A stretch of DNA of 64,000 nucleotides, taken from the NCBI RefSeq assembly GCF_020281205.1, contig NZ_JACXZC010000011.1, forward strand, positions 22,705 through 86,704, written 5' to 3'. The translations under genes and the position numbers were made by a program. Origin of the DNA: Empedobacter stercoris (lineage in GTDB: Bacteria; Bacteroidota; Bacteroidia; Flavobacteriales; Weeksellaceae). Shown here one piece after another: positions 1 to 64,000 of the stretch (position 1 is its first letter; each line of letters starts with the position of its first letter). The notes below the pieces were generated by a model. It saw nothing but the letters and a program-made list of their open reading frames with translations. It was not told where the DNA came from and did not search any database.

Positions 1-120
1 GGTTCTCGTATCTTAAATTCGGCAGCGTATGAATTACAAGCGACAGGAAAACGTTATGCATTGGTTACAATGTGTATCGGTTTAGGACAAGGATATGCAG
101 CAATTATAGAAAGAGCGTAA
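1..120 (+). CDS. 3-oxoadipyl-CoA/acetyl-CoA thiolase, C-terminal end (partial)
   Basis: Only the last 39 codons are in the window, read in frame 1 and ending at TAA 118-120. The translation carries the thiolase C-terminal signature CIGLGQGYAAIIERA, which holds the second catalytic cysteine of the family (usual form C-x-G-x-G-x-G). The protein therefore belongs to the thiolase superfamily and would cleave a 3-oxoacyl-CoA. Because paaY and paaZ follow on the same strand, PaaJ/PcaF (3-oxoadipyl-CoA thiolase) is the likely identity; this is inferred from context, since the substrate cannot be read from the tail alone. Confidence 0.85.
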   Translation, partial: GSRILNSAAYELQATGKRYALVTMCIGLGQGYAAIIERA

Positions 121-129
121 AAATAGATG

Positions 130-257
130 TTAGTATTGAGAAGTTAGATTTTCAGAATCATTTGTCATGTTGAACTTGTTCAAGATCCCATTCATTTTGA
201 TATGATTCTGAAATAAATTCAGGATGTCTTTAATAATTTCTAATAGCTCAATACTAA
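130..257. repeat. Intergenic palindromic repeat, copy 1 (paa cluster)
   Basis: The gap between the thiolase and paaY is a nested inverted repeat. The outer arms TTAGTATTGAG (130-140) and CTCAATACTAA (247-257) are perfect 11-base complements. The inner arms, about 164-188 and 204-228, are imperfect complements containing GTCATGTTGAAC and GAAATAAATTCAGGATGTC. Parts of both reappear before paaZ (887-960). This resembles the dispersed GTCAT-nTGAA intergenic repeats common in Flavobacteriia; a role in mRNA processing or as a miniature mobile element is inference. Confidence 0.6.
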
Positions 258-276
258 TATCTCAAATCTAATAAAT

Positions 277-870
277 ATGATTTACGAATTTAAAGGATAC
301 AAACCGGTCGTTCATCCAACAGCATTTATTCATCCGCAAGCTGTAGTTACGGGAAATGTAATTATAGGTAAAGATGTTTACATTGGGCCAGGTTGTGCGT
401 TACGAGGTGATTGGGGACAAATTATTATTGAAGATAATTGCAATGTGCAAGAAAATTGTACCATTCATATGTTTCCAGGAACAACGGTTCGTTTAAAAGA
501 AAAAGCACATATTGGTCATGGCGCAATAATTCATGGCGCTACAATTGGAAAAAATTGTATGGTCGGAATGAACGCTGTGGTCATGGATAATGTAATAGTA
601 GAGGATGAATGTATTGTAGGCGCTTTAGCATTTGTAAAAGCAGATACGCATATTCCGACCCGAAGTGTGGTTGTTGGTAATCCTGCTAAAATCGTAAAAC
701 AGGTTTCTGATCAAATGATTGAGTGGAAGGATCAAGGTACACAACAATATATGCAATTACCAAGTGATTGTCATGAAAGTTTAAAACCTTGTGAACCTTT
801 GACCGAAGCACCAGATTATTATTTTGATTCAATGGCTTCGAATTATAAAACATGGAACGAAAGTAAGTAA
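277..870 (+). CDS. paaY: PaaY-type hexapeptide-repeat protein (gamma-carbonic anhydrase-like thioesterase)
   Basis: A 197-residue left-handed beta-helix protein built of hexapeptide repeats from about residue 10 to 140 (for example VVTGNVIIGKDVYIGPG), followed by an alpha-helical tail. H64, H81 and H86 have the spacing of the zinc-binding histidines of gamma-carbonic anhydrases (HIGHGAIIHG). In phenylacetate catabolism PaaY is a thioesterase that removes dead-end hydroxylated CoA esters and frees CoA; that is family knowledge, not visible here. It sits between a thiolase end and paaZ on the same strand, as expected for a paa cluster. The ATG at 277 follows a repeat-filled gap, so it may have its own promoter or depend on read-through. 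Confidence 0.85.
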   Translation: MIYEFKGYKPVVHPTAFIHPQAVVTGNVIIGKDVYIGPGCALRGDWGQIIIEDNCNVQENCTIHMFPGTTVRLKEKAHIGHGAIIHGATIGKNCMVGMNAVVMDNVIVEDECIVGALAFVKADTHIPTRSVVVGNPAKIVKQVSDQMIEWKDQGTQQYMQLPSDCHESLKPCEPLTEAPDYYFDSMASNYKTWNESK

Positions 871-886
871 AAAGTATTATGTAAAA

Positions 887-960
887 TGTCATACTGAACT
901 TGATTCAGAATCTCATCTTACTTTATCTAATTACTAAAATCTAATATCTCAATACTAATA
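887..960. repeat. Intergenic repeat, copy 2 (paa cluster)
   Basis: The gap between paaY and paaZ contains TGTCATACTGAACTTGATTC (887-906) and, further on, CTAATATCTCAATACTAATA (941-960). Both match blocks in the gap before paaY (164-180 and 247-259). Copy 2 has the right half of the outer palindrome but lacks an obvious left arm, so it looks like a decayed or partial copy. Confidence 0.55.
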
Positions 961-983
961 AAATACACAAACAACATAAAAAA

Positions 984-3035
984 ATGGCTAATCAATTAGA
1001 AAATTATGCTTTAGGACAATGGACAAAAGGTTCGTCTGAAGGGCAAATGTTATATAATGCGATTACGGGTGACGAAATCGCTACTGCATCATCAGCTGGA
1101 TTAGATTTCGGTGCGATGATGGATTATGCACGTACGGTTGGAGGTCCAACTTTACGTAAAATGACTTTTCAAGAAAGAGGGTTAATGCTAAAAAAATTAG
1201 CATTATACTTAATGGAAAGAAAAGAAGAATTCTACACTGTTTCTTGGGCAACTGGAGCAACACGTGCAGATTCTTGGGTTGATATCGAAGGAGGTATTGG
1301 AAATTTATTTGCAAATGCATCTTTACGACGTCAATTTGGTGATCAACCTTTTTATGTAGAAGGAGAAACACACAAAATCTCTAAAAACGGGACATTCTTA
1401 GGAACACATATTTTAACACCAAAACGTGGTGTTGCAATTCATATTAATGCATTTAACTTTCCAGTTTGGGGAATGTTAGAAAAAATTGCGGTTAACTTTT
1501 TAGCGGGTGTGCCTGCAATCGTTAAACCTGCAACAATTACATCATTCTTAACAGAAACTGTAGTTCGCGCTATTATTGAATCTGGAATTTTACCAGAAGG
1601 GGCGCTACAATTAATTAGTGGTTCTGCAAATGGAATCTTAGATTACGTTGAATCTGAAGATGTTGTTACATTTACTGGTTCTGCATCTACAGGACAAATG
1701 TTAAAAGCACATGAAAGAATTACTTCAGAAGGTGTGCCATTTAACTTAGAAGCAGACTCACTTAACGCATGTGTATTAGGTGAAGATGTACAACCTGGTT
1801 CGGCAGAATTTGATATTTTTATTAAAGAGGTTACACGTGAAATGACTACAAAAGCTGGTCAGAAGTGTACAGCAGTTCGTCGTGCATTGGTTCCTGCTTA
1901 TTTAGTTGAAGAAGTTCAAATTGCTTTAGGACAACGATTAGCAACAACAACGATTGGGGATCCAAATGTAGAAGGTGTTCGCATGGGCGCTTTAGCTGGT
2001 GCTGCTCAAGTAAAAGAAGTACGTGAAAAAGTAGAAGAATTAGCTAAATCACAAGAAATTATTTTTGGAAACTTAGATAATTTTGAAGTAAAAGGAGCGG
2101 ATAAAAACAAAGGTTCATTCATTTCTCCAATTTTATTCTTCAACAACGATCCATTCAATAAAACTGATGTTCACAACATCGAAGCATTCGGACCGGTTTC
2201 TACAATTATACCTTACAACGGAACTGCAGAAGCAGTTGAGTTAGTTCGTATGGGGAAAGGTTCGTTAGTGTGTTCTATTGTAACAGCAGATAATGATGTC
2301 GCAACTGAATTTGTTTTAAATGCAAGTTCTTTACATGGTCGTATCGTAATTTTAGATGCTGAATGTATCAAAGAATCAACTGGTCACGGTTCTCCACTTC
2401 CATTATTAGTACACGGAGGTCCAGGTCGTGCAGGTGGAGGAGAAGAAATGGGTGGAAAACGTGGTGTATTCCATTATATGCAACGTACAGCACTCCAAGG
2501 TTCTCCAAACAAATTAACAGCTGTAACTCAACAATATCAATATGGTGCAGATTATATCGAAGAAGATAAACATCCATTTGCTAAACATTTTGAAGAAATT
2601 AAAGTAGGTGATACGTTAATTACATCAAAACATACAGTTCAGCAATCAGATATCAATGCCTTTGCAGCTTTATCAGGAGATAATTTCTATGCTCACGTTG
2701 ATGCAACTTCTTTAGAAGGGACAGTTTTTGAACAAAATGTTGCGCACGGTTATTATTTATTGTCGAAAGCGGCAGGTTTATTCGTATTAGCCAAAAAAGG
2801 ACCAGTTTTATTAAACTATGGTGTAGACGAGTGTCGTTTTGTGAAACCTGTTTATCCAGGAACAACTATTGGCGTTCGTTTTACATGTAAAGAGAAAATA
2901 GAACAAGAGAAAAAAGACGAAAACGATATTGCAAAAGGAATCGTTCGTTGGTTAGTGGATATCTACGACCAAACAGGTGAAACTGTTGGTATCGCAACTA
3001 TCTTAACAATGGTTAAAAAATTAAATCAAGACTAA
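984..3035 (+). CDS. paaZ: PaaZ: oxepin-CoA hydrolase / 3-oxo-5,6-dehydrosuberyl-CoA semialdehyde dehydrogenase
   Basis: A 683-residue fusion protein of the usual PaaZ length. Residues about 1-520 form an NADP-dependent aldehyde dehydrogenase with nucleophile C295 in GQKCTAVRR. Residues about 545-680 form a MaoC-like (R)-specific hydratase with the D566/H571 pair in SGDNFYAH. C295 has the same number as in E. coli PaaZ, and D566/H571 are shifted by five. The MaoC half opens the oxepin-CoA ring and the ALDH half oxidises the aldehyde so formed, both in the cytoplasm. Both active sites are intact. The gene follows paaY after a 113-base gap and is followed by an enoyl-CoA hydratase gene. Confidence 0.95.
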   Translation: MANQLENYALGQWTKGSSEGQMLYNAITGDEIATASSAGLDFGAMMDYARTVGGPTLRKMTFQERGLMLKKLALYLMERKEEFYTVSWATGATRADSWVDIEGGIGNLFANASLRRQFGDQPFYVEGETHKISKNGTFLGTHILTPKRGVAIHINAFNFPVWGMLEKIAVNFLAGVPAIVKPATITSFLTETVVRAIIESGILPEGALQLISGSANGILDYVESEDVVTFTGSASTGQMLKAHERITSEGVPFNLEADSLNACVLGEDVQPGSAEFDIFIKEVTREMTTKAGQKCTAVRRALVPAYLVEEVQIALGQRLATTTIGDPNVEGVRMGALAGAAQVKEVREKVEELAKSQEIIFGNLDNFEVKGADKNKGSFISPILFFNNDPFNKTDVHNIEAFGPVSTIIPYNGTAEAVELVRMGKGSLVCSIVTADNDVATEFVLNASSLHGRIVILDAECIKESTGHGSPLPLLVHGGPGRAGGGEEMGGKRGVFHYMQRTALQGSPNKLTAVTQQYQYGADYIEEDKHPFAKHFEEIKVGDTLITSKHTVQQSDINAFAALSGDNFYAHVDATSLEGTVFEQNVAHGYYLLSKAAGLFVLAKKGPVLLNYGVDECRFVKPVYPGTTIGVRFTCKEKIEQEKKDENDIAKGIVRWLVDIYDQTGETVGIATILTMVKKLNQD

Positions 3036-3045
3036 AATTAATTCG

Positions 3046-3086
3046 TTAATGAGATAATTTGGTAAATTAGCTAATTGTCTCATTAA
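3046..3086. repeat. Inverted repeat between paaZ and the enoyl-CoA hydratase gene
   Basis: The arms TTAATGAGATAATT (3046-3059) and AATTGTCTCATTAA (3073-3086) are complementary except for one base and surround a 13-base loop. No T-run follows, so it is not a typical terminator. It is a third hairpin-type element in the paa gaps, of different sequence from the other two, and could act as an mRNA stabiliser or processing site. Confidence 0.5.
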
Positions 3087-3105
3087 CATATTATCACATT
3101 ATATA

Positions 3106-3861
3106 ATGGAAGCTTACGTAAAATCAGATATACAAAACGGAATTGGTACAATCGAATTTTTTCACCCACAAAGTAATTCGATGCCAGGTACTCAGTTAAG
3201 AAATTTAGCTGCTGAAATTGAAAAATTAGGAAACGATGAAGCAGTGAAAGTTATAGTTTTAAAAAGTGCTGGTGACCGTACATTTTGTGCTGGAGCATCA
3301 TTTGATGAATTAATTTCAATTAAAGATCGTGAAACAGGTTTAGAGTTTTTCTCTGGATTTGCACATGTGATTAATGCAATTCGTCAAGCACCAAAATTTG
3401 TTTTAGCACGTATTCAAGGAAAAGCTGTTGGAGGAGGAGTTGGTATTGCTTCAGCTGCTGATTACACGTTTGCAACAGATTTTGCTGCCGTTAAATTATC
3501 TGAATTAGCGGTAGGGATTGGACCTTTCGTAGTAGGACCAGCTGTAGAACGTAAAGTAGGTACTTCTGCTTTTACGCAAATGGCAATTAATGCAACAGAA
3601 TTTCAGTCTGCGGAATGGGCAAAAGAAAAAGGTTTATACGCAGAAGTCTATGCAAATGCAGAAGAAATGGACGAAGGAATCCAAATTTTAGCCAAAAAAT
3701 TAGCCAATTCTAATCCAGAAGCGATGAAACACTTAAAACGTGTTTCTTGGGAAGGAACAGAAAATTGGAACGAATTATTAATCGAAAGAGCAAAAATTTC
3801 GGGTGAATTAGTTTTATCAGAATTTACAATCAACGCAATTAATCAATTTAAATCAAAATAA
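3106..3861 (+). CDS. Enoyl-CoA hydratase/isomerase family protein, probably of phenylacetate degradation
   Basis: A 251-residue crotonase-fold protein. The oxyanion-hole region FCAGASFDEL and the glycine loop GKAVGGGVGIASAAD are clear. The position that holds the first catalytic Glu in crotonase (GGxxELAxxCD) is Gly here, while the second Glu is kept in LSELAVGIGP. Single-acid crotonases include PaaG-type isomerases and LiuC-like methylglutaconyl-CoA hydratases, so a double-bond isomerase or unusual hydratase is as likely as plain PaaF. Its place 70 bases after paaZ suggests a step in 3-oxo-dehydrosuberyl-CoA beta-oxidation. I give no gene symbol because PaaF and PaaG cannot be told apart here. 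Confidence 0.8.
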   Translation: MEAYVKSDIQNGIGTIEFFHPQSNSMPGTQLRNLAAEIEKLGNDEAVKVIVLKSAGDRTFCAGASFDELISIKDRETGLEFFSGFAHVINAIRQAPKFVLARIQGKAVGGGVGIASAADYTFATDFAAVKLSELAVGIGPFVVGPAVERKVGTSAFTQMAINATEFQSAEWAKEKGLYAEVYANAEEMDEGIQILAKKLANSNPEAMKHLKRVSWEGTENWNELLIERAKISGELVLSEFTINAINQFKSK

Positions 3862-3964
3862 AACCTTACTTTAATTATATTTCATCTGAGTTTTACAATT
3901 CTAAAAATTATATTTTTATTTGTTTAGATGTATTATTTCGATAATATATTTAAAATATTCCTTT

Positions 3965-3972
3965 TAACTTTG
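3965..3972 (+). promoter_or_regulatory. -7 element TAACTTTG before the FKBP gene
   Basis: A perfect match to the Bacteroidota -7 consensus TAnnTTTG ends only 4 bases before the ATG at 3977. With a start of transcription some 5-7 bases after the element, the mRNA would begin at or next to the start codon. No clear TTTG -33 box is visible at the right distance. Confidence 0.5.
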
Positions 3973-3976
3973 TGGT

Positions 3977-4411
3977 ATGGGAGTAGCAGAATTATTATTA
4001 AAACGTAAACAAGAATTAATCGAAAAGAACAAAACTGAAGGTTTGGCTTTTCGAGAAGAATATAAATTAAAAGAAGGTGTTACTGAAACCGAAAGTGGAT
4101 TATTATACGAAGTAATCACGTTGGGAGAAGGTGTAAAACCAACTTTGTCTGATACCGTTTTATGTCATTATCATGGAACAAATATCAACGGAGAAGTTTT
4201 TGACAGTTCGGTACAACGCAAAAAACCTGCAGCTTTTCCTTTGGAAAATGTGATTAAAGGTTGGGCAGAAGGTGTGCAATTAATGCCTGTTGGTAGTAAG
4301 TTTAGGTTTGTTGTAAAACCAGAATTAGGCTATAAAGACCGTGAAATATCAAAAGAATTAGGCCCTTTTTCTACGATGATTTTCGAAGTAGAGTTAATGG
4401 GAATTTTATAA
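3977..4411 (+). CDS. FKBP-type peptidyl-prolyl cis-trans isomerase
   Basis: A 144-residue protein with one FKBP domain at about residues 40-143. Recognisable parts are VLCHYHGTNINGEVFDSS, the VIKGWAEGVQLMPVGSKFRF core and the tail MIFEVELMGIL. The first 35 residues form a charged helix rather than a signal peptide, so the protein should stay in the cytoplasm, unlike many exported FkpA-type FKBPs of this phylum. It would catalyse prolyl isomerisation in folding proteins. It is a single-gene unit with its own promoter and a strong terminator shared with the converging radical SAM gene. Confidence 0.9.
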   Translation: MGVAELLLKRKQELIEKNKTEGLAFREEYKLKEGVTETESGLLYEVITLGEGVKPTLSDTVLCHYHGTNINGEVFDSSVQRKKPAAFPLENVIKGWAEGVQLMPVGSKFRFVVKPELGYKDREISKELGPFSTMIFEVELMGIL

Positions 4412-4447
4412 ACTAAAAAAGATGTCTTTACAGACATCTTTTTTAGT
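4412..4447. terminator. Bidirectional terminator, FKBP / radical SAM genes
   Basis: Perfect 16-base arms ACTAAAAAAGATGTCT (4412-4427) and AGACATCTTTTTTAGT (4432-4447) surround the loop TTAC. T-runs appear on both strands, fitting two convergent genes that end at 4411 and 4449. Confidence 0.9.
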
Positions 4448-4448
4448 T

Positions 4449-6095
4449 TTATTCAAAAACTTCGCAGTGAATGATATTATGCGAGGTTCCTATAAATTCG
4501 ATCAACCAATTTTCTTGAGTTTGTTCAATTTGATTATTTTCTTTCCAATTTGGGTAATGAAATGAAATCGGAATCGAAACAAATTTACTTTTTGGATGCG
4601 AAGCAATTTCGCTCAAATCGTCTTCAATTTTTTGTTCCATTTCAAACAAATCTTTTGGTTTTGATTTATGGAAACTGTAGTAATCAATCGCAATTAATTC
4701 TAAGATCATCTTATCGTTTGAAAATGTTTTAGCAAAATCATAGATCGTTTGATAGACATCATTCAACGTATGTTTGTGAAATAGATGATGTTGCTCAAAA
4801 TACTGACCTAATCCCAATAAAAAGTCGAAAATAGAATATTTTTGAGCGATATATTTTAAGGTTTCTGGCGTTCTCGGTTTGTTCCAATAAATTTCTAAAG
4901 CATTTTCTAAACCCGTAATATTCGCTAAATCTTGCTCACTTAAAAAATCACTTTTTACAATTTGATAGGGCGGAAGTGGATCAAATTGGTAACCATATTT
5001 CTCATATTTTTGACGGACTGGTGTACCTTTTAAAAACTTCAAAAAACCTAATTGCAGTTCTGGTGGGTAAAGTTTGAATGTTTCTTCGAAACTAAATTTC
5101 AAATCATCAATATACTCTAAAGGTAAACCAACAATCAAATCTAAATGCATCTCAATTCGATCTTTCAATTGATTGATAACATTCGATGTTTTTTCAAAGT
5201 TCTGCTTACGCGAAACTTCTCGGTTACTTTGTTGATTAACAGTTTGAATACCGATTTCAAAACGGAAAAGATTTTTTGGCACTTTTTCGTTGATGAATTT
5301 AATAATATCTGGATGAACAATATCGGCTGTGATCTCGAACTGAAAAACATTTCCTTCTCGATAATTATCCAAAATAAATTGAAATAATTCGATCGTAAAA
5401 TCACGTTTTATATTAAATGTTCTGTCCAAAAACTTAATCGTTTTTCCATGCTTCATGAGATACAACAAATTCTCTTTGATGGTTTCCATTGGCAAATAGC
5501 GCATTTTATTGTCTAAACTGGCTAAACAAAACTCGCATTTATATGGACATCCACGAGAAGTTTCGATGTAACAAACCTTCTTTTCCAAATCCGCAGGATG
5601 ATCGTATTGATAAGGATTTCGACCCTCTAATCGATTAATATCAAACTGAATGTTTTGTGCATTAAAAACAACTTCGTTTTCTTTTTTATAAACTAAATTT
5701 GGAACATTATCAATTGTTGGATAGTTCAAAACAAATTCTTCAAAAGGTATTTCACCTTCACCTACAATAATATAATCGATATAATTATTTGCAATTACAT
5801 CATCATATTCGTAACTAACTTCAGGACCGCCAAGTAAAATTTTGGTTTCAGGTGAAACTTGCTTAATACGTTTACAAACTTCTAATGTCTGCGTGATATT
5901 CCAGATGTAACAACTAAAACAAACAATATTATATTTAGCGCATTTTTCAGCAACATCATCAAAGTCGGATTTTATCGTAAATTCTTTCCAATAAATATTG
6001 CCACGATGATGGTTCAAATCGTAAAGAATACGAATCGCTAAATTGAGATGAATGTATTTTGCGTTTAAAGTCGTTAATAAAATTGATGGTTGCAT
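4449..6095 (-). CDS. B12-binding radical SAM protein with C-terminal DUF4080-like region
   Basis: A 548-residue protein. Residues about 1-125 form a cobalamin-binding-like Rossmann domain (ILLTTLNAKYIHLNLAIR near the N-terminus, ILLGGPEVSYEYDD later). Residues about 170-390 form the radical SAM barrel with the iron-sulfur motif C183-x3-C187-x2-C190 in RGCPYKCEFC. The C-terminal 150 residues match my memory of DUF4080, whose role is unknown. It would cleave S-adenosylmethionine to a radical, perhaps for a methyl transfer or rearrangement; the substrate cannot be inferred. I start it at the ATG at 6095 because the -7 element (6113-6120) lies between this ATG and the upstream in-frame start at 6125. 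Confidence 0.8.
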   Translation of the reverse strand: MQPSILLTTLNAKYIHLNLAIRILYDLNHHRGNIYWKEFTIKSDFDDVAEKCAKYNIVCFSCYIWNITQTLEVCKRIKQVSPETKILLGGPEVSYEYDDVIANNYIDYIIVGEGEIPFEEFVLNYPTIDNVPNLVYKKENEVVFNAQNIQFDINRLEGRNPYQYDHPADLEKKVCYIETSRGCPYKCEFCLASLDNKMRYLPMETIKENLLYLMKHGKTIKFLDRTFNIKRDFTIELFQFILDNYREGNVFQFEITADIVHPDIIKFINEKVPKNLFRFEIGIQTVNQQSNREVSRKQNFEKTSNVINQLKDRIEMHLDLIVGLPLEYIDDLKFSFEETFKLYPPELQLGFLKFLKGTPVRQKYEKYGYQFDPLPPYQIVKSDFLSEQDLANITGLENALEIYWNKPRTPETLKYIAQKYSIFDFLLGLGQYFEQHHLFHKHTLNDVYQTIYDFAKTFSNDKMILELIAIDYYSFHKSKPKDLFEMEQKIEDDLSEIASHPKSKFVSIPISFHYPNWKENNQIEQTQENWLIEFIGTSHNIIHCEVFE

Positions 6096-6112
6096 AAAAT
6101 TGTATTGTCGTG

Positions 6113-6120
6113 CAAAAATA
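6113..6120 (-). promoter_or_regulatory. -7 element TATTTTTG of the radical SAM gene
   Basis: On the minus strand this reads TATTTTTG, a full match to TAnnTTTG, 17 bases upstream of the chosen ATG. It rules out the upstream in-frame start at 6125. Confidence 0.5.
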
Positions 6121-6144
6121 AACAATTATTAATGTCTTGGATAA

Positions 6145-6852
6145 TTAAAAACCGATTGCTGTACCACCCAAAGAAATACTTGTTTTGTTGTATTTAGATG
6201 GTGTTTTTTTCTTCTTTACTTTAATTGAAAATATAACTGGTTTTAATGGCAATTCGTTTTGAGTTTCGACTTCACTTATTTTTATTGCGTTATCCAATCC
6301 CTTTGTAATTTCACCAAAAACTGTGTAATCATGATCCAAACGTGGTAAACCACCATTCTTCAGATATTCAGCACGTTGTTCAGCTGTATATTTAATTCCT
6401 TTTTTATTTTCTAAATCATCCAATTCCTTTGCTGTAATTATCTTTCCAACTACAAAATAGAGTTGATTATAGTACGATCCTTTTTCTTTATTGTCATCTC
6501 GACCAGCGCCTAATGCACCCATTTTATGAAAAGCTTTTGGATTAAATTCAGGAGCTAAACGAATTGGCTTTTGCTCAGGATTTTCAGCTTCTCTTGCTAA
6601 AATAAGATCGTCTAATTCTCCACCTTGTATCACAAAATCGTTCACAACTCGGTTAAATTGAGCATTAGTATATGTTCCTTTGTTTATTTCACTTAAAATT
6701 AAATCCCTGTGTTTTGGCGTAAAATCGTACAGCATCACATCAAATTTTCCGTAATTCGTTTTGAATTTTAAGATATATGTTTGTGCAGAAACAAAACTCG
6801 AAAATGATAATCCAATTCCGAGTGCAATATTTTTTAGATGTTGATGATTCAT
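6145..6852 (-). CDS. Cyclophilin-type peptidyl-prolyl isomerase, exported
   Basis: A 235-residue protein with an N-terminal signal peptide (residues about 1-23, ending SFVSAQ). A cyclophilin domain follows: the substrate-binding stretch FNRVVNDFVIQGGELDD, the segment GALGAGRDDNKEKGSYYNQLYFVVG and the terminal DHDYTVFGEITKGLD. It should catalyse prolyl isomerisation in the periplasm. The classic cyclophilin arginine is present in FNRVV, but the usual FHR is changed to FNR, as is common in bacterial periplasmic members. A TATCTTTA -7-like box lies at 6871-6878 on the minus strand. Confidence 0.88.
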   Translation of the reverse strand: MNHQHLKNIALGIGLSFSSFVSAQTYILKFKTNYGKFDVMLYDFTPKHRDLILSEINKGTYTNAQFNRVVNDFVIQGGELDDLILAREAENPEQKPIRLAPEFNPKAFHKMGALGAGRDDNKEKGSYYNQLYFVVGKIITAKELDDLENKKGIKYTAEQRAEYLKNGGLPRLDHDYTVFGEITKGLDNAIKISEVETQNELPLKPVIFSIKVKKKKTPSKYNKTSISLGGTAIGF

Positions 6853-6904
6853 TGTAATTAATTCTTGATCTAAAGATAAGTAGAAATTAAGAACTGAAAT
6901 GATT

Positions 6905-7864
6905 TTAACCTAAATTCATAATCATTAACAAACTACCTACACCAATAATTACCCATAGTATAATGGCAATTAATAAAGGTTTGAAGCCGATGTTTTTCAT
7001 CATTTTAAATGATAAACTTGTTCCGATTAAGAATAATGTTAACGTTAATGCAGCTTTAGATAATGTAATAATTAAAGGACTAAATTGGTGTACAAAAGGA
7101 ACATAGGTATTCACGCAAATGGCGATTAAAAACAATCCTATAAACCACGGAATATTGATTTTTGAGGTCGTATTTTTAAAGAATAATAGTGTTAAGAATG
7201 ATAATGGAATTATCCAAAGTGCACGTGCTAATTTTACTGTTGTAGCGACTTGCAATGCTTCTTCTCCGTATTTGCTCGCTGCTCCAACGACCGAACTTGT
7301 ATCGTGAATGGCGATTGCGCACCATAAACCGAATTCGTGTTGAGATAAATTGAATAAATGTCCAAGTGGAGGAAAAATCAACAATGCAATAGAATTTAAA
7401 GTGAAAACAACAGCTAATGCTACAGAAATTTGGTTAGGGTTTGCTTTGGTAATTGGAGCAATTGCGGCGATTGCACTTCCACCACAAATGGCTGTTCCTG
7501 CAGAGATTAAGTAGCCTGTAGCTTTTTCAATTTTAAAAAGTTTAGTGAACAATAATCCTAAAAGCATCAATGTAGAAATACTTACAATTGTAAATATAAT
7601 TCCTTCTTTTCCTGCTTTTATAGCCGAAAAAATATTCATTCCAAAACCAAGACCGACTACTGCCACTTTCAATAAAGTACTTGAAACTTTTCGAGATTGA
7701 ATTTCATAAGGATTACCAAAAATTTGAGCTATAACAAATCCTAAAACCAATGCAATAGGTGAATTTATAAAAGGCATTAAACATAAAAAAGCACAAAGTA
7801 AAAATATACTTTTTTGAATGGTAAAGTGTTGGAAGAAGCCATTTTCTGAATTTATAATTTTCAT
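6905..7864 (-). CDS. YeiH/UPF0324 family membrane transporter (putative sulfate/sulfonate exporter)
   Basis: A 319-residue polytopic membrane protein with about 9-10 hydrophobic segments and family motifs such as LKVAVVGLGFGMN, GTAICGGSAIAAIAP and IAIHDTSSVVGAA. These are typical of the UPF0324/YeiH (PSE) family. Family members are proposed exporters of sulfite or sulfonate-type anions, but the substrate is not settled. The LysR-type gene just upstream on the same strand matches the yeiE-yeiH pairing of E. coli. I place the start at the ATG at 7864 because the other in-frame start (7888) lies inside a palindromic operator at 7882-7900. Confidence 0.85.
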   Translation of the reverse strand: MKIINSENGFFQHFTIQKSIFLLCAFLCLMPFINSPIALVLGFVIAQIFGNPYEIQSRKVSSTLLKVAVVGLGFGMNIFSAIKAGKEGIIFTIVSISTLMLLGLLFTKLFKIEKATGYLISAGTAICGGSAIAAIAPITKANPNQISVALAVVFTLNSIALLIFPPLGHLFNLSQHEFGLWCAIAIHDTSSVVGAASKYGEEALQVATTVKLARALWIIPLSFLTLLFFKNTTSKINIPWFIGLFLIAICVNTYVPFVHQFSPLIITLSKAALTLTLFLIGTSLSFKMMKNIGFKPLLIAIILWVIIGVGSLLMIMNLG

Positions 7865-7881
7865 GATTTGAATAATTTTAT

Positions 7882-7900
7882 AGTACAAATTTCTTGTACT
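7882..7900. promoter_or_regulatory. Palindromic operator before the YeiH-family gene
   Basis: AGTACAA-ATTTC-TTGTACT is a perfect 7-base inverted repeat with a 5-base spacer, the layout expected of a LysR-family binding site. On the minus strand it overlaps GAAATTTG (7887-7894), a near match to the -7 promoter consensus. The adjacent LysR protein is the obvious candidate to bind it. Confidence 0.6.
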
Positions 7901-7937
7901 TATTATTCAAAAAGAAATGACAAAAAGTAATCTATAA

Positions 7938-8831
7938 TTACTTTAAGTTATAACGATTACAAAAATCAATAAATAAATTAACCAATTTTGATTGTTCTCC
8001 TTCAGGAATAATAAAACTAAAATCTCTTTCTATAAGCAGATTTCGAACATCAATAACAGTTAACGTATTGTTTTTCAGTTCTTGTATAATCGATTGAATT
8101 GATAAAAAAGCCAATGCATCAGAATGTAACAAATAAGATTTAATACTTTCTGTGCTTCCCAATTGTATTTCTGTATTTAGCTCGTTTAATTTGATGTTTT
8201 TCGCTTTCAAAGCTAAATCAATTGTCTCTAAAGTTCCAGAACCAGGTTCGCGAAAAATCAACGGAATATTCTTTAAATCATCAATTTTTATACTAATTTT
8301 TGATGAAATGGGATGATTTTGGCGCGAAACTAATACAATTTCATCTTTAATAAATGGAAAATAATGAAATGTTCGGTTCTTGATTTTAGCTTCAATTAAA
8401 CCAACATCAATTTTATGATTGGATAATAATTCTTCAATTTTTTCAGAATTTTGAATAACCAAACTTAGCTGAATTTCAGGAAATCTTTTGCGAAATTCAG
8501 CTAAAATAGGAGGTAAAACATATTGTGCAATTGTCGTACTCGCGCCCAAACGTAATGTCCCTTTTTGTTTCTCTTGTAATTGACCAATTTCAAATTCCAT
8601 ATTCTGATACACAGAGAAAATTTCTTCTGTATATTTTAAAAGAATCTCGCCAGCTTTGGTCAATTTTATTTTTGTTCCATTTCGTTCAAACAACTTAATG
8701 TTTAAGTTTAATTCAATTCCTTTAATATGTTTTGTAACAGCTGGTTGTGTAATATTTAATTCATTTGCTGCTTTCGTAAAATTCAAACGCTTAGCAACTG
8801 TGTTAAAAACTTTTAATCTAAAATCGAACAT
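7938..8831 (-). CDS. LysR-type transcriptional regulator
   Basis: A 297-residue protein with the N-terminal winged helix-turn-helix of LysR proteins (residues about 1-60; FTKAANELNITQPAVTKHIKGIE) and a substrate-binding domain from about residue 90 to the end. It resembles the CysB/YeiE branch, which senses sulfur-containing anions, but the ligand cannot be read from sequence. It starts 6 bases after the stop of the upstream glutaminase gene and ends 73 bases before the YeiH-family gene, so it is probably co-transcribed with the former and controls the latter through the palindrome at 7882-7900. Confidence 0.9.
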   Translation of the reverse strand: MFDFRLKVFNTVAKRLNFTKAANELNITQPAVTKHIKGIELNLNIKLFERNGTKIKLTKAGEILLKYTEEIFSVYQNMEFEIGQLQEKQKGTLRLGASTTIAQYVLPPILAEFRKRFPEIQLSLVIQNSEKIEELLSNHKIDVGLIEAKIKNRTFHYFPFIKDEIVLVSRQNHPISSKISIKIDDLKNIPLIFREPGSGTLETIDLALKAKNIKLNELNTEIQLGSTESIKSYLLHSDALAFLSIQSIIQELKNNTLTVIDVRNLLIERDFSFIIPEGEQSKLVNLFIDFCNRYNLK

Positions 8832-8837
8832 AAGAAA

Positions 8838-9866
8838 TTATTGAAATAAACTTAAATTATATTGTTTCACTAAATCTAAAATCATGTGATAACCTGCAGC
8901 AGAATTTCCGTGTTTGTCTAATGCTGGACTGAAAACGCCAATTCCTATTTTATTTGGTACAGAAACTGTAATTCCTCCACCAACACCCGATTTACTTGGT
9001 AAACCAACAGTTCGTGCATATTCACCACTAAATTCATACATACCGGCAGTTAACATTTGCGATTGAATTAATTGTGAAATCTGAGCGTTTTTGTAAGTAG
9101 TATCACCATCAAAACGTGTGCATTGATGTGCAAAGAAATAACCAATTTTAGCTAAATCTTCAGTTGTTATTTCAATAGAACATTGCTTGAAATAATTGTT
9201 TAATTTTTCTTCATCACCTTCAATCAATCCATTGTTTTTCATCAAATAAAACATTCCACGGTTTCGATGTCCTGTTTCTTTTTCAGAATTGTAAACTGAT
9301 TTACTATAATCTATCGAATTATTTTTAGTGATATAACGAACCATTTTAAGAATTTTTTGAAAAGGAATTTCTCCTTCACCATCAATCATAGAAGTGGTTA
9401 AAATTGCACCTGCATTCATCATTGGATTTAATGGTTTTCCAGTTGTTTCGAGATTCGCAAAATGATTAAAAGGCATATTTGTTCCATAATATCCCATTTT
9501 AGAAAATACATTTTCTTCTCCTTTTTCAGAAACTGCAATCATTAAAGCAATGATTTTAGAAATACTTTGAATGGTAAATTTTTGATTAACATCGCCAACA
9601 TTGATCACTTTTCCATTTTCATCAATCACAGAAAAGGCAATTATATCTGCTTTCATTTTTCCAAGTTCAGGAATATAATCAGCAACTTTTCCTTCTTTAT
9701 AATTTGCTCTATTTTTTTCGAGAATCGTTGTTAATGCATTTTCAGTGATTTGTAAACTTTTTCCTGTATTTATTGTTGTTTTTTGCCCAAAAACCTGTTG
9801 ATTAATTGGATTAAAACACGTTAAGGTCAGACTTAAAAGTAGTGTTGAAAATGTATATCGTTTCAT
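8838..9866 (-). CDS. glsA: Glutaminase with signal peptide
   Basis: A 342-residue serine-type glutaminase. The catalytic Ser-x-x-Lys dyad is S101-I-S-K104 in FTIQSISKIIA; further family blocks are PLNPMMNAGAIL, GHRNRGMFYLMKNNG and the C-terminal GLPSKSGVGGGITVSVPNK. It would hydrolyse glutamine to glutamate and ammonia. Unlike typical cytoplasmic GlsA (about 305 residues), it has about 28 extra N-terminal residues with a hydrophobic core ending NQQVFGQ, which looks like a signal peptide cleaved before Q. The cysteine at residue 17 is not in a good lipobox. The divergent gene at 9961 shares a 94-base promoter gap with it. Confidence 0.9.
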   Translation of the reverse strand: MKRYTFSTLLLSLTLTCFNPINQQVFGQKTTINTGKSLQITENALTTILEKNRANYKEGKVADYIPELGKMKADIIAFSVIDENGKVINVGDVNQKFTIQSISKIIALMIAVSEKGEENVFSKMGYYGTNMPFNHFANLETTGKPLNPMMNAGAILTTSMIDGEGEIPFQKILKMVRYITKNNSIDYSKSVYNSEKETGHRNRGMFYLMKNNGLIEGDEEKLNNYFKQCSIEITTEDLAKIGYFFAHQCTRFDGDTTYKNAQISQLIQSQMLTAGMYEFSGEYARTVGLPSKSGVGGGITVSVPNKIGIGVFSPALDKHGNSAAGYHMILDLVKQYNLSLFQ

Positions 9867-9884
9867 TTATATTTTACTAAAACA

Positions 9885-9892
9885 CAAACTTA
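9885..9892 (-). promoter_or_regulatory. -7 element TAAGTTTG of glsA
   Basis: On the minus strand this reads TAAGTTTG, a full match to TAnnTTTG, 18 bases upstream of the glsA start. The -33 box is weak. Confidence 0.45.
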
Positions 9893-9899
9893 AAAAATA

Positions 9900-9931
9900 T
9901 TTGGTTGATTCGTTTAGTTAAAATAGCTTTA
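9900..9931 (+). promoter_or_regulatory. Promoter of the BNR-type protein gene
   Basis: A -33 box TTTG (9900-9903), a 20-base spacer and the -7-like TAGCTTTA (9924-9931, one mismatch) precede the ATG at 9961 by 29 bases. Confidence 0.45.
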
Positions 9932-9960
9932 TATAAATGTTTAATCAAAAATTATAATAC

Positions 9961-10977
9961 ATGAAATATATTCTCCTATTGCTTTCGAGCCTTTCTTTTG
10001 CACAAACGTATCAAATCATTAATGAAGAAAATTTAGACGTAAGTTACAGAGGTTTAGCTTTTCAGGATGCTAAAACATTTGTAGTCTCGGGTTCTAAAAA
10101 TACCATTGGAAAAACAATTGACGGAGGAAAAACGTTTACTTGGATCAACCCGAAAGTTGTAGAGAATAGAGATTTCAGGGATATTGAAGTTTTAAGTAAA
10201 GGTAATTATTTGGCTTTAGGAATCGATTCTCCTGCTTATATTTTACAAACGAAAGATGGTGGTCATACGTGGAATAAAGTTTATGAAAATAATGAAAAAG
10301 GAATTTTTTTAGATGCCATTTATGTGGATAAAAATTCTAAAAAGATTACTGTTTTGGGCGATCCTATGTCTCCAGATAAACCATTTGTCTTAACTTCTAC
10401 GATGACAAATCCTACAAAATGGGAGGTTGCTAAATCGCTTCACGGTCAATCTTTAAGATTGAAAAATCCAAAAGAAGCTTTTTTTGCATCGAGTGGAAGT
10501 AATTTGTATGTTGATACAAAACAAACGTTAATAGTTACGGGTGGAGAATTGTCTAATTTGTATTATTACACACCAAAAGGTGGACAAATGTATGCGTTGG
10601 AAAAAACTAAAAGTACGACTTCTGGAATAAATGGAATGGCTTATGACGCAGCGAATAATGTGGGTTATTTGGTAGGAGGTGATTTTATGAAACCAGAAGA
10701 TTCAAGCTATAATTTTTATAAATTTAAAATGATAAATGGGAAAATTTCTTTTCAAGATTCATGGAAATATCCTATTGGATATAAATCTGGTGTAACAATA
10801 ATTTCTAAAGATAAAGTTTTAGTTTGTGGCTATTCTGGAGTTGACTACTCTACCGATGGAGGACATAATTGGGTAAATATTACTAAAGATAGTTACAATA
10901 CGTGTACTGTTTCACCGGACAAAAAATATGTAATTTTAGTTGGAAATAAAGGAAAAATAGCTAAAGTTACGTTGTGA
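9961..10977 (+). CDS. Exported BNR/Ycf48-like beta-propeller protein
   Basis: A 338-residue protein with a short signal peptide (residues 1-14, cleavage after SFA). It contains repeated Asp-box (BNR) motifs of the S-x-D-x-G-x-x-W type: IGKTIDGGKTFTW (near residue 50), LQTKDGGHTWNKV (near 97) and VDYSTDGGHNWVNI (near 300). Such repeats form beta-propellers like those in sialidases and Ycf48 photosystem II assembly factors. In Bacteroidota these proteins are often annotated as oxidoreductases without evidence. No catalytic residues can be named, so a binding role outside the cytoplasm is the safest reading. Confidence 0.7.
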   Translation: MKYILLLLSSLSFAQTYQIINEENLDVSYRGLAFQDAKTFVVSGSKNTIGKTIDGGKTFTWINPKVVENRDFRDIEVLSKGNYLALGIDSPAYILQTKDGGHTWNKVYENNEKGIFLDAIYVDKNSKKITVLGDPMSPDKPFVLTSTMTNPTKWEVAKSLHGQSLRLKNPKEAFFASSGSNLYVDTKQTLIVTGGELSNLYYYTPKGGQMYALEKTKSTTSGINGMAYDAANNVGYLVGGDFMKPEDSSYNFYKFKMINGKISFQDSWKYPIGYKSGVTIISKDKVLVCGYSGVDYSTDGGHNWVNITKDSYNTCTVSPDKKYVILVGNKGKIAKVTL

Positions 10978-11157
10978 AAAATTTAAGATCGAAATAAAAT
11001 ATGAGTTTCTATTGATATATTTTCATATTTATTCTAATTTTTTGATAGAAAAGTAAATTATTGAAATCAGAATTTAATAATAGTTAAATGTTTTTTCTAT
11101 GATATAGAAAATTAAATACTTTTTTTGATTAAATTAGTTAGTCTAAATTTTAAGGAT

Positions 11158-11330
11158 ATGAACTTAACTACAAAAGCATCTATTCAAATTCAAAAACTAC
11201 CACATAAAGTTTTCGATGCGATTATAAATCCTTTTAAAATGAATAACTATTTTATCGCTTTTTCAACCAGAAAAATTGTGCATTACAGGTAGTAATTGTA
11301 GAAAAACCTGTCGAAACAGTTTTGGATTAA
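11158..11330 (+). pseudogene. Remnant of an SRPBCC/AHSA1-family gene
   Basis: An ATG at 11158, preceded by AAGGA, opens a 44-codon frame reading MNLTTKASIQIQKLPHKVFD and ending TAG 11290-11292. Its start closely resembles the N-terminus of AHSA1-type SRPBCC proteins, which are normally about 150 residues. Immediately after, in another frame, a stretch reading QVVIVEKPVETVLD (stop 11328-11330) looks like a leftover from the same gene. An internal deletion plus frameshift is the simplest explanation. The intact SRPBCC gene at 11347 follows directly, so this may be the decayed partner of a former tandem pair. Confidence 0.6.
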
Positions 11331-11346
11331 CAAATACATAATTATT

Positions 11347-11802
11347 ATGAAAAAAGTATCATTTACCGAAGTCATTTATGCACAACCAAAACATGTGCAC
11401 AAAATCATGTTAGCGCCAGATTCGTATAGAATTTGGACAAAACCTTTTAGCGAAAATTCAGATTATAAAGGTGACTGGTCCGAAGGTTCGAATGTATATT
11501 TTACCTATAAAACTGAAAAAGGTACAGCTGCAATGATCGCTAAAATAGAAGAAAATAAATTAGGAGAATCAATCAAAATGCGGCATATCGGAATGTTAAA
11601 AGAAAATGGACAAGAGGTTTTTGATGGTTCTGAAATTGATTCTTGGAAAAATAATGAAGAATCTTATAAGTTCGAAAATGTAGAAGGACACACGCGTTTA
11701 ATCTGTTCCGTTGATGTAGAAGAAACAATTTTTTCTGAAATACAAATGAGGGAAATATGGTTGAGAGCGTTGCGAAAATTGAAAGAAATTTGTGAAGATT
11801 AA
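11347..11802 (+). CDS. SRPBCC (START/AHSA1-like) domain protein
   Basis: A 151-residue single-domain protein. It begins with a beta strand typical of the fold (VSFTEVIYAQPKHVHKIMLAPDSY), has a GDWSEGSNVYFTYK hairpin and ends with the long C-terminal helix IQMREIWLRALRKLKEICED. SRPBCC domains form a helix-grip pocket for hydrophobic ligands. The function of this branch is unknown and nothing nearby shows a pathway. It is followed on the same strand by further small stand-alone proteins. Confidence 0.7.
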   Translation: MKKVSFTEVIYAQPKHVHKIMLAPDSYRIWTKPFSENSDYKGDWSEGSNVYFTYKTEKGTAAMIAKIEENKLGESIKMRHIGMLKENGQEVFDGSEIDSWKNNEESYKFENVEGHTRLICSVDVEETIFSEIQMREIWLRALRKLKEICED

Positions 11803-11861
11803 ACTTTCTAATTAATTTATAACAAGAGTTTTAATGAAATAGTACAATTAATACCGAAATA

Positions 11862-12326
11862 ATGCAATACGAAGTCTCGACATTAGATGAATATTTTGAA
11901 AGTATTCCTCCAGAAAGCAAAGAAGCTGTAAAAAAAATATATGAAACCTTGAAAATGAATTTACCTAACGGGTTTGAAGAACAAATAAGTTATGGTCATA
12001 TAGGGTTTGTTGTGCCTCATTCGATGTATCCAAATGGCTATCATTGCGATCCAACATCTCCTTTACCTTTTATTGGATTAGCTTCACAAAAGAATTTTAT
12101 TGCGTTGTATCATATGGGAATTTATTCGGATGAAAAGTTATTAAATTGGTTTATAGAAGAATATCCAAAACATGCAAAAAGAAAATTGGATATGGGAAAA
12201 AGTTGTATTCGATTCAAAAAAACAGATGATATTCCGTATGATTTAATTGGCAAATTAGCATCTAAAATTACGCCAGATCAATGGATAGCAACTTATGAAA
12301 AAAATCTTCTAACTCGAAATAAATAA
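11862..12326 (+). CDS. DUF1801 domain protein
   Basis: A 154-residue protein with the DUF1801/YdhG-like fold. It has an N-terminal stretch DEYFESIPPESKEAVKKIYE, a central EQISYGHIGFVVPHS with the conserved aromatic-glycine turn, and GKSCIRFKKTDDIPYDLIGK near the C-terminus. The domain is related to frataxin-like folds; its molecular role is not established. It lies 3 bases before the next gene and is probably co-transcribed with it. Confidence 0.75.
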   Translation: MQYEVSTLDEYFESIPPESKEAVKKIYETLKMNLPNGFEEQISYGHIGFVVPHSMYPNGYHCDPTSPLPFIGLASQKNFIALYHMGIYSDEKLLNWFIEEYPKHAKRKLDMGKSCIRFKKTDDIPYDLIGKLASKITPDQWIATYEKNLLTRNK

Positions 12327-12329
12327 TAC

Positions 12330-12986
12330 ATGTCAAACATCACTAATTTTTTAAAACAATTAGAAAAAAACAATAATCGTGATTGGTTTAATACACATAA
12401 AAATGAATTTGATACCGCAAAAGCTGAAGCTGATTTAATCTTCAATGCGATTTACCAAGAATTAAGCAAAAAGGAAGAATTAGAACCACTGAAAATTTAT
12501 AGAATTTATAGAGATGTTCGTTTTTCGAATGATAAAACGCCATATAAAATACATTTTTCAGCACAATCGGGTCGTAAAAAACCACACAATAGAGGTGGAT
12601 ATTATTTTCATATTCAACCGAATCATAATTTTATTGGAGTAGGATTTTGGGGACCAGAACGAGATGATTTGCTTCGAATCAGAAAAGATATTGAAGTTTC
12701 TGATGAATTGGAAAAGATTTTACAATCTAAAACACTTATCAAAGAATTTGGTGAAATGCAAGGAGAGGAAGTGAAGTCTGCACCAAAAGGCTTTTCGAAA
12801 GATCATGAACGAATTGCTTTACTCCGTAAAAAACAATATTTTTTCATTAAAAATTTTACAGATGAAGAAGTATTAGCAGAAGATTTTCCGAAAAAAGTTG
12901 CAAAATCAATACAAGTTTTACAACCTTTTCTAAATTATATGACCGAGGTTTTAACTACTGACGAAAATGGTCAACCTTTATTTTAA
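12330..12986 (+). CDS. DUF2461 family protein
   Basis: A 218-residue protein matching the DUF2461 (TIGR02453) family by its hallmarks NNRDWFNTHK near the N-terminus, the central RDVRFSNDKTPYKIHFSA, the GGYYFHIQP segment and the APKGFSKDHERIALLRKKQY block. The family is widespread and has no established function. The protein has no signal peptide or membrane segment. It starts 3 bases after the DUF1801 gene. Confidence 0.85.
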   Translation: MSNITNFLKQLEKNNNRDWFNTHKNEFDTAKAEADLIFNAIYQELSKKEELEPLKIYRIYRDVRFSNDKTPYKIHFSAQSGRKKPHNRGGYYFHIQPNHNFIGVGFWGPERDDLLRIRKDIEVSDELEKILQSKTLIKEFGEMQGEEVKSAPKGFSKDHERIALLRKKQYFFIKNFTDEEVLAEDFPKKVAKSIQVLQPFLNYMTEVLTTDENGQPLF

Positions 12987-13016
12987 ATAAATAATCACAA
13001 AAAAATATAAATTATT

Positions 13017-13463
13017 ATGGCTAAAGTACACGCTTATTTAAATTTTAATGGAAATTGCGAAGAAGCTTTCAAATTTTATGAAACTGTTTTTGATACGCAA
13101 AATATTGGAATGCATAAAATGGGAGATATGCCTGCAAGTCCAGATTTCCAATTACCAGAAAATGCAAAAGATAAAGTAATGCATACTGCTCTATTGATCA
13201 ATGAATCAACAATGCTTATGGGATCAGATATTGTAGAAGAATTTGGACAGAAATATGTACAAGGAAATAACTCTTATGTTATGTTAGATGCAGAGACTGC
13301 TGATGAAGCTAAGAAATTATATGATCGATTATCTGTACATGCAAAAGTAATGGAAATGCCTTTAGGCGAACAGTTTTTTGCGGAATTATTTGCATCATTT
13401 ATAGATCAATTTGGAATTCCTTGGATGATTCATTTTGAAGGAAATAAGGCTCAGCAGATGTAA
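13017..13463 (+). CDS. VOC family protein, PhnB/glyoxalase-like
   Basis: A 148-residue PhnB-type vicinal oxygen chelate protein. Typical parts are the start YLNFNGNCEEAFKFYETVF, the strand VMHTALLINESTMLMGSD and the end QFGIPWMIHFEG. PhnB-like proteins share the glyoxalase/dioxygenase fold but usually have no known substrate. It is cytoplasmic, with no signal peptide. It is last in a run of small genes (11347-13463) and is closed by a terminator. Confidence 0.85.
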   Translation: MAKVHAYLNFNGNCEEAFKFYETVFDTQNIGMHKMGDMPASPDFQLPENAKDKVMHTALLINESTMLMGSDIVEEFGQKYVQGNNSYVMLDAETADEAKKLYDRLSVHAKVMEMPLGEQFFAELFASFIDQFGIPWMIHFEGNKAQQM

Positions 13464-13474
13464 CGAAATAGTAA

Positions 13475-13500
13475 AAAACTTTCCTCTTTAGGAGAGTTTT
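13475..13500. terminator. Bidirectional terminator after the VOC gene
   Basis: The arms AAAACTTTCCT (13475-13485) and AGGAGAGTTTT (13490-13500) pair with one mismatch around CTTT and are followed by T residues. It serves the convergent genes ending at 13463 and 13502. Confidence 0.8.
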
Positions 13501-13501
13501 T

Positions 13502-14080
13502 TTAATGGTATAATCTAAATCCTAATTTAAGGGCTAAAGTAGAATGTTTATCAAACAAAGCATGCACCAATTCTTCTTCGTCATCAATTTCTTTGGCTAA
13601 ACAAAAATAATATTGATCCAAAATTGTACTGAGAATTGGAAATGAATTTACATATCCCGACAACGCTTTTGCACCTGTAACATCGATAAAATATTGAAAA
13701 CTTTCATCTTCCAAATCCAAATTCATTGTATTGGCAAAATGAACAATTTTATTTGATAATTTTCCTTGAAATAGTTCAGCTATTTCTTCTAAACTGTAGT
13801 AATAATCGTCTATCAGGATTTGATTTCCCTCTCCTTCAACTACTAAATAAATGAGTTTATATTCTCTGAAATAGTTGTCATGATAAAGTAAATTATTGAG
13901 ACTTTCTTCTAAACCTTCAAAACTATCAGTCGTCTTGTACACGTTTGTAATGTGAAATTCTCGTGCTAAATGTTCTAAAAAATCTAACAATTGAGAATCG
14001 TTTTGCTCCTCTATATCGTCTACACTTTCTAAACAAAATAATTTAAAACCTTCTTCGTCTCTGTAATAATCAAGCTCCAT
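13502..14080 (-). CDS. Uncharacterised protein, possible degenerate DUF6642-like (caspase-fold-like) protein
   Basis: A 192-residue acidic protein without signal peptide, starting at the ATG at 14080 (MELDYYRDEEGFKLFCLES). Frame extension to 14233 would overlap the next gene and its promoter, so I do not use it. The order of elements FCLE near the N-terminus, KLIYLVVEGEG at 75-85, YSLEEIAELF at 95-104, KIVHFANTM at 111-119 and the TGAKALSGY block recalls DUF6642-type proteins as I remember them. In those the matching positions carry a His and a Cys; here they are E82 and about T118, so any protease-like site would be dead. The family link is tentative. Confidence 0.5.
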   Translation of the reverse strand: MELDYYRDEEGFKLFCLESVDDIEEQNDSQLLDFLEHLAREFHITNVYKTTDSFEGLEESLNNLLYHDNYFREYKLIYLVVEGEGNQILIDDYYYSLEEIAELFQGKLSNKIVHFANTMNLDLEDESFQYFIDVTGAKALSGYVNSFPILSTILDQYYFCLAKEIDDEEELVHALFDKHSTLALKLGFRLYH

Positions 14081-14218
14081 TTGAATATAAATTTTGACTA
14101 ATTTACAATTCTTACAATTATTTACAACCATTAAAAATTCTGAAATTTTATGAAAGAAAATTCTTTTTCTTTTCAAAAACCGAGAAATAGTCGAACTTTG
14201 TATTCTTATTTCAAGAGA

Positions 14219-15985
14219 ATGAAACAACCACAAAGAGTATTCGATTTACCACGATTTCAAGAGAAAAATACACCAAACATTACTATTTTTAATTACAAAG
14301 AAAAAGATGAATGGAAGGGAATTTCAACGACCGATTTTATTAATCGCGTAAATAATATCTCAAAAGGTCTTATTGCAAATGGTGTTCAACCTAATGATAA
14401 AGTAGCTTTGATAAGTGAAAATCGTTTGGAGTGGAATTTAGTCGATTTTGCAATTCAACAAATAGGAGCAGTAGTTGTCGCTATTTACCCAAATATTTCG
14501 GACAACGATTACGAGTTTATTTTGAATGATGCAGAAATAAAACTTTGTATTGTTAGCAATGATCTTTTGTACCAACGATTATTAGGTTTAAAAGATAGAG
14601 TACCAAATCTTGAACAAGTTTATACATTTAATACCTATCCGCATACACCAAATTGGATCGAATTAGTTTCGAAAGGAATTTCAGTTTCTGATGAACCCCT
14701 TCAAACCTCTATGGATAAAGTAAAAACAACAGATTTAGCAACTTTAATTTACACATCTGGTACAACGGGAAACCCAAAAGGTGTGATGCTTTCTCACGAA
14801 AATTTATTAGCTGATGTAAACAGTTCTGAATATTCTTTTCCAGTACAAGCTTATGATAAAGCGTTGTCTTTTTTGCCTGCTTGTCATGCGTACGAACGTG
14901 TATTTCAGTACGTGTATATCAAAATGGGATTGTCAATTTATTTTGCACAATCAATGGATACTATTGGTCAAGATTTGAAAGAAGTTCAACCTCATATTTT
15001 TTCGGCAGTTCCAAGAGTTTTAGAGAAGGTATATGATAGAATTATGTCAAAAGGAGAAGAGTTAACGGGTGTAAAACGAAAACTATTTTTCTGGGCTATT
15101 TCATTAGGAGAAAAATATGATTTAGACGAATCAAAACTTTCTTCTTTGTACAAATTTCAATTAAAAATTGCGCGCAAATTAATTTTTTCAAAATGGAAAG
15201 CAGCACTTGGAGGAAACATAAAAGGTGTTGCAACAGGAAGCGCAACCTTGCAAACGCGTTTATTAAAATTGTACTTAGCAGCTGGTATTCCAATTTACGA
15301 AGGATATGGATTAACTGAGGCTGGACCATGTTTGTCTGTAAACTGTATAAAACGTGGAATGAAAATCGGTACAGTTGGTTTGCCTTTGATTGATATTGAA
15401 ATTAAATTAGCCGAAGATGGAGAAATTCTTGCAAAAGGAAAAAATATCATGCAAGGTTATTATAAGAATCCTGAAGCAACGGCAGAAGTACTAAAAGATG
15501 GATGGTTGTATACCGGAGATATTGGTGAATGGGTTGATGGAAAGTTTTTGAAAATCATTGATCGTAAAAAAGAAATGTTCAAGACTTCTGGTGGAAAATA
15601 TATAGTACCGCAACAAATCGAGAAATTATTGTCAGAATCTATTTTTATTGAACAAATAATGGTGGTTGGAGAAGGACGAAAATTTCCTTCAGCTTTAATT
15701 GTTCCGTTGTACGAGAATTGTTTAGAATGGGCTAAACAAAATGAACCTTCTATTCTAAATTTATCACGAGATGAATTTATAAAACATCCTAAAATTCAGG
15801 AATTGCTTGCAAACGAAATCAATAAATTAAATGTCAATTTTGGTAATTGGGAAAAAATCAAAAAATTTCATTTACTTCCCTACGAATTTACGATTGAAGC
15901 AGGTGAATTAACACCAACCTTGAAAATGAAACGTAAAGTAATTTTAGAAAAATATAAAACAGAAATAGAAGATATATATCAATAA
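14219..15985 (+). CDS. Long-chain fatty acid-CoA ligase (AMP-forming), copy 1
   Basis: A 588-residue acyl-adenylate enzyme. The P-loop-like motif IYTSGTTGNPKGVML is at residues 177-191, EGYGLTEAGP gives the adenine-binding block, and GWLYTGDIGEWVDGKF with DRKKEM marks the hinge. It activates a fatty acid to its CoA thioester using ATP, probably at the membrane. I start at the ATG at 14219 (MKQPQRVFDLP), which aligns with MNNPTRIFDLA and MEVTRIFDLPK of the next two genes; the ATG at 14150 would add 23 unrelated residues and lies upstream of a -7-like GAACTTTG. It is the first of three tandem paralogues, each with its own terminator. Confidence 0.92.
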   Translation: MKQPQRVFDLPRFQEKNTPNITIFNYKEKDEWKGISTTDFINRVNNISKGLIANGVQPNDKVALISENRLEWNLVDFAIQQIGAVVVAIYPNISDNDYEFILNDAEIKLCIVSNDLLYQRLLGLKDRVPNLEQVYTFNTYPHTPNWIELVSKGISVSDEPLQTSMDKVKTTDLATLIYTSGTTGNPKGVMLSHENLLADVNSSEYSFPVQAYDKALSFLPACHAYERVFQYVYIKMGLSIYFAQSMDTIGQDLKEVQPHIFSAVPRVLEKVYDRIMSKGEELTGVKRKLFFWAISLGEKYDLDESKLSSLYKFQLKIARKLIFSKWKAALGGNIKGVATGSATLQTRLLKLYLAAGIPIYEGYGLTEAGPCLSVNCIKRGMKIGTVGLPLIDIEIKLAEDGEILAKGKNIMQGYYKNPEATAEVLKDGWLYTGDIGEWVDGKFLKIIDRKKEMFKTSGGKYIVPQQIEKLLSESIFIEQIMVVGEGRKFPSALIVPLYENCLEWAKQNEPSILNLSRDEFIKHPKIQELLANEINKLNVNFGNWEKIKKFHLLPYEFTIEAGELTPTLKMKRKVILEKYKTEIEDIYQ

Positions 15986-16011
15986 AATAATTGATTTAAT
16001 GTAAAATAATT

Positions 16012-16041
16012 AAGCGAGATTCATTCTGAATCTCGCTTTTT
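16012..16041 (+). terminator. Terminator after acyl-CoA ligase copy 1
   Basis: The arms AAGCGAGATTCA (16012-16023) and TGAATCTCGCTT (16027-16038) are perfect complements around TTC, followed by a T-run. Confidence 0.9.
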
Positions 16042-16110
16042 TCGTGAAATTGGACTGTTTTTTGAAAATTTTACACCAAATTTGCATTCTTTTTACAAAG
16101 TTTTATAACG

Positions 16111-17886
16111 ATGAATAATCCTACAAGAATTTTTGATTTAGCGTATCAACAACAAAAGCTTTATCCAAATCATCATATGTTTTCGACGAAGATTAATGGT
16201 GAATGGCAATTTACAAAACCAGCTGAATTTATAGCTCATACAAGAGAAATTTCGAAAGGATTATTAGCATTAGGAATTAAGCCTGGAGATAGAGTAGGAT
16301 TGGTTTGTGAAAGTAGATACGAATGGCATGTGGTAGATTTTGCAATTCAGCAAATTGGTGCTGTGGTTGTGGCAATCTATCCAAATATAACAGATGCTGA
16401 GTATCAATTTATTTTCAACGATGCTGAGATTCAATTGTGTATTGTAAGTAACAAAAATTTGTATGAGCGCATCAATAATATGTTTGAAAGCATTTATAGT
16501 TTAGAATATATTTTTGCGATAAATGATTTTCCAGATTCCAGAAATTGGGCAGAACTAAAAGAAATTGGGAAAAATATTACAGATGAATATGTAAATAATC
16601 TTAGTTCTACGGTACGAAGTTCAGATTTAGCAACTCTAATTTATACTTCTGGTACAACAGGAAAACCAAAAGGAGTGATGTTGTCGCATAATAATTTGGT
16701 TTCTAACTTTATAGCAGCTAAAGAAATTGTAGTTTTGGAAGAAGGAACAAGGGGATTGACTTTTTTACCTCCTTGTCATACTTACGAGAGAACCGTAATT
16801 TATACCTATTTATACATTGGTGTAACCGTTTATTTTGCAGAAGGTCTTGATAAAATTGGTGATAACATCAACGAAGTAAAACCGCATATAATGACTGCCG
16901 TTCCTCGTATTATGGAAAAAGTGTACGAAAAAATTCTAAAAACAGGTAGTGCTTTAACAGGTAAAAAACGAAAAGTATTCGATTGGGCAATAGAAATTGC
17001 AGCCAATTATGAGCCAGATTCAACGAAACGTTCTTTTGCTTATAATATAAAATTAGCTTTAGCGCGCAAGTTAGTTTTAAATAAGTTTTACGAAGCATTA
17101 GGAGGAAATTTTAAGTATATTATTTCAGGAAGTGCTTCTCTACAAGGTAAAATTGCGCGTGTTTTTATGGCAGCTGGATTACCTTTTTTCGAAGGTTACG
17201 GGATGACGGAAACTTCACCATTAATTACAGTAAATAATCCACATAAATTAGGGGTTCGTATCGGAACTGTTGGTTCGCCTATCAAAGATGTTAAGGTAAA
17301 ATTAGCAGAAGATGGCGAAATTTTAGTTCAAGGTCCTAATGTGATGATGGGGTATTATAAAAATCAAAAAGCGACGGATGAAGTTATTATTGATGGATGG
17401 ATGCATACAGGAGATATCGGCGTTTGGGAAGAAGGCGAAGGTCATTTCTTAAAAATTATAGACCGTAAAAAAGAAATGTTCAAAATTTCTGGAGGCAAAT
17501 ATGTTGTTCCGCAACCAATCGAAACGAAACTTGTTGAATCTGAATTTATCGAGCAAGCAATGGTTATCGGTGATGCACAAAAATTTGCATCAGCTTTTAT
17601 CGTACCTAATTATACAAATCTAAAAGAGTGGGCGAAGGAGAGTGCAGCAGAAATAGTTGCGTTGTCTCGTGAAGAATTTATAGCAACTAATGAAGTTCAC
17701 AAAAAAATAAATCAAGAAGTACGTAAAGCAAATCAGTATTTTGGAAACTGGGAACAAATCAAAAAACCTGCAATACTAACACATGAATTTACAATAGAAG
17801 CTGGTGAATTAACACCAACTTTAAAAATGAAAAGAAAAGTTATTTTAAAGAAATTCCAGAAAGAATTCGATGAAATTTATAAATAA
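16111..17886 (+). CDS. Long-chain fatty acid-CoA ligase (AMP-forming), copy 2
   Basis: A 591-residue paralogue of the flanking two genes. It has IYTSGTTGKPKGVML at residues 177-191, FEGYGMTETSPL as the adenine-binding block and DGWMHTGDIG with DRKKEM at the hinge. It would form acyl-CoA from fatty acid, ATP and CoA. In the pocket region it differs most from its neighbours (VVLEEGTRGLTFLPPCHTYERTVIYTYLY region instead of the AYERVFQY/AYERTLQY type), which may mean a different chain length. A CAAATTTG -7-like element with an upstream TTTTTTG lies before the ATG, so it is probably transcribed on its own. Confidence 0.92.
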   Translation: MNNPTRIFDLAYQQQKLYPNHHMFSTKINGEWQFTKPAEFIAHTREISKGLLALGIKPGDRVGLVCESRYEWHVVDFAIQQIGAVVVAIYPNITDAEYQFIFNDAEIQLCIVSNKNLYERINNMFESIYSLEYIFAINDFPDSRNWAELKEIGKNITDEYVNNLSSTVRSSDLATLIYTSGTTGKPKGVMLSHNNLVSNFIAAKEIVVLEEGTRGLTFLPPCHTYERTVIYTYLYIGVTVYFAEGLDKIGDNINEVKPHIMTAVPRIMEKVYEKILKTGSALTGKKRKVFDWAIEIAANYEPDSTKRSFAYNIKLALARKLVLNKFYEALGGNFKYIISGSASLQGKIARVFMAAGLPFFEGYGMTETSPLITVNNPHKLGVRIGTVGSPIKDVKVKLAEDGEILVQGPNVMMGYYKNQKATDEVIIDGWMHTGDIGVWEEGEGHFLKIIDRKKEMFKISGGKYVVPQPIETKLVESEFIEQAMVIGDAQKFASAFIVPNYTNLKEWAKESAAEIVALSREEFIATNEVHKKINQEVRKANQYFGNWEQIKKPAILTHEFTIEAGELTPTLKMKRKVILKKFQKEFDEIYK

Positions 17887-17890
17887 TTTG

Positions 17891-17925
17891 AATCCCTTAA
17901 TTCTAACTAAATTAAGGGATTTTAA
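17891..17925 (+). terminator. Terminator after acyl-CoA ligase copy 2
   Basis: The arms AATCCCTTAATT (17891-17902) and AATTAAGGGATT (17910-17921) are perfect complements around a 7-base loop, followed by T-rich sequence. Confidence 0.85.
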
Positions 17926-18020
17926 TTTTAAACAATTTCAATCATAATTTTTTGAAAAAGTCATCATTTTAAGTTACTTTCGACGAATACTTTTCAAAAC
18001 TACAAAACTATAAATGCGCT

Positions 18021-19784
18021 ATGGAAGTAACCAGAATTTTTGATTTACCAAAACGACAGTTGGAGAAGTTCCCTGATTTATCCATGTTTGTTAGCAAGCA
18101 AGACGGAGAATGGAAACCAATGTCGACTAAATCTTTTTTGGATCGTGTAAATCAAATCTCGAAAGGTTTGATTGCTTGTGGAGTTCAAGCAGGTGATAAA
18201 GTTGGTTTAATCTCAGAAAATCGTGTCGAATGGAATATGATAGACTACGCTATACAACAAATTGGCGCTGTTGTGGTGGCAATTTATCCCAATATTTCAG
18301 ATAACGATTATGAATATATTTTCAAAGATTCTTCAATAAAATTATGTTTTACAAATAATCAGGATTTATATACTCGGATAAATTACCTCAAAACATCATT
18401 GCCATCTTTAGAACAATTGTATTCAATTGATGAAGTTGAACATGCAACGAGTTGGAATATTTTAATCGAAAAAGGGCAATTGATTGATTTATCAGAAGTA
18501 GAAAAAAGAGCAGCTCAAGTAAAACACGAAGATTTAGCCTTTCTAATTTATACATCTGGTACAACTGGAAAACCGAAAGGTGTCATGTTATCGCACAAAA
18601 ATATTATTGCTGATGTTATTGCGTGTGAATATTCTACACCACTAAATCCTTATGATCGTGCGTTAACGTTTTTGCCAGCTTGTCATGCCTACGAACGTAC
18701 CTTACAGTATTTGTATGTCTACATGGGCCTTTCTATTCATTTCGCTGAATCAATGGATAAAATCGGGGAAAATTTAAAAGAGATTAAACCGCATATTATG
18801 ACAGCAGTTCCTCGTGTTATAGAGAAAGTGTATGAAAAGATTATGACAACTGGAGCGCAATTAACAGGTTTCAAAAAATCTATTTTCGATTGGGCTGTAA
18901 AAATTGGTAATGAGTATGTTTTAGAAGCAGATCAACGCTCAACATTGTATAATATCAAATTAGCAATTGCGCGTAAATTGGTTTTACATAAGTGGTACGA
19001 AGGGCTTGGCGGAGAATTGAAAGCAATTGTAACTGGTAGTGCAGCAATTCAACAACGAATAGTTCGCGTGTTTTTGGCAGCAGAAATTCCTATATACGAA
19101 GGTTATGGCTTAACAGAAGCTTCACCTGTAATTGCTGTAAATTGCTTTCGTCGTGGAAAAAAAATAGGAACTGTAGGCCCTCCATTAAAAGGTGTTGAAA
19201 TCAAATTAGCTGATGATGGCGAAATCTTGGTTCATGGTGATATTGTAATGATGGGGTACTATAATTTACCTGAGCAAACTGCCGAAGTAATCAAGGATGG
19301 TTGGTTGCATACTGGCGATATTGGTGAGTGGGTAGATCATAAATTCTTGAAGATTGTTGATCGTAAAAAAGAAATGTACAAAACATCTGGTGGGAAATAC
19401 ATTGTTCCGCAACAAATCGAAATGAAAATGGTCGAATCTCCATTTATTGAGCAGTTGATGGTAGTTGGAGAAGGAGAGAAGTTCCCTGGCGCTTTTGTTG
19501 TTCCAAATTATCCGAATCTTCTTAATTGGGCAAAGTCAAATGCTCCTGAAATTGTCAATCTTTCTCATGATGAATTTCAAAAAAGTAATGCTGTTCAGAA
19601 AAAAATTGAAGATGAAATCAATAATTTGAATACAAATTTTGGACATTGGGAACAAATCAAAAAGATTTCAATTATCCCGAATGAGTTAACGATTGAAGGT
19701 GGCGAATTAACGCCAACGTTAAAATTTAAACGTAAAATCATCTTAGAAAAATATAAAAAAGAATACCACGAAATTTTTGGTTAA
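18021..19784 (+). CDS. Long-chain fatty acid-CoA ligase (AMP-forming), copy 3
   Basis: A 587-residue paralogue, closer to copy 1 than to copy 2 by eye (shared AYER-QY, GYGLTEA and IVPQQIE segments). It has IYTSGTTGKPKGVML at residues 176-190, EGYGLTEASP, DGWLHTGDIGEWVDHKF and DRKKEM. It activates fatty acids to CoA esters for beta-oxidation or lipid synthesis. A promoter of Bacteroidota type is plausible upstream: a T-run ending in TTG, a 19-base spacer and TTACTTTC. It has its own terminator, so the three copies are adjacent but probably separate transcription units. Confidence 0.92.
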   Translation: MEVTRIFDLPKRQLEKFPDLSMFVSKQDGEWKPMSTKSFLDRVNQISKGLIACGVQAGDKVGLISENRVEWNMIDYAIQQIGAVVVAIYPNISDNDYEYIFKDSSIKLCFTNNQDLYTRINYLKTSLPSLEQLYSIDEVEHATSWNILIEKGQLIDLSEVEKRAAQVKHEDLAFLIYTSGTTGKPKGVMLSHKNIIADVIACEYSTPLNPYDRALTFLPACHAYERTLQYLYVYMGLSIHFAESMDKIGENLKEIKPHIMTAVPRVIEKVYEKIMTTGAQLTGFKKSIFDWAVKIGNEYVLEADQRSTLYNIKLAIARKLVLHKWYEGLGGELKAIVTGSAAIQQRIVRVFLAAEIPIYEGYGLTEASPVIAVNCFRRGKKIGTVGPPLKGVEIKLADDGEILVHGDIVMMGYYNLPEQTAEVIKDGWLHTGDIGEWVDHKFLKIVDRKKEMYKTSGGKYIVPQQIEMKMVESPFIEQLMVVGEGEKFPGAFVVPNYPNLLNWAKSNAPEIVNLSHDEFQKSNAVQKKIEDEINNLNTNFGHWEQIKKISIIPNELTIEGGELTPTLKFKRKIILEKYKKEYHEIFG

Positions 19785-19793
19785 AATTAAAGT

Positions 19794-19823
19794 AGAGCTT
19801 TCAAAAAGAGGGCTCTTTTTTTA
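19794..19823 (+). terminator. Probable terminator after acyl-CoA ligase copy 3
   Basis: A short stem AGAGC (19794-19798) / GCTCT (19812-19816) is followed by an eight-base T-run. It is weaker than the terminators after copies 1 and 2. Confidence 0.55.
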
Positions 19824-19837
19824 TAATTTAAAATCTT

Positions 19838-19845
19838 TACTTTTG
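19838..19845 (+). promoter_or_regulatory. -7 element TACTTTTG
   Basis: A full match to TAnnTTTG, 15 bases upstream of the TTG start codon at 19861. Confidence 0.45.
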
Positions 19846-19860
19846 TGAAAATATTATCCT

Positions 19861-20394
19861 TTGAATTCTATTAAAATTTATGCTAAACAGACCAGTAATT
19901 GGGGATTATTATTCGGTAGTCTTTTATTTTTGGCTTGTTCAATTTATTTATTTTTAAACGCTAATCAAGTCAATTCTCCACAAACTGCAAAAATTATTAG
20001 TGGAGTTTTGTTTGTTCCAAGTCTTCTATTAATCATTGTTTCGATAAAGAAATTAATGAAAAAGCAATTGGTATTATTAATTGATCAAAAAGGAATTGTT
20101 TACAAACCTTCGGATCATTTAAATTATATCGAATGGGGAAAAATTATAGAGATTGAAGAACTAAAATTACCACGTCAACGCGTAATAAATATAAAAGTAA
20201 TGGAGGCTGATATTTTTATTCATAACGAAACGCAAAAAGTTTTACAAGCACGTATGAGATTCTGGAATAAAATGTATGGGGCGGTTGTTTCGTTCGATGC
20301 GAACACGTTAGATAAAAATCACTTCGAAATCATGAATCTTTTTGATGAATTTATGGAACAATATAAGACTTCTATTCAGTCAAAAACAGATTAA
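19861..20394 (+). CDS. STM3941-like membrane protein with PH-like domain
   Basis: A 177-residue protein with two membrane segments (about residues 13-33 and 44-62) followed by a cytoplasmic beta-rich domain (LVLLIDQKGIVYKPSDHLNYIEWGKIIEIEE...) of the type seen in STM3941-family proteins, which resembles a bacterial PH domain. Function unknown. The start is a TTG at 19861; there is no ATG in frame before the first membrane segment, and a -7 element sits 15 bases upstream. It ends 27 bases before the helicase gene, which has its own -7 element. Confidence 0.7.
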   Translation: MNSIKIYAKQTSNWGLLFGSLLFLACSIYLFLNANQVNSPQTAKIISGVLFVPSLLLIIVSIKKLMKKQLVLLIDQKGIVYKPSDHLNYIEWGKIIEIEELKLPRQRVINIKVMEADIFIHNETQKVLQARMRFWNKMYGAVVSFDANTLDKNHFEIMNLFDEFMEQYKTSIQSKTD

Positions 20395-20409
20395 TTCAGT
20401 AGAATACGT

Positions 20410-20417
20410 TAATTTTG
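20410..20417 (+). promoter_or_regulatory. -7 element TAATTTTG before the DEAD-box gene
   Basis: A full match to TAnnTTTG that ends 4 bases before the ATG at 20422. This predicts an mRNA with no or almost no 5' leader. Confidence 0.45.
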
Positions 20418-20421
20418 CAAA

Positions 20422-21729
20422 ATGCAAATCGATTTACTTTATAAAAATTTAGGCATTAAAGATATGAATGCAATGCAACGCTCAGCATTCAAAATGTCCG
20501 AAAATCAACGAGATTTAATTCTTTTATCACCAACAGGATCTGGAAAAACATTGGCTTTTTTATTTCCTGTATTGAGAGATCTAAATCCAGATGTGAAAGG
20601 TGTTCAAACCTTAATATTAGTTCCAGCCCGTGAATTAGCCTTACAAATCGAAACAGTTTTCAAATCTATGAAATCTGATTATAAAGTAACGTGTTGTTAT
20701 GGTGGTCACAATACGAAAATAGAACAAAATAATTTAGTAGAAGCTCCCGCTGTATTAATCGGAACGCCTGGACGTATTGCGTATCATTTACGTAACGAAA
20801 ACTTTGATCCGTCAACTGTTCAAAATTTGATTTTAGATGAGTTCGACAAAGCTTTAGAATTGGGATTCCAAGAAGATATGAGCTTTATAGTAGAACAGTT
20901 ATCAGGTTTAAAACAACGTATTCTAACATCAGCTACCGAAATGGAAAATATTCCAGAATTTGTTGGGTTGAATGACGAAAAAATTGTGAGTTACTTAAAA
21001 CAAATCGAAGTAAAACCAGATTTACATATGAAAGTGGTAAACACCATTTCAGAAGAAAAATTGGATACTTTGTTCGATTTGATTTGTAAAATAGGTAGCA
21101 AACGCATGTTGATTTTCTGTAATCACCGCGATGCTGTGGATAGAATTAGTCATCTTTTGCACGAGAAAGGAATTGCACGAGAAAGTTTTCATGGAGGAAT
21201 GGAACAAGACGAACGCGAACGTGCGTTGTTAAAATTCCGTAACGATTCGGTTCGTGTATTAATTACAACAGATTTAGCTGCGCGTGGATTAGATATTCCG
21301 GAAGTTGATTCGATTATACATTATCAATTGCCTGCAAAAGAAGCAGCGTTTATTCACCGAAATGGACGTACAGCCCGTATGAATGCAAAAGGTTTTGTGT
21401 ATTTAATCATCAGTAACGAGGAGCATTTTCCATTTGTAAATGAAAATTTACCTGTAGAAAATTTAAGCGGAACATATAAAATTCCTGAAAGAACGCCTTA
21501 TCAAACAATTTATATTTCGGCAGGTAAAAAAGACAAAGTCAATAAAGTAGATATTGTAGGGTTTTTATTCAAAAAAGGGGAATTAGAAAAGAATGATGTC
21601 GGAATTATTGAAGTTAAAGACACAACTTCGTATGTAGCCATAAATCGTAAAAAAGTACCTGAAATTTTAAAGAAATTAAATGGTCAAAAAATAAAAAATA
21701 AAAAAGTAAAAATGCAAATTGCATACTAA
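20422..21729 (+). CDS. DEAD-box RNA helicase with DbpA-like C-terminal domain
   Basis: A 435-residue ATP-dependent RNA helicase. Motif I is SPTGSGKT (36-43), motif Ib TPGR (115-118), motif II D139-E-F-D142 (DEFD instead of DEAD), motif III SAT and motif VI HRNGRTAR, in which the usual glycine before the last Arg is Ala. The last 65 residues (VDIVGFLFKKGELEKNDVGIIEVK onwards) resemble the DbpA RNA-binding domain that targets 23S rRNA, so ribosome assembly is the likely job. The protein is shorter than many DEAD-box helicases because it lacks N- and C-terminal extensions. Confidence 0.9.
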   Translation: MQIDLLYKNLGIKDMNAMQRSAFKMSENQRDLILLSPTGSGKTLAFLFPVLRDLNPDVKGVQTLILVPARELALQIETVFKSMKSDYKVTCCYGGHNTKIEQNNLVEAPAVLIGTPGRIAYHLRNENFDPSTVQNLILDEFDKALELGFQEDMSFIVEQLSGLKQRILTSATEMENIPEFVGLNDEKIVSYLKQIEVKPDLHMKVVNTISEEKLDTLFDLICKIGSKRMLIFCNHRDAVDRISHLLHEKGIARESFHGGMEQDERERALLKFRNDSVRVLITTDLAARGLDIPEVDSIIHYQLPAKEAAFIHRNGRTARMNAKGFVYLIISNEEHFPFVNENLPVENLSGTYKIPERTPYQTIYISAGKKDKVNKVDIVGFLFKKGELEKNDVGIIEVKDTTSYVAINRKKVPEILKKLNGQKIKNKKVKMQIAY

Positions 21730-21741
21730 AAATAGATTTTT

Positions 21742-22038
21742 ATGTTAGCACACCACGTATTATTTTGGTTAAAAGATGATGCAACTGAAGATGAAGTGAA
21801 TACATTTCATCAAGCATTGAAAGATTTAGAACCGATTGCACCTTCAGCTTTTTTTCATGTTGGTACGCCAGCAAATATAGAGCGAGATGTGATTGATGCT
21901 TCTTATTCATTTTCTTTATTTGCAGCTTTCGAAACGATGGAACAATTCGAAACGTATCAAAAACATCCACAACATATCGAGTTTTTGAATGGTCCAAATA
22001 AATTAGCCAAACGAGTTTTAATCTACGATGCTGATTAG
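21742..22038 (+). CDS. Dabb (stress-responsive alpha/beta-barrel) family protein
   Basis: A 98-residue single-domain protein of the dimeric ferredoxin-like Dabb family. It starts with the typical HHVLFWLKDDATEDEV, has a central DASYSFSLFAAFETMEQFETY and the His-containing segment HPQHIEF. The biochemical role in bacteria is unknown; plant and fungal relatives include stress proteins and olivetolic acid cyclase. It begins 12 bases after the helicase stop and is probably co-transcribed with it. Confidence 0.85.
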   Translation: MLAHHVLFWLKDDATEDEVNTFHQALKDLEPIAPSAFFHVGTPANIERDVIDASYSFSLFAAFETMEQFETYQKHPQHIEFLNGPNKLAKRVLIYDAD

Positions 22039-22096
22039 AATAATATGTTCTAAATATTCGTTTAGATGAATCTTAGCAAATCATGTTATTATAATA

Positions 22097-22125
22097 ATGA
22101 ATTCATACAATAGGTATGAATTCAT
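22097..22125. repeat. Perfect inverted repeat in the gap before the TonB operon
   Basis: ATGAATTCATAC (22097-22108) and GTATGAATTCAT (22114-22125) are perfect 12-base complements around AATAG. No T-run follows. It could be a factor-independent end for the helicase-Dabb unit or a protein-binding site. It lies in the 22039-22529 gap, which holds no gene that I can support. Confidence 0.55.
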
Positions 22126-22133
22126 ATTTCAAT

Positions 22134-22203
22134 TTAACATAATATATATTATAACAATAATATTTCTTTGAAATTTTATTGTTAATAATCTTTATTATGT
22201 TAA
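22134..22203. repeat. Nested inverted repeat (70 bp) upstream of the TonB operon
   Basis: The outer arms TTAACATAATA (22134-22144) and TATTATGTTAA (22193-22203) and the inner arms TAACAATAA (22152-22160) and TTATTGTTA (22176-22184) are each perfect complements, giving a long AT-rich hairpin. There is no coding sequence. It may be a small mobile element relic or an mRNA structure. Confidence 0.5.
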
Positions 22204-22480
22204 GTAGGGTTAAATACATCAAATAAGTACTTATATATTTCATATTATACTTATCACATTACATTGTTATTTATAATCCAATTTTTCAAAACTTGTTCTC
22301 ATTAATCTTATATTAATTCTAATTTTAGCTCATCATAATTATTTAGTTATAAATTAGTAAATCAAATAAATATTGAATTAAAATAGATTAAAATGAATCA
22401 CGGTTTTTTTAAATAAAGTCATTATTGTTTTATTAATGAATCAATATTTTTCTTTTTATTAAAATATGACTTAAGTTCTA

Positions 22481-22511
22481 TTGCTATTTAGATTAATTTA
22501 AAATAAATTTG
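22481..22511 (+). promoter_or_regulatory. Promoter of the TonB receptor operon, with palindromic spacer
   Basis: A -33 TTG (22481-22483), a 20-base spacer and the perfect -7 element TAAATTTG (22504-22511) precede the ATG at 22530. The spacer includes TTTAGATTAATTTAAA (22487-22502), an almost perfect palindrome (7 of 8 pairs) placed where a repressor would block RNA polymerase. Confidence 0.5.
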
Positions 22512-22529
22512 CATTTCAATTTCTTCGAA

Positions 22530-25229
22530 ATGAAAAAAGGTTTATTAGCGCTCTCTCTATTAGGAACATTCGGTTTTGTAAATGCTCAACGGATTTTATC
22601 GGGAACTGTAACAGATGAAAATGGAAACAATTTATCAAATGTTCAAGTTCAGGATCCGCAAACTAAAAGATGGACTCAAACAAATTCGAATGGTTTTTTT
22701 ACAATCCAATTATCGAATGAGAATACTAATTTATCTTTTTCGCAAAAAGGGAAAGAAACGCAAGAAATCATTGTTAATTCTGATGAAACTAATGTATCCA
22801 TCGTTCTTTATAATCAAACACTCCGATTAGAGCAAGTTGATATTTCACCTAAAAAGAAAAAAGAATATTCTGAAATTACACTTGGAAAAGAAGCAATCGA
22901 AAATGTACAGGCTTTTTCATTAAACGAGGTTTTGCAACAATTACCAGGACAAGTAACATTAGATTTTAACAACAATGAGTTTAAGAATATTGTATTTAGA
23001 ACAGCCAGTTCAAATAATAATTTAGGTTTATCTGGTAGCTCAAGTACGTCGACTATTAATGACAGAAAAGATTATTTTCAGAATAAAGCGTTTGGAACTT
23101 CCATCGTTGTCAATGATATTCCAGTTTCGAATAACGAAAATATGCAATCTTTTTCTTCAGTTTCTAATGGGAATTTCAACGATTTTAATAATCCAAGTTA
23201 TGGTGTAGATTTGCGCCAAATAACAACTGCAAATATTGATGAAGTTAAAATTATTCAAGGGATTGCTCCTGCCAAATATGGTGACTTAACATCAGGATTA
23301 ATTATCATCAATTCAAAAGTTGGGCAAGCTCCCCTACGCGCTTCGGTTTCGATGTTAGATGCAACAACTGAATATAATATTTCGAAGGGTTTCAAGATAA
23401 ATGACAGAAACTTCTTTAGTATATCAGGCAATTATTTGTCTTCTAATGCAGATGTGCGCGATAATTTGAAGTCATATAATCGTATATCGACTAGCGCTGC
23501 TTGGAAATCATCTAACAAAACAAATACATTGGTTAATACGTTAGATGGAAATTTTGCGATTAACACTGATAAAATAAAATATGATCCGGATAATGTTTCG
23601 GATCCTAAAATAAAAAATGATAAGTTCTCTATTCGATTATCAAATAATTTGAAATGGAATTTGAAAAAAGAATGGATTGATGCTTTAAATGTTGATGCAA
23701 ACATTAATTACGAAAAGCAAAATTCTAAAGAAGAACGTTGGGTAAATGTTGCAACTGCAGCTGTGACGACTTCTACTGTAAACGGTATTTCTGAAGCTAT
23801 CTTTTTACCTAATCAATATACGTTAGTCAAAAATGTAGAAGGAATTCCAATGTCTACTTTTCTGAATGTAGAAGGTGTGAAAAATTATGAATCTAAAAAC
23901 AAATGGAATCATACTTTTTCTGTTGGACTATCTTCCCGATCTAGTGAAAACAAAGGTCGTGGAACATATACAGACGAAAATTCAACACCTAATTTTTTCA
24001 CTTTAAGCGGTGCTAAAGGTAGTTTAGGTTACCGAGATTATAATTTCAAAAATACCAAAACGCAATGGCAATTATCTGTTTATGCAGAAGATAGAATTGT
24101 GAAATATGGAAACAATGACAATGTTTTCAAATTAGATTTAGGTTTTAGATACGACAACCAATATGGTTATAATTCGTATCAACCGCGTGTAAATACTTCA
24201 TACGCTTTCAATAAAGTGTTAAGAGTTCGTGGTGGATATGGAATTTCGTCTAAAGCACCTTCTTTAAATCAACTTTTTACAGGTGATCGTATTTATGATC
24301 GACTTTTAGGTGACGGAATATATTATATCAACAATAAACAATACGGTTGGATTGAAACATTCCTTTTAGAAGGAAATAATCTAAACTTAAAACCAAGTAA
24401 ATCCTATAATTCGGAAATTGGTTTTGATCTTAATTTACCTTTTGGATCGTTAAACGTTACGGGATATTACAATCAATTGAAAGATGGTATTTCGTCTTTT
24501 GCTCAAATTACAACTTTAGAAGGTTCTAAAATTGCGGTTGATACGTCCTCTTCTACTCCATCCTACTCTGTTGTTGGAAAGGAAGCTTATCAAATTGAAT
24601 ATTCAACTTTAGAAAATAATTTAGAATCTACAGATAAAGGAATCGAAATGTTTATGAATTTTAATCGCATTCGACCGCTTAATTTAGATATATCTGTAAA
24701 TGGATCTTATACAAAAACCACGAACAATAAACCTGTTTATACGTACGACGCTTCTACAAATGTTTTAGCAAAAGAGAAATATGGTGTGTATTATAATCCG
24801 AAATCAAACGATGAACAATTAATGTTTGGAACTAATTTTAATTATCATCTTAAAAATGTGGGATTAATTTTATCACTTCGAACAGAACATATATTTATTC
24901 AGAATCACGATAAATTCAACAATAGAAATCCAATAGGTTATTTGGATGGAAATTCTGTTTTTCATGAAATTCCAGTCGAAGACCAAGCAAATATAGATTT
25001 GTATGGGCATTTGATCAAAGCACCTCAAAAAACGTTAGGTGAATTACAAAAATCATTGCACAATTTCCATTTACGCATTTCGAAAGATTTCTTGAATGGA
25101 TTTAAAGTTTCGGTTTATACAACCAATGTTTTTGGTCTGAAACCTACTTATATCAACGATTCTGGAGAAAGAAGAGAATCTAATATTGCTAAATTTTCAT
25201 TAGGAGGTAAAATTGAGTACACGTTCTAA
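22530..25229 (+). CDS. TonB-dependent outer-membrane receptor
   Basis: An 899-residue receptor. Residues 1-20 are a signal peptide (ending GFVNAQ), about 21-95 a carboxypeptidase-regulatory-like beta-sandwich (RILSGTVTDENGNNLSNVQV), about 110-270 the plug (VPVSN/IIQGIAPAKYGDLTSGLIIINSK type sequence), and the rest a 22-strand-type barrel ending in an aromatic (EYTF). Receptors of this layout import large or scarce ligands with energy from TonB-ExbBD. There is no SusD partner; instead a lipoprotein, a second barrel and a cytochrome peroxidase follow in the same operon. I start at the ATG at 22530, since the in-frame TTG at 22509 lies within the -7 element. Ligand unknown; a metal or haem complex is one guess. 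Confidence 0.9.
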   Translation: MKKGLLALSLLGTFGFVNAQRILSGTVTDENGNNLSNVQVQDPQTKRWTQTNSNGFFTIQLSNENTNLSFSQKGKETQEIIVNSDETNVSIVLYNQTLRLEQVDISPKKKKEYSEITLGKEAIENVQAFSLNEVLQQLPGQVTLDFNNNEFKNIVFRTASSNNNLGLSGSSSTSTINDRKDYFQNKAFGTSIVVNDIPVSNNENMQSFSSVSNGNFNDFNNPSYGVDLRQITTANIDEVKIIQGIAPAKYGDLTSGLIIINSKVGQAPLRASVSMLDATTEYNISKGFKINDRNFFSISGNYLSSNADVRDNLKSYNRISTSAAWKSSNKTNTLVNTLDGNFAINTDKIKYDPDNVSDPKIKNDKFSIRLSNNLKWNLKKEWIDALNVDANINYEKQNSKEERWVNVATAAVTTSTVNGISEAIFLPNQYTLVKNVEGIPMSTFLNVEGVKNYESKNKWNHTFSVGLSSRSSENKGRGTYTDENSTPNFFTLSGAKGSLGYRDYNFKNTKTQWQLSVYAEDRIVKYGNNDNVFKLDLGFRYDNQYGYNSYQPRVNTSYAFNKVLRVRGGYGISSKAPSLNQLFTGDRIYDRLLGDGIYYINNKQYGWIETFLLEGNNLNLKPSKSYNSEIGFDLNLPFGSLNVTGYYNQLKDGISSFAQITTLEGSKIAVDTSSSTPSYSVVGKEAYQIEYSTLENNLESTDKGIEMFMNFNRIRPLNLDISVNGSYTKTTNNKPVYTYDASTNVLAKEKYGVYYNPKSNDEQLMFGTNFNYHLKNVGLILSLRTEHIFIQNHDKFNNRNPIGYLDGNSVFHEIPVEDQANIDLYGHLIKAPQKTLGELQKSLHNFHLRISKDFLNGFKVSVYTTNVFGLKPTYINDSGERRESNIAKFSLGGKIEYTF

Positions 25230-25254
25230 TTCTAAACCATTTAAAAAGATTATT

Positions 25255-26580
25255 ATGCTTAAAAAATTAATACTTTTCACTTCGTTTGTAATAACATTAT
25301 TATTCAATTCTTGTTCTGATGATGATTTTGGAGCAAATGCTGTTCAAACAATTAATTTTACAACGTATGTAAAATTTGATGCTGATTTTGATCATACCAA
25401 AAAACCTATTCATGCCAAAACAGTTCTGAAAAATACACAAACTGGCATTACGCATGAAGCTTTAACGAATGATAATGGTGAAGCTATTTTTCCTAATTTG
25501 ACACCAGGAATATATTCAGCAAATGTGAGTTTTTCTATTACTCCAGCTCAATTCGAGGATTTATTTGGTTATCCTACAGATTCAGAAGATAATGTTGAGT
25601 TTAGTGGTGCTGCACAAAATATTACCATTAACTCATCAAATGTATCTTTAGAAATCGAGTTAACTTCTACGAAAACAATTGGTGGATTAATCTTGAAACA
25701 AATTTATTACGGTGGTTCACACATCAAAGAAGGTGCAATGTTTAGAGATCAATTTATTGAGATTTATAACAATTCAAGTGAAGTTCTTTATGCAGATGGG
25801 TTAATATTTGGTCAATTATTTGGTGCTAATACGGTAGAAAATCAACCTTATTCTCAACCAAATGGTCAGTTAGATTGGTCGAAAGGTGAAGGAAATAAAG
25901 TAGGTGCAAGTGCAAATACCGATTTTGTGTATGTATCTCACGCTATTCGTATTCCTGGGGATGGTACAACTTATGCTGTTCAGCCAGGTGAAAGTATCAC
26001 AATTGCACAAACAGCAATCAATCACAAAGGAAATTATTATGATGCCAATGGTAAATTAATCGAGATTCTAAAACCAGAATTAACAGTCGATTTATCCAAT
26101 GCTGATTTTGAAGTGAATATGACAGAATATTTAGGCTCTCAATATTCGTATGATATTCAAAATCATGCTGTTCCTGATATGGATATTGTGTGGTGGGTTT
26201 CAGGTAGAGATTTAATTTTAGACAATTTAGGTCGTCAAGCATTTATCTTATTTAGAGCTTCTAACGAAGAAATTAATGGGTTTGGAAAGGTGAAAAATCC
26301 AAATAATAAGACTTCATACGAATATCTTCAATTACCGAATGAAAAGATTGTGGATGGCGTAGAAACCACTCAAGATATGGGAAGTAAATTGGTTCCGAAA
26401 AAATTACAAAATAAACAAGATGCAGGATATTCATATTTAACAGCAGGACCTTATTCATCAACATCTATTATTCGTAAAACACAGAAAACAATAAATGGTC
26501 GTATTATCTTGAAGGATACCAATAATTCTACAAACGATTTTGTGAATATTAAAGCTGAACCGAAAATTTTTGCGCAATAG
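25255..26580 (+). CDS. DUF4876-type lipoprotein with lamin-tail-like domain
   Basis: A 441-residue lipoprotein: residues 1-19 form a signal peptide with lipobox LFNSC, modified at C20 and followed by SDDD. About residues 35-125 look like a carboxypeptidase-regulatory-like sandwich (VLKNTQTGITHEALTNDNGEAIF). From about 140 the sequence GLILKQIYYGG, later FIEIYNNSSEVLYADGL, resembles a lamin-tail-type beta-sandwich; this fits DUF4876 as I recall it. A tandem Trp pair W313-W314 stands in DIVWWVSGRD. It is probably at the cell surface or in the periplasm next to the receptor. I use the ATG at 25255 because the start at 25213 would overlap the receptor gene and hide the signal peptide. Confidence 0.75.
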   Translation: MLKKLILFTSFVITLLFNSCSDDDFGANAVQTINFTTYVKFDADFDHTKKPIHAKTVLKNTQTGITHEALTNDNGEAIFPNLTPGIYSANVSFSITPAQFEDLFGYPTDSEDNVEFSGAAQNITINSSNVSLEIELTSTKTIGGLILKQIYYGGSHIKEGAMFRDQFIEIYNNSSEVLYADGLIFGQLFGANTVENQPYSQPNGQLDWSKGEGNKVGASANTDFVYVSHAIRIPGDGTTYAVQPGESITIAQTAINHKGNYYDANGKLIEILKPELTVDLSNADFEVNMTEYLGSQYSYDIQNHAVPDMDIVWWVSGRDLILDNLGRQAFILFRASNEEINGFGKVKNPNNKTSYEYLQLPNEKIVDGVETTQDMGSKLVPKKLQNKQDAGYSYLTAGPYSSTSIIRKTQKTINGRIILKDTNNSTNDFVNIKAEPKIFAQ

Positions 26581-26591
26581 AAATATAGAAC

Positions 26592-28190
26592 ATGAAATCA
26601 ATTGATTTAACAACATACGACAATAAATTTTTGAGAATCGCTTCTTTTACTTGTTTATTTTTTGCAAGTCAATTGTTCGCGCAAGAAAATGATTCGATAA
26701 AAGTGACTTCTAACGAAGCAGAGCAATTTATCAAAGATTTGAATTGGGAATTGCCTATTGCAACGCATTCTTTACCAATAAAAGATTATACACATACCGG
26801 AATTTATTTCAATCATAAAAACAATCAATTTACTCGTAAACAAACAGCAGAAGAAACAAATCGTTATGGTTTTCTAAGCGAAGGTTTATACACGACAGAA
26901 AATGGTTACAAAATTTTTGGAACGATAAACCTTGAAAAGTTTACAGAAAAAAATCTTAGTTGGAATCTTTCTGACGAACGTACAGATGAACAACAAGTAT
27001 TGTCGCCACAGTATTTTTACGTGCCACGTGCTGCTGATTGGGATAATCAGCGCTATTTGATTCGTGGAGGAGTTTCTAAAAATTTCGGAAAAATGACATT
27101 AGCTGCAAAAGCTGAATTAAATGTCAATAAAATGGCTCGTAAATTAGATCCTCGACCTGAAATTAAAAACAATCAATTAGTCGGTGAAATTCAGGCTACT
27201 TACGAAATTATGGACGGTCATCAACTTTTTGTTTTAGGAGCTTATGGGCGAAAAAACAAAGATTTTAGTATCGTTTATAAAAATAGAAATTTGGATGTTG
27301 AAGCTTATCCAGAAACCTATTTACGTTATATGGCAGGATATGGTCGTGTGATTAATAACCCGTTGAGAAATAAAATTGATAATGAAAAATCACTTTATCA
27401 ATATTTTACTCGAAATATTAGTTCAAAAATTGGTGGTGGTTATCAATTTAGTTCTGACAATACACGTCTGATTTTAGGTTATAATTACCAAGAAAATCAA
27501 CAACGTATGTATGATAGCAAAACGAAGGAAGATAAATTCTTTATTTACGTTTGGGATATCAATGAGCAATTTGTTTATGCCAATTTCATGACAACGTTTG
27601 ATAACAATACGATGAATGCTCGTTTAGATTTCTCGAGAAAAGATGGTGAAAATTATGATGTTTCAATTGGTGGAATGAACTATCAAAATCGTTTACAAAA
27701 TGCGAATTTAGATGTTAATTTGGCGAATCGTGATCAATTAAAAATGAATTATTTCATTGGTTTCAAATCAAGTTATAATCAAAATAAATATTACGATGCA
27801 TTAGCAATTTATACCATGAAAATTAAATCGTTGGATGTTGGTGTTTATGGGAATAAAGATGTTATGTTGAATAATAAATCAAAAATAAATATAGGTTTAG
27901 CTTTTAATTATTATGCGCTACTTGATTCCTATTTTGATTATACGAAAATGACAGGTATTAATGAAGATACATTTTATAACAATGTAGCCGCTTATGATTA
28001 TGCTTACAATACAACAGATCATCTTGATGCATCCACCTCTATACGCTTCATTTTACCGATTAAAAATAATAAGACAATCGAGCTATATACACAGTTAAAA
28101 GGTATATTTGCAACAAATAAAAGTAATTTTACCCGAATTAATACAGACAATACCTATTGGATGAACTTCGGAATTCAATTAAATTATTAA
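26592..28190 (+). CDS. DUF6850-type outer-membrane beta-barrel protein
   Basis: A 532-residue protein with a signal peptide whose hydrophobic core (SFTCLFFASQLFAQ) comes after an unusually long polar start of about 15 residues. The mature part is a series of alternating amphipathic strands ending in an aromatic residue (MNFGIQLNY), typical of outer-membrane barrels. The region YFYVPRAADWDNQRYLIRGGVSKNFG and its place after a DUF4876 gene fit DUF6850-type barrels as I remember them. No enzymatic motif is seen. It starts 11 bases after the lipoprotein gene and ends 1 base before the peroxidase gene, so the genes are tightly coupled. Confidence 0.7.
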   Translation: MKSIDLTTYDNKFLRIASFTCLFFASQLFAQENDSIKVTSNEAEQFIKDLNWELPIATHSLPIKDYTHTGIYFNHKNNQFTRKQTAEETNRYGFLSEGLYTTENGYKIFGTINLEKFTEKNLSWNLSDERTDEQQVLSPQYFYVPRAADWDNQRYLIRGGVSKNFGKMTLAAKAELNVNKMARKLDPRPEIKNNQLVGEIQATYEIMDGHQLFVLGAYGRKNKDFSIVYKNRNLDVEAYPETYLRYMAGYGRVINNPLRNKIDNEKSLYQYFTRNISSKIGGGYQFSSDNTRLILGYNYQENQQRMYDSKTKEDKFFIYVWDINEQFVYANFMTTFDNNTMNARLDFSRKDGENYDVSIGGMNYQNRLQNANLDVNLANRDQLKMNYFIGFKSSYNQNKYYDALAIYTMKIKSLDVGVYGNKDVMLNNKSKINIGLAFNYYALLDSYFDYTKMTGINEDTFYNNVAAYDYAYNTTDHLDASTSIRFILPIKNNKTIELYTQLKGIFATNKSNFTRINTDNTYWMNFGIQLNY

Positions 28191-28191
28191 A

Positions 28192-29343
28192 ATGATTATG
28201 AAAAAAATACTTCCATTATTTGCAATAGGAGCTACTACTCTATTTTATGCATTTAACAGTAATAAAATAATCGACCAAGGTTATACAATTACCGATTTAC
28301 GAGCATTGTATAGTAGTGGAGATCAGTCTAAATGGCCTACTCCAACTGTTGACGAAAGTGTTTTGAATGATGGATTTGAGGATATTGGAACATTAGGAGA
28401 AGTTCCTTTTCCCAAAGATAATCCATATACAAAAGAAAAAGCTGAATTAGGGAAAACGTTATTTTTTGATCCTCGTTTATCCAATTCTAATCAAATTTCT
28501 TGTGCAAATTGCCATGATCCTGAATTAAATTGGGGTGATGGTCGACGTGTTCCTTATGGAGAAGACCGTCAATTGGGTACACGTAATTCACCAAGTTTAA
28601 TGAATGTGGCTTACGCTAAAGTAATGTTCTGGGATGGCCGAGCAAAAACGTTGGAAGAACAAGCTGAATTCCCAATTCGTGATAAAAAAGAAATGAATCA
28701 TCACATCGATTTTGCAACAAAAAGAATTGCTCAAATTGCTGGTTACAAAGATTTGTTCAAACAAGCTTTTGGAGACGAAAACGTATCAAATGATCGCATA
28801 ACGAAAGCAATTGCTACTTTTGAACGAACAATTTTAGCTCCAAAAAATCGTTTTGATAAATTTATTGCTGGAAAATCAGATGAATTAACAGATCAAGAAA
28901 TCGAAGGTTTACATCTTTTCCGTACAAAAGCAAGATGTATCAACTGTCACAATTCGGCTTATTTTTCGGATAATAAATTCCATAATATTGGATTAACGTA
29001 TTATGGACGAGAATACGAGGATTTAGGTTTATACAATACAACTAAATTAGCAAAAAATGTTGGGGAATTTAAAACACCTTCATTACGCGAAGTTCCACAG
29101 AATGCACCTTATATGCACAACGGATTGTTTCCAACTATTCGTGGTGTCTTAAATATGTACAATGCTGGAATGTTTCACTTTCAACCAAATGAAAAACAGA
29201 AAAATGATTCATTATTTCCTAAAACATCTGATTTGGTGAAAAAACTTAATTTAACAACTTCCGAATTAGATGCATTAGAATCCTTTTTAATGAGTCTGAA
29301 ACAGAATCAATACAAAATGCGCCCACCGCATTTACCAAAATAA
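28192..29343 (+). CDS. Di-haem cytochrome c peroxidase / MauG family protein
   Basis: A 383-residue exported protein with an N-terminal hydrophobic segment (residues about 3-21) that may be a signal peptide or anchor. It has two c-type haem sites, C104-A-N-C-H108 and C249-I-N-C-H253, and the family blocks LFFDPRLSNSNQISC, MFWDGRAKTLEEQAEFPI and FKTPSLREVPQNAPYMHNG. Family members reduce hydrogen peroxide or, as in MauG and MbnH, use it to oxidise a partner protein. Its place as last gene of a TonB receptor/lipoprotein operon suggests that it acts on the ligand or on a partner protein. ATG at 28192; the ATG two codons later is equally possible. Confidence 0.9.
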   Translation: MIMKKILPLFAIGATTLFYAFNSNKIIDQGYTITDLRALYSSGDQSKWPTPTVDESVLNDGFEDIGTLGEVPFPKDNPYTKEKAELGKTLFFDPRLSNSNQISCANCHDPELNWGDGRRVPYGEDRQLGTRNSPSLMNVAYAKVMFWDGRAKTLEEQAEFPIRDKKEMNHHIDFATKRIAQIAGYKDLFKQAFGDENVSNDRITKAIATFERTILAPKNRFDKFIAGKSDELTDQEIEGLHLFRTKARCINCHNSAYFSDNKFHNIGLTYYGREYEDLGLYNTTKLAKNVGEFKTPSLREVPQNAPYMHNGLFPTIRGVLNMYNAGMFHFQPNEKQKNDSLFPKTSDLVKKLNLTTSELDALESFLMSLKQNQYKMRPPHLPK

Positions 29344-29346
29344 AAT

Positions 29347-29388
29347 TATATCAGAAAATGCCTCAATTTTGAGGCGTTTTTTGATATA
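29347..29388 (+). terminator. Terminator of the TonB receptor operon
   Basis: A core stem GCCTCAA (29360-29366) / TTGAGGC (29369-29375) is followed by GTTTTTT. Flanking TATATCA and TGATATA extend it to a longer imperfect hairpin. Confidence 0.85.
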
Positions 29389-29424
29389 ATTCGTTTATAT
29401 ATAAATCATTATTAAACTTTTAAG

Positions 29425-29823
29425 TTGAGAAAGCAATATCATTTTCGTCGAATCAATCAACAACTTTATATTTGGGATGTTGATCGGTTGATTAGCTTAA
29501 CACAAAATATTCTGCCAAAAAAAATTCCTTTAAGTGCTATCAGCGAATTAAACGAGCCTTATTGGTACAGCTATGAAGGAGATGTTCCTACATGTAAATC
29601 GATTGCCGAACATATGATTTTGGTGAATAATGCTGATCTTTCGTATCCTATTATTTTATGTCCAGAAGGTAAAATAATGGATGGCATGCATCGCGTCGTG
29701 AAAGCATATTTAAATGGTCATATTTCAATTCATGCTTATCAATTAAAAAAACTTCCTGAACCTGATTTTATAGATGCAGATCCGCAAGACTTACCTTATG
29801 AAGACGATAATCTTATTTTATAA
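29425..29823 (+). CDS. Stand-alone ParB/sulfiredoxin-fold protein
   Basis: A 132-residue protein with the ParB-like core motif in ILCPEGKIMDGMHRVVKAYL (around residues 77-96), where ParB proteins read GxxRxxA/DG-HR. It lacks the helix-turn-helix and C-terminal domains of chromosomal ParB, so it is a single nuclease/CTPase-fold domain of unknown function. The only usable start is the TTG at 29425, preceded by TAAACTTTTAAG. It lies between the TonB operon terminator and a copper ATPase gene and shows no link to either. Confidence 0.65.
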   Translation: MRKQYHFRRINQQLYIWDVDRLISLTQNILPKKIPLSAISELNEPYWYSYEGDVPTCKSIAEHMILVNNADLSYPIILCPEGKIMDGMHRVVKAYLNGHISIHAYQLKKLPEPDFIDADPQDLPYEDDNLIL

Positions 29824-29892
29824 ATTTATTCTACAATTGTATAACATAATTTCTTAAAAATTACTTGAAATTTGTAGTATAAAATAACTATT

Positions 29893-32295
29893 ATGAAAGT
29901 GCAAACCCTTATTATACCGCTTCTTAATTTAGAAACGCAAGAACAAGTTTCTAAATTGAACCAAATGATATCTGAAGTTGAAAATCTGGATAGTTTTTTT
30001 ATTGATTTATCAAATAAAAGTGTTTCGCTGACGGCAAAAAAAATGCCTAAAGTAGCAGCTAAAGTTTTTCAAATCCTAAAACAAAATAATTTCAAAATCG
30101 ATTCTGTCGAAAAAAATTACCCCGTACTTAACATGACTTGTGCTTCATGTGCAAGTAGCTCGCAGGCAAACTTAAAACGTCAACCAGGTGTTGTGAATGC
30201 TGAAGTGAATTATGGAAATGGAATGGGAAAAATAGAATATATTCCTTCTTTAACTTCTCCCGAAAATTTAAAAAATGCATTAGTTGAGGTTGGATTTGAT
30301 TTAGTGATTGATGAATCAAAAAATCAAGACGAAGAAATAGAACAACTTCATGAAGATAAATACCTATCACTAAAAAAGAACGTGATATGGGCGCTTGTTT
30401 TTGGTATTCCTTTGTTCATTATAGGAATGTTTTTTATGAATATGCCTTATGGTAATTATATCATGTGGGCGCTTTCTACTCCTATTCTCTTTATTTTCGG
30501 TCAACAATTTTTTGTTGGTGCGTGGAAACAATTGAAAAATAAGACAGCTAATATGGATACTTTAGTGGCATTAAGTACTGGTGTAGCTTATATATTCAGT
30601 GTTTTCAATACATTATTTCCAGAATATTGGCACAGCAAAGGTTTACACGCTCATCCTTATTTTGAAGCAGCTGGTTTGATTATCGTTTTTATTTTGATTG
30701 GTAAATTGATGGAAGAACGTGCGAAGGGAAATACATCTGAAGCAATCAAAAAATTAATAGGTCTGCAACCCAATACGGTTTCTGTTTTAAAAAATGGAAA
30801 TCAAGTTGAAGTAAAAATTGAAGATGTGCAAATTGGAGACTTGATTTTATCTAAACCTGGAGATAAAATTGCCGTTGATGGAATAATTATTTCTGGAGAT
30901 ACTTTTATCGATGAAAGTTCTTTAACTGGTGAACCTCTTCCTGTCGAAAAAGGAGTTGATGCTACTGTTTTTTCAGGAACGTTGAACCAAAATTCTCCTA
31001 TTCAATATAAAGCCTTAAAAGTTGGTAATGATACACTCTTAGCTCAAATCATTCAGTCTGTGAAGAATGCACAAGGTAGCAAGGCGCCAGTTCAACAATT
31101 GGTGGATAAAATAGCAGGAATTTTTGTTCCGATTGTAATTATCATAGCAATTTTAACTTTTATTACATGGTTAGTTTTAGGTCAAGAAAATGCGTTTACC
31201 ATGGCACTTTTATCCATGATAACTGTATTGGTTATCGCTTGTCCTTGCGCACTTGGTTTGGCTACACCTACTGCAATTATGGTTGGAATGGGAAAAGGAG
31301 CTGAACAAGGAATTTTAATTAAAAATGCTGAAAGTTTAGAATTAGCAAAGAAAATTGATACGATTATCTTAGATAAAACAGGAACAATTACAGAAGGAAA
31401 ACCTAAAGTACAAGAATTAATTTGGTTTGATGATTCTGCTAAAAATATACTTTATACCATCGAAAATAATTCGCAACATCCCTTAGCCAAAGCTATTATT
31501 GCACATATTGGTAAACAAGAAAATTTATCGGATTTGAAAGTTGAAGATGTTTCTGGAAAAGGATTAAAAGCAACTCGTTTGAACAAAGAATATTATGTTG
31601 GGAAAATAAGTTGGATGAACGAATTGAACATTCAAATTGAGGAGAATGTTAAACAAACAATTCAAGATTTTTCAACTAAAAATTATACCACTTCTTTCTT
31701 TGGTGATAATGAAAAAGTTTTAGGTTTGATTGGAATTTCAGATGAAATAAAAGCAACTTCTATTGAAGCTATAAAAGCATTTCATGAAAAAGGAATTGAG
31801 GTTTGGATGGTGACTGGTGACAATGAATTTTCTGCGAATGCAATTGCTAAACAAATTGGAATTGAACAAGTTGTATCGAATGCTTTACCTCATGATAAAA
31901 TGAATATCATCAAAAATTTACAAAATAAAGGAAAAATTGTTGCGATGGTTGGTGATGGAATTAATGACAGTGCAGCTTTGGCACAAGCAGATGTTTCGAT
32001 TGCGATGGGAAATGGTTCTGATATTGCAATTGATGTTGCCGAAGTAACGTTAATCGGTGGCGATTTAACAAAAATTAATCATGCGATTAATCTTTCAACA
32101 CAAACAGTCAAGACTATTCATCAAAATTTATTCTGGGCATTTATTTATAATGTAATCGGTATTCCAATTGCGGCAGGTGTTCTTTATCCAATCAACGGAT
32201 TTTTATTAGACCCAATGATTGCAGGAGCTGCAATGGCTATGAGCAGTGTAAGTGTTGTAACAAACAGTTTATTACTGAAATATAAAAAGATTTAA
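29893..32295 (+). CDS. copA: Copper-translocating P1B-type ATPase
   Basis: An 800-residue heavy-metal ATPase. Residues about 1-72 look like a degenerate HMA fold with no Cys pair; residues about 77-145 are a second HMA domain with M81-T-C83-A-S-C86. Eight membrane helices follow, with the transport motif C450-P-C452, phosphorylation site D494 in DKTGT, the TGEP actuator motif, HPLAKAI and GDGINDS. CPC with a C-terminal MSxSSV-like helix (AMAMSSVSVVTNSLLLK) indicates Cu(I) export from the cytoplasm. No chaperone or regulator gene sits beside it. A GAAATTTG -7-like box lies upstream. Confidence 0.9.
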   Translation: MKVQTLIIPLLNLETQEQVSKLNQMISEVENLDSFFIDLSNKSVSLTAKKMPKVAAKVFQILKQNNFKIDSVEKNYPVLNMTCASCASSSQANLKRQPGVVNAEVNYGNGMGKIEYIPSLTSPENLKNALVEVGFDLVIDESKNQDEEIEQLHEDKYLSLKKNVIWALVFGIPLFIIGMFFMNMPYGNYIMWALSTPILFIFGQQFFVGAWKQLKNKTANMDTLVALSTGVAYIFSVFNTLFPEYWHSKGLHAHPYFEAAGLIIVFILIGKLMEERAKGNTSEAIKKLIGLQPNTVSVLKNGNQVEVKIEDVQIGDLILSKPGDKIAVDGIIISGDTFIDESSLTGEPLPVEKGVDATVFSGTLNQNSPIQYKALKVGNDTLLAQIIQSVKNAQGSKAPVQQLVDKIAGIFVPIVIIIAILTFITWLVLGQENAFTMALLSMITVLVIACPCALGLATPTAIMVGMGKGAEQGILIKNAESLELAKKIDTIILDKTGTITEGKPKVQELIWFDDSAKNILYTIENNSQHPLAKAIIAHIGKQENLSDLKVEDVSGKGLKATRLNKEYYVGKISWMNELNIQIEENVKQTIQDFSTKNYTTSFFGDNEKVLGLIGISDEIKATSIEAIKAFHEKGIEVWMVTGDNEFSANAIAKQIGIEQVVSNALPHDKMNIIKNLQNKGKIVAMVGDGINDSAALAQADVSIAMGNGSDIAIDVAEVTLIGGDLTKINHAINLSTQTVKTIHQNLFWAFIYNVIGIPIAAGVLYPINGFLLDPMIAGAAMAMSSVSVVTNSLLLKYKKI

Positions 32296-32306
32296 AACCT
32301 TCATAA

Positions 32307-32344
32307 ATCAATAAATCGACTAAATATTTAGTCGATTTATTGAT
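32307..32344. terminator. Perfect 38-base palindrome between convergent genes
   Basis: The two 19-base halves (32307-32325 and 32326-32344, core GACTAAATATTTAGTC) are exact complements with no spacer. It lies between the copA stop (32295) and the RES gene stop (32348). The stem is AT-rich and the T-runs are short, so termination in both directions is likely but not certain. Confidence 0.7.
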
Positions 32345-32347
32345 GCT

Positions 32348-32800
32348 TTATAATAAACGATCATCCCAATTGTAATCTTCTATTTCTTTGATTTTTACTT
32401 TCGAAGAAAAATCGGGATGTTTTGTATTAATTAAATAATTGTATTCTTTCGGAATGATTGACGAAGGAACTTTCATCACCAAATATTTAAAATCTTGATA
32501 CCAAGCAGATCCAATTTCTTGTAGTTTCGGATAAGACTCTACAGATTGCCAATTTTTGGGTAATTTAGAATCCTTTACATTGTAAATTTCATCTTCTGTA
32601 CAATCAATTTCAATTACCAATAATTTATACGAATTGTCAATCGTAATTGAACTGCGGTGAACCACTAATTCTAAGGTTGATAATGCGCGTGTACTTCCCG
32701 AATAAATTACAAATTCATCATTTTTGTTCCATCTGTTGGCAACACCAGAAGCTTGTAATGATTTTGCATATTTAGCTTTACGTATATTGTAAACTAACAT
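32348..32800 (-). CDS. RES-domain toxin (NAD+ phosphorylase type)
   Basis: A 150-residue RES-domain protein. The conserved residues of the family are visible as the Arg in GVANRWN, the Tyr and Ser in FVIYSGSTRALSTLELVVH, and the downstream SAWYQDF. RES toxins degrade NAD+ in the cell when free of antitoxin. The gene begins 2 bases after the stop of the gene at 32803-33237, the usual antitoxin-toxin order, so the pair forms a type II toxin-antitoxin operon. All expected catalytic residues appear to be present. Confidence 0.88.
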   Translation of the reverse strand: MLVYNIRKAKYAKSLQASGVANRWNKNDEFVIYSGSTRALSTLELVVHRSSITIDNSYKLLVIEIDCTEDEIYNVKDSKLPKNWQSVESYPKLQEIGSAWYQDFKYLVMKVPSSIIPKEYNYLINTKHPDFSSKVKIKEIEDYNWDDRLL

Positions 32801-32802
32801 TC

Positions 32803-33237
32803 TTAAACGTTTTCTCCGTACTCAATAGCCGTTAAACGATTGTCAATGAATTTTAAACCAGATACTGTATCCAAGAAATCCATTGGTGCTTTTTTATCCA
32901 ATAAAACGTTTGGAGTTGTTAACCATTTTTCGAAATCATCTTTTGTGTTAAAAACCTCTAAACCATGTTTATACAAAGAAATTAAAAGAACAACATGCTC
33001 TTTCGTATTGTCTTTTAATGAAACGTCTTTTGTTTTATAATTTCTATATGTACGCGTTGTAATATTTAACCAATTCGAAATAATATCATCTTTTAAACCA
33101 GATAATTCGTCTAGATATTTGATGTATTTTTGATCGATATTATAACTATTTACATAGAAATAGACATTAGTGAAATCTCTTACTTCAGGAATTTCATCAA
33201 TGATTTGCTTGTAACTTTTTAGTTTTATTGTTGCCAT
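32803..33237 (-). CDS. Xre/MbcA/ParS-type antitoxin
   Basis: A 144-residue protein with an N-terminal helical region, a Xre-like helix-turn-helix (SGLKDDIISNWLNITTRTYRNYK) and a C-terminal toxin-binding region ending DTVSGLKFIDNRLTAIEYGENV, the MbcA/ParS/Xre signature. It would bind and inhibit the RES toxin encoded 2 bases downstream and repress the operon. A TATCTTTA -7-like element (33254-33261, minus strand) and a small inverted repeat just upstream could be the autoregulated promoter. Confidence 0.88.
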   Translation of the reverse strand: MATIKLKSYKQIIDEIPEVRDFTNVYFYVNSYNIDQKYIKYLDELSGLKDDIISNWLNITTRTYRNYKTKDVSLKDNTKEHVVLLISLYKHGLEVFNTKDDFEKWLTTPNVLLDKKAPMDFLDTVSGLKFIDNRLTAIEYGENV

Positions 33238-33253
33238 AATTTTAAACTTTTAC

Positions 33254-33285
33254 TAAAGATACAATTTTTCCTCTTAATAAAGGAA
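33254..33285 (-). promoter_or_regulatory. Promoter and candidate operator of the Xre-RES operon
   Basis: The minus strand has TATCTTTA (33254-33261), one mismatch from TAnnTTTG. Just upstream is the inverted repeat TTCCT...AGGAA (33268-33272 / 33281-33285), in the spacer where an autorepressor would bind. The arms are short, so this is tentative. Confidence 0.35.
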
Positions 33286-33315
33286 TTTTTTCTCAATTAT
33301 TTTAATACGTACAAA

Positions 33316-33343
33316 AAAAGAGGTTACAAAAGCAACCTCTTTT
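33316..33343. terminator. Terminator downstream of fumC
   Basis: The arms AAAAGAGGTT (33316-33325) and AACCTCTTTT (33334-33343) are perfect complements with an 8-base loop, just after the fumC stop on the minus strand. Confidence 0.85.
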
Positions 33344-33364
33344 ACTATAATGATTTATATTTTC

Positions 33365-34762
33365 TTATTTTAAAGAACCAACCATATCTTCTGGTTTTAC
33401 CCATTCGTCAAATTGTTCAGCAGTTACATATCCTAATGCAATTGCAGTTTCTTTTAACGTAGAGTTATTTTTGTGTGCAGTTTGCGCAATCTCTGCAGCT
33501 TTGTAATAACCAATTTTTGTATTAAGCGCAGTTACTAACATTAATGAATTATCTACTAATTCTTTGATACGAGCATAATTTGGTTCGATACCTTGTGCAC
33601 AATGTTCGTCAAAAGAAACACAAGCATCCCCTAATAAACGTGCAGATTGTAAGAAATTTGCAGCCATTAATGGTTTGAAAACATTTAATTCATAGTGACC
33701 TTGAGTTCCACCAATCGTAATTGCAACATCATTACCCATAACTTGAGCAGCAACCATAGTTAAAGCTTCACATTGTGTAGGATTTACTTTACCTGGCATG
33801 ATAGAAGACCCTGGCTCATTTTCTGGAATGATGATTTCACCAATACCTGAACGAGGTCCTGAAGCTAACATACGAACATCATTTGCAATTTTGTTTAATG
33901 AAACAGCTAATTGTTTCAACGCTCCGTGAGTTTCTACAATGGCATCGTGAGCAGCTAACGCTTCAAATTTATTTTCTGCAGTAACAAATGGATGACCTGT
34001 AAACTCAGCAATGTATTTAGCGACTACTACATCGTATCCTTCTGGAGTGTTAAGTCCTGTACCTACAGCAGTTCCTCCTAATGCTAATTCAGATAAATGC
34101 GCTAATGTATTTCTTAATGCTCTTAAACCGTGGTTTAATTGTGCTACATATCCTGAAATTTCTTGTCCTAATGTTAATGGAGTTGCATCCATTAAGTGTG
34201 TACGACCAATTTTTACAACGCTTTTAAATTCTTCTGCTTTCTTAGCTAAAGTATCACGTAATTGTTCAACACCTGGAATTGTTACTTCAACAACAGCTTT
34301 GTAAGCGGCAATATGCATACCTGTTGGGTAAGTATCGTTAGAAGATTGAGATTTGTTCACGTCATCGTTCGCTTTCAAAACAGGTTCTCCTTCTCCAATT
34401 TTACCTCCTGCTAATACTTGAGCACGATTAGCAACAACTTCGTTCACATTCATGTTAGATTGTGTTCCTGAACCTGTTTGCCAAATAACTAATGGAAATT
34501 GATCATCTAATTTACCTGCTAAGATTTCATCACAAACAGCTGCAATAGCATCTCTTTTTTCAACTGGTAATACACCTAACTCAGCATTTGCATAAGCTGC
34601 AGCTTTCTTAAGATAAGCAAAACCTTCAACGATTTCTTTTGGCATTGAAGCAGCTGGACCAATTTTAAAGTTATTTCTTGAACGTTCTGTTTGAGCGCCC
34701 CAATATTTGTCAGCAGGAACTTTTACTTCCCCCATGGTGTCTTTCTCAATTCTGTATTCCAT
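33365..34762 (-). CDS. fumC: Class II fumarate hydratase
   Basis: A 465-residue fumarase, the usual length. The fumarate lyase signature [16 protein letters not shown] and the substrate-binding blocks [23 protein letters not shown] and [10 protein letters not shown] are intact. It catalyses fumarate to malate in the citric acid cycle without an iron-sulfur cluster. TAAATTTG on the minus strand at 34793-34800 is a good -7 element 30 bases upstream of the ATG, and a terminator follows, so it is a single-gene unit. Confidence 0.97.
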
Positions 34763-34792
34763 TTTGTATTTTTATTATATTTACTTATCTCA

Positions 34793-34800
34793 CAAATTTA
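34793..34800 (-). promoter_or_regulatory. -7 element TAAATTTG of fumC
   Basis: A full match to TAnnTTTG on the minus strand, 30 bases from the fumC ATG. Confidence 0.5.
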
Positions 34801-34859
34801 AGAAATCGTTTGATGAAAGAAAAGTGATTAATGTTAGTATTTCTATAAATTTTATTTAC

Positions 34860-34867
34860 TAAGTTTG
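34860..34867 (+). promoter_or_regulatory. -7 element TAAGTTTG
   Basis: A full match to TAnnTTTG on the plus strand, 20 bases before the ATG at 34888. An upstream TTTC at about the right distance may serve as the -33 box. Confidence 0.5.
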
Positions 34868-34887
34868 TATCACATAAAAATAAAATC

Positions 34888-35094
34888 ATGATTCAATTTT
34901 TAGGTTTCTTATTATTCTTAGTAATCGCTTTATGCGGATTTTGGGGTATCATCTTCTTTTCAACGATAGCTATCTCTTGGATTCCATTTTGGGTTGCGAA
35001 TTTAAGAAAAGAAAAAGCAGGAATAGTAACAGCGGAAGATCCTCGTCCGATTTTACCAAATCAAGAAGGAATCACAGTATTATTCAAAAAATAA
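34888..35094 (+). CDS. Small membrane protein of unknown function
   Basis: A 68-residue protein with one long or two short hydrophobic segments at residues 3-37 (FLGFLLFLVIALCGFWGIIFF) and a soluble tail AEDPRPILPNQEGITVLFKK. I do not recognise a family. It is supported as a real gene by a perfect -7 element 20 bases upstream and a strong terminator just after it. Confidence 0.7.
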   Translation: MIQFLGFLLFLVIALCGFWGIIFFSTIAISWIPFWVANLRKEKAGIVTAEDPRPILPNQEGITVLFKK

Positions 35095-35112
35095 TCGGCT
35101 GTAAAAAAAATT

Positions 35113-35142
35113 AAAAAGAGACTTGACGAAGTCTCTTTTTTT
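35113..35142. terminator. Bidirectional terminator
   Basis: The arms AAAAAGAGACTT (35113-35124) and AAGTCTCTTTTT (35129-35140) are perfect complements around GACG, between convergent genes ending at 35094 and 35146. Confidence 0.9.
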
Positions 35143-35145
35143 ATT

Positions 35146-35598
35146 CTATTCAACTTTCAAATCATCATCTACATTACCTTCTAAATAACTCTTCAAACTA
35201 ATTCGGATAATCTCTGCCCATCCAGCTTCAAAACTTTCACGAGAAAAATTCTTGTCTTCTGGCGGAAATGACTCAATTCCTTCGTGAATTAACGTCAGTT
35301 TAGTTTGAGGAACAAATTCATTTTCTATCACTTCTAATAAAAAGGTAACAACAGAATCTCCTTCATAAACAGGATACTTCCATGTATATACTAATTTAGA
35401 TTGTGGGGCAAAATCTACTATTTTACAATGATGTAAATACGAACCTCCGTAAAATTCGAATTCAAATCCTTCTTCTAGAACAAATTCATCAATATCAAAA
35501 TACCATTTATCAAAAGCAGCTTTTGTCGTTAAAGCATCCCATACTTTATCTATTGACGTGTCAAAAATCTCAACGACTACAACGGGTTTAGCACTCAT
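35146..35598 (-). CDS. SRPBCC/AHSA1 domain protein
   Basis: A 150-residue Aha1-C-terminal-like (START superfamily) protein. Typical features are the first strand PVVVVEIFDTSIDKVWDALT, the KAAFDKWYFDID turn, LVYTWKYP near the middle and the C-terminal helix FSRESFEAGWAEIIRISLKSYL. It would bind a hydrophobic ligand or client protein; no specific role is known for the family. It is unrelated in position to the SRPBCC genes at 11158-11802. Confidence 0.8.
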   Translation of the reverse strand: MSAKPVVVVEIFDTSIDKVWDALTTKAAFDKWYFDIDEFVLEEGFEFEFYGGSYLHHCKIVDFAPQSKLVYTWKYPVYEGDSVVTFLLEVIENEFVPQTKLTLIHEGIESFPPEDKNFSRESFEAGWAEIIRISLKSYLEGNVDDDLKVE

Positions 35599-35674
35599 AA
35601 TCTATTTTTTTATGTTTTTGTTTAATTTACTAATTATTTAATTATTATTTAAATTTCGGCCAAAATTTAATTGT

Positions 35675-35682
35675 TACATTTG
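35675..35682 (+). promoter_or_regulatory. -7 element TACATTTG of the PafA-type phosphatase gene
   Basis: A full match to TAnnTTTG, 19 bases before the ATG at 35702. Confidence 0.5.
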
Positions 35683-35701
35683 TCTTTGTAAAATTTTAAA
35701 A

Positions 35702-37348
35702 ATGAAATTTAATAAAACTTTTTTAAGTGTTTTAGGACTTTTTGCAGGGCTTTCTTTATATGCACAACAAGAAGTAAACCGTCCTAAATTAGTGGTTGGA
35801 GTTGTCGTAGATCAGATGCGTTGGGATTATTTGTACCGTTATCAAGATCGTTATTCTCAGGGTGGTTTCAATCGTTTATTAAACGAAGGTTATAGCAACG
35901 AAAACACTTATATTCCATATATTCCTACTTATACGGCGATTGGTCATAGTACGATTTATACAGGTTCTGTCCCAGCTATTCATGGAATTGCGGGAAATGA
36001 TTTTATCATTCAAGCAACTGGACAAGAGATGTATTGTACACAAGATGATACTGTTAATGGAGTTGGCACTTCTTCTAAAGCAGGGAAAATGTCTCCTAAA
36101 AACTTGTTGACTTCTACGGTTCCTGATCAATTGAAATTAGCAACTAATTTTCGCTCAAAAGTATTTGGTGTTTCATTAAAAGATCGTGGAGGAATTTTAC
36201 CAGCAGGCCATTTTGCTGATGCTGCTTTTTGGTTTGACGGAGAATCTGGAAACTGGGTTTCGAGTACATTCTATATGAACGAATTGCCAAAATGGTTACA
36301 AAAATTCAATGATAAAAAAGTAACTGAAAAATATTTAGATAAATGGAATACACTTTATCCAATTGATACATATGTACAAAGTGAAAAAGATGGAAATCCG
36401 TATCGACAGAAGTATAAAGGATTAGATAAAATGCAATTTCCTTATGATTTGAAAAAATTAAAAAAAGAAAATGGTTTGGGATTAATTCGTTCTACGCCTT
36501 TTGGAAATTCGTTGACAAAAGATATCGCTATCGAAATTATTGATAACGAAAAATTAGGTCAAAACGATAAAGGAATTACCGATTTCTTAGCGGTTAGCTT
36601 CTCTTCTACAGATTATGTTGGTCACCAATTTTCACCAAATACTATCGAAATGGAAGATACTTATTTACGTTTAGATAAAGATTTGGAACAATTATTCAAT
36701 CATTTGGATCAAAAAGTTGGAAAAGGCGAATATTTAGTTTTCTTAACGGCTGATCATGGTGGAGCACATAATCCAAAATATTTCCAAGATAAAAAAGGAA
36801 ACGCTGGATATTTTCAAACTTCAGAAGTAAAAAAAGCTTTAAACGCTAAATTACAAGCTGAATTTAAAACTGCTGATATTGTACGCTCTTTATCAAATTA
36901 CCAAGTCCATTTGAATAATCAGCTTATTGAAACTAATGATTTAGATGAAGAAGATATCAAAGATGAAATTGTGAAATTCATGCAAAAAGTTGATGGTGTT
37001 TCTTTTGTTGCAGATATGGACAAAATCGGAAATGCATCAATTCCTTCTGAAATTAAAGAACGTATGATCAACGGTTTCAATCGTAAACGAAGTGGTGCAA
37101 TTACCTATATTTTAGATCCACAATGGTACGGAGGAAAACTAAACGCTGGCGGAACTACTCACGGAACTTGGGGATCTTACGATGCTCATATTCCATTTGT
37201 TTTAATGGGATGGGGAATTAAACAAGGTAAAAATAATAACCGAGTTTATATGACTGACATCGCTCCTACTTTGTCTGCTTTATTACACATTGAAGAGCCA
37301 AATGGGAACATTGGTAAACCAGTGGTTGAGGTGATTAATCAAAAATAA
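35702..37348 (+). CDS. pafA: PafA-type alkaline phosphatase
   Basis: A 548-residue exported phosphatase with a signal peptide (residues 1-20, ending LYAQQ). It belongs to the alkaline phosphatase superfamily: VVVDQMRWDYLYRY holds the first metal-binding Asp, PTYTAIGHSTIYTG the nucleophile (probably T78), K160-D-R162 the PafA-type phosphate-binding pair, and TADHGGAHNP the zinc ligands. PafA of Elizabethkingia and Flavobacterium is a highly active, phosphate-insensitive phosphomonoesterase that frees phosphate from organic esters in the periplasm. It is a single-gene unit with a -7 element and terminator, and no Pho box that I can identify. Confidence 0.92.
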   Translation: MKFNKTFLSVLGLFAGLSLYAQQEVNRPKLVVGVVVDQMRWDYLYRYQDRYSQGGFNRLLNEGYSNENTYIPYIPTYTAIGHSTIYTGSVPAIHGIAGNDFIIQATGQEMYCTQDDTVNGVGTSSKAGKMSPKNLLTSTVPDQLKLATNFRSKVFGVSLKDRGGILPAGHFADAAFWFDGESGNWVSSTFYMNELPKWLQKFNDKKVTEKYLDKWNTLYPIDTYVQSEKDGNPYRQKYKGLDKMQFPYDLKKLKKENGLGLIRSTPFGNSLTKDIAIEIIDNEKLGQNDKGITDFLAVSFSSTDYVGHQFSPNTIEMEDTYLRLDKDLEQLFNHLDQKVGKGEYLVFLTADHGGAHNPKYFQDKKGNAGYFQTSEVKKALNAKLQAEFKTADIVRSLSNYQVHLNNQLIETNDLDEEDIKDEIVKFMQKVDGVSFVADMDKIGNASIPSEIKERMINGFNRKRSGAITYILDPQWYGGKLNAGGTTHGTWGSYDAHIPFVLMGWGIKQGKNNNRVYMTDIAPTLSALLHIEEPNGNIGKPVVEVINQK

Positions 37349-37370
37349 TCTTTCACATAGCATTTAATTC

Positions 37371-37400
37371 AAACGCAATCATTCATGGTTGCGTTTTTTT
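37371..37400 (+). terminator. Terminator after pafA
   Basis: AAACGCAATC (37371-37380) pairs with GGTTGCGTTT (37387-37396), allowing one G-U pair, around ATTCAT, and is followed by T residues. Confidence 0.85.
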
Positions 37401-37485
37401 ATGTAATTATGATATTAAATCAATCATGTATAACTGATATAAGAATTATAATTCTTAAATTTAGATACACAAATATCACCTCATA

Positions 37486-38547
37486 ATGAAAAAGAATTTT
37501 TACAACAAACTTACTTTAACATTATTCTCTACCAACTTACTATTTTTATTAGCTCCAAAACTTGATGCTTGTACAAGAGTTGTTTACAAAGGTCCAGAAA
37601 ATACAGTAATTACTGCTCGTTCTATGGATTGGAAAGATGAGATTGATGCCAACATTTGGATTTTTCCAAGAGGACTAGATCGCACCGGAAATGTTGGGAA
37701 TGCATCAGAAAAATGGACTTCAAAATATGGTAGTGTAATTACAAGTGCTTGGGATATAGCGACAACTGATGGTATAAATGAAAAAGGATTAGTTGCAAAT
37801 GTATTATGGTTAGTTGAAAGTCAATACCCTAAATTTGATCCAAAAGGATCTAAACCTGGAGTCACAATTGCTGCATGGGCACAATATGTATTGGATAACT
37901 ATGCAACTGTGAATGAAGCAGTGGAAGATTTGAGAAAAGAAAAGTTTGTAGTAGTTTCTGATTACATTCCAGGAACGCAGAAATTTACAACTTTACATCT
38001 TTCAATTTCTGATGCTAAAGGTGATAACGCTATTTTTGAATATGTAAATGGTAAATTAAAAATACATCACGATTCATCTTACACGGTCATGACTAATTCG
38101 CCTATTTTTGAAGAACAATTAGCCATTAATCAATATTGGAAAGGAATTCCTGGAACGATAATGCTTCCTGGAACTAATAGAGCTCCTGATCGTTACGTAC
38201 GTGCATCTTATTATATCAATGCTATTCCACAAACTGCAGATACACGTATTTCAATTGCGAGTGTTTTTAGTGTCATCAGAAATGTTTCAGTTCCTTTAGG
38301 AATTTCGTCAGAATCCGAACCGAATATTTCCTCTACTCGTTGGAGATCAGTTGCGGATCATAAAAACTTAGTTTATTATTTCGAAACGACAAAAACACCA
38401 AATACTTTTTGGGTTGATTTGAAGAAGATTGATTTTAATAAAAATGCTTCAACAAAACGATTAAGCGTTAGTAAAAATGAAACGTATGCTGGCGAAACTT
38501 CACAACTTTTTAGTGATACAAAACCATTTACATTTGTTGGAATATAA
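37486..38547 (+). CDS. Choloylglycine hydrolase / penicillin V acylase family Ntn hydrolase
   Basis: A 353-residue exported linear-amide hydrolase. The sequence LDAC29TRVVYKG gives the family's nucleophile cysteine, which becomes the N-terminal residue once the 28-residue signal peptide is removed. The conserved ARSMDW (Arg and Asp of the site), WDIATTDGINEKGLVAN and the later NSPIFEEQ block follow. Relatives hydrolyse bile salts, penicillin V or N-acyl homoserine lactones; in a Flavobacteriales background a penicillin V acylase or AHL acylase-like role is plausible, but the substrate is unknown. It is flanked on both sides by near-identical terminators and is a single-gene unit. Confidence 0.88.
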   Translation: MKKNFYNKLTLTLFSTNLLFLLAPKLDACTRVVYKGPENTVITARSMDWKDEIDANIWIFPRGLDRTGNVGNASEKWTSKYGSVITSAWDIATTDGINEKGLVANVLWLVESQYPKFDPKGSKPGVTIAAWAQYVLDNYATVNEAVEDLRKEKFVVVSDYIPGTQKFTTLHLSISDAKGDNAIFEYVNGKLKIHHDSSYTVMTNSPIFEEQLAINQYWKGIPGTIMLPGTNRAPDRYVRASYYINAIPQTADTRISIASVFSVIRNVSVPLGISSESEPNISSTRWRSVADHKNLVYYFETTKTPNTFWVDLKKIDFNKNASTKRLSVSKNETYAGETSQLFSDTKPFTFVGI

Positions 38548-38567
38548 TAAATAAAGGCATAATTCAA

Positions 38568-38596
38568 AAACGTAATCAAAATGGTTGCGTTTTTTT
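38568..38596 (+). terminator. Terminator after the Ntn hydrolase gene
   Basis: AAACGTAATC (38568-38577) pairs with GGTTGCGTTT (38583-38592), using two G-U pairs, then T residues. The right arm and T-run are identical to those of the terminator at 37371-37400. Confidence 0.8.
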
Positions 38597-38621
38597 ATAT
38601 TTATAACATACTATTTAGTCT

Positions 38622-39455
38622 ATGAAATTTGATACTCCAATAATAACTGTAATCGAATTAAAAGAAAACATACATCTTGATAATTTGATTATTTTAGATT
38701 GTACAATTGATAAAGTTGGTCAAACCCTGCAAAACGAAAAATTAGAGTTAATTACAAATTCTGTGTTCTTTGATTTGGAAGGAAAATTTTCTGATCATTC
38801 TATTCAACTTCCTCATATTTTGGTTGATGAAAATACTTTTACAACAGAATCTCAACAACTTGGTATTAATGATAATTCTATCATCATTTGTTATGATCGA
38901 TGGGGTGTTTATTCAAGTCCACGCGTTTGGTGGATGTTTAAAACAATGGGACACAATGAAGTATATGTATTAGATGGAGGTTTACCAGATTGGAAGAAAA
39001 ATAATTTTGAACTTGTTACAGAATATTTACAACCAACTAAAATAGGTAACTTTGTTGCTCATTTTCAACAAGATTGGTTTGTAGATGTACACGTTATGTT
39101 AAATGCAATAAACAATAATTCGAAAACTATAATAGATGCCCGATCAGAAGGCCGTTTCGAAGGTGTTTCTCCCGAACCAAGACAAGGTTTGAGAAGTGGA
39201 CATATTCCAAATTCAAAGAATTTATATTTCGAAAATGTTTTAAATGGAGAAAAATATAAATCTGCAACAGAATTATATTCAATTTTCGAAAAACTAACCG
39301 ATTCTTCTAAAGAAAATATTTTCACATGTGGTTCCGGAATTACAGCTTCGATTCTTGCTTTAGCTTCTACAATTGCAGGTTACGAAAATATAAAAGTCTA
39401 TGATGGTTCTTGGTCTGAATGGGGCGCTGATGAAAATTTACCGATTGAGAGATAA
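38622..39455 (+). CDS. Sulfurtransferase (3-mercaptopyruvate/thiosulfate type, two rhodanese domains)
   Basis: A 277-residue tandem rhodanese. The inactive N-terminal domain covers about 1-130 (DRWGVYSSPRVWWMFKTMGHNEVYVLDGG) and the catalytic domain about 145-277, with loop C236-G-S-G-I-T-A. CGSGxTA loops are typical of 3-mercaptopyruvate sulfurtransferases, whereas thiosulfate sulfurtransferases have CRxGxT/R. It would move sulfane sulfur from 3-mercaptopyruvate to an acceptor in the cytoplasm. It ends 4 bases before the next gene. Confidence 0.9.
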   Translation: MKFDTPIITVIELKENIHLDNLIILDCTIDKVGQTLQNEKLELITNSVFFDLEGKFSDHSIQLPHILVDENTFTTESQQLGINDNSIIICYDRWGVYSSPRVWWMFKTMGHNEVYVLDGGLPDWKKNNFELVTEYLQPTKIGNFVAHFQQDWFVDVHVMLNAINNNSKTIIDARSEGRFEGVSPEPRQGLRSGHIPNSKNLYFENVLNGEKYKSATELYSIFEKLTDSSKENIFTCGSGITASILALASTIAGYENIKVYDGSWSEWGADENLPIER

Positions 39456-39459
39456 CCTT

Positions 39460-40284
39460 ATGTTAATTTATAAAAATTACGATGATTCAGATTTTAAAAT
39501 AAACAATATTTTAAAAAATTCGTTCTATATACTAAATTCATCAATATTTCTAATCATATTATATATACTAATAAAAGAAATCATATTTGAATTTGCTATT
39601 TTCTTCATAATTCACTGGTTTATATCAGGTTATTATATTTATAAAAAAACTTTATCTGTTGAATATTTCGAATTGCATGAAGATTATGTTTTAACAAAAG
39701 GATTTTTTGACAGAAATTGGAAGAAAACTGCTTTATCAGAAATTACGTATGATTATAATTACAAAAAAGATGCAGAATACTTAACGATACATTTGGGTGA
39801 TAAATTATTTGAATTTGGAGCATCATCAAATCTGACTATTTCAGAATACTTTGAATCAAAATGTAAAAAAAATATTTTTTATAAACGATCATGGAAATAT
39901 TATTTCTATCATATACTTTGTTTTTCTCCTTTTTTATTGACAATTATTTCTGGTGCAGTTTTAAAGAATGATCAAGATCAATTAATGAATGCTTCTGTTA
40001 ATGAAAAAGGTTTGATTGAATTAAAAGATCAAATTAAAGAAATTCGTTTTAAAGGAAGAAGTGCAACTGCTACTATTGATTTAAATAAATACAAAGAATT
40101 TGATTTTTCATTTGAAGATGATTCAATTCGTTTAAAGAAATTAAAAGATGGCGATTCTATAGAATTCTATATTTCTCCGTACGAATACGAAAGAAAAATT
40201 TTAAAATCTAAACCATTAAAATGGTACGATCGAAATTTTGGTTATAGTTCTTTAACTGTCTATAGAATTAATAAAATTGATTAA
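39460..40284 (+). CDS. Uncharacterised membrane protein
   Basis: A 274-residue protein with two close hydrophobic segments at about residues 24-63 and a third at about 150-170 (YYFYHILCFSPFLLTIISGAVL), a beta-rich domain between them (VEYFELHEDYVLTKGFFDRNWKKTALSEITYDY), and a soluble C-terminal domain. The middle part resembles a PH-like domain in outline. No family is recognised. The ATG at 39460 is used because the longer frame from 39400 lies inside the sulfurtransferase gene; the 4-base gap implies translational coupling. Confidence 0.65.
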   Translation: MLIYKNYDDSDFKINNILKNSFYILNSSIFLIILYILIKEIIFEFAIFFIIHWFISGYYIYKKTLSVEYFELHEDYVLTKGFFDRNWKKTALSEITYDYNYKKDAEYLTIHLGDKLFEFGASSNLTISEYFESKCKKNIFYKRSWKYYFYHILCFSPFLLTIISGAVLKNDQDQLMNASVNEKGLIELKDQIKEIRFKGRSATATIDLNKYKEFDFSFEDDSIRLKKLKDGDSIEFYISPYEYERKILKSKPLKWYDRNFGYSSLTVYRINKID

Positions 40285-40285
40285 T

Positions 40286-41386
40286 CTATCTCCACTTATC
40301 CATTTCGAAACGAACAGAAAAAATATTAGAGTATAAACCTATTCCGCTATCACCAAAATTAGTTAAAGCATAATCAATTGAAATTCCTTTGTATTTGAAC
40401 CCTACTCCAACATTTGGTTGAATTTGAGTTTTTTGTTTTCCATCAAATTGTTCAATTTTTTGTAAATTATTTAATCCTCCTCGAACAAAAACCATATCAT
40501 CATACCCCAACTCTACCCCAACTTGTGGAGAAATTGAAAATCCTTTACCAGATATTGCAGCATTAGTCTGTTGAAATTCAATATTCAAATCTGCCTCTCC
40601 TAACATCGACCAACGATCATTAAAATCGAAACGTTTTCCAACACCAAACTGTAGTTTAGGCATTGTTAACTCAATATTTTCACCTGGCAAATCATTCAAA
40701 ATTGTCGGTTCGCCTTCGTTATTGGGCTCATCAACCGAAATTTCTTTTACCTTCTCTTTGTTGATACTCCATGCATTAAAAGTTGTGGTAATATCACGCG
40801 CCATTACACCAAAATACATTTTATTATCAGTGCGATATTGTAAACCAAGATCAATCCCGAATCCAAAACCTTGTGCAAACTTACCAATATGACGGTACAC
40901 AACTTTTGCATTTGCACCAAACTGAATATCCTTATTGTTAAAAATATTCCCAGCGTATGACATTGTCAACGCATAATCTGCGGTAGAAAATTTAGAAATC
41001 TTATCGTAATTAATATTCCCTTGATTATCGATTAGTTCTGTTGTATTTAGAATATCATCCACACCAAAACGCATCAACGAAAAAGCTATGGTAGAATTAC
41101 TTTCTCTCAACGGAATAGCAACTGCTGCGTAGTCAAATTTTGCAATAGATTGAAAATATTCAGCGTGCATTGCAGAAGCTTCCCAATCGTACGTAATTTC
41201 TGTTAAACCAGCCGGATTCCAATAACTTGCATTGGCATTTCCAATATTTGCCACAACCGCATTTCCCATTGCAAAAGAGCGAGCGTCTGCACCAATGTTT
41301 AAAAACTCGTTCGAGTATTTGCGTGCAGTTTGAGAAAAAGCAAATTGACTTGCAAGAACAGATAATAAAAGGAATATTTTTTTCAA
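40286..41386 (-). CDS. PorV/PorQ-like outer-membrane protein (type IX secretion related)
   Basis: A 366-residue outer-membrane barrel of the PorV/PorQ (UPF0164) family, with a signal peptide (KKIFLLLSVLASQFAFSQ) and the diagnostic N-terminal block FLNIGADARSFAMGNAVVAN...NANASYWNPAGLT. PorV shuttles type IX secretion cargo to the attachment complex; flavobacteria also carry a second member called PorV2, which this resembles. The start is the TTG at 41386; the TTG at 41416 lies inside a perfect -7 element (TAATTTTG, 41414-41421, minus strand). It converges with the gene ending at 40284 without a visible terminator. Confidence 0.82.
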   Translation of the reverse strand: MKKIFLLLSVLASQFAFSQTARKYSNEFLNIGADARSFAMGNAVVANIGNANASYWNPAGLTEITYDWEASAMHAEYFQSIAKFDYAAVAIPLRESNSTIAFSLMRFGVDDILNTTELIDNQGNINYDKISKFSTADYALTMSYAGNIFNNKDIQFGANAKVVYRHIGKFAQGFGFGIDLGLQYRTDNKMYFGVMARDITTTFNAWSINKEKVKEISVDEPNNEGEPTILNDLPGENIELTMPKLQFGVGKRFDFNDRWSMLGEADLNIEFQQTNAAISGKGFSISPQVGVELGYDDMVFVRGGLNNLQKIEQFDGKQKTQIQPNVGVGFKYKGISIDYALTNFGDSGIGLYSNIFSVRFEMDKWR

Positions 41387-41413
41387 AATTGATAAATTAC
41401 GTATATAAAAACT

Positions 41414-41421
41414 CAAAATTA
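41414..41421 (-). promoter_or_regulatory. -7 element TAATTTTG of the PorV-like gene
   Basis: A full match to TAnnTTTG on the minus strand. It covers an upstream in-frame TTG and so sets the start at the next TTG (41386). Confidence 0.45.
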
Positions 41422-41466
41422 GTGGTTTTATTGTGTTTAAAAAGGATTCAGATTAATATTTGTTTG

Positions 41467-41474
41467 TATTTTTG
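41467..41474 (+). promoter_or_regulatory. -7 element TATTTTTG of pssA
   Basis: A full match to TAnnTTTG, 17 bases before the pssA ATG at 41492. It is divergent from the PorV-like gene promoter about 50 bases away. Confidence 0.45.
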
Positions 41475-41491
41475 TCCTGAAAAATTCATTT

Positions 41492-42232
41492 ATGAAATTA
41501 TTTACAATTCCAAACTTTCTAACACTACTTAACCTTTCGTGTGGTGTATTATCAGCCATTTTTATGATATCGAGTAATGCTCAAATTACAACTACAACAG
41601 TTATAATTGTCATGGTTTTGATGATAATTTCTTTAGTTGCCGATTTCTTAGACGGAATGGTTGCTCGCTTAATGAATATTGGTAGTCCTATCGGAAAAGA
41701 GTTAGATTCTTTAGCAGATTGTATTTCGTTTGGAGTAGTTCCTGGATTGATGTTATTTTCGATTTTTAATCATTTGTCAACTGATTTTATTTATGAAAAT
41801 GAAAACTTAAAAATTTCAGCTCTTTCATTATTTGCATTTTTAGTTCCGGCTTTTTCTGCTTTACGATTAGCGAAATTTAATTTAGATGAAGATCAAAGTA
41901 CTTATTTCAAAGGATTAGCAACTCCATCTAATACCTTATTTATTTTTTCATTATTTTCAATTTATTACAACAAAGGACAAATTATCAATCCAGAAATTGA
42001 TACGTATTTATTAATCGCTGTGTCTATTGTTTTTAGTATCTTATTAATTATCGATTTACCATTATTTGCCTTAAAATTTAAAGGATTGAGTTGGGCAGAA
42101 AATTATTATAAATACATTTTCTTAATCATTACAATTGGTTTAGTAGCTTGGTTGCAAGTGGCTGCTATTCCATTAATTATCCTATTATATATCATCATCT
42201 CAATCATTTTTAGAAAAGAAATTACAAAATGA
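41492..42232 (+). CDS. pssA: CDP-diacylglycerol-serine O-phosphatidyltransferase
   Basis: A 246-residue integral membrane enzyme with the CDP-alcohol phosphotransferase motif D54-G-x2-A58-R59-x8-G68-x3-D72-x3-D76 and about seven hydrophobic segments. The start KLFTIPNFLTLLNLSCG is typical of PssA. It makes phosphatidylserine, the precursor of phosphatidylethanolamine, from CDP-diacylglycerol and serine. It overlaps the next gene by 4 bases (ATGA), which indicates coupled translation with the exonuclease gene. Confidence 0.93.
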   Translation: MKLFTIPNFLTLLNLSCGVLSAIFMISSNAQITTTTVIIVMVLMIISLVADFLDGMVARLMNIGSPIGKELDSLADCISFGVVPGLMLFSIFNHLSTDFIYENENLKISALSLFAFLVPAFSALRLAKFNLDEDQSTYFKGLATPSNTLFIFSLFSIYYNKGQIINPEIDTYLLIAVSIVFSILLIIDLPLFALKFKGLSWAENYYKYIFLIITIGLVAWLQVAAIPLIILLYIIISIIFRKEITK

Positions 42233-42987
42233 AATTAACTAAAAATATCTGTTTCTTTGATTTAGAAACGACAGGAACAAATGTTTCGAAAGACCGAATC
42301 GTTGAAATCTCTATTGTGAAAGCTTTTACAGATGGAACAAAAGAAGTAAAAACATGGAAAGTTAATCCAGGAATTCCTATTCCACCAGAAACAACTTTGA
42401 TTCACGGTATTTCTGACGAAGACGTTGTAGACGCTCCTTCTTTTAAAGAATTAGCGCCAGAAATTATGGAAATGATCAAAGATTCTGACTTGGCTGGATA
42501 TAATTCGAATCGTTTTGATATTCCACTTTTAGCAGAAGAATTATTGCGCAATGGTTTTGATTTTGACGTATCAAAACATCGCCCAATTGACGTACAAGTG
42601 ATTTATCATAAAATGGAACCTCGTAATTTAAGTGCAGCATATAAATATTATTGTGATAAAGAGTTAATCGATGCACATTCAGCTGAAGCGGATACTATAG
42701 CGACTTACGAAGTATTAATGGCTCAAATAGAAAAATATGATGAACTTGAGAATGACAATAAATTTTTGAGTGAATTTTCTTCTCAACGCAAAACAGCTGA
42801 CTTAGCAGGCTTTATACAATACAACGATAAAGACCAAGAAATTATTTCGTTTGGTAAATATAAAGGACAAGTTGTAACGGATATTTTTGCAAAAGATCCT
42901 GGTTATTATTCATGGATTCAGAATGCAGATTTCCCTTTGTACACAAAGAAAGTTTTTACTCGAATCAAATTACAAAACGGTTTTTAA
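42229..42987 (+). CDS. 3'-5' exonuclease, DnaQ-like (DEDDh)
   Basis: A 252-residue exonuclease domain protein. ExoI is FFD11-L-E13-TTG, ExoII lies in LAGYNSNRFDIPLL and ExoIII in AHSAEADTIATYEV with His and Asp. The C-terminal 60 residues (IISFGKYKGQVVTDIFAKDPGYYSWIQNADFP) form a small domain often found after such exonucleases. It resembles DNA polymerase III epsilon but is not fused to a polymerase; repair or RNA trimming are both possible. It is joined to pssA by a 4-base overlap and followed by an FAH gene after 3 bases. Confidence 0.88.
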   Translation: MKLTKNICFFDLETTGTNVSKDRIVEISIVKAFTDGTKEVKTWKVNPGIPIPPETTLIHGISDEDVVDAPSFKELAPEIMEMIKDSDLAGYNSNRFDIPLLAEELLRNGFDFDVSKHRPIDVQVIYHKMEPRNLSAAYKYYCDKELIDAHSAEADTIATYEVLMAQIEKYDELENDNKFLSEFSSQRKTADLAGFIQYNDKDQEIISFGKYKGQVVTDIFAKDPGYYSWIQNADFPLYTKKVFTRIKLQNGF

Positions 42988-42990
42988 ACG

Positions 42991-43599
42991 ATGAAAATTA
43001 TTTGTGTCGGACGAAATTACGTCGAACATGCAAAGGAATTAAATAATCCTATTCCAGAATCGCCTATGTTTTTCATGAAACCAGATTCTGCAATTTTGAG
43101 AAAAGGTTTTCCATTTGTGATTCCAAGTTTCACAAAAGAAGTTCATTTCGAAACAGAAATTGTGATTAAAATAGATCGTGTTGGTAAAATGATTCAACCG
43201 CAATTTGCAGATCGTTATTATTCTGAAATTGGTTTAGGAATTGACTTTACAGCACGCGATGTACAACAAGAGTTGAAAGAAAAAAGGTTTCCTTGGGAAA
43301 TAGCAAAAGCCTTTGATGGCTCAGCTTTTGTTTCTGACTTTTTTCCGAAAGAAAATTTTGATTTAGAGAATTTAGCATTCAAATTAGATCGAAATGGTGA
43401 AAATGTACAAACAGGAAATTCTAAGGATATGATTTTCAACATCAATACATTAATCGCAGAATGTTCTAAATATTTTACATTGAAAAAAGGCGATTTAATT
43501 TTTACTGGAACGCCAGCTGGTGTATCTAAAATTAATTCAAAAGACATGTTAGAAGGTTTTTTGAATGATGAAAAAGTATTCGAAATAAAGGTTTTATAA
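42991..43599 (+). CDS. Fumarylacetoacetate hydrolase (FAH) family protein
   Basis: A 202-residue FAH-fold protein: it opens with KIICVGRNYVEHAKELNNP, has the metal-binding EVHFETEIVIKI (Glu pair), the GLGIDFTARDVQ block with Asp and the final GDLIFTGTPAGVSKI. Related enzymes are fumarylpyruvate hydrolase, acylpyruvase and oxaloacetate decarboxylase/tautomerase (FAHD1 type); this short version is of the acylpyruvase size. The substrate is unknown. It is third in the pssA operon and is closed by a strong terminator. Confidence 0.88.
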   Translation: MKIICVGRNYVEHAKELNNPIPESPMFFMKPDSAILRKGFPFVIPSFTKEVHFETEIVIKIDRVGKMIQPQFADRYYSEIGLGIDFTARDVQQELKEKRFPWEIAKAFDGSAFVSDFFPKENFDLENLAFKLDRNGENVQTGNSKDMIFNINTLIAECSKYFTLKKGDLIFTGTPAGVSKINSKDMLEGFLNDEKVFEIKVL

Positions 43600-43626
43600 T
43601 TACGTTTTCTGTAAATTAAATTACAT

Positions 43627-43655
43627 AAAAGAGCGAAATTTCGCTCTTTTATGTT
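43627..43655 (+). terminator. Terminator of the pssA operon
   Basis: AAAAGAGCGAAA (43627-43638) and TTTCGCTCTTTT (43639-43650) form a perfect 24-base palindrome, with further T residues after it. Confidence 0.85.
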
Positions 43656-43688
43656 TTTACCATTATCTTTAATTCGAAATATATTATA

Positions 43689-45458
43689 ATGGAAGAATAT
43701 CTAAAAATAGAAGAAAAAATAAACAAAGATTTCATCACTTTAAAATCGAAAAAGAATAAAATAAGCAATATAAGGCTTCTGTCGTTTATTAGTTCACTTG
43801 TGTTTTTCTCGCTTTATGTTACTTCAAGTAATGATTTATATTTAATTATTTCTACAATATTATTTGTGGTTTTCATCATTTTGGTGGTTATTACTTCCAG
43901 GATTTCTACTCAACTTACCTATTTTACACAAGCTTTAGAAATAATTTCACAACTAAAAACTGATGATTCTATCGATCAATTTGTTGAAGATAATTCTAAA
44001 TTCAATAATGTTTACAACAAAGATTTAGATATTTTAGAAGGTAATTCAATCTTTAATCGAATCAATAAAACACAAACGCGAATCGGTAGTTTACAATTGA
44101 AATATTATTTATCGAATTTAATTTTAGACAAAACCGAAATTATAGAACGTCAAAACGCTTTTAAAGAATTAGCTGAAAAAAGAGATTGGATTGTGACATT
44201 TTTGACATTTATGAAACGATTAAAAATGAATCAATCTTCTATTTTTGTTTTTGAAAATCGTGTATTTAACAATCAGTTTTTGAAAGTTATTCCAAGTGTT
44301 GTTTCTGCCATCAATATCCTTTGTTTTGTCTATTTGGCTTTCATTGGTTTTCCAAAAGTAATAGTTTTTTATTGGATATTAACCGCTGTATTCGTTTCGA
44401 GTGCAATTACGTTTGTCTACAAAAAACAACTAAAACGAGTGGCTGCATACACCACAATGAAAGCAGATGAATTGGATAATTTATACGAAGTTTGTAAACA
44501 TATAGAGGATGAAATTTTTCAATCGAAACTAAACTCAGAAATACAAGCAACGTTTAAAAATCCAACTAAATCATCTTCATTAATTAAAACCATTTCTTCG
44601 ACCAAAGAAACCTTAGATGCAGCTAATTTTCCAATTGTTGGTTTTGTATTAAATACTTTTTTCTTGTGGCGATTAAATTATTCAATAAAATTTGAAAATG
44701 AAGTTCAAAAAACTGTTCATCAAATCAAACCTTGGTTAGATGAATTGGCTAAACTGGAGGCTTTTGTTTCGTTTGCTTTATTTAATGATAAGTTTAAATC
44801 TTTTACTTTTCCAACTATTGCAGATGAACCTTATGAATTAAAAATATATAATGGTTTTCATCCATTATTGAATGAAGAAACTGTTGTTAAAAATGATTTT
44901 GAGACAAATCGTCCAAATAATATTGCAATTATAACGGGAGCAAATATGGCTGGAAAAAGCACGTTTCTTCGTACAATTGGAACAAATTTAGTACTGGCTA
45001 TGAACGGTTTAAAAGTAAGTGCAAATAAAATGTCATTTTACCCAATGGATTTATTTACAAGTATCCGTACAGCAGATAATTTGTCTTCAGGTGATTCTTA
45101 TTTTAAAAATGAAATCAATAAATTGAAAATTTTAATTGATCGATTGGAGGATAATCAACCGCAAATTATTATTCTGGATGAGATTTTGAAAGGGACCAAT
45201 TCAGAAGATAAATTGATTGGTTCGCAAAAATTTTTGGAAAAGCTTATTCAATCTCCAACGAAATTAATAGGTTTTATCGCAACACACGATTTAGAATTAA
45301 CGAAAATGGAAAATGATAATCCTGCTCATATTATCAATTATTGTTTTGAATTGAAAAACTTTGATAACAATTATTTTTCGGATTACAAATTAAGAAAAGG
45401 CACTACCAAAATGATGAATGCCATTTTCTTAATGAAACAATATAAAATTATTGATTAG
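43689..45458 (+). CDS. Membrane-anchored MutS-family ATPase
   Basis: A 589-residue protein with a C-terminal MutS ATPase domain: Walker A G417-ANMAGKS424, then NLSSGDSYFKNEI and Walker B ILD497E498 with the downstream THD. The MutS core/lever region spans about 100-390. It lacks the mismatch-binding N-terminal domain of MutS1 and the Smr domain of MutS2. Two pairs of hydrophobic segments (about 28-66 and 205-245) predict a protein fixed in the inner membrane. Such MutS relatives are common in Bacteroidota and have no established function. Single gene; it converges with the HAD gene. Confidence 0.82.
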   Translation: MEEYLKIEEKINKDFITLKSKKNKISNIRLLSFISSLVFFSLYVTSSNDLYLIISTILFVVFIILVVITSRISTQLTYFTQALEIISQLKTDDSIDQFVEDNSKFNNVYNKDLDILEGNSIFNRINKTQTRIGSLQLKYYLSNLILDKTEIIERQNAFKELAEKRDWIVTFLTFMKRLKMNQSSIFVFENRVFNNQFLKVIPSVVSAINILCFVYLAFIGFPKVIVFYWILTAVFVSSAITFVYKKQLKRVAAYTTMKADELDNLYEVCKHIEDEIFQSKLNSEIQATFKNPTKSSSLIKTISSTKETLDAANFPIVGFVLNTFFLWRLNYSIKFENEVQKTVHQIKPWLDELAKLEAFVSFALFNDKFKSFTFPTIADEPYELKIYNGFHPLLNEETVVKNDFETNRPNNIAIITGANMAGKSTFLRTIGTNLVLAMNGLKVSANKMSFYPMDLFTSIRTADNLSSGDSYFKNEINKLKILIDRLEDNQPQIIILDEILKGTNSEDKLIGSQKFLEKLIQSPTKLIGFIATHDLELTKMENDNPAHIINYCFELKNFDNNYFSDYKLRKGTTKMMNAIFLMKQYKIID

Positions 45459-45465
45459 CATAAAT

Positions 45466-46122
45466 CTATTTCAAATCAATAATATAGGCTGCATTTATTT
45501 GATTAAAATCATCAACTATCGAATTTGCTTTTTCTAAATTTTGCTTTTTAGAATTGACACTTTTATAACCTAAACAATAGAGGTTTGCGCAAAATGCAGC
45601 TTCAACTCCGTTTGTAGAATCTTCGATAACAATGCACTCGTCATATTCTGATTTGGCTATTTCAGCCGCATGTAAAAAAATAGCTGGATCTGGCTTTGAT
45701 TTAGGAAAGTTCTCACCCGATATTTTATGTGAAAAATATTGATCCAATTGAAAACGACTAAACACACGATCAATCGTACTTTTTGATGCAGACGAAGCTA
45801 AGATTAATTCAATTTTATTAGCATACAAATCTTTAATCAACTCTTCTACTCCATCTATTAAATACAAATCAGGTTTTGTATCAAAAGCGTCATTAAAAAT
45901 CGCTCGTTTCCTCAAAACTAAATCATTTACTTCTTCTTTCAAATCAAACTTATCTTTTAAAATTTGATACACATTTTTTGTCGATTGACCGGTAAAAGTT
46001 GCAAATAATTCTTCTGTTACTGGAATATTCAATTCTTTATAATGTTCGAAATAAGCGTATTTGTGTACAGGTTCTGTATCGACAATTACACCATCCATAT
46101 CGAAAATTACTGTTTTTATCAT
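45466..46122 (-). CDS. HAD-family phosphatase, beta-phosphoglucomutase-like
   Basis: A 218-residue HAD hydrolase of subfamily IA. Motif I is D8-M-D10-G-V-I-V-D, motif II SSAS, the Lys lies in KSKPDPAIF, and motif III is VIEDSTNGVEAA. A helical cap domain spans about 15-85. It resembles beta-phosphoglucomutase and 2-deoxyglucose-6-phosphatase enzymes; as sugar-kinase or glycoside genes are missing nearby, a general sugar-phosphate phosphatase is the most cautious call. It ends 7 bases from the stop of the converging MutS-like gene without a clear terminator. Confidence 0.85.
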   Translation of the reverse strand: MIKTVIFDMDGVIVDTEPVHKYAYFEHYKELNIPVTEELFATFTGQSTKNVYQILKDKFDLKEEVNDLVLRKRAIFNDAFDTKPDLYLIDGVEELIKDLYANKIELILASSASKSTIDRVFSRFQLDQYFSHKISGENFPKSKPDPAIFLHAAEIAKSEYDECIVIEDSTNGVEAAFCANLYCLGYKSVNSKKQNLEKANSIVDDFNQINAAYIIDLK

Positions 46123-46339
46123 TGTTGTTTTGTTTGTACAAAATTAGCTGTTTAATAGAGATGAATGTAATTTATCTAATTTTAGAATGATTTTAAATTA
46201 AGTAAATATACTATTGAATTAAAGTACTATAGGATTTGCTAATCGGTTTTTATAATGTTAATATTTAACATTAAAGTAACATTTGCATGCTTTTTGTTTA
46301 ACTATTGGCATAACAAAAAAAGAACTAAAAATTTATAAA

Positions 46340-46807
46340 ATGAAAAAAGTATTATTAGTTGCTGTAATGGCATTAGGAATTTCTCAAGTAAATGCTCAAA
46401 ACTATAAAAATGCTTTAGGTGTTGTTGTAGACTTAGGAGACGGTGAAACACTTGTAGGTCCACAATTTAAACACTCTTTTGATGGTAAAAATGCTGGTAA
46501 TGTACAAGTAATGTTTGGTGATCATGTTACTGTTTTAGGTGCAGATTATACATATAATCAACCGTTTTCTGGTACAAACGGATTAGGATGGTATGTAGGG
46601 GTTGGACCTCAATTAACTTTTGTAGATAAAGGATATTATGAAGATAAAACAATATTTGGTATTCGTCCACAAGCAGGTTTAGAATATAAAATTCCATCTG
46701 CTCCTTTGGCATTCCATTTTGATTGGAAGCCTGATTGGAGATTATCAAATGATTCAGATTTTGAAGCTGGTCGTTTTTCTTTAGGATTTAAATACACTTT
46801 TAACTAA
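46340..46807 (+). CDS. Small exported outer-membrane barrel-like protein
   Basis: A 155-residue protein with a signal peptide (residues 1-19, ending SQVNAQ) and a short beta-rich mature part with alternating strands ending in an aromatic-rich strand (FSLGFKYTFN), as in small eight-stranded outer-membrane barrels. I do not recognise a characterised family. The ATG at 46340 is chosen since the longer frame from a TTG at 46283 would hide the signal peptide and overlaps an AACATTTG -7-like element. A terminator follows. Confidence 0.75.
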   Translation: MKKVLLVAVMALGISQVNAQNYKNALGVVVDLGDGETLVGPQFKHSFDGKNAGNVQVMFGDHVTVLGADYTYNQPFSGTNGLGWYVGVGPQLTFVDKGYYEDKTIFGIRPQAGLEYKIPSAPLAFHFDWKPDWRLSNDSDFEAGRFSLGFKYTFN

Positions 46808-46831
46808 TTTAAAGTCAAAAAGTATAGTAAA

Positions 46832-46857
46832 GTCACTCGTTTGAGTGGCTTTTTTTA
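46832..46857 (+). terminator. Terminator after the small barrel protein gene
   Basis: A stem GTCACTC / GAGTGGC (with G-U pairing) around GTTT is followed by a seven-base T-run. Confidence 0.75.
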
Positions 46858-47038
46858 TAAGTATAAATAAAATCATACAATCTTCGATTAATTTAATTTT
46901 AAACCTATAAATTAATTGTTATTTTTGGAAGATTTTGGATTTTATCTAAGACCAATTATAGATAATCGCTATAGTTTGTCTATTCAAAATATAATTCCGA
47001 AATTTACTTAGTAATAGATTTAATACATTTAATAGAAG

Positions 47039-47917
47039 ATGAAACAATTAATTGGGACAGGAGTTGCTTTGGTTACGCCTTTTCAACAAGATGGTACGGT
47101 AGATTATACTGCATTAGAAAAATTAGTAAACTACAGTATCGATGGTGGTGTTGAATATTTAGTTATTTTAGGAACTACAGCTGAAGCTGCAACGCTTACA
47201 AAAGATGAAAAGCTAAAGGTAATCGAAACAATAAAGAAAGCCAATGCTAATCGTGTTCCGATGGTTTTAGGTATTGGAGGAAACAATACTGCAGAAGTTA
47301 TTAAAGAATATCAGGAAACAGATTTGAGCGATTATAGTGCAATTCTTACTGTTTCACCTTATTACAACAAACCGAATCAAGAAGGTATTTACCAACATTA
47401 TAAAGCAATTGCTGAAAGTACAAATGCAAATATTATTTTGTATAATGTACCAGGTAGAACAGGATCTAATATTACAGCAGATACAACAATTCGTTTAGCA
47501 AATGAATTTAAAAATATCGTTGCAATTAAAGAAGCTTCTCCAGATTTCTTACAATCTACAGATATTATTCGTAAAAATACTCGCGAAGATTTTAACATTA
47601 TCTCTGGTGACGACGAATTTGCTTTACCTATGACATTAGCAGGCGGTTCTGGGGTTATTTCTGTTATTGGTCAAGGTATTCCTACAATCTTTACAGAGAT
47701 GATTCGCAAAGCATTAAACAAAGAAGTTGATGCAGCTTATAATGCACATTACAAAATTGTTGAAATAACACGTGCTATTTTCGAAGAAGGAAACCCTTGT
47801 GGGATTAAAGCTGTTTTAGACAACAAAGGTGTTTGTAAACCCTATACACGTTTACCTTTAGTTCCTGCTTCGGATAATTTGACAACAAAAATTAACCAAT
47901 TATTATCTAACATCTAA
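47039..47917 (+). CDS. dapA: 4-hydroxy-tetrahydrodipicolinate synthase
   Basis: A 292-residue TIM-barrel lyase of normal length. The Schiff-base lysine K164 is in NIVAIKEASPD, the catalytic Tyr135 in LYNVPGRTG, and GTTAEAATLT holds the pyruvate-binding threonines. It condenses pyruvate with aspartate semialdehyde, the first step towards diaminopimelate and lysine. The ferritin gene follows after 11 bases and may be co-transcribed. The 230-base gap upstream has no clear -7 consensus and no gene that I can support. Confidence 0.96.
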   Translation: MKQLIGTGVALVTPFQQDGTVDYTALEKLVNYSIDGGVEYLVILGTTAEAATLTKDEKLKVIETIKKANANRVPMVLGIGGNNTAEVIKEYQETDLSDYSAILTVSPYYNKPNQEGIYQHYKAIAESTNANIILYNVPGRTGSNITADTTIRLANEFKNIVAIKEASPDFLQSTDIIRKNTREDFNIISGDDEFALPMTLAGGSGVISVIGQGIPTIFTEMIRKALNKEVDAAYNAHYKIVEITRAIFEEGNPCGIKAVLDNKGVCKPYTRLPLVPASDNLTTKINQLLSNI

Positions 47918-47928
47918 AAAATAAAATC

Positions 47929-48432
47929 ATGATAAAAGACTCAGTATTAAACGCATTAAATAAACAAATAAAATTAGAAGGTGATTCTTCTCAATTATAC
48001 TTAGCTATGGCTTCATGGGCAGAAGTAAAAGGATTAGAAGGGACAGCTAACTTCTTATACGCTCACGCTGATGAAGAACGCATGCATATGTTAAAATTAA
48101 TAAAATTCATCAACGAAAGAGGTGGTAAAGCATTTGTACCACAAATTGAAGAACCAAAACAAGATTTTACTACGTTAAAAGAAGTTTTTACAGCAATATT
48201 AAAACACGAATGCTTTGTTTCTGAATCGATTAACGAAATTGTTGGGTTAACATTAGAAGAAAAAGATTATTCTACACACAATTTTTTACAATGGTATGTA
48301 TCTGAACAAATCGAAGAAGAAAAATTAGCTCGAAATATTTTAGATAAATTAGAAATGATTGGCTCTGACAAAGGCGGGTTATATCTATTTGATCGTGATG
48401 TAGTTACATTAAGCGCAGACACAACAGCGTAA
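47929..48432 (+). CDS. ftnA: Bacterial non-haem ferritin
   Basis: A 167-residue four-helix-bundle ferritin. The ferroxidase centre is intact: E17, E50 and H53 (HADEERMH), with further Glu residues in LKHECF and the QIEEEK segment of the fourth helix. It oxidises Fe(II) and stores iron as a mineral inside a 24-subunit cytoplasmic shell. It begins 11 bases after dapA, a pairing with no obvious functional link. No Fur-type site is recognised. Confidence 0.95.
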   Translation: MIKDSVLNALNKQIKLEGDSSQLYLAMASWAEVKGLEGTANFLYAHADEERMHMLKLIKFINERGGKAFVPQIEEPKQDFTTLKEVFTAILKHECFVSESINEIVGLTLEEKDYSTHNFLQWYVSEQIEEEKLARNILDKLEMIGSDKGGLYLFDRDVVTLSADTTA

Positions 48433-48504
48433 TAATTCAAAACTTTGAGATTTTATTAAGAGGATAAGAAAATAATTTTTTATACTTTAGTCCTCAATTT
48501 TTAT

Positions 48505-48512
48505 TAAATTTG
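48505..48512 (+). promoter_or_regulatory. -7 element TAAATTTG before bamD
   Basis: A full match to TAnnTTTG ending 4 bases before the ATG at 48517, a third case in this window that predicts a leaderless mRNA. Confidence 0.5.
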
Positions 48513-48516
48513 CAGA

Positions 48517-49401
48517 ATGTTTAAAAAACTAAGCTTACTAGTTTTAATTGGCGCTTCATTAGTGTCTTGTAACAAGACCTACAACAAAGCGATGAAAAGT
48601 ACAGATAAAGACGAAATCTTTACATTAGCTACGCAGTTATACCAAGATGGTAAATACGACTTGGCAAACGAATTATACGAAAAAATTTCAACGTCTTTTG
48701 TAGGAACGGAAAAAGCAGCTGATATTGCATATAATATGGCGCAAGCGAACTTTAACGAAAAAAGTTTTCGTTTGGCAGGTCATCAATTTAAGAGTTTTGC
48801 AGGATCTTACCCAATGGATAGTCGTGCAGAAGAAGCATTATTTAAATCAGCTTTTTCTTATTACAAAGATTCACCGAAGTATGATTTAGACCAAACAAGT
48901 ACTTATACAGCGATTAGTGAATTACAAGGTTTCATTAACTCGTACCCAGAATCAAATCATGTAAATGATGCGAATAATTACATTACAGAGCTTAGACAGA
49001 AATTAGAGTTAAAGTCTTTCGAAATTTCAAAAGTTTATTATAAAACGATGAAATATAAGGCTGCTGGTGTGTCATTCGATAATATGATTGATGAGTACCC
49101 AGATTCTAAATTTAGAGAAGAAGCCATGATGTACTCTTTGCGTGCTAAAGCAGAATTAGCGTTAAATTTTTCTCGTTTAGAAAACAAAGAATTACGTTTA
49201 CAAGATGCTAGAACACAATATCTATTGTTAACAAGATATTATCCAGAAACTAAATTCAAGTCTGAAGCAAATAAATTGATGGAAAAAGTTGATAAAGATA
49301 TAATTGAAACTAAAAAAATTCTCGCTGAATTAGAAGAGTCGAGAAAAAAAAATGAAGCTGAACAAGCTGAATTAAGCAAAGAGCAAAAAAATAATAAATA
49401 G
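48517..49401 (+). CDS. bamD: Outer-membrane assembly lipoprotein BamD
   Basis: A 294-residue lipoprotein: lipobox LVSC18 followed by NKTYNKAMKSTDKDE, then about five TPR-like helical repeats (YQDGKYDLANELYEKIS, ADIAYNMAQANFNEKSFRLA and so on). A charged Glu/Lys-rich coiled tail ends EQAELSKEQKNNK. BamD is the essential periplasmic part of the BAM complex that folds beta-barrels into the outer membrane. The order bamD - omega-like gene - coaBC - porD - recN is a conserved block in flavobacteria, which strengthens the assignment. Confidence 0.93.
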   Translation: MFKKLSLLVLIGASLVSCNKTYNKAMKSTDKDEIFTLATQLYQDGKYDLANELYEKISTSFVGTEKAADIAYNMAQANFNEKSFRLAGHQFKSFAGSYPMDSRAEEALFKSAFSYYKDSPKYDLDQTSTYTAISELQGFINSYPESNHVNDANNYITELRQKLELKSFEISKVYYKTMKYKAAGVSFDNMIDEYPDSKFREEAMMYSLRAKAELALNFSRLENKELRLQDARTQYLLLTRYYPETKFKSEANKLMEKVDKDIIETKKILAELEESRKKNEAEQAELSKEQKNNK

Positions 49402-49426
49402 TAAAATATATAAAAATTCTTTCATT

Positions 49427-49750
49427 ATGAATTTCAAGGATATCGGTGCAGCACCAACAACACAAACTTATGATCGTAATAAAATCGATGAGAAAACAGG
49501 AAACTTATACGAGTCGATTGTAATTATGGGAAAAAGAGCAGAACAAATTAACCAAGAAATGAAAACTGAATTAATTCAGAAATTGGATGAGTTTGCTGCA
49601 CATACAGATTCTTTAGAAGAAGTTTTTGAAAACAGAGAGCAAATCGAAGTTTCAAAATTCTACGAAAGATTACCAAAACCGACATCTATTGCGGTTAAGG
49701 AATGGTTAGACAATGACGTATATTACAGAAATCCAAATGAGGATAAATAA
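49427..49750 (+). CDS. rpoZ: RNA polymerase omega-type subunit (Bacteroidota form)
   Basis: A 107-residue protein of the kind found between bamD and coaBC in Bacteroidota and annotated as the omega/Rpb6-like subunit. The stretch NLYESIVIMGKRAEQINQEM resembles the omega signature in which a short helix wraps the beta' C-terminus. Omega supports RNA polymerase assembly. The stop overlaps the coaBC start by one base (TAATG), so the two are translationally coupled, the same rpoZ-coaBC link seen in other bacteria. Confidence 0.85.
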   Translation: MNFKDIGAAPTTQTYDRNKIDEKTGNLYESIVIMGKRAEQINQEMKTELIQKLDEFAAHTDSLEEVFENREQIEVSKFYERLPKPTSIAVKEWLDNDVYYRNPNEDK

Positions 49751-50949
49751 TGTCTGTTTTACATAGTAAAAAAATTCTTTTGGCAGTTACTGCCGGAATA
49801 GCGGCCTATAAAGCCGCTTTTCTTGTTAGAGGGCTTATCAAAAAAGGTGCACAAGTAAAAGTTATTATGACACCTGATGCACAAAATTTTGTCACTCCAC
49901 TTACACTTTCAACGTTGTCCAAACACCCAGTTGAATGGGAGTTTTTCGGTGATAAAGGAGACTGGAACAATCATGTAGAATATGCACTTTGGGCTGATTA
50001 TATGATAATTGCCCCTTGCACTGCAAATACGCTTTCCCATATGGCAGATGGAACCTGTAATAATTTGGTTTTGGCAACTTATCTTTCTGCAAAATGTCCA
50101 GTTTATTTTGCTCCAGCGATGGATTTGGATATGTACAAACATCCGTCTACATTAGAAAATATTTCAAAATTAGAATCTTTTGGTAATAGTTGCATTCCTG
50201 CAGAAGCTGGTGAACTGGCAAGTGGATTGTTAGGTGAAGGCAGAATGGCTGAACCCGAGAATATTATTTCATTTTTAGAAAGTTCTATTGCAGCTACTCT
50301 TCCACTCTACGGAAAAAAAGTGGTTGTTTCTGCTGGACCAACATACGAAAACATAGATCCTGTACGTTTTATAGGTAATTATTCTTCAGGAAAAATGGGT
50401 TTTGAGATTGCGAAGGCTGCTACTAATCTTGGTGCAAATGTCACGTTGGTTAGTGGGCCTAGTCATGAATCTGTCCTTGGTTATCCTATCGAACGAATAA
50501 ATGTTGTTTCTGCTCGTGATATGTACAAAGCGATGCACGACAATTTTGCTGATGCAGATGTTGTTGTAATGTCGGCAGCTGTTGCAGACTATCGTCCAAA
50601 AGAAATGGCTGAACAAAAAATTAAGAAAGAAAACGATGATAATTTAATCATAGAACTGGTTAAGAATCCAGATATTTTGAAATCATTAGGTGAAATCAAA
50701 ACACATCAATTATTGGTTGGTTTTGCTTTAGAAACGAATAATGAAGAAGAATATGCAAAGAGAAAATTAACCAAAAAGAATCTTGATTTTATTGTTCTAA
50801 ATTCGATGCAAGATAAAGAAGCCGGTTTTCAGAAGAATACAAATAAAATTACAATTATTGACAAAGATTTATCGATGCAACAATTTGATGCTAAATCAAA
50901 AACTGAAGTTGCAAAAGATATTTTGACTGTTATTTTAAATAAATTATAA
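49750..50949 (+). CDS. coaBC: Bifunctional phosphopantothenoylcysteine decarboxylase / phosphopantothenate-cysteine ligase
   Basis: A 399-residue fusion. Residues about 1-185 are CoaC, a flavin-dependent decarboxylase (ILLAVTAGIAAYKAA flavin-binding start, catalytic His in NNHVEYALWAD, PXMNXXM-like FAPAMDLDMYKHP). Residues about 190-399 are CoaB (VVVSAGPTYENIDPVRFIGNYSSG, then SAAVADYRP and the Lys-rich KLTKKNLDFIVLN). It performs two successive steps of coenzyme A synthesis. It is fourth-last in the bamD-recN block and overlaps the omega gene by one base. Confidence 0.96.
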   Translation: MSVLHSKKILLAVTAGIAAYKAAFLVRGLIKKGAQVKVIMTPDAQNFVTPLTLSTLSKHPVEWEFFGDKGDWNNHVEYALWADYMIIAPCTANTLSHMADGTCNNLVLATYLSAKCPVYFAPAMDLDMYKHPSTLENISKLESFGNSCIPAEAGELASGLLGEGRMAEPENIISFLESSIAATLPLYGKKVVVSAGPTYENIDPVRFIGNYSSGKMGFEIAKAATNLGANVTLVSGPSHESVLGYPIERINVVSARDMYKAMHDNFADADVVVMSAAVADYRPKEMAEQKIKKENDDNLIIELVKNPDILKSLGEIKTHQLLVGFALETNNEEEYAKRKLTKKNLDFIVLNSMQDKEAGFQKNTNKITIIDKDLSMQQFDAKSKTEVAKDILTVILNKL

Positions 50950-50956
50950 CAATATA

Positions 50957-51865
50957 ATGAAGAAATTAGCCTCAATTTTCTTTTCAACATGTTTAGCTGT
51001 TTCTGCTTTTTCCCAGAATCTTATTGCTGATGTTAAAGTTGATTATTCAATGGTGCAGGGTTCAAATACACAAATGTATCAAACCTTAGAAAAATCACTG
51101 ACAACCTTTATTAATTCTACTAAATGGACAAATGATCGACTAAAAACATACGAAAGAATTGAAGCTAGTTTCGTTATAAACATTAAAGAAAGAGAAGGAA
51201 ATCGATTAAAAGGATCTATTTTGGTTCAATCTCGTCGTCCAGTTTTCAACTCTACTTATTATACACCTGTTCTTAATTTATCAGATGATAATTTCACATT
51301 CCAATACCAAGAATTCGAAGAATTAATCTTCAATGATCGTAAATTTAGTGGTAAAAATTTAACAGATGTGATAACATATTATGTGTATTTAGTATTAGGT
51401 TATGATGCGGACACTTTTACAAAAGAAGGTGGAACTGAATATTTCAAAATGGCGAAAAAAATTGCTGACTTTGGTCAAATCAATAACAATTTTTCTGGTT
51501 GGAGCGAAATGGACGGTTTAAAATCTCGTACTTCATTAATTAACAATATTCTAAAATCAGATAACTCAACTTTACGTAACATCACTTATCAATACCACAG
51601 AAATGGATTGGATATTATGGCAGAAAATGAGTTGAGAGGTAAAAATGCGATCGGAAATACCTTGTTACAATTAGAATTTTACCAAAGAGGAAATTATTCT
51701 CAATTTTATCCTTTAGAAATTTTCTTAACAGCAAAAAATAGCGAAATTAGTCAGGTATTTACAGGTGGACAAACGTCGTCAGTGAATATCGAAAAATTAA
51801 AAGAAATTTTAAATTCTATCGCTCCAAAGTACAACGATACGTATTGGAATAAAATGAAAAAGTAA
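50957..51865 (+). CDS. porD: DUF4835 / PorD family protein
   Basis: A 302-residue exported protein with a signal peptide (residues 1-19, ending SAFSQ). The mature protein matches the DUF4835 family (LIADVKVDYSMVQGSNTQMYQTLEKSLTTFIN, then SRRPVFNSTYYTPVLN). The Porphyromonas homologue PorD is associated with type IX secretion; its mechanism is unclear. It is followed with no gap by recN (stop 51865, ATG 51866), a neighbour order kept across flavobacteria, though no functional link to DNA repair is known. Confidence 0.85.
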   Translation: MKKLASIFFSTCLAVSAFSQNLIADVKVDYSMVQGSNTQMYQTLEKSLTTFINSTKWTNDRLKTYERIEASFVINIKEREGNRLKGSILVQSRRPVFNSTYYTPVLNLSDDNFTFQYQEFEELIFNDRKFSGKNLTDVITYYVYLVLGYDADTFTKEGGTEYFKMAKKIADFGQINNNFSGWSEMDGLKSRTSLINNILKSDNSTLRNITYQYHRNGLDIMAENELRGKNAIGNTLLQLEFYQRGNYSQFYPLEIFLTAKNSEISQVFTGGQTSSVNIEKLKEILNSIAPKYNDTYWNKMKK

Positions 51866-53524
51866 ATGTTAAGAACACTTCGCGTTAATAATTTTGCAAT
51901 TATCGATCAATTAGAGATTGATTTTCATCAAGGAATGACAACAATCACTGGTGAAACTGGTGCTGGTAAATCTATTCTTTTAGGTGCTTTGAAATTGGTT
52001 TTAGGTGAACGTGCTGACTTAAAAGCATTGAAAAATGCGGATGAAAAATGTATTATTGAAGCAATTTTTAATATTAAAGATCTTGAATTGAATGATTTTT
52101 TTGAGGAATATGATTTAGATTATGAAGACGAATCTATTCTTCGAAGAGAATTGTTACCTTCAGGAAAATCACGTGCTTTTATCAATGACACCCCTGTAAA
52201 AGTCTCTATTTTACAAGAATTATCTGAATTATTGATCGATATACATTCTCAATTTAATACACCAAAAATTTTCGAAGCTGATTTTCAATTATCGATGTTG
52301 GATATTTACGGAGAAAATAAAGAATTGTTAAAAGAGTATAAAAAAGTATTCAATCAATATATTTCGACCAAGAAAAAAATAAAAGATGCGCAGAATTCAC
52401 TCGAAAATCAATCACAGGATTTAGAATACAAATTGCATTTATGGGAAGAATTAAACAATGCATCTCTTAAACATGATGAGTTAGAACATTTAGAATTCGA
52501 AATAAAATCATTAGCAAATGTTGAAGAAATCATTTCGACGTTAAATGAAACTTATCAATTTTTAGAACATCCCGAAATGGGAATTATTTCTCAATTGAAC
52601 GAAGCAAGTAATAAGTTAAATAAAATTTCGGATTATAATTCTCAATACAATTCGATTTATGAGCGATTAATTTCTTCTAAAATTGAATTACAAGATATTT
52701 CTGGAGAAATGAGTCATTTGATCGAATCTACAGAAATTAATCCAGAACGTTTACAAGAAATCACAGATCGTTACGATTTGATTCATAAATTATTACGCAA
52801 ACACAATGTAATCACCATTGAAGAATTGATTATTAAACGAGATGAATTAGAAAGTCAAACTTCTGGTTTTGATAATTTAAGTGATTTAATTATTCACTTA
52901 ACGAAAGAATTAAATGCGATTTCAGAAAAGTTAGATAAACAAGCTTTAAAAATTAGAAAAAATAGATTCTCATCAATTGAAATTATTCGAAAAAACATTT
53001 TGAATACTTTATCACAATTGGGAATGGAAAATTCGCAATTAACGATTCAACTCAACGAAACTTTAGATTTTACAGCAACTGGAAAAGATGAAGTGTTGTT
53101 TTTATTTTCTGCAAATAAAGGAATGGAACCACGTATTTTCGAAAAATCTGTATCAGGTGGTGAACGTTCGAGATTGATGTTAGCAATCAAAAAATTATTG
53201 GCCACGCATCAACATTTACCAACATTAATTTTAGATGAAATTGATACTGGAATTTCAGGTAAAGTTGCAAACGAAACAGGAAAAGTAATGCAGTCGATGG
53301 CTGATAATATGCAACTTTTAGTGATTACACATTTACCACAAGTTGCTTCTAAAGGAAATTATCAATTAAAAGTCTACAAAGAAGTGGTTGAAGAAACGAC
53401 ACAAACAAATGTGATTGAACTATCTCAGCAACAGCGCTTAGAAGAAATTGCTCAAATGATTTCTGGATCAGAATTAACAGAAGCTGCGATCAATCAAGCA
53501 AAAGAATTAATGAATTTAAATTAA
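51866..53524 (+). CDS. recN: DNA repair protein RecN
   Basis: A 552-residue SMC-like ATPase. The Walker A motif G29-ETGAGKS36 is in the N-terminal half, a long coiled coil spans about 150-360, and the C-terminal half carries the ABC signature VSGGERSRLML and Walker B LILDEIDTGISG. RecN acts early in double-strand-break repair by holding DNA ends. Length and domain order are normal. It is the last gene of the bamD block and is followed by a strong terminator. Confidence 0.96.
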   Translation: MLRTLRVNNFAIIDQLEIDFHQGMTTITGETGAGKSILLGALKLVLGERADLKALKNADEKCIIEAIFNIKDLELNDFFEEYDLDYEDESILRRELLPSGKSRAFINDTPVKVSILQELSELLIDIHSQFNTPKIFEADFQLSMLDIYGENKELLKEYKKVFNQYISTKKKIKDAQNSLENQSQDLEYKLHLWEELNNASLKHDELEHLEFEIKSLANVEEIISTLNETYQFLEHPEMGIISQLNEASNKLNKISDYNSQYNSIYERLISSKIELQDISGEMSHLIESTEINPERLQEITDRYDLIHKLLRKHNVITIEELIIKRDELESQTSGFDNLSDLIIHLTKELNAISEKLDKQALKIRKNRFSSIEIIRKNILNTLSQLGMENSQLTIQLNETLDFTATGKDEVLFLFSANKGMEPRIFEKSVSGGERSRLMLAIKKLLATHQHLPTLILDEIDTGISGKVANETGKVMQSMADNMQLLVITHLPQVASKGNYQLKVYKEVVEETTQTNVIELSQQQRLEEIAQMISGSELTEAAINQAKELMNLN

Positions 53525-53545
53525 AATATAATTATCTTTTACAAT

Positions 53546-53575
53546 AAAAGCTCGAGATTATTCTCGAGCTTTTCT
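53546..53575. terminator. Bidirectional terminator after recN
   Basis: AAAAGCTCGAGA (53546-53557) and TCTCGAGCTTTT (53562-53573) are perfect complements around TTAT, between convergent genes ending at 53524 and 53595. Confidence 0.92.
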
Positions 53576-53594
53576 ATTCTATTGTTGTTATTTA

Positions 53595-54467
53595 TTACTT
53601 TGTTAATCTTTCCAAAGAATACTCGATCATTGCATCAACCGTTTTGTAAGAATCTGTACTAAATTCACCTAAAATTCTGTTCGCTACAATTGCATTCACC
53701 GATAAAGCTTCATGTCCCATCATCGCTGCTAACCCATAAATTGCAGAAGTTTCCATTTCAAAATTAGAAATTCTTAAACCATTATGGTTAAAAGAAGTCA
53801 AACGATCGTTGATATCAGCAGGGTTAGGTTGTAATCTCAAAAAGCGACCTTGAGGTCCATAAAATCCACAAGCTGTAGCTGTTATTCCTTGAATTGTTTT
53901 TTCTGATGCTAATTTATTTAGTAAAGTTTCAGATCCTCCAACTAAATAAGGTCGTGCTTTATTTGGTGACCAATCTACATGTTTGATAAAAGCATCTTCA
54001 ATCTCTTTATTCATCACAGCTTCACTTCCAACATAATAATGCAAAAGACCATCTAAACCTAATCCGTGAGAACCAATTACAAAACTATCTACAGGAATAT
54101 CTTCTTGCAAAGCTCCTGAAGTACCTAAACGAACAAATGATAATTTTCTGAAATCTTTTTTAATCTCTCCAGTTTCCAAATCAATATTTGCCAACGCATC
54201 TAATTCAGAGAAAACAATATCAATATTATCTGTTCCCATTCCTGTCGAAATAACCGTTAAACGTTTCCCGTTCAACATTCCTGTATGTGTAACAATCTCC
54301 CTTTTAGAAGTGATATGCTCTATGGTGTCAAAATGTCTTGACACTTTTTCAACTCGATTTGGATCACCAACTGTTATAATTGTATCAGCTAAATGTTCTG
54401 GTTTTATATTACAATGGTAAATGCTTCCGTCTGCATTTAAAACTAATTCTGATGCTGCTTTACTCAT
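53595..54467 (-). CDS. Nucleoside phosphorylase (uridine/purine phosphorylase family)
   Basis: A 290-residue enzyme of the PNP/UDP family. The phosphate-binding start is IITVGDPNRVEKVSRHF, the middle block VRLGTSGALQEDIPV is diagnostic, and FEMETSAIYGLAAMMGHEA carries the Glu-Met-Glu ribose-binding residues. It splits a nucleoside with phosphate into free base and ribose 1-phosphate; uridine phosphorylase is somewhat more likely from length, but the base is not certain. The ATG at 54467 (MSKAASELVLNADG) is used, as the upstream start at 54539 would overlap the SUI1 gene. Confidence 0.88.
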   Translation of the reverse strand: MSKAASELVLNADGSIYHCNIKPEHLADTIITVGDPNRVEKVSRHFDTIEHITSKREIVTHTGMLNGKRLTVISTGMGTDNIDIVFSELDALANIDLETGEIKKDFRKLSFVRLGTSGALQEDIPVDSFVIGSHGLGLDGLLHYYVGSEAVMNKEIEDAFIKHVDWSPNKARPYLVGGSETLLNKLASEKTIQGITATACGFYGPQGRFLRLQPNPADINDRLTSFNHNGLRISNFEMETSAIYGLAAMMGHEALSVNAIVANRILGEFSTDSYKTVDAMIEYSLERLTK

Positions 54468-54531
54468 GATTTTAAAATTAAAATAAGGATACAATATACA
54501 ATCTTTATCTGTAATAATGGTAAAGAATTTA

Positions 54532-54861
54532 TTAACCACCTACCCTTTTCACTTTAAATCCTTTATCCTTCAAGTAAGACATTATTTTATCGCGATAATC
54601 TCCTTGTATAATGATCGAATCGTCTTTGAAACTGCCTCCAACCCCCAAAAAGACCTTTATTTCTTTGGCCAATTGTTTAAAATCTTCGTCCGCACCCGTG
54701 TACCCTTCTATTACAGTGGTAGGTTTTCCTTTACGTTTTTCGTATTTACATATCAATGGATCATCTTGCATCCATAATTCATTTTCAACCTCTTGATTTT
54801 CTTCTGGTTCTGCGATGTGATCAGGAAATAAATTTTTTAATTGGTCGTGTAAATCGTTCAT
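54532..54861 (-). CDS. SUI1/YciH-family translation factor
   Basis: A 109-residue protein with a C-terminal SUI1 (eIF1-like) domain at about residues 38-107: KPTTVIEGYTGADEDFKQLAKEIKVFLGVGGSFKDDSIIIQGDYRDKI is its core in pieces, ending KGFKVKRVGG. Bacterial YciH proteins bind the small ribosomal subunit and influence start-codon choice. The first 35 residues are acidic and disordered-looking. It is upstream of the nucleoside phosphorylase gene on the same strand with a 64-base gap. Confidence 0.9.
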   Translation of the reverse strand: MNDLHDQLKNLFPDHIAEPEENQEVENELWMQDDPLICKYEKRKGKPTTVIEGYTGADEDFKQLAKEIKVFLGVGGSFKDDSIIIQGDYRDKIMSYLKDKGFKVKRVGG

Positions 54862-54951
54862 TTATATTCTGTATTATACAAACAAAGATAATATTATCTC
54901 TTAAGAACTCCTTAGAAAACCTTTATTTTGTAAATTTACGACGCAAAGAAA

Positions 54952-55173
54952 ATGATCATGAATAAACTAGAAATTTCGAAAGAAATCAATTATAAAGGAA
55001 ATACAAAAAAAATTACGGTTGCTATAGAACAATTACCTCCATTTAATCCAGCAACAATGGATAAAGTAAAGTATGAAGAAACCGAAAAAACATTGTATTT
55101 ATTGGCTGAAGAAAAGTTTGAAAACCAGAAATTTGAATGGATTTTTTCAATTGAACAAGATTTACAAAAATAG
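54952..55173 (+). CDS. Small uncharacterised protein
   Basis: A 73-residue protein (or 71 if it starts at the ATG at 54958) with no signal peptide or membrane segment. It is rich in Glu and Lys and includes KKITVAIEQLPPFNPATMDKV. I recognise no family. A TTATTTTG -7-like element (54923-54930) lies 21 bases upstream and supports expression, as does its frame, which looks codon-like throughout. Confidence 0.6.
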   Translation: MIMNKLEISKEINYKGNTKKITVAIEQLPPFNPATMDKVKYEETEKTLYLLAEEKFENQKFEWIFSIEQDLQK

Positions 55174-55238
55174 TTTGCAACTAAATATTGGCATGTACTT
55201 TGTAATACATAATACGTTTTTAAAACATATTTTGTAAA

Positions 55239-55592
55239 ATGAAAAAATCAAAATTCTTTAAAGTCGCTAGTGGTGCTGCAATGGCAGCTCAAAATGACAA
55301 ATCTTTCTTCGAAAAAGTGAAAGCATTTTTTGCAATGCTAAGCGATTTCAGAAAAGGTAACTACAAACCTGACATGAAAAATATTGTTTTAGGTTTATTG
55401 GCAACTTTATATATAATTTCTCCAATTGATTTTATTCCAGAAGCACTTTTAGGACCTTTTGGTTTAATAGATGACCTTGGGATTTTACTTTTTGGAATGA
55501 AATATTTCAATAAAGAAGTCTTAAAATATTTATCTTGGAAATCAACACAGCAAGTTTATGCAGATGTAGAAGATGCAGAGATTGTAGATTAA
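55239..55592 (+). CDS. YkvA/DUF1232 family small membrane protein
   Basis: A 117-residue protein with the DUF1232 core LATLYIISPIDFIPEALLGPFGLIDDLGILLFG at about residues 52-85, in which the SPIDxIPD-type turn between two hydrophobic helices is the family mark. Function unknown. It is a short single-gene unit closed by a perfect hairpin terminator. Confidence 0.85.
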   Translation: MKKSKFFKVASGAAMAAQNDKSFFEKVKAFFAMLSDFRKGNYKPDMKNIVLGLLATLYIISPIDFIPEALLGPFGLIDDLGILLFGMKYFNKEVLKYLSWKSTQQVYADVEDAEIVD

Positions 55593-55614
55593 AACTATTA
55601 AATAAATCAAAATC

Positions 55615-55650
55615 AATCCGATTCTTAAATTTAAGAATCGGATTTTTTAT
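55615..55650 (+). terminator. Terminator after the DUF1232 gene
   Basis: AATCCGATTCTTAAA (55615-55629) and TTTAAGAATCGGATT (55630-55644) are perfect complements, followed by further T residues. Confidence 0.92.
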
Positions 55651-55754
55651 ACTTATTATTCATGCATAATTATTGTTAGATGAATATTTATTTTTCTGCC
55701 GATTATTCATTAGATTTGAACAATTAGAATACTAAAAACAAAAAAACCTGAATA

Positions 55755-56216
55755 ATGGTAATTATTAATAATTTCGATGAGTACAAAGCTTTCGAAGGAA
55801 AAGAAATCGGAAAATCAGATTGGCACATTATAACACAAGAACAAATCAATCGCTTTGCTGATGCAACTTTAGATCATCAATGGATTCATACAGATCCAGA
55901 AAAAGCTGCTAATGAGGGTCCTTTCAAAAAAACAATTGCTCATGGTTATTTAACACTTTCTTTGATTCCTCATTTATGGGATCAAATTGCAGAAGTTCGA
56001 AATATCAAAATGTTAATCAATTACGGAATTGAGAATTTAAAATTTGGACAAGCTGTTTTAGTAGATAGCGAAGTAAGATTAACAGCTAAATTAAAAAAGA
56101 TAACAGACTTAAGAGGAATTGCAAAAGTTGTAATTGAAGCTAACTTCGAAATTAAAGACAATCCAAAACCTGCTTATACAGCAGATGTAGTTTTTCTATA
56201 TCACTTCAACAACTAA
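55755..56216 (+). CDS. MaoC family dehydratase
   Basis: A 153-residue stand-alone hot-dog fold hydratase. The MaoC signature is RFADATLDHQWIHTDPEKA, with the Asp and His of the catalytic dyad, followed by FKKTIAHGYLTLSL. It would hydrate or dehydrate an enoyl-CoA (R-specific). It is related to the C-terminal half of PaaZ in this window but closer to NodN/MaoC-like proteins by length. No neighbour points to a pathway. A terminator follows. Confidence 0.9.
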   Translation: MVIINNFDEYKAFEGKEIGKSDWHIITQEQINRFADATLDHQWIHTDPEKAANEGPFKKTIAHGYLTLSLIPHLWDQIAEVRNIKMLINYGIENLKFGQAVLVDSEVRLTAKLKKITDLRGIAKVVIEANFEIKDNPKPAYTADVVFLYHFNN

Positions 56217-56235
56217 TTTTTTTATATCATATACA

Positions 56236-56266
56236 AAGCTTCTATTTTCTAATAGAAGCTTTTTCT
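56236..56266 (+). terminator. Terminator after the MaoC gene
   Basis: The arms AAGCTTCTATT and AATAGAAGCTT are perfect complements around TTCT, followed by T residues. Confidence 0.85.
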
Positions 56267-56309
56267 TTTCATAAAATATCGAAGTATCTTGCGCTTGATA
56301 TAGTAAAGC

Positions 56310-57224
56310 ATGCAAAATATTCAAAAAAATAAAACGTTAATTTCTGTTGTTGGTCCAACTGCAATTGGTAAAACGAATTTGGCTATAGCGATTGCAAAAC
56401 ATTTTCAGTCTGAAATTATTTCGTGTGATAGCCGACAATTTTTCAAAGAAATGAAAATAGGAACAGCTGTTCCCTCAAACGAAGAATTGGCTCAAGTAAA
56501 ACATCATTTTATTCAAAATATTTCTATACACGAAAAATATTCAGTTGGTGATTTTGAACGAGATGGATTATTATTTTTAGATAACTACTTCAAAACAAAT
56601 GATATTTGTGTGATGGTTGGTGGATCTGGTTTATATGAAAAAGCCATTACAGTTGGTTTTGATACTTTTCCAGAGGTAGATCCTGCTATTCGAGAAAAAT
56701 TGAATGATGAATTAGAAGAGTTTGGAATCGAAAAGTTACAAAAAGAATTAGAACAGGTAGATCCTAAATACTTTAACGAAGTCGATATTTTCAATAAACA
56801 ACGCGTTACACGAGCCTTAGAAATTTATCGATCTTCTGGACAACCTTTCTCACAATTCAGAAATAATAATTTAGGCAAACGTCCATTTAACATAATAAAA
56901 ATTGGTTTAGAACTTCCTCGCGAAGAAATGTACGATCGCATTAATCGTCGCGTTGATATTATGATGAACGAAGGTTTGTTGAATGAAGCTAAATTGTTGT
57001 TACATTTGAAAGAATTAAATGCCTTACAAACTGTTGGTTACCGAGAATTATTTGATTCTTTTGATGAAAAAATAACATTAGATTTTGCAATAGATGAAAT
57101 CAAAAAGAATACAAGACGATTTGCAAAACGTCAAATGACATGGTTTAAAAAAGATGAAAAAGTTAATTGGTTTTCTCCTTTTGAAGCCGAAAAAATAATC
57201 AATTTTATCACATCAAATTTATAA
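56310..57224 (+). CDS. miaA: tRNA dimethylallyltransferase
   Basis: A 304-residue enzyme with the P-loop G15-PTAIGKT22, the CDSRQFFKEMKIGTAVPS segment holding the catalytic Asp, and VGGSGLYEKA. It transfers a dimethylallyl group to A37 of tRNAs that read U-starting codons, the first step to ms2i6A. Length and motifs are normal. It is followed after 3 bases by an exonuclease gene. Confidence 0.96.
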   Translation: MQNIQKNKTLISVVGPTAIGKTNLAIAIAKHFQSEIISCDSRQFFKEMKIGTAVPSNEELAQVKHHFIQNISIHEKYSVGDFERDGLLFLDNYFKTNDICVMVGGSGLYEKAITVGFDTFPEVDPAIREKLNDELEEFGIEKLQKELEQVDPKYFNEVDIFNKQRVTRALEIYRSSGQPFSQFRNNNLGKRPFNIIKIGLELPREEMYDRINRRVDIMMNEGLLNEAKLLLHLKELNALQTVGYRELFDSFDEKITLDFAIDEIKKNTRRFAKRQMTWFKKDEKVNWFSPFEAEKIINFITSNL

Positions 57225-57227
57225 TCT

Positions 57228-57719
57228 ATGGAAAATTTTGTTGCAATTGATTTTGAAACTGCGAATAACTATCGCAATTCAGCTTGTGCAGTTGGAATCG
57301 TTACTGTAACTGATAATGTGGTTACAGACGAGTATTACACGCTAATTCAACCACCTCTTAATCAATACAATTACCACAATATTTTGGTACATGGTATTCG
57401 CCCAGAAGATACAATTGATGCACCAACATTTGACGATATCTATTTTGAAATTAAACACCGTTTACAAAATCAAATTGTAGTTGCGCATAATGAAGCTTTT
57501 GATCGTTCTGTTCTAAAACATACAATGGAATTCTATGGTTTAAACTATTCACAACTTAATCTTTCTGATCGTTGGGAATGTACTTATAGAATTTTTAAAT
57601 TGAAAGGAATCAAACCAACTAAACTATCAGATTGTGCTAGAAAATTTAATTTACAACTGAATCATCATGAAGCATTATCCGATGCAAAAGTTTGCGCACA
57701 ATTATATTTACTAAAGTAA
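57228..57719 (+). CDS. DnaQ-like 3'-5' exonuclease, short form
   Basis: A 163-residue single-domain DEDDh exonuclease: ExoI FVAID8FE10TAN, ExoII VVAHNEAFDRSVL, ExoIII NHHEALSDAKVCAQLY with the final His and Asp. The form FETAN instead of LETTG is typical of the stand-alone exonuclease-domain proteins of Bacteroidota. It could act in DNA repair or RNA trimming. It shares an operon with miaA (3-base gap). Confidence 0.9.
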   Translation: MENFVAIDFETANNYRNSACAVGIVTVTDNVVTDEYYTLIQPPLNQYNYHNILVHGIRPEDTIDAPTFDDIYFEIKHRLQNQIVVAHNEAFDRSVLKHTMEFYGLNYSQLNLSDRWECTYRIFKLKGIKPTKLSDCARKFNLQLNHHEALSDAKVCAQLYLLK

Positions 57720-57784
57720 TTTTCGAGTTCAATACGTTTACACTGTTTAATATATTAATATTTATAGTACAGATATTTAACACT

Positions 57785-57836
57785 TTATTCAATTATAAAT
57801 ATTTGCAAACATTTACAAGTATTTGTAATTGAATAA
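57785..57836 (+). repeat. Long RNA hairpin in the gap after the exonuclease gene
   Basis: The arms at 57785-57804 (starting TTATTCAATTATAAATATTT) and 57817-57836 (AAGTATTTGTAATTGAATAA) pair over 20 positions around a 12-base loop. The only two non-Watson-Crick positions are G-U when read as plus-strand RNA. There is no T-run after it. It is 46 bases before the ATG at 57882, so it may sit in that gene's leader. Confidence 0.55.
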
Positions 57837-57881
57837 ATGAACGATTATTGATGTATTCTTTGAAACACAAAAAATAGTATT

Positions 57882-58649
57882 ATGTCTTTAGAAAATTTCA
57901 AGAAATTGCATAACCAAAATTACCCACTTGTTATTGCAAATGTGTGGGATATTATAAGTGCAAAAGCTGCCGAAGAAGCTGGTTTTTTAGCTGTAGGCAC
58001 TTCGAGTCATGCCATTGCCAATATGTTAGGTTATGAAGATGGTCAAAATATTTCGTTTTATGAAATGTTGTATATAATCGAACGGATTTCAAAATCTACA
58101 TCACTTTTAGTTTCAGCAGATATCGAAAGTGGTTTTACTGAGGATTTAGAAACGTTGAATGATTATATCGAAAAATTAGTTGATGCTGGTGTTGTCGGAA
58201 TCAATTTAGAGGATGGAAATACAGATGATGATAATCGAAAATTATCCAATCAAATTGTGCTCGAAAAAAAGATTAAATCTATTAAGGAATATTTAAATTC
58301 AAAAAATAAAGATATTTTCATTAATGCCAGAATTGATACTTATACAACAAAAGTTGAAAATCCTTTAGAAGAGACTTTAAAAAGAGCCAAATTATACAAA
58401 GAAGCTGGTGCGGACGGAATTTTTGTCCCTTTGATTGAAGAGAAATCTGATATCGAAAATGTAATTAATCAAATTGAATTACCGTTAAATATCTTTATTA
58501 CACCAAAATTAAGTTCATATAAGATAATTAGCGAATTAGGTGTTCATCGCATTTCGAGTGGAAATAAAGTTCATCAAAAAGTGACAGATTTTACGAATGA
58601 ATTTTTCAAAGAATTATTAGAATCAAAAGATTTTTCTAAATTATTGTAA
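57882..58649 (+). CDS. Isocitrate lyase / phosphoenolpyruvate mutase family enzyme
   Basis: A 255-residue TIM-barrel enzyme. Family blocks are PLVIANVWDIISAKAAEEAGFLAVGTSS at the start, LLVSADIESGF with the metal-binding Asp and Glu, GINLEDGN and INARIDTY. Relatives include carboxyphosphonoenolpyruvate phosphonomutase, methylisocitrate lyase and oxaloacetate decarboxylase; this short branch is mostly uncharacterised. The usual catalytic lyase KKCGH loop is absent, which argues against isocitrate lyase itself. Single gene, with a shared terminator downstream. Confidence 0.88.
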   Translation: MSLENFKKLHNQNYPLVIANVWDIISAKAAEEAGFLAVGTSSHAIANMLGYEDGQNISFYEMLYIIERISKSTSLLVSADIESGFTEDLETLNDYIEKLVDAGVVGINLEDGNTDDDNRKLSNQIVLEKKIKSIKEYLNSKNKDIFINARIDTYTTKVENPLEETLKRAKLYKEAGADGIFVPLIEEKSDIENVINQIELPLNIFITPKLSSYKIISELGVHRISSGNKVHQKVTDFTNEFFKELLESKDFSKLL

Positions 58650-58674
58650 CTCCCCTACTCTTTCCAAAAAACAT

Positions 58675-58698
58675 AAAAGGTTGCATCTGCAACCTTTT
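58675..58698. terminator. Bidirectional terminator
   Basis: AAAAGGTTGCA (58675-58685) and TGCAACCTTTT (58688-58698) are perfect complements with a 2-base centre, between convergent genes ending at 58649 and 58700. Confidence 0.88.
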
Positions 58699-58699
58699 A

Positions 58700-59026
58700 T
58701 TATAGCATGATTACGCCTTCTATTTTAGCAATCTCTTTGTAATAATTGATCACAGTTTCTGAATCAATAACATAAAGTTTAATCGAAATTGACGTATATT
58801 TTCTGTTTTTCGAAGCTTTGTATTCGTATTCTGCATTTGTTCCTGCATAAACATCTTTTATTTTTTTCATTGTTTCTTCGTTTGAAGGGTAAATGAATTT
58901 GAATAAATAATCTGCTGGAAATTTCTGAACATCATCTAATCTTTCTCTAAATTTTGCATAAAAATCTTGCTCATTGTGAAAGCTATCTGGAATTTCTTCG
59001 AAACTATAATTTCTATTATTGTTCAT
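58700..59026 (-). CDS. DUF493 (YbeD-like) family protein
   Basis: A 108-residue protein with the small ferredoxin-like DUF493 domain in the C-terminal two thirds: FPADYLFKFIYPSNEETMKKIKDV, then RKYTSISIKLYVIDSETVINYYKEIAKIEGV. E. coli YbeD is the reference member; function is unknown, though regulatory (ACT-like) binding has been suggested from its fold. It is cytoplasmic. The gap to the upstream SMR gene (59027-59132) has nothing recognisable. Confidence 0.85.
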   Translation of the reverse strand: MNNNRNYSFEEIPDSFHNEQDFYAKFRERLDDVQKFPADYLFKFIYPSNEETMKKIKDVYAGTNAEYEYKASKNRKYTSISIKLYVIDSETVINYYKEIAKIEGVIML

Positions 59027-59132
59027 ATGTATATTTTGAAGGTATTAATTCAAAAACAATACCACTTCATTTTAATGAAAAAACCTCGTAATATTCAGCC
59101 ATATTGGCAGATAAACACATGTATAAAACATT

Positions 59133-59459
59133 TTAATTTGATACAAATTTCAGCCCAACAATTGAACTAATTAAAGTGAAAATAAAAAATATTCGCCAAA
59201 AATTTGCGGGTTCTTTAAATACAAATATTCCAACTAACACAGTTCCAACCGCTCCAACTCCTGTCCAAACTGCATAAGCTGTACCTAAAGGTAAAGTCTG
59301 TGTTGCCTTAATCAGCAAAAACATACTAGCAACTAAACAGACTCCAAATATGCCATACCACATATACATTTCAGAACCAGTGGTTTCTTTCGCTTTTCCT
59401 AAAGATGAAGTGAAACCAACTTCGAACAATCCACCTAAAATCAATAAAATCCAATTCAT
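59133..59459 (-). CDS. SMR family exporter, Gdx/SugE-like
   Basis: A 108-residue protein with four membrane helices and the essential proton/substrate glutamate E13 in GGLFEVGFT. The segment LPLGTAYAVWTGVGAVGTVLVGI is closer to the Gdx (SugE) guanidinium exporters than to EmrE-type multidrug exporters (which read YAIWSG). It works as an antiparallel dimer in the inner membrane. A Crp-family regulator gene lies 73 bases upstream on the same strand. The exact substrate is not proven by sequence. Confidence 0.85.
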   Translation of the reverse strand: MNWILLILGGLFEVGFTSSLGKAKETTGSEMYMWYGIFGVCLVASMFLLIKATQTLPLGTAYAVWTGVGAVGTVLVGIFVFKEPANFWRIFFIFTLISSIVGLKFVSN

Positions 59460-59532
59460 TTTGTTTATATTTTTCGCAAAGATGAATCAGAAAATTAAAC
59501 TATTTTTTTACAAATGTTAAAAAATTATTCAG

Positions 59533-60093
59533 TTATATTTCGGCACGAATACGGCTTAAAGTCACTTGAGAAATACCTAAATACGATGCAATATATCCCA
59601 ACTGAACACGGTTAATTAAACTTGGAGTTTCAATTAATAACTTTCTGTAACGGTCTGTAGCTGTTCCAACTTGTCTCGAAATAAATCGTTCTTCTGTTTT
59701 GATTAATTCGTTTTCGGCTAATTTTCGTCCCCAATTAGCTATTTCCAAATTGGTTAAATAAAACTCTTGTAAATCTGCAATTTTTATTTCGTACAATTCA
59801 CAATCTTCTATCGTTTCTATCGTCTCGTAACTCGTTTTATTTTCCACATAACTTCTCATAGACAAAATAGAATCACCTTCTTTTCCAAACCAAAATGTCA
59901 ATTCTTTTCCATCATCAATCGTATAGGCTCTAACAATTCCTTTTTTAATGAAATAAACTTTCTTTTCTATTTTATCAGCATTTAAAAAAGAATAGTTTTT
60001 AGGGAAATTTATTAATTCAATTTTATCAATTAGTTGATGAAGCGAAATTGATGATATTGGTGAAATTTGAGTCAGAATTTGTTCTATTTCCAT
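59533..60093 (-). CDS. Crp/Fnr family transcription regulator
   Basis: A 186-residue protein with an N-terminal cyclic-nucleotide-binding-like beta-roll (about 20-115; YFIKKGIVRAYTIDDGKELTFWFGKEG) and a compact C-terminal helix-turn-helix (VQLGYIASYLGISQVTLSRIRAEI). The short form with no arginine pocket for cAMP is typical of the many Crp-like regulators of Bacteroidota that sense unknown signals. It is upstream of the SMR exporter gene on the same strand and may control it. Confidence 0.88.
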   Translation of the reverse strand: MEIEQILTQISPISSISLHQLIDKIELINFPKNYSFLNADKIEKKVYFIKKGIVRAYTIDDGKELTFWFGKEGDSILSMRSYVENKTSYETIETIEDCELYEIKIADLQEFYLTNLEIANWGRKLAENELIKTEERFISRQVGTATDRYRKLLIETPSLINRVQLGYIASYLGISQVTLSRIRAEI

Positions 60094-60357
60094 ATAAAAG
60101 AATGAAAGGTAAAAATAAACAAAAAACTCAACCTAAATCTTAAGTTGAGTTATTGAAATTAAATTAACACATGAAATCTACTAATATAAATAGATTCGTT
60201 TTTATAGTATTTTAAGTGGCTATTTTTATAATCTCCATAGTTTTAATAGAGATTAATATTTTATCAAATTTAATAAATTTTTATAAATAAAAAAATATTA
60301 CTCCATTTATTTGATAGAGTTATTTCTGTGATTATTCAATAAATATATAGAGAAAAT

Positions 60358-60406
60358 ATTGTATATTACCTAATGTGTATCGAGGAATAATTATCATATT
60401 CGGAAT
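60358..60406. repeat. Direct repeat A in the non-coding gap 60094-60587
   Basis: This 49-base block, starting ATTGTAT and holding TATCGAG, ATTATCATATTC and GAATA, is repeated at 60528-60572 with a 5-base indel and a few substitutions. The 494-base gap around it has no gene that I can support. The shared core ATTATCATATTC is exact in both. Confidence 0.6.
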
Positions 60407-60527
60407 AAAATGTAAAAACCTTCCAAAATAGGTATTTTTAAAGCACTTTTAACCGACTTTTTTAATGAAATACGTTAAATATCTCAATTAAATTAATTAT
60501 ATATAAATTATAAGAATATATTTTTAA

Positions 60528-60572
60528 ATTGTATCTAATCGTTATCGAGAACAAATTATCATATTCATAATA
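60528..60572. repeat. Direct repeat B in the non-coding gap 60094-60587
   Basis: The second copy of the block at 60358-60406, with the exact segments ATTGTAT, CTAAT, TATCGAG and ATTATCATATTC in the same order. It ends just before the terminator of the membrane protein gene at 60588-61022. Confidence 0.6.
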
Positions 60573-60575
60573 CAG

Positions 60576-60606
60576 AAAAAGTCAAACTTAAATAGTTTGA
60601 CTTTTT
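60576..60606 (-). terminator. Terminator of the membrane protein gene, overlapping its stop codon
   Basis: AAAAAGTCAAAC (60576-60587) and GTTTGACTTTTT (60595-60606) are perfect complements with a 7-base loop. The stop codon of the minus-strand gene (60588-60590) lies in the loop, so the last four sense codons form one arm. Confidence 0.8.
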
Positions 60607-61022
60607 AAAACATTTCGTTTATAATGATAAATGACCATAAAAATAGATGAAAGTAACCAAACCCAATATCCAAAAAGTGGATAATTGTACTCGTGAACTT
60701 CCAACATATTCAATTCTGTGAAATGATTTATTCCATAAAATGACATTAATATCGGTGTTAAAAAACTTGCATATAAACTTGCTTTTTTTCGATAAAAAAT
60801 CCAAGAAAACAATAAGGTGAAATTACCTAACCAACAATAAAAATCTACATACGGAAATGTCATCCAACCTAAATAAGCATAAACATAACCAAAATAACCT
60901 TCTGCATCTTCAAACACAAAATGTACAGGCAAGATTAAACTCCCTAAATAGGAAAAGATACTTGCGTATAAAAATAGATTATTTTTCAAATTTGCTTTCA
61001 ATTTTATGGATTTGTTTTTCAA
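60588..61022 (-). CDS. Uncharacterised four-helix membrane protein
   Basis: A 144-residue protein with four hydrophobic segments (about 16-36, 43-60 with 62-78, 84-100 and 118-135). Aromatic-rich loops include EDAEGYFGYVYAYLGWMTFPYVD. I recognise no family. The ATG at 61022 makes it overlap the upstream gene by 44 bases; a TTG at 60989 would reduce the overlap to 11 bases and keep all membrane segments, so the start is uncertain. The overlap indicates co-transcription with the gene at 60979-61233. Confidence 0.6.
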   Translation of the reverse strand: MKNKSIKLKANLKNNLFLYASIFSYLGSLILPVHFVFEDAEGYFGYVYAYLGWMTFPYVDFYCWLGNFTLLFSWIFYRKKASLYASFLTPILMSFYGINHFTELNMLEVHEYNYPLFGYWVWLLSSIFMVIYHYKRNVLKSQTI

Positions 61023-61233
61023 GTTTCAAATTTTCTTTTTTCAATTTATTCTTAGGGCTAAACATAGCATAAGCCAATAAGCCTACTCCAATACCTACAA
61101 TTGCACCAATTTTTTGATCTTTATTAATTGCTTTCGAAATCGCAATTCCTGCTGCAGCTCCAGTTGTGACAATAGAAACTGTGTTTTCAAATTCCTTTGA
61201 TTTAGTATCTAAAACTTCTAATAAATTATTCAT
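60979..61233 (-). CDS. Small glycine-zipper-like membrane protein
   Basis: An 84-residue protein with a small-residue-rich hydrophobic region (SIVTTGAAAGIAISKAI, then KIGAIVGIGVGLLAYAMF) like a glycine-zipper hairpin, and a charged C-terminal helix (KLKKENLKLEKQIHKIESKFEK) that is a likely coiled coil. Function unknown. It is first in a two-gene unit with the following membrane protein gene. Confidence 0.6.
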   Translation of the reverse strand: MNNLLEVLDTKSKEFENTVSIVTTGAAAGIAISKAINKDQKIGAIVGIGVGLLAYAMFSPKNKLKKENLKLEKQIHKIESKFEK

Positions 61234-61280
61234 ACTTAATTATTTTCAATATACCCTTCAATAAATATTCCTAAATATAA

Positions 61281-63346
<2,066 letters not shown>

Positions 63347-63347
<1 letters not shown>

Positions 63348-63904
63348 TGGAATCTGGATTAATTGCTGTTATTATTTTTGGCATTGTATTATTAATTTTG
63401 GTTCCATTTATTTACTATGGACTAAGAATGGCTGGCTACAATAAAGCCGCAATGATTGTTTCGTTGGCTCTATTTTTTACAGTTGTCATTCCAATGGTAA
63501 AATATGGTTACAGAAGTCAAATGTATTCAAATGATGATTTAATAAATGATCTACATCAGGCTGGAATTGGATTCAAAGGAGAACCAAAGATTGTTTCAAC
63601 AGATATTTCTGGAATCAAAAAGATGAAACAACAAACTATTCTAATTATGGACTCAACGGATATAAATATCATTATCAATCGAATAGAAACTGATCCACGT
63701 TTTGAGATTTCTCCAAAAATATTAAGCCTTAAAGAAGAGTTAGGTGCCAATGCAAGAAATAAAACAAATAGAAATTATCGTTTCAAGGATAATTATATTT
63801 TAGAAACGTACGGAATGATTGATAATTATACGATTCGTTATTCCGAACTAAAATTTAGGAAAGGAAATGATACCGTTTTCTTCAAAAAAGAAGAAGTTTA
63901 TTAA
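63347..63904 (+). CDS. Uncharacterised protein with two N-terminal membrane helices
   Basis: A 185-residue protein with hydrophobic segments at about residues 4-26 (LIAVIIFGIVLLILVPFIYYG) and 33-50, then a soluble domain of mixed alpha/beta type rich in Asn, Lys and Arg. No family is recognised. It is translationally coupled to ligA by a one-base overlap, but nothing in its sequence suggests a role in replication. Confidence 0.65.
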
Positions 63905-64000
63905 ACTAAAAAAAATCCGTCATTGTAAATCGTCAGCAAAAAGTGGACATCTAAGACCTAAAATTTAAGGTAGTGTTTTAAAAATCATTAACTTTAATTA

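What the first reader, a model, noticed from the sequence alone, without database searches (positions are those of the whole stretch)
22530..29343. Four-gene TonB receptor - DUF4876 lipoprotein - DUF6850 barrel - di-haem peroxidase operon of unknown function
Seen: four tightly packed genes (gaps of 25, 11 and 1 bases) between one good promoter and one terminator. They encode an importer, a lipoprotein with a lamin-tail-like fold, a second outer-membrane barrel and a CCP/MauG-type enzyme with two intact CxxCH sites. Known: TonB receptors import scarce ligands, and CCP/MauG enzymes use peroxide or high-valent haem for oxidation. Inferred: an uptake system that oxidises its ligand, or a protein partner, after import. 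I know of no experimental function for the DUF4876/DUF6850 pair.
Basis: partly seen in the sequence, partly recalled or inferred. Interest (0 to 1): 0.7.

Follow-up and report, generated by a model that had tools for sequence, protein, structure and literature searches.

The report
Iron-starvation uptake operon with haem enzyme
Four tightly packed genes in an Empedobacter-type bacterium stand behind a DNA site that matches the published Fur (iron-switch) site of a related genus, and they are predicted to build a cell-surface system that imports iron, in which a two-haem enzyme would likely oxidise the imported cargo.

Summary
The operon is conserved: in 81 loci compared, receptor-DUF4876-DUF6850 stand in that order in 78, and the di-haem enzyme follows in 44 (38 of 43 in the window's family, 6 of 38 outside it). 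The new result is the control site. The promoter spacer (22484-22506) holds an inverted repeat that matches the published Riemerella Fur box; 37 of 41 family operons have it within 4 mismatches, against 13 of 384 control genes. The same motif precedes feoA, siderophore receptors and other iron genes in these genomes. Published transcriptomes show DUF4876/receptor loci of P. gingivalis and B. thetaiotaomicron strongly induced by iron depletion. So this is most likely a Fur-repressed, surface-lipoprotein-assisted iron importer of the Xus type, with an extra barrel. The enzyme has a tyrosine where classical peroxidases have methionine as haem ligand, as in MauG and MbnH; it is an accessory of some lineages. 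What it oxidises is not shown: the imported iron carrier is my first choice, a partner protein the main rival. Copper is disfavoured. New variant of a known kind.

The parts
22481..22511 (+). Bacteroidota-type promoter: -33 TTG (22481-22483), 20-base spacer, -7 TAAATTTG (22504-22511)
   Evidence: sequence; consensus of this promoter type recalled
22484..22506 (.). predicted Fur box CTATTTAGATTAATTTAAAATAA filling the promoter spacer
   Evidence: 1 mismatch to the family motif, best hit of the whole genome; 3 mismatches to the published Riemerella Fur box
22530..25229 (+). TonB-dependent receptor, 899 aa, with N-terminal carboxypeptidase-regulatory-like domain; not SusC type
25255..26580 (+). 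DUF4876 lipoprotein, 441 aa; N-terminal transthyretin-like domain, C-terminal part as BT_1938; conserved His257 and acidic residues
25312..25326 (+). lipoprotein Cys20 followed by SDDD, resembling a surface-export signal
   Evidence: sequence; invariance of Cys20; export-signal rule recalled
26592..28190 (+). DUF6850 outer-membrane barrel, 532 aa, 18 strands in the AF2 model (pLDDT 75)
28192..29343 (+). di-haem CCP/MauG-family enzyme, 383 aa, with N-terminal signal or anchor sequence and no lipobox
28501..28515 (+). first haem site CANCH (residues 104-108)
   Evidence: 42 of 42 homologues
28936..28950 (+). second haem site CINCH (residues 249-253)
   Evidence: 42 of 42 homologues
29158..29160 (+). 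Tyr323, at the place of the axial Tyr294 of MauG and of the tyrosine of MbnH
   Evidence: alignment; 42 of 42
29344..29391 (+). intrinsic-terminator-like hairpin, 20 pairs

Best explanation
The four genes are packed as one operon behind a Fur-box-like site, and they likely make an iron-importing system in which a surface lipoprotein would capture an iron-carrying compound, the TonB receptor would pull it through the outer membrane, and a periplasmic MauG-type di-haem enzyme would then oxidise the imported compound so that its iron is freed. Shown here by calls: gene order and its conservation, the site in the promoter spacer and its match to a published Fur box, the same motif before known iron-uptake genes, the Tyr ligand position and the intact catalytic residues of the enzyme. 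Shown by others: iron-depletion induction of DUF4876/receptor loci in Bacteroidales, and Fur binding to promoter fragments with such boxes in Riemerella. Inferred: that the four genes are co-transcribed, that iron represses them through Fur, that DUF4876 binds the ligand at the surface, that the DUF6850 barrel helps passage or capture, and that the enzyme acts on the ligand. The three-gene core occurs without the enzyme, also in genomes where no CCP/MauG gene was found at all, so the enzyme is an add-on, probably of oxygen-respiring lineages.
For: Order conserved in 78 of 81 loci, median gaps 21, 6 and 3.5 bases. Published Fur box of Riemerella (PMC5609570; four promoters taken to gel shift) lies within 4 mismatches in 37 of 41 family operons, against 13 of 384 other genes of the same loci; five shuffled palindromes gave 0 to 3 of 41 operons and 6 to 14 of 384 controls. 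The family motif exceeds its reversed control in 8 of 8 genomes (from 19:1 to 26:16; palindromic sites can count on both strands) and precedes FeoA/FeoB, siderophore-type receptors, a PepSY reductase, a siderophore-interacting protein and a Peripla_BP_2 binding protein. In the own genome 4 of the 6 sites with at most 2 mismatches are intergenic and all 4 precede TonB receptors (one at 291 bases); a 3-mismatch site lies 13 bases before feoA. Three FUR-family genes are in the genome. PG1019-22 rose 20.8 to 214.5-fold and BT3625-33 36.7 to 128-fold on iron depletion (PMC10434189). XusAB shows that a TonB receptor with a surface lipoprotein can import ferric siderophores (PMC13142918, abstract). 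Trp147, Glu167 and Tyr323 kept in 42 of 42, Gln157 and Pro161 in 41 of 42.
Against: No expression, binding or ligand data for this operon or its close kin. The motif was first found in these same upstream regions; the test with the published box is independent, but the cut-off of 4 mismatches was chosen after seeing the data. The published box is a prediction supported by gel shifts of fragments, and another Riemerella paper uses the classical GATAATGATAATCATTATC box (PMC7976709). In the own genome the motif is only weakly above its control (26 against 16). The motif was within 3 mismatches in only 2 of 12 operons of the class outside the family and in 0 of 24 of other classes. The enzyme is not beside 37 of 81 operons; of 13 genomes with such an operon that were searched for CCP/MauG genes, 9 have a same-clade enzyme elsewhere and 4 (G162, G238, G230, G394) do not. 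Nothing shows what the enzyme oxidises; a haem-costly enzyme in iron starvation is odd. The tyrosine ligand is not operon-specific: 33 of 40 CCP/MauG sequences that were not entered as operon ones have it, nine of them members of the operon clade.
Confidence: 0.55

Rival explanations
1. Same iron importer, but the di-haem enzyme matures a protein partner (receptor, lipoprotein or barrel) by oxidising aromatic residues, as MauG does for methylamine dehydrogenase and as is proposed for CorB/SACCP with CorA/MopE.
For: Tyr at the MauG Tyr294 position; the gene beside its would-be partners; CorA/CorB and MopE/SACCP precedent (PMC3912023, passages). Two barrel tyrosines follow the enzyme: Tyr155 in 41 of 41 and Tyr364 in 39 of 41 barrels with an adjacent enzyme, 5 of 5 and 4 of 5 with a same-clade enzyme elsewhere, 8 of 29 and 6 of 29 in the rest, which were not all searched for an enzyme elsewhere.
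Against: No tryptophan of the lipoprotein is shared by all enzyme-bearing operons. By the usual topology rule the two barrel tyrosines lie in the extracellular half, away from a periplasmic enzyme, and their pattern is confounded with descent. The partners exist without the enzyme.
Confidence: 0.25
2. Same iron importer, but the enzyme only protects it: it removes peroxide where iron enters, or oxidises ferrous iron in the periplasm as EfeB does (EfeB recalled).
For: CCP family; catalytic residues intact; closest solved sequences are peroxidases.
Against: Tyr in place of the Met ligand, and the loop residue at the place of the distal His (place recalled) is His, Asn or Glu (21, 11 and 10 of 42), unlike reductively activated peroxidases; a separate clade from the other paralogues.
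Confidence: 0.13
3. A copper-uptake operon of the CorA/CorB or MbnP/MbnH kind.
For: MbnH-like enzyme (TIGR04039, 232.3 bits, below its cut-off of 362.85); a CopA-type ATPase gene lies downstream at 29893.
Against: Fur box; iron-starvation induction of the core in Bacteroidales; the ATPase gene lies downstream on the same strand in 8 of 81 loci, all of the window's genus (one further locus has a homologue upstream on the other strand), and beyond the terminator; no MbnP or CorA match among the genes scanned.
Confidence: 0.05

Closest known systems
XusABC xenosiderophore uptake of Bacteroides (PMC13142918; abstract and passages seen)
   Different: lipoprotein is DUF4876, not the DUF4374 propeller; extra DUF6850 barrel; di-haem enzyme instead of a PepSY reductase
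PG1019-PG1022, BT1938-39 and BT3625-33 iron-depletion loci (PMC10434189; passages seen)
   Same: receptor and DUF4876 protein; L080 has the gene order published for BT3633-3625 as far as the names allow
   Different: no di-haem enzyme is named; BT3625-33 carries PepSY, ABC transporter and DUF4857 genes
MauG
   Same: di-haem family, Tyr at the second haem, Trp/Gln/Pro/Glu constellation (roles recalled)
   Different: no methylamine dehydrogenase gene beside it; 239 bits against an equivalog cut-off of 443.85
MbnH/MbnP and CorB/CorA, SACCP/MopE (PMC3621798, PMC3912023; passages seen)
   Same: di-haem enzyme next to a surface or periplasmic partner, near metal uptake
   Different: metal there is copper where known; partner family differs; no shared Trp in the partner
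Bacterial cytochrome c peroxidase (1iqc, 3hq8)
   Same: overall sequence, E 2.3e-49
   Different: Tyr for Met at the second haem; distal His not kept
Fur regulon of Riemerella anatipestifer (PMC5609570; section 18 and passages seen)
   Same: Fur box sequence
   Different: no DUF4876 operon is named in what I saw

Membership tests
Fur-regulated iron-uptake operons | Fur box at the promoter | tested here: met
   3 mismatches to the published 19-bp box, inside the promoter spacer; family-wide 37 of 41 within 4
Fur-regulated iron-uptake operons | derepression without iron or Fur | not testable with these tools
   only published iron-depletion data for Bacteroidales relatives
XusABC | TonB receptor with adjacent surface lipoprotein | tested here: met
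   surface location predicted from CSDDD only
XusABC | DUF4374 beta-propeller lipoprotein | tested here: not met
   DUF4876 by Pfam and by fold
XusABC | PepSY inner-membrane protein in the operon | tested here: not met
   none of the four genes; single-sequence search found PepSY in 0 of 44 loci with the enzyme, 2 of 37 without
SusC/SusD | SusC-type receptor | tested here: not met
   29.3 bits against cut-off 368.25
classical bacterial cytochrome c peroxidase | Met as axial ligand of the second haem | tested here: not met
   Tyr323 at that place, 42 of 42
MauG | axial Tyr294 | tested here: met
   alignment (residue role recalled)
MauG | curated model score; mau genes beside it | tested here: not met
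   239 of 443.85 bits; neighbours
MbnH | curated model score; MbnP partner | tested here: not met
   232.3 of 362.85 bits; no MbnP among the six window genes scanned
MbnH / CorB | oxidises Trp of its partner to kynurenine | not testable with these tools
   no Trp common to all enzyme-linked DUF4876 proteins

The most novel reading that the evidence does not exclude
Oxygen-respiring Bacteroidota free iron from imported carriers by oxidation: a Fur-controlled MauG-type enzyme destroys the iron carrier in the periplasm, where anaerobic relatives use PepSY reductases or ABC proteins beside the same receptor, lipoprotein and barrel.
Probability: 0.25. Interest if true: 0.85.

Novelty: new variant of a known kind. 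Interest (0 to 1): 0.62.

Why it matters
DUF4876 and DUF6850 are unassigned families that travel together across Bacteroidota: 35 of the 37 sampled genomes with DUF4876 also match DUF6850. Tying them to the Fur regulon turns 'unknown function' into a testable iron-uptake module. If the enzyme processes the cargo, it would be an oxidative route of iron release in the periplasm, next to the known reduction and hydrolysis of siderophores.

Tried and rejected
Copper reading: followed through CorA/CorB, MbnP/MbnH and the downstream CopA gene; weakened by the Fur box and by the copA synteny being limited to the genus. Kynurenine in DUF4876: no tryptophan shared by both DUF4876 types with the enzyme. 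The first gene caller missed or cut genes (e.g. the enzyme in L146), so the counts and the presence counts were replaced by a six-frame count; only the gap lengths are used. A first motif guess gave 4 sites, three of them not before iron genes by eye; the broader motif gave the regulon. De novo motif search scored above mononucleotide shuffles (646 against 503 to 521, 15 seeds) but gave a low-complexity consensus. Fold comparison of the barrel gave only generic barrels: porin, FadL and TonB-receptor matches tell no ligand. PepSY-versus-enzyme swap: too few loci (2 of 37 against 0 of 44) to claim; DUF4857 and ABC permease 6 of 37 against 0 of 44, from single-sequence searches. Named-genome search with one sequence found only 4 loci. 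On print: the term searches (listings, and passages of some hits) showed 3 papers naming DUF4876, none naming DUF6850, and I saw no passage linking DUF4876 to a di-haem enzyme or a ligand; bioRxiv and most subscription journals are not held.
Full report
What is there. The four genes are as reported: receptor 22530-25229, lipoprotein 25255-26580, barrel 26592-28190, di-haem enzyme 28192-29343, with gaps of 25, 11 and 1 bases and Pfam matches over the cut-offs. A 20-pair terminator-like hairpin follows (29344-29391). The sigma-70 promoter scan shows no excess (59 against 54.2), but a Bacteroidota-type -33/-7 promoter ends 18 bases before the first ATG.

Conservation. DUF4876 occurs in 37 of 395 genomes drawn from the phylum and in 62 of 197 of the family; DUF6850 matches 47 of 395, 37 of them over its cut-off; 35 of the 37 DUF4876 genomes are among the 47. 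I fetched 80 neighbourhoods and, with the window, scored 81 in six frames with models built here. Forty-three of the 81 are of the window's family; one search lists 78 family places by my count, so about half were looked at. Receptor, lipoprotein and barrel follow one another in 78 of 81; the three others are L113, L121 and L128. The enzyme follows in 44 of 81: 38 of 43 in the family, 6 of 38 outside it. Gaps are short (medians 21, 6 and 3.5 bases; 67 of 76, 68 of 74 and 39 of 40 at most 50, made with the earlier gene caller). So three genes are the core and the enzyme is an add-on.

Control site. Upstream regions share an AT-rich inverted repeat. With the pattern TTATTTAGAWTAAWTTWAAATAA and up to 3 mismatches, 8 of 8 genomes have more matches than the reversed pattern gives (both strands summed, so a palindromic site can count twice: G095 19 against 1, G277 22 against 4, G546 29 against 6, G462 37 against 8, G503 37 against 9, G485 41 against 15, G413 22 against 11, own 26 against 16). 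The 30 sites for which loci were given (the best 3 or 4 of each genome) were opened: they lie before FeoA/FeoB, siderophore-type TonB receptors, a PepSY reductase, a siderophore-interacting protein, a Peripla_BP_2 binding protein and the operon itself; 5 of the 30 lie inside predicted frames by the script, one of these (L185) an over-extended frame that holds feoA by eye, and several precede genes that I did not annotate. In the own genome the best site of all (1 mismatch) is that of this operon; of the 6 sites with at most 2 mismatches 4 are intergenic, all before TonB receptors (one at 291 bases), and 2 are inside genes; a 3-mismatch site lies 13 bases before feoA. Among operons, 37 of 41 in the family have the motif within 3 mismatches, 0 of 41 the reversed pattern, and 13 of 384 other genes of the same loci have it. 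Four of the 81 loci were not scored: L091 and L123 (upstream or receptor start missing) and L083 and L128 (no receptor placed before the strongest DUF4876). In other groups it was 2 of 12 (same class) and 0 of 24 (other classes).

That motif was learned from these regions, so I tested a published one. PMC5609570 (section 18 read) gives the Riemerella anatipestifer Fur box ATTTAGAATTATTCTAAAT, predicted from Fur-regulated promoters, four of which were taken to gel shifts with purified Fur. It lies within 4 mismatches upstream of 37 of 41 family operons (18 with 2, 15 with 3, 4 with 4; the other four with 5) against 13 of 384 controls; five shuffled palindromes gave 0 to 3 of 41 and 6 to 14 of 384. 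The window's site has 3 mismatches and fills the promoter spacer, as a repressor site would. Three FUR-family proteins are encoded in the genome. Another paper on the same species uses the classical Fur box instead (PMC7976709, passages).

Published expression. PMC10434189 (passages): on iron depletion PG1019-22 (DUF4876, receptor, hypothetical proteins) rose 20.8 to 214.5-fold, BT3625-33 36.7 to 128-fold, BT1933-39 3.5 to 7.4-fold; a Prevotella intermedia counterpart stands in a figure legend of up-regulated loci. PMC10470040 (one passage) lists a P. gingivalis DUF4876 gene at -5.42 beside HmuY at -6.11, which I read as lower in excess hemin. PMC10101095 lists PG_1019/1020 as changed in a mutant study, not used here. 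These cover the core, not the enzyme.

The enzyme. It is closest in sequence to cytochrome c peroxidases (1iqc, E 2.3e-49), but its C-terminal part is closest to MbnH (6e1c) and MauG. Tyr323 aligns with residue 294 of the MauG chain, known (recalled) as an axial haem ligand; peroxidase 3hq8 has Met at that place. In 42 operon homologues: both CxxCH, Trp114, Trp147, Glu167 and Tyr323 42 of 42; Gln157 and Pro161 41 of 42; the place of the distal His varies (His 21, Asn 11, Glu 10). A tree of 65 sequences was made from 53 CCP/MauG places of 22 genomes searched (two short fragments left out) and 12 operon enzymes, some of them entered twice; the smallest clade that holds the 25 entered as operon enzymes has 34 members and local support 0.957 (FastTree, midpoint root). 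Of the nine others in it two are by position operon enzymes too (L277, and L279 by its place) and seven stand elsewhere: in G398, G443, G002, G485, G359, G253 and G324. Clade members have Trp114; the other sequences printed have Phe, Tyr or Gly there. I searched 13 genomes that have an operon without the enzyme beside it: six have a free-standing same-clade enzyme (G398, G443, G002, G485, G359, G253), three have one only beside another operon copy (G396, G507, G223), and four have none (G162 with other CCP/MauG genes; G238, G230, G394 with no match to the family). For five of the six free-standing ones the neighbourhood was fetched: one (G002) has a site 4 mismatches from the motif before it, the other four have none within 5, and one of these (G398) is followed by a DUF4920 gene, a family that lies in 6 of 44 enzyme-bearing operon loci. 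The tyrosine itself is common: 33 Tyr, 4 Phe, 2 Met, 1 Leu in the 40 sequences not entered as operon ones, so it marks the enzyme type, not the operon.

Mechanism. The parts resemble Xus iron piracy, where a surface lipoprotein hands ferric siderophores to a TonB receptor (PMC13142918; abstract and passages). I think this operon does the same for an unknown iron carrier, and that the enzyme acts on the imported cargo in the periplasm. The alternatives, partner oxidation as in MauG and CorA/MopE (PMC3912023; PMC3621798; passages) and peroxide or Fe(II) oxidation, are open. Two barrel tyrosines (155, 364) follow the presence of the enzyme, but descent explains this as well, and by the usual topology rule they lie in the outer half of the barrel, so they speak for a different ligand rather than for an enzyme target.

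Verdict. Iron uptake is the well-supported part: the first three readings share it and together hold about 0.93. The enzyme's substrate is not settled: cargo 0.55, partner 0.25, protection 0.13.

Noticed in passing
window 32348-33237 (-): RES-domain protein (PF08808) behind an Xre/MbcA/ParS-type antitoxin (PF09722): a RES-Xre toxin-antitoxin pair, syntenic in 6 loci of the genus, the window included.
   Followed up: partly
window 29425-32292 (+): A 132-aa protein without Pfam match that looks ParB-like by eye, then a CopA-type P-type ATPase with one HMA domain.
   Followed up: partly
G000:C10:600-1082: A second, partial DUF6850 match (profile 299-464, 171-aa frame) near a contig end in the same genome; only one DUF4876 gene was found in the genome.
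   Followed up: no
P0128: A 434-aa database protein that joins part of DUF6850 to CCP_MauG by its Pfam domains; it may be a fusion or a sequencing frameshift across the 1-base gap.
   Followed up: no
L254 1870-9453: In a genome of the same order (G324) a same-clade di-haem enzyme ends a SusC-like/SusD-like/lipoprotein operon with no DUF4876 (names by eye).
   Followed up: no
L124, L127, L129, L133, L145, L159, L249: A DUF4920 protein (VC-x-KKGCW motif in L124) lies near the di-haem enzyme.
   Followed up: partly
G000:C6:23114-23175 and C34:2899-2961: Tandem Fur-box-like sites about 40 bases apart before two further TonB receptors of the own genome.
   Followed up: partly
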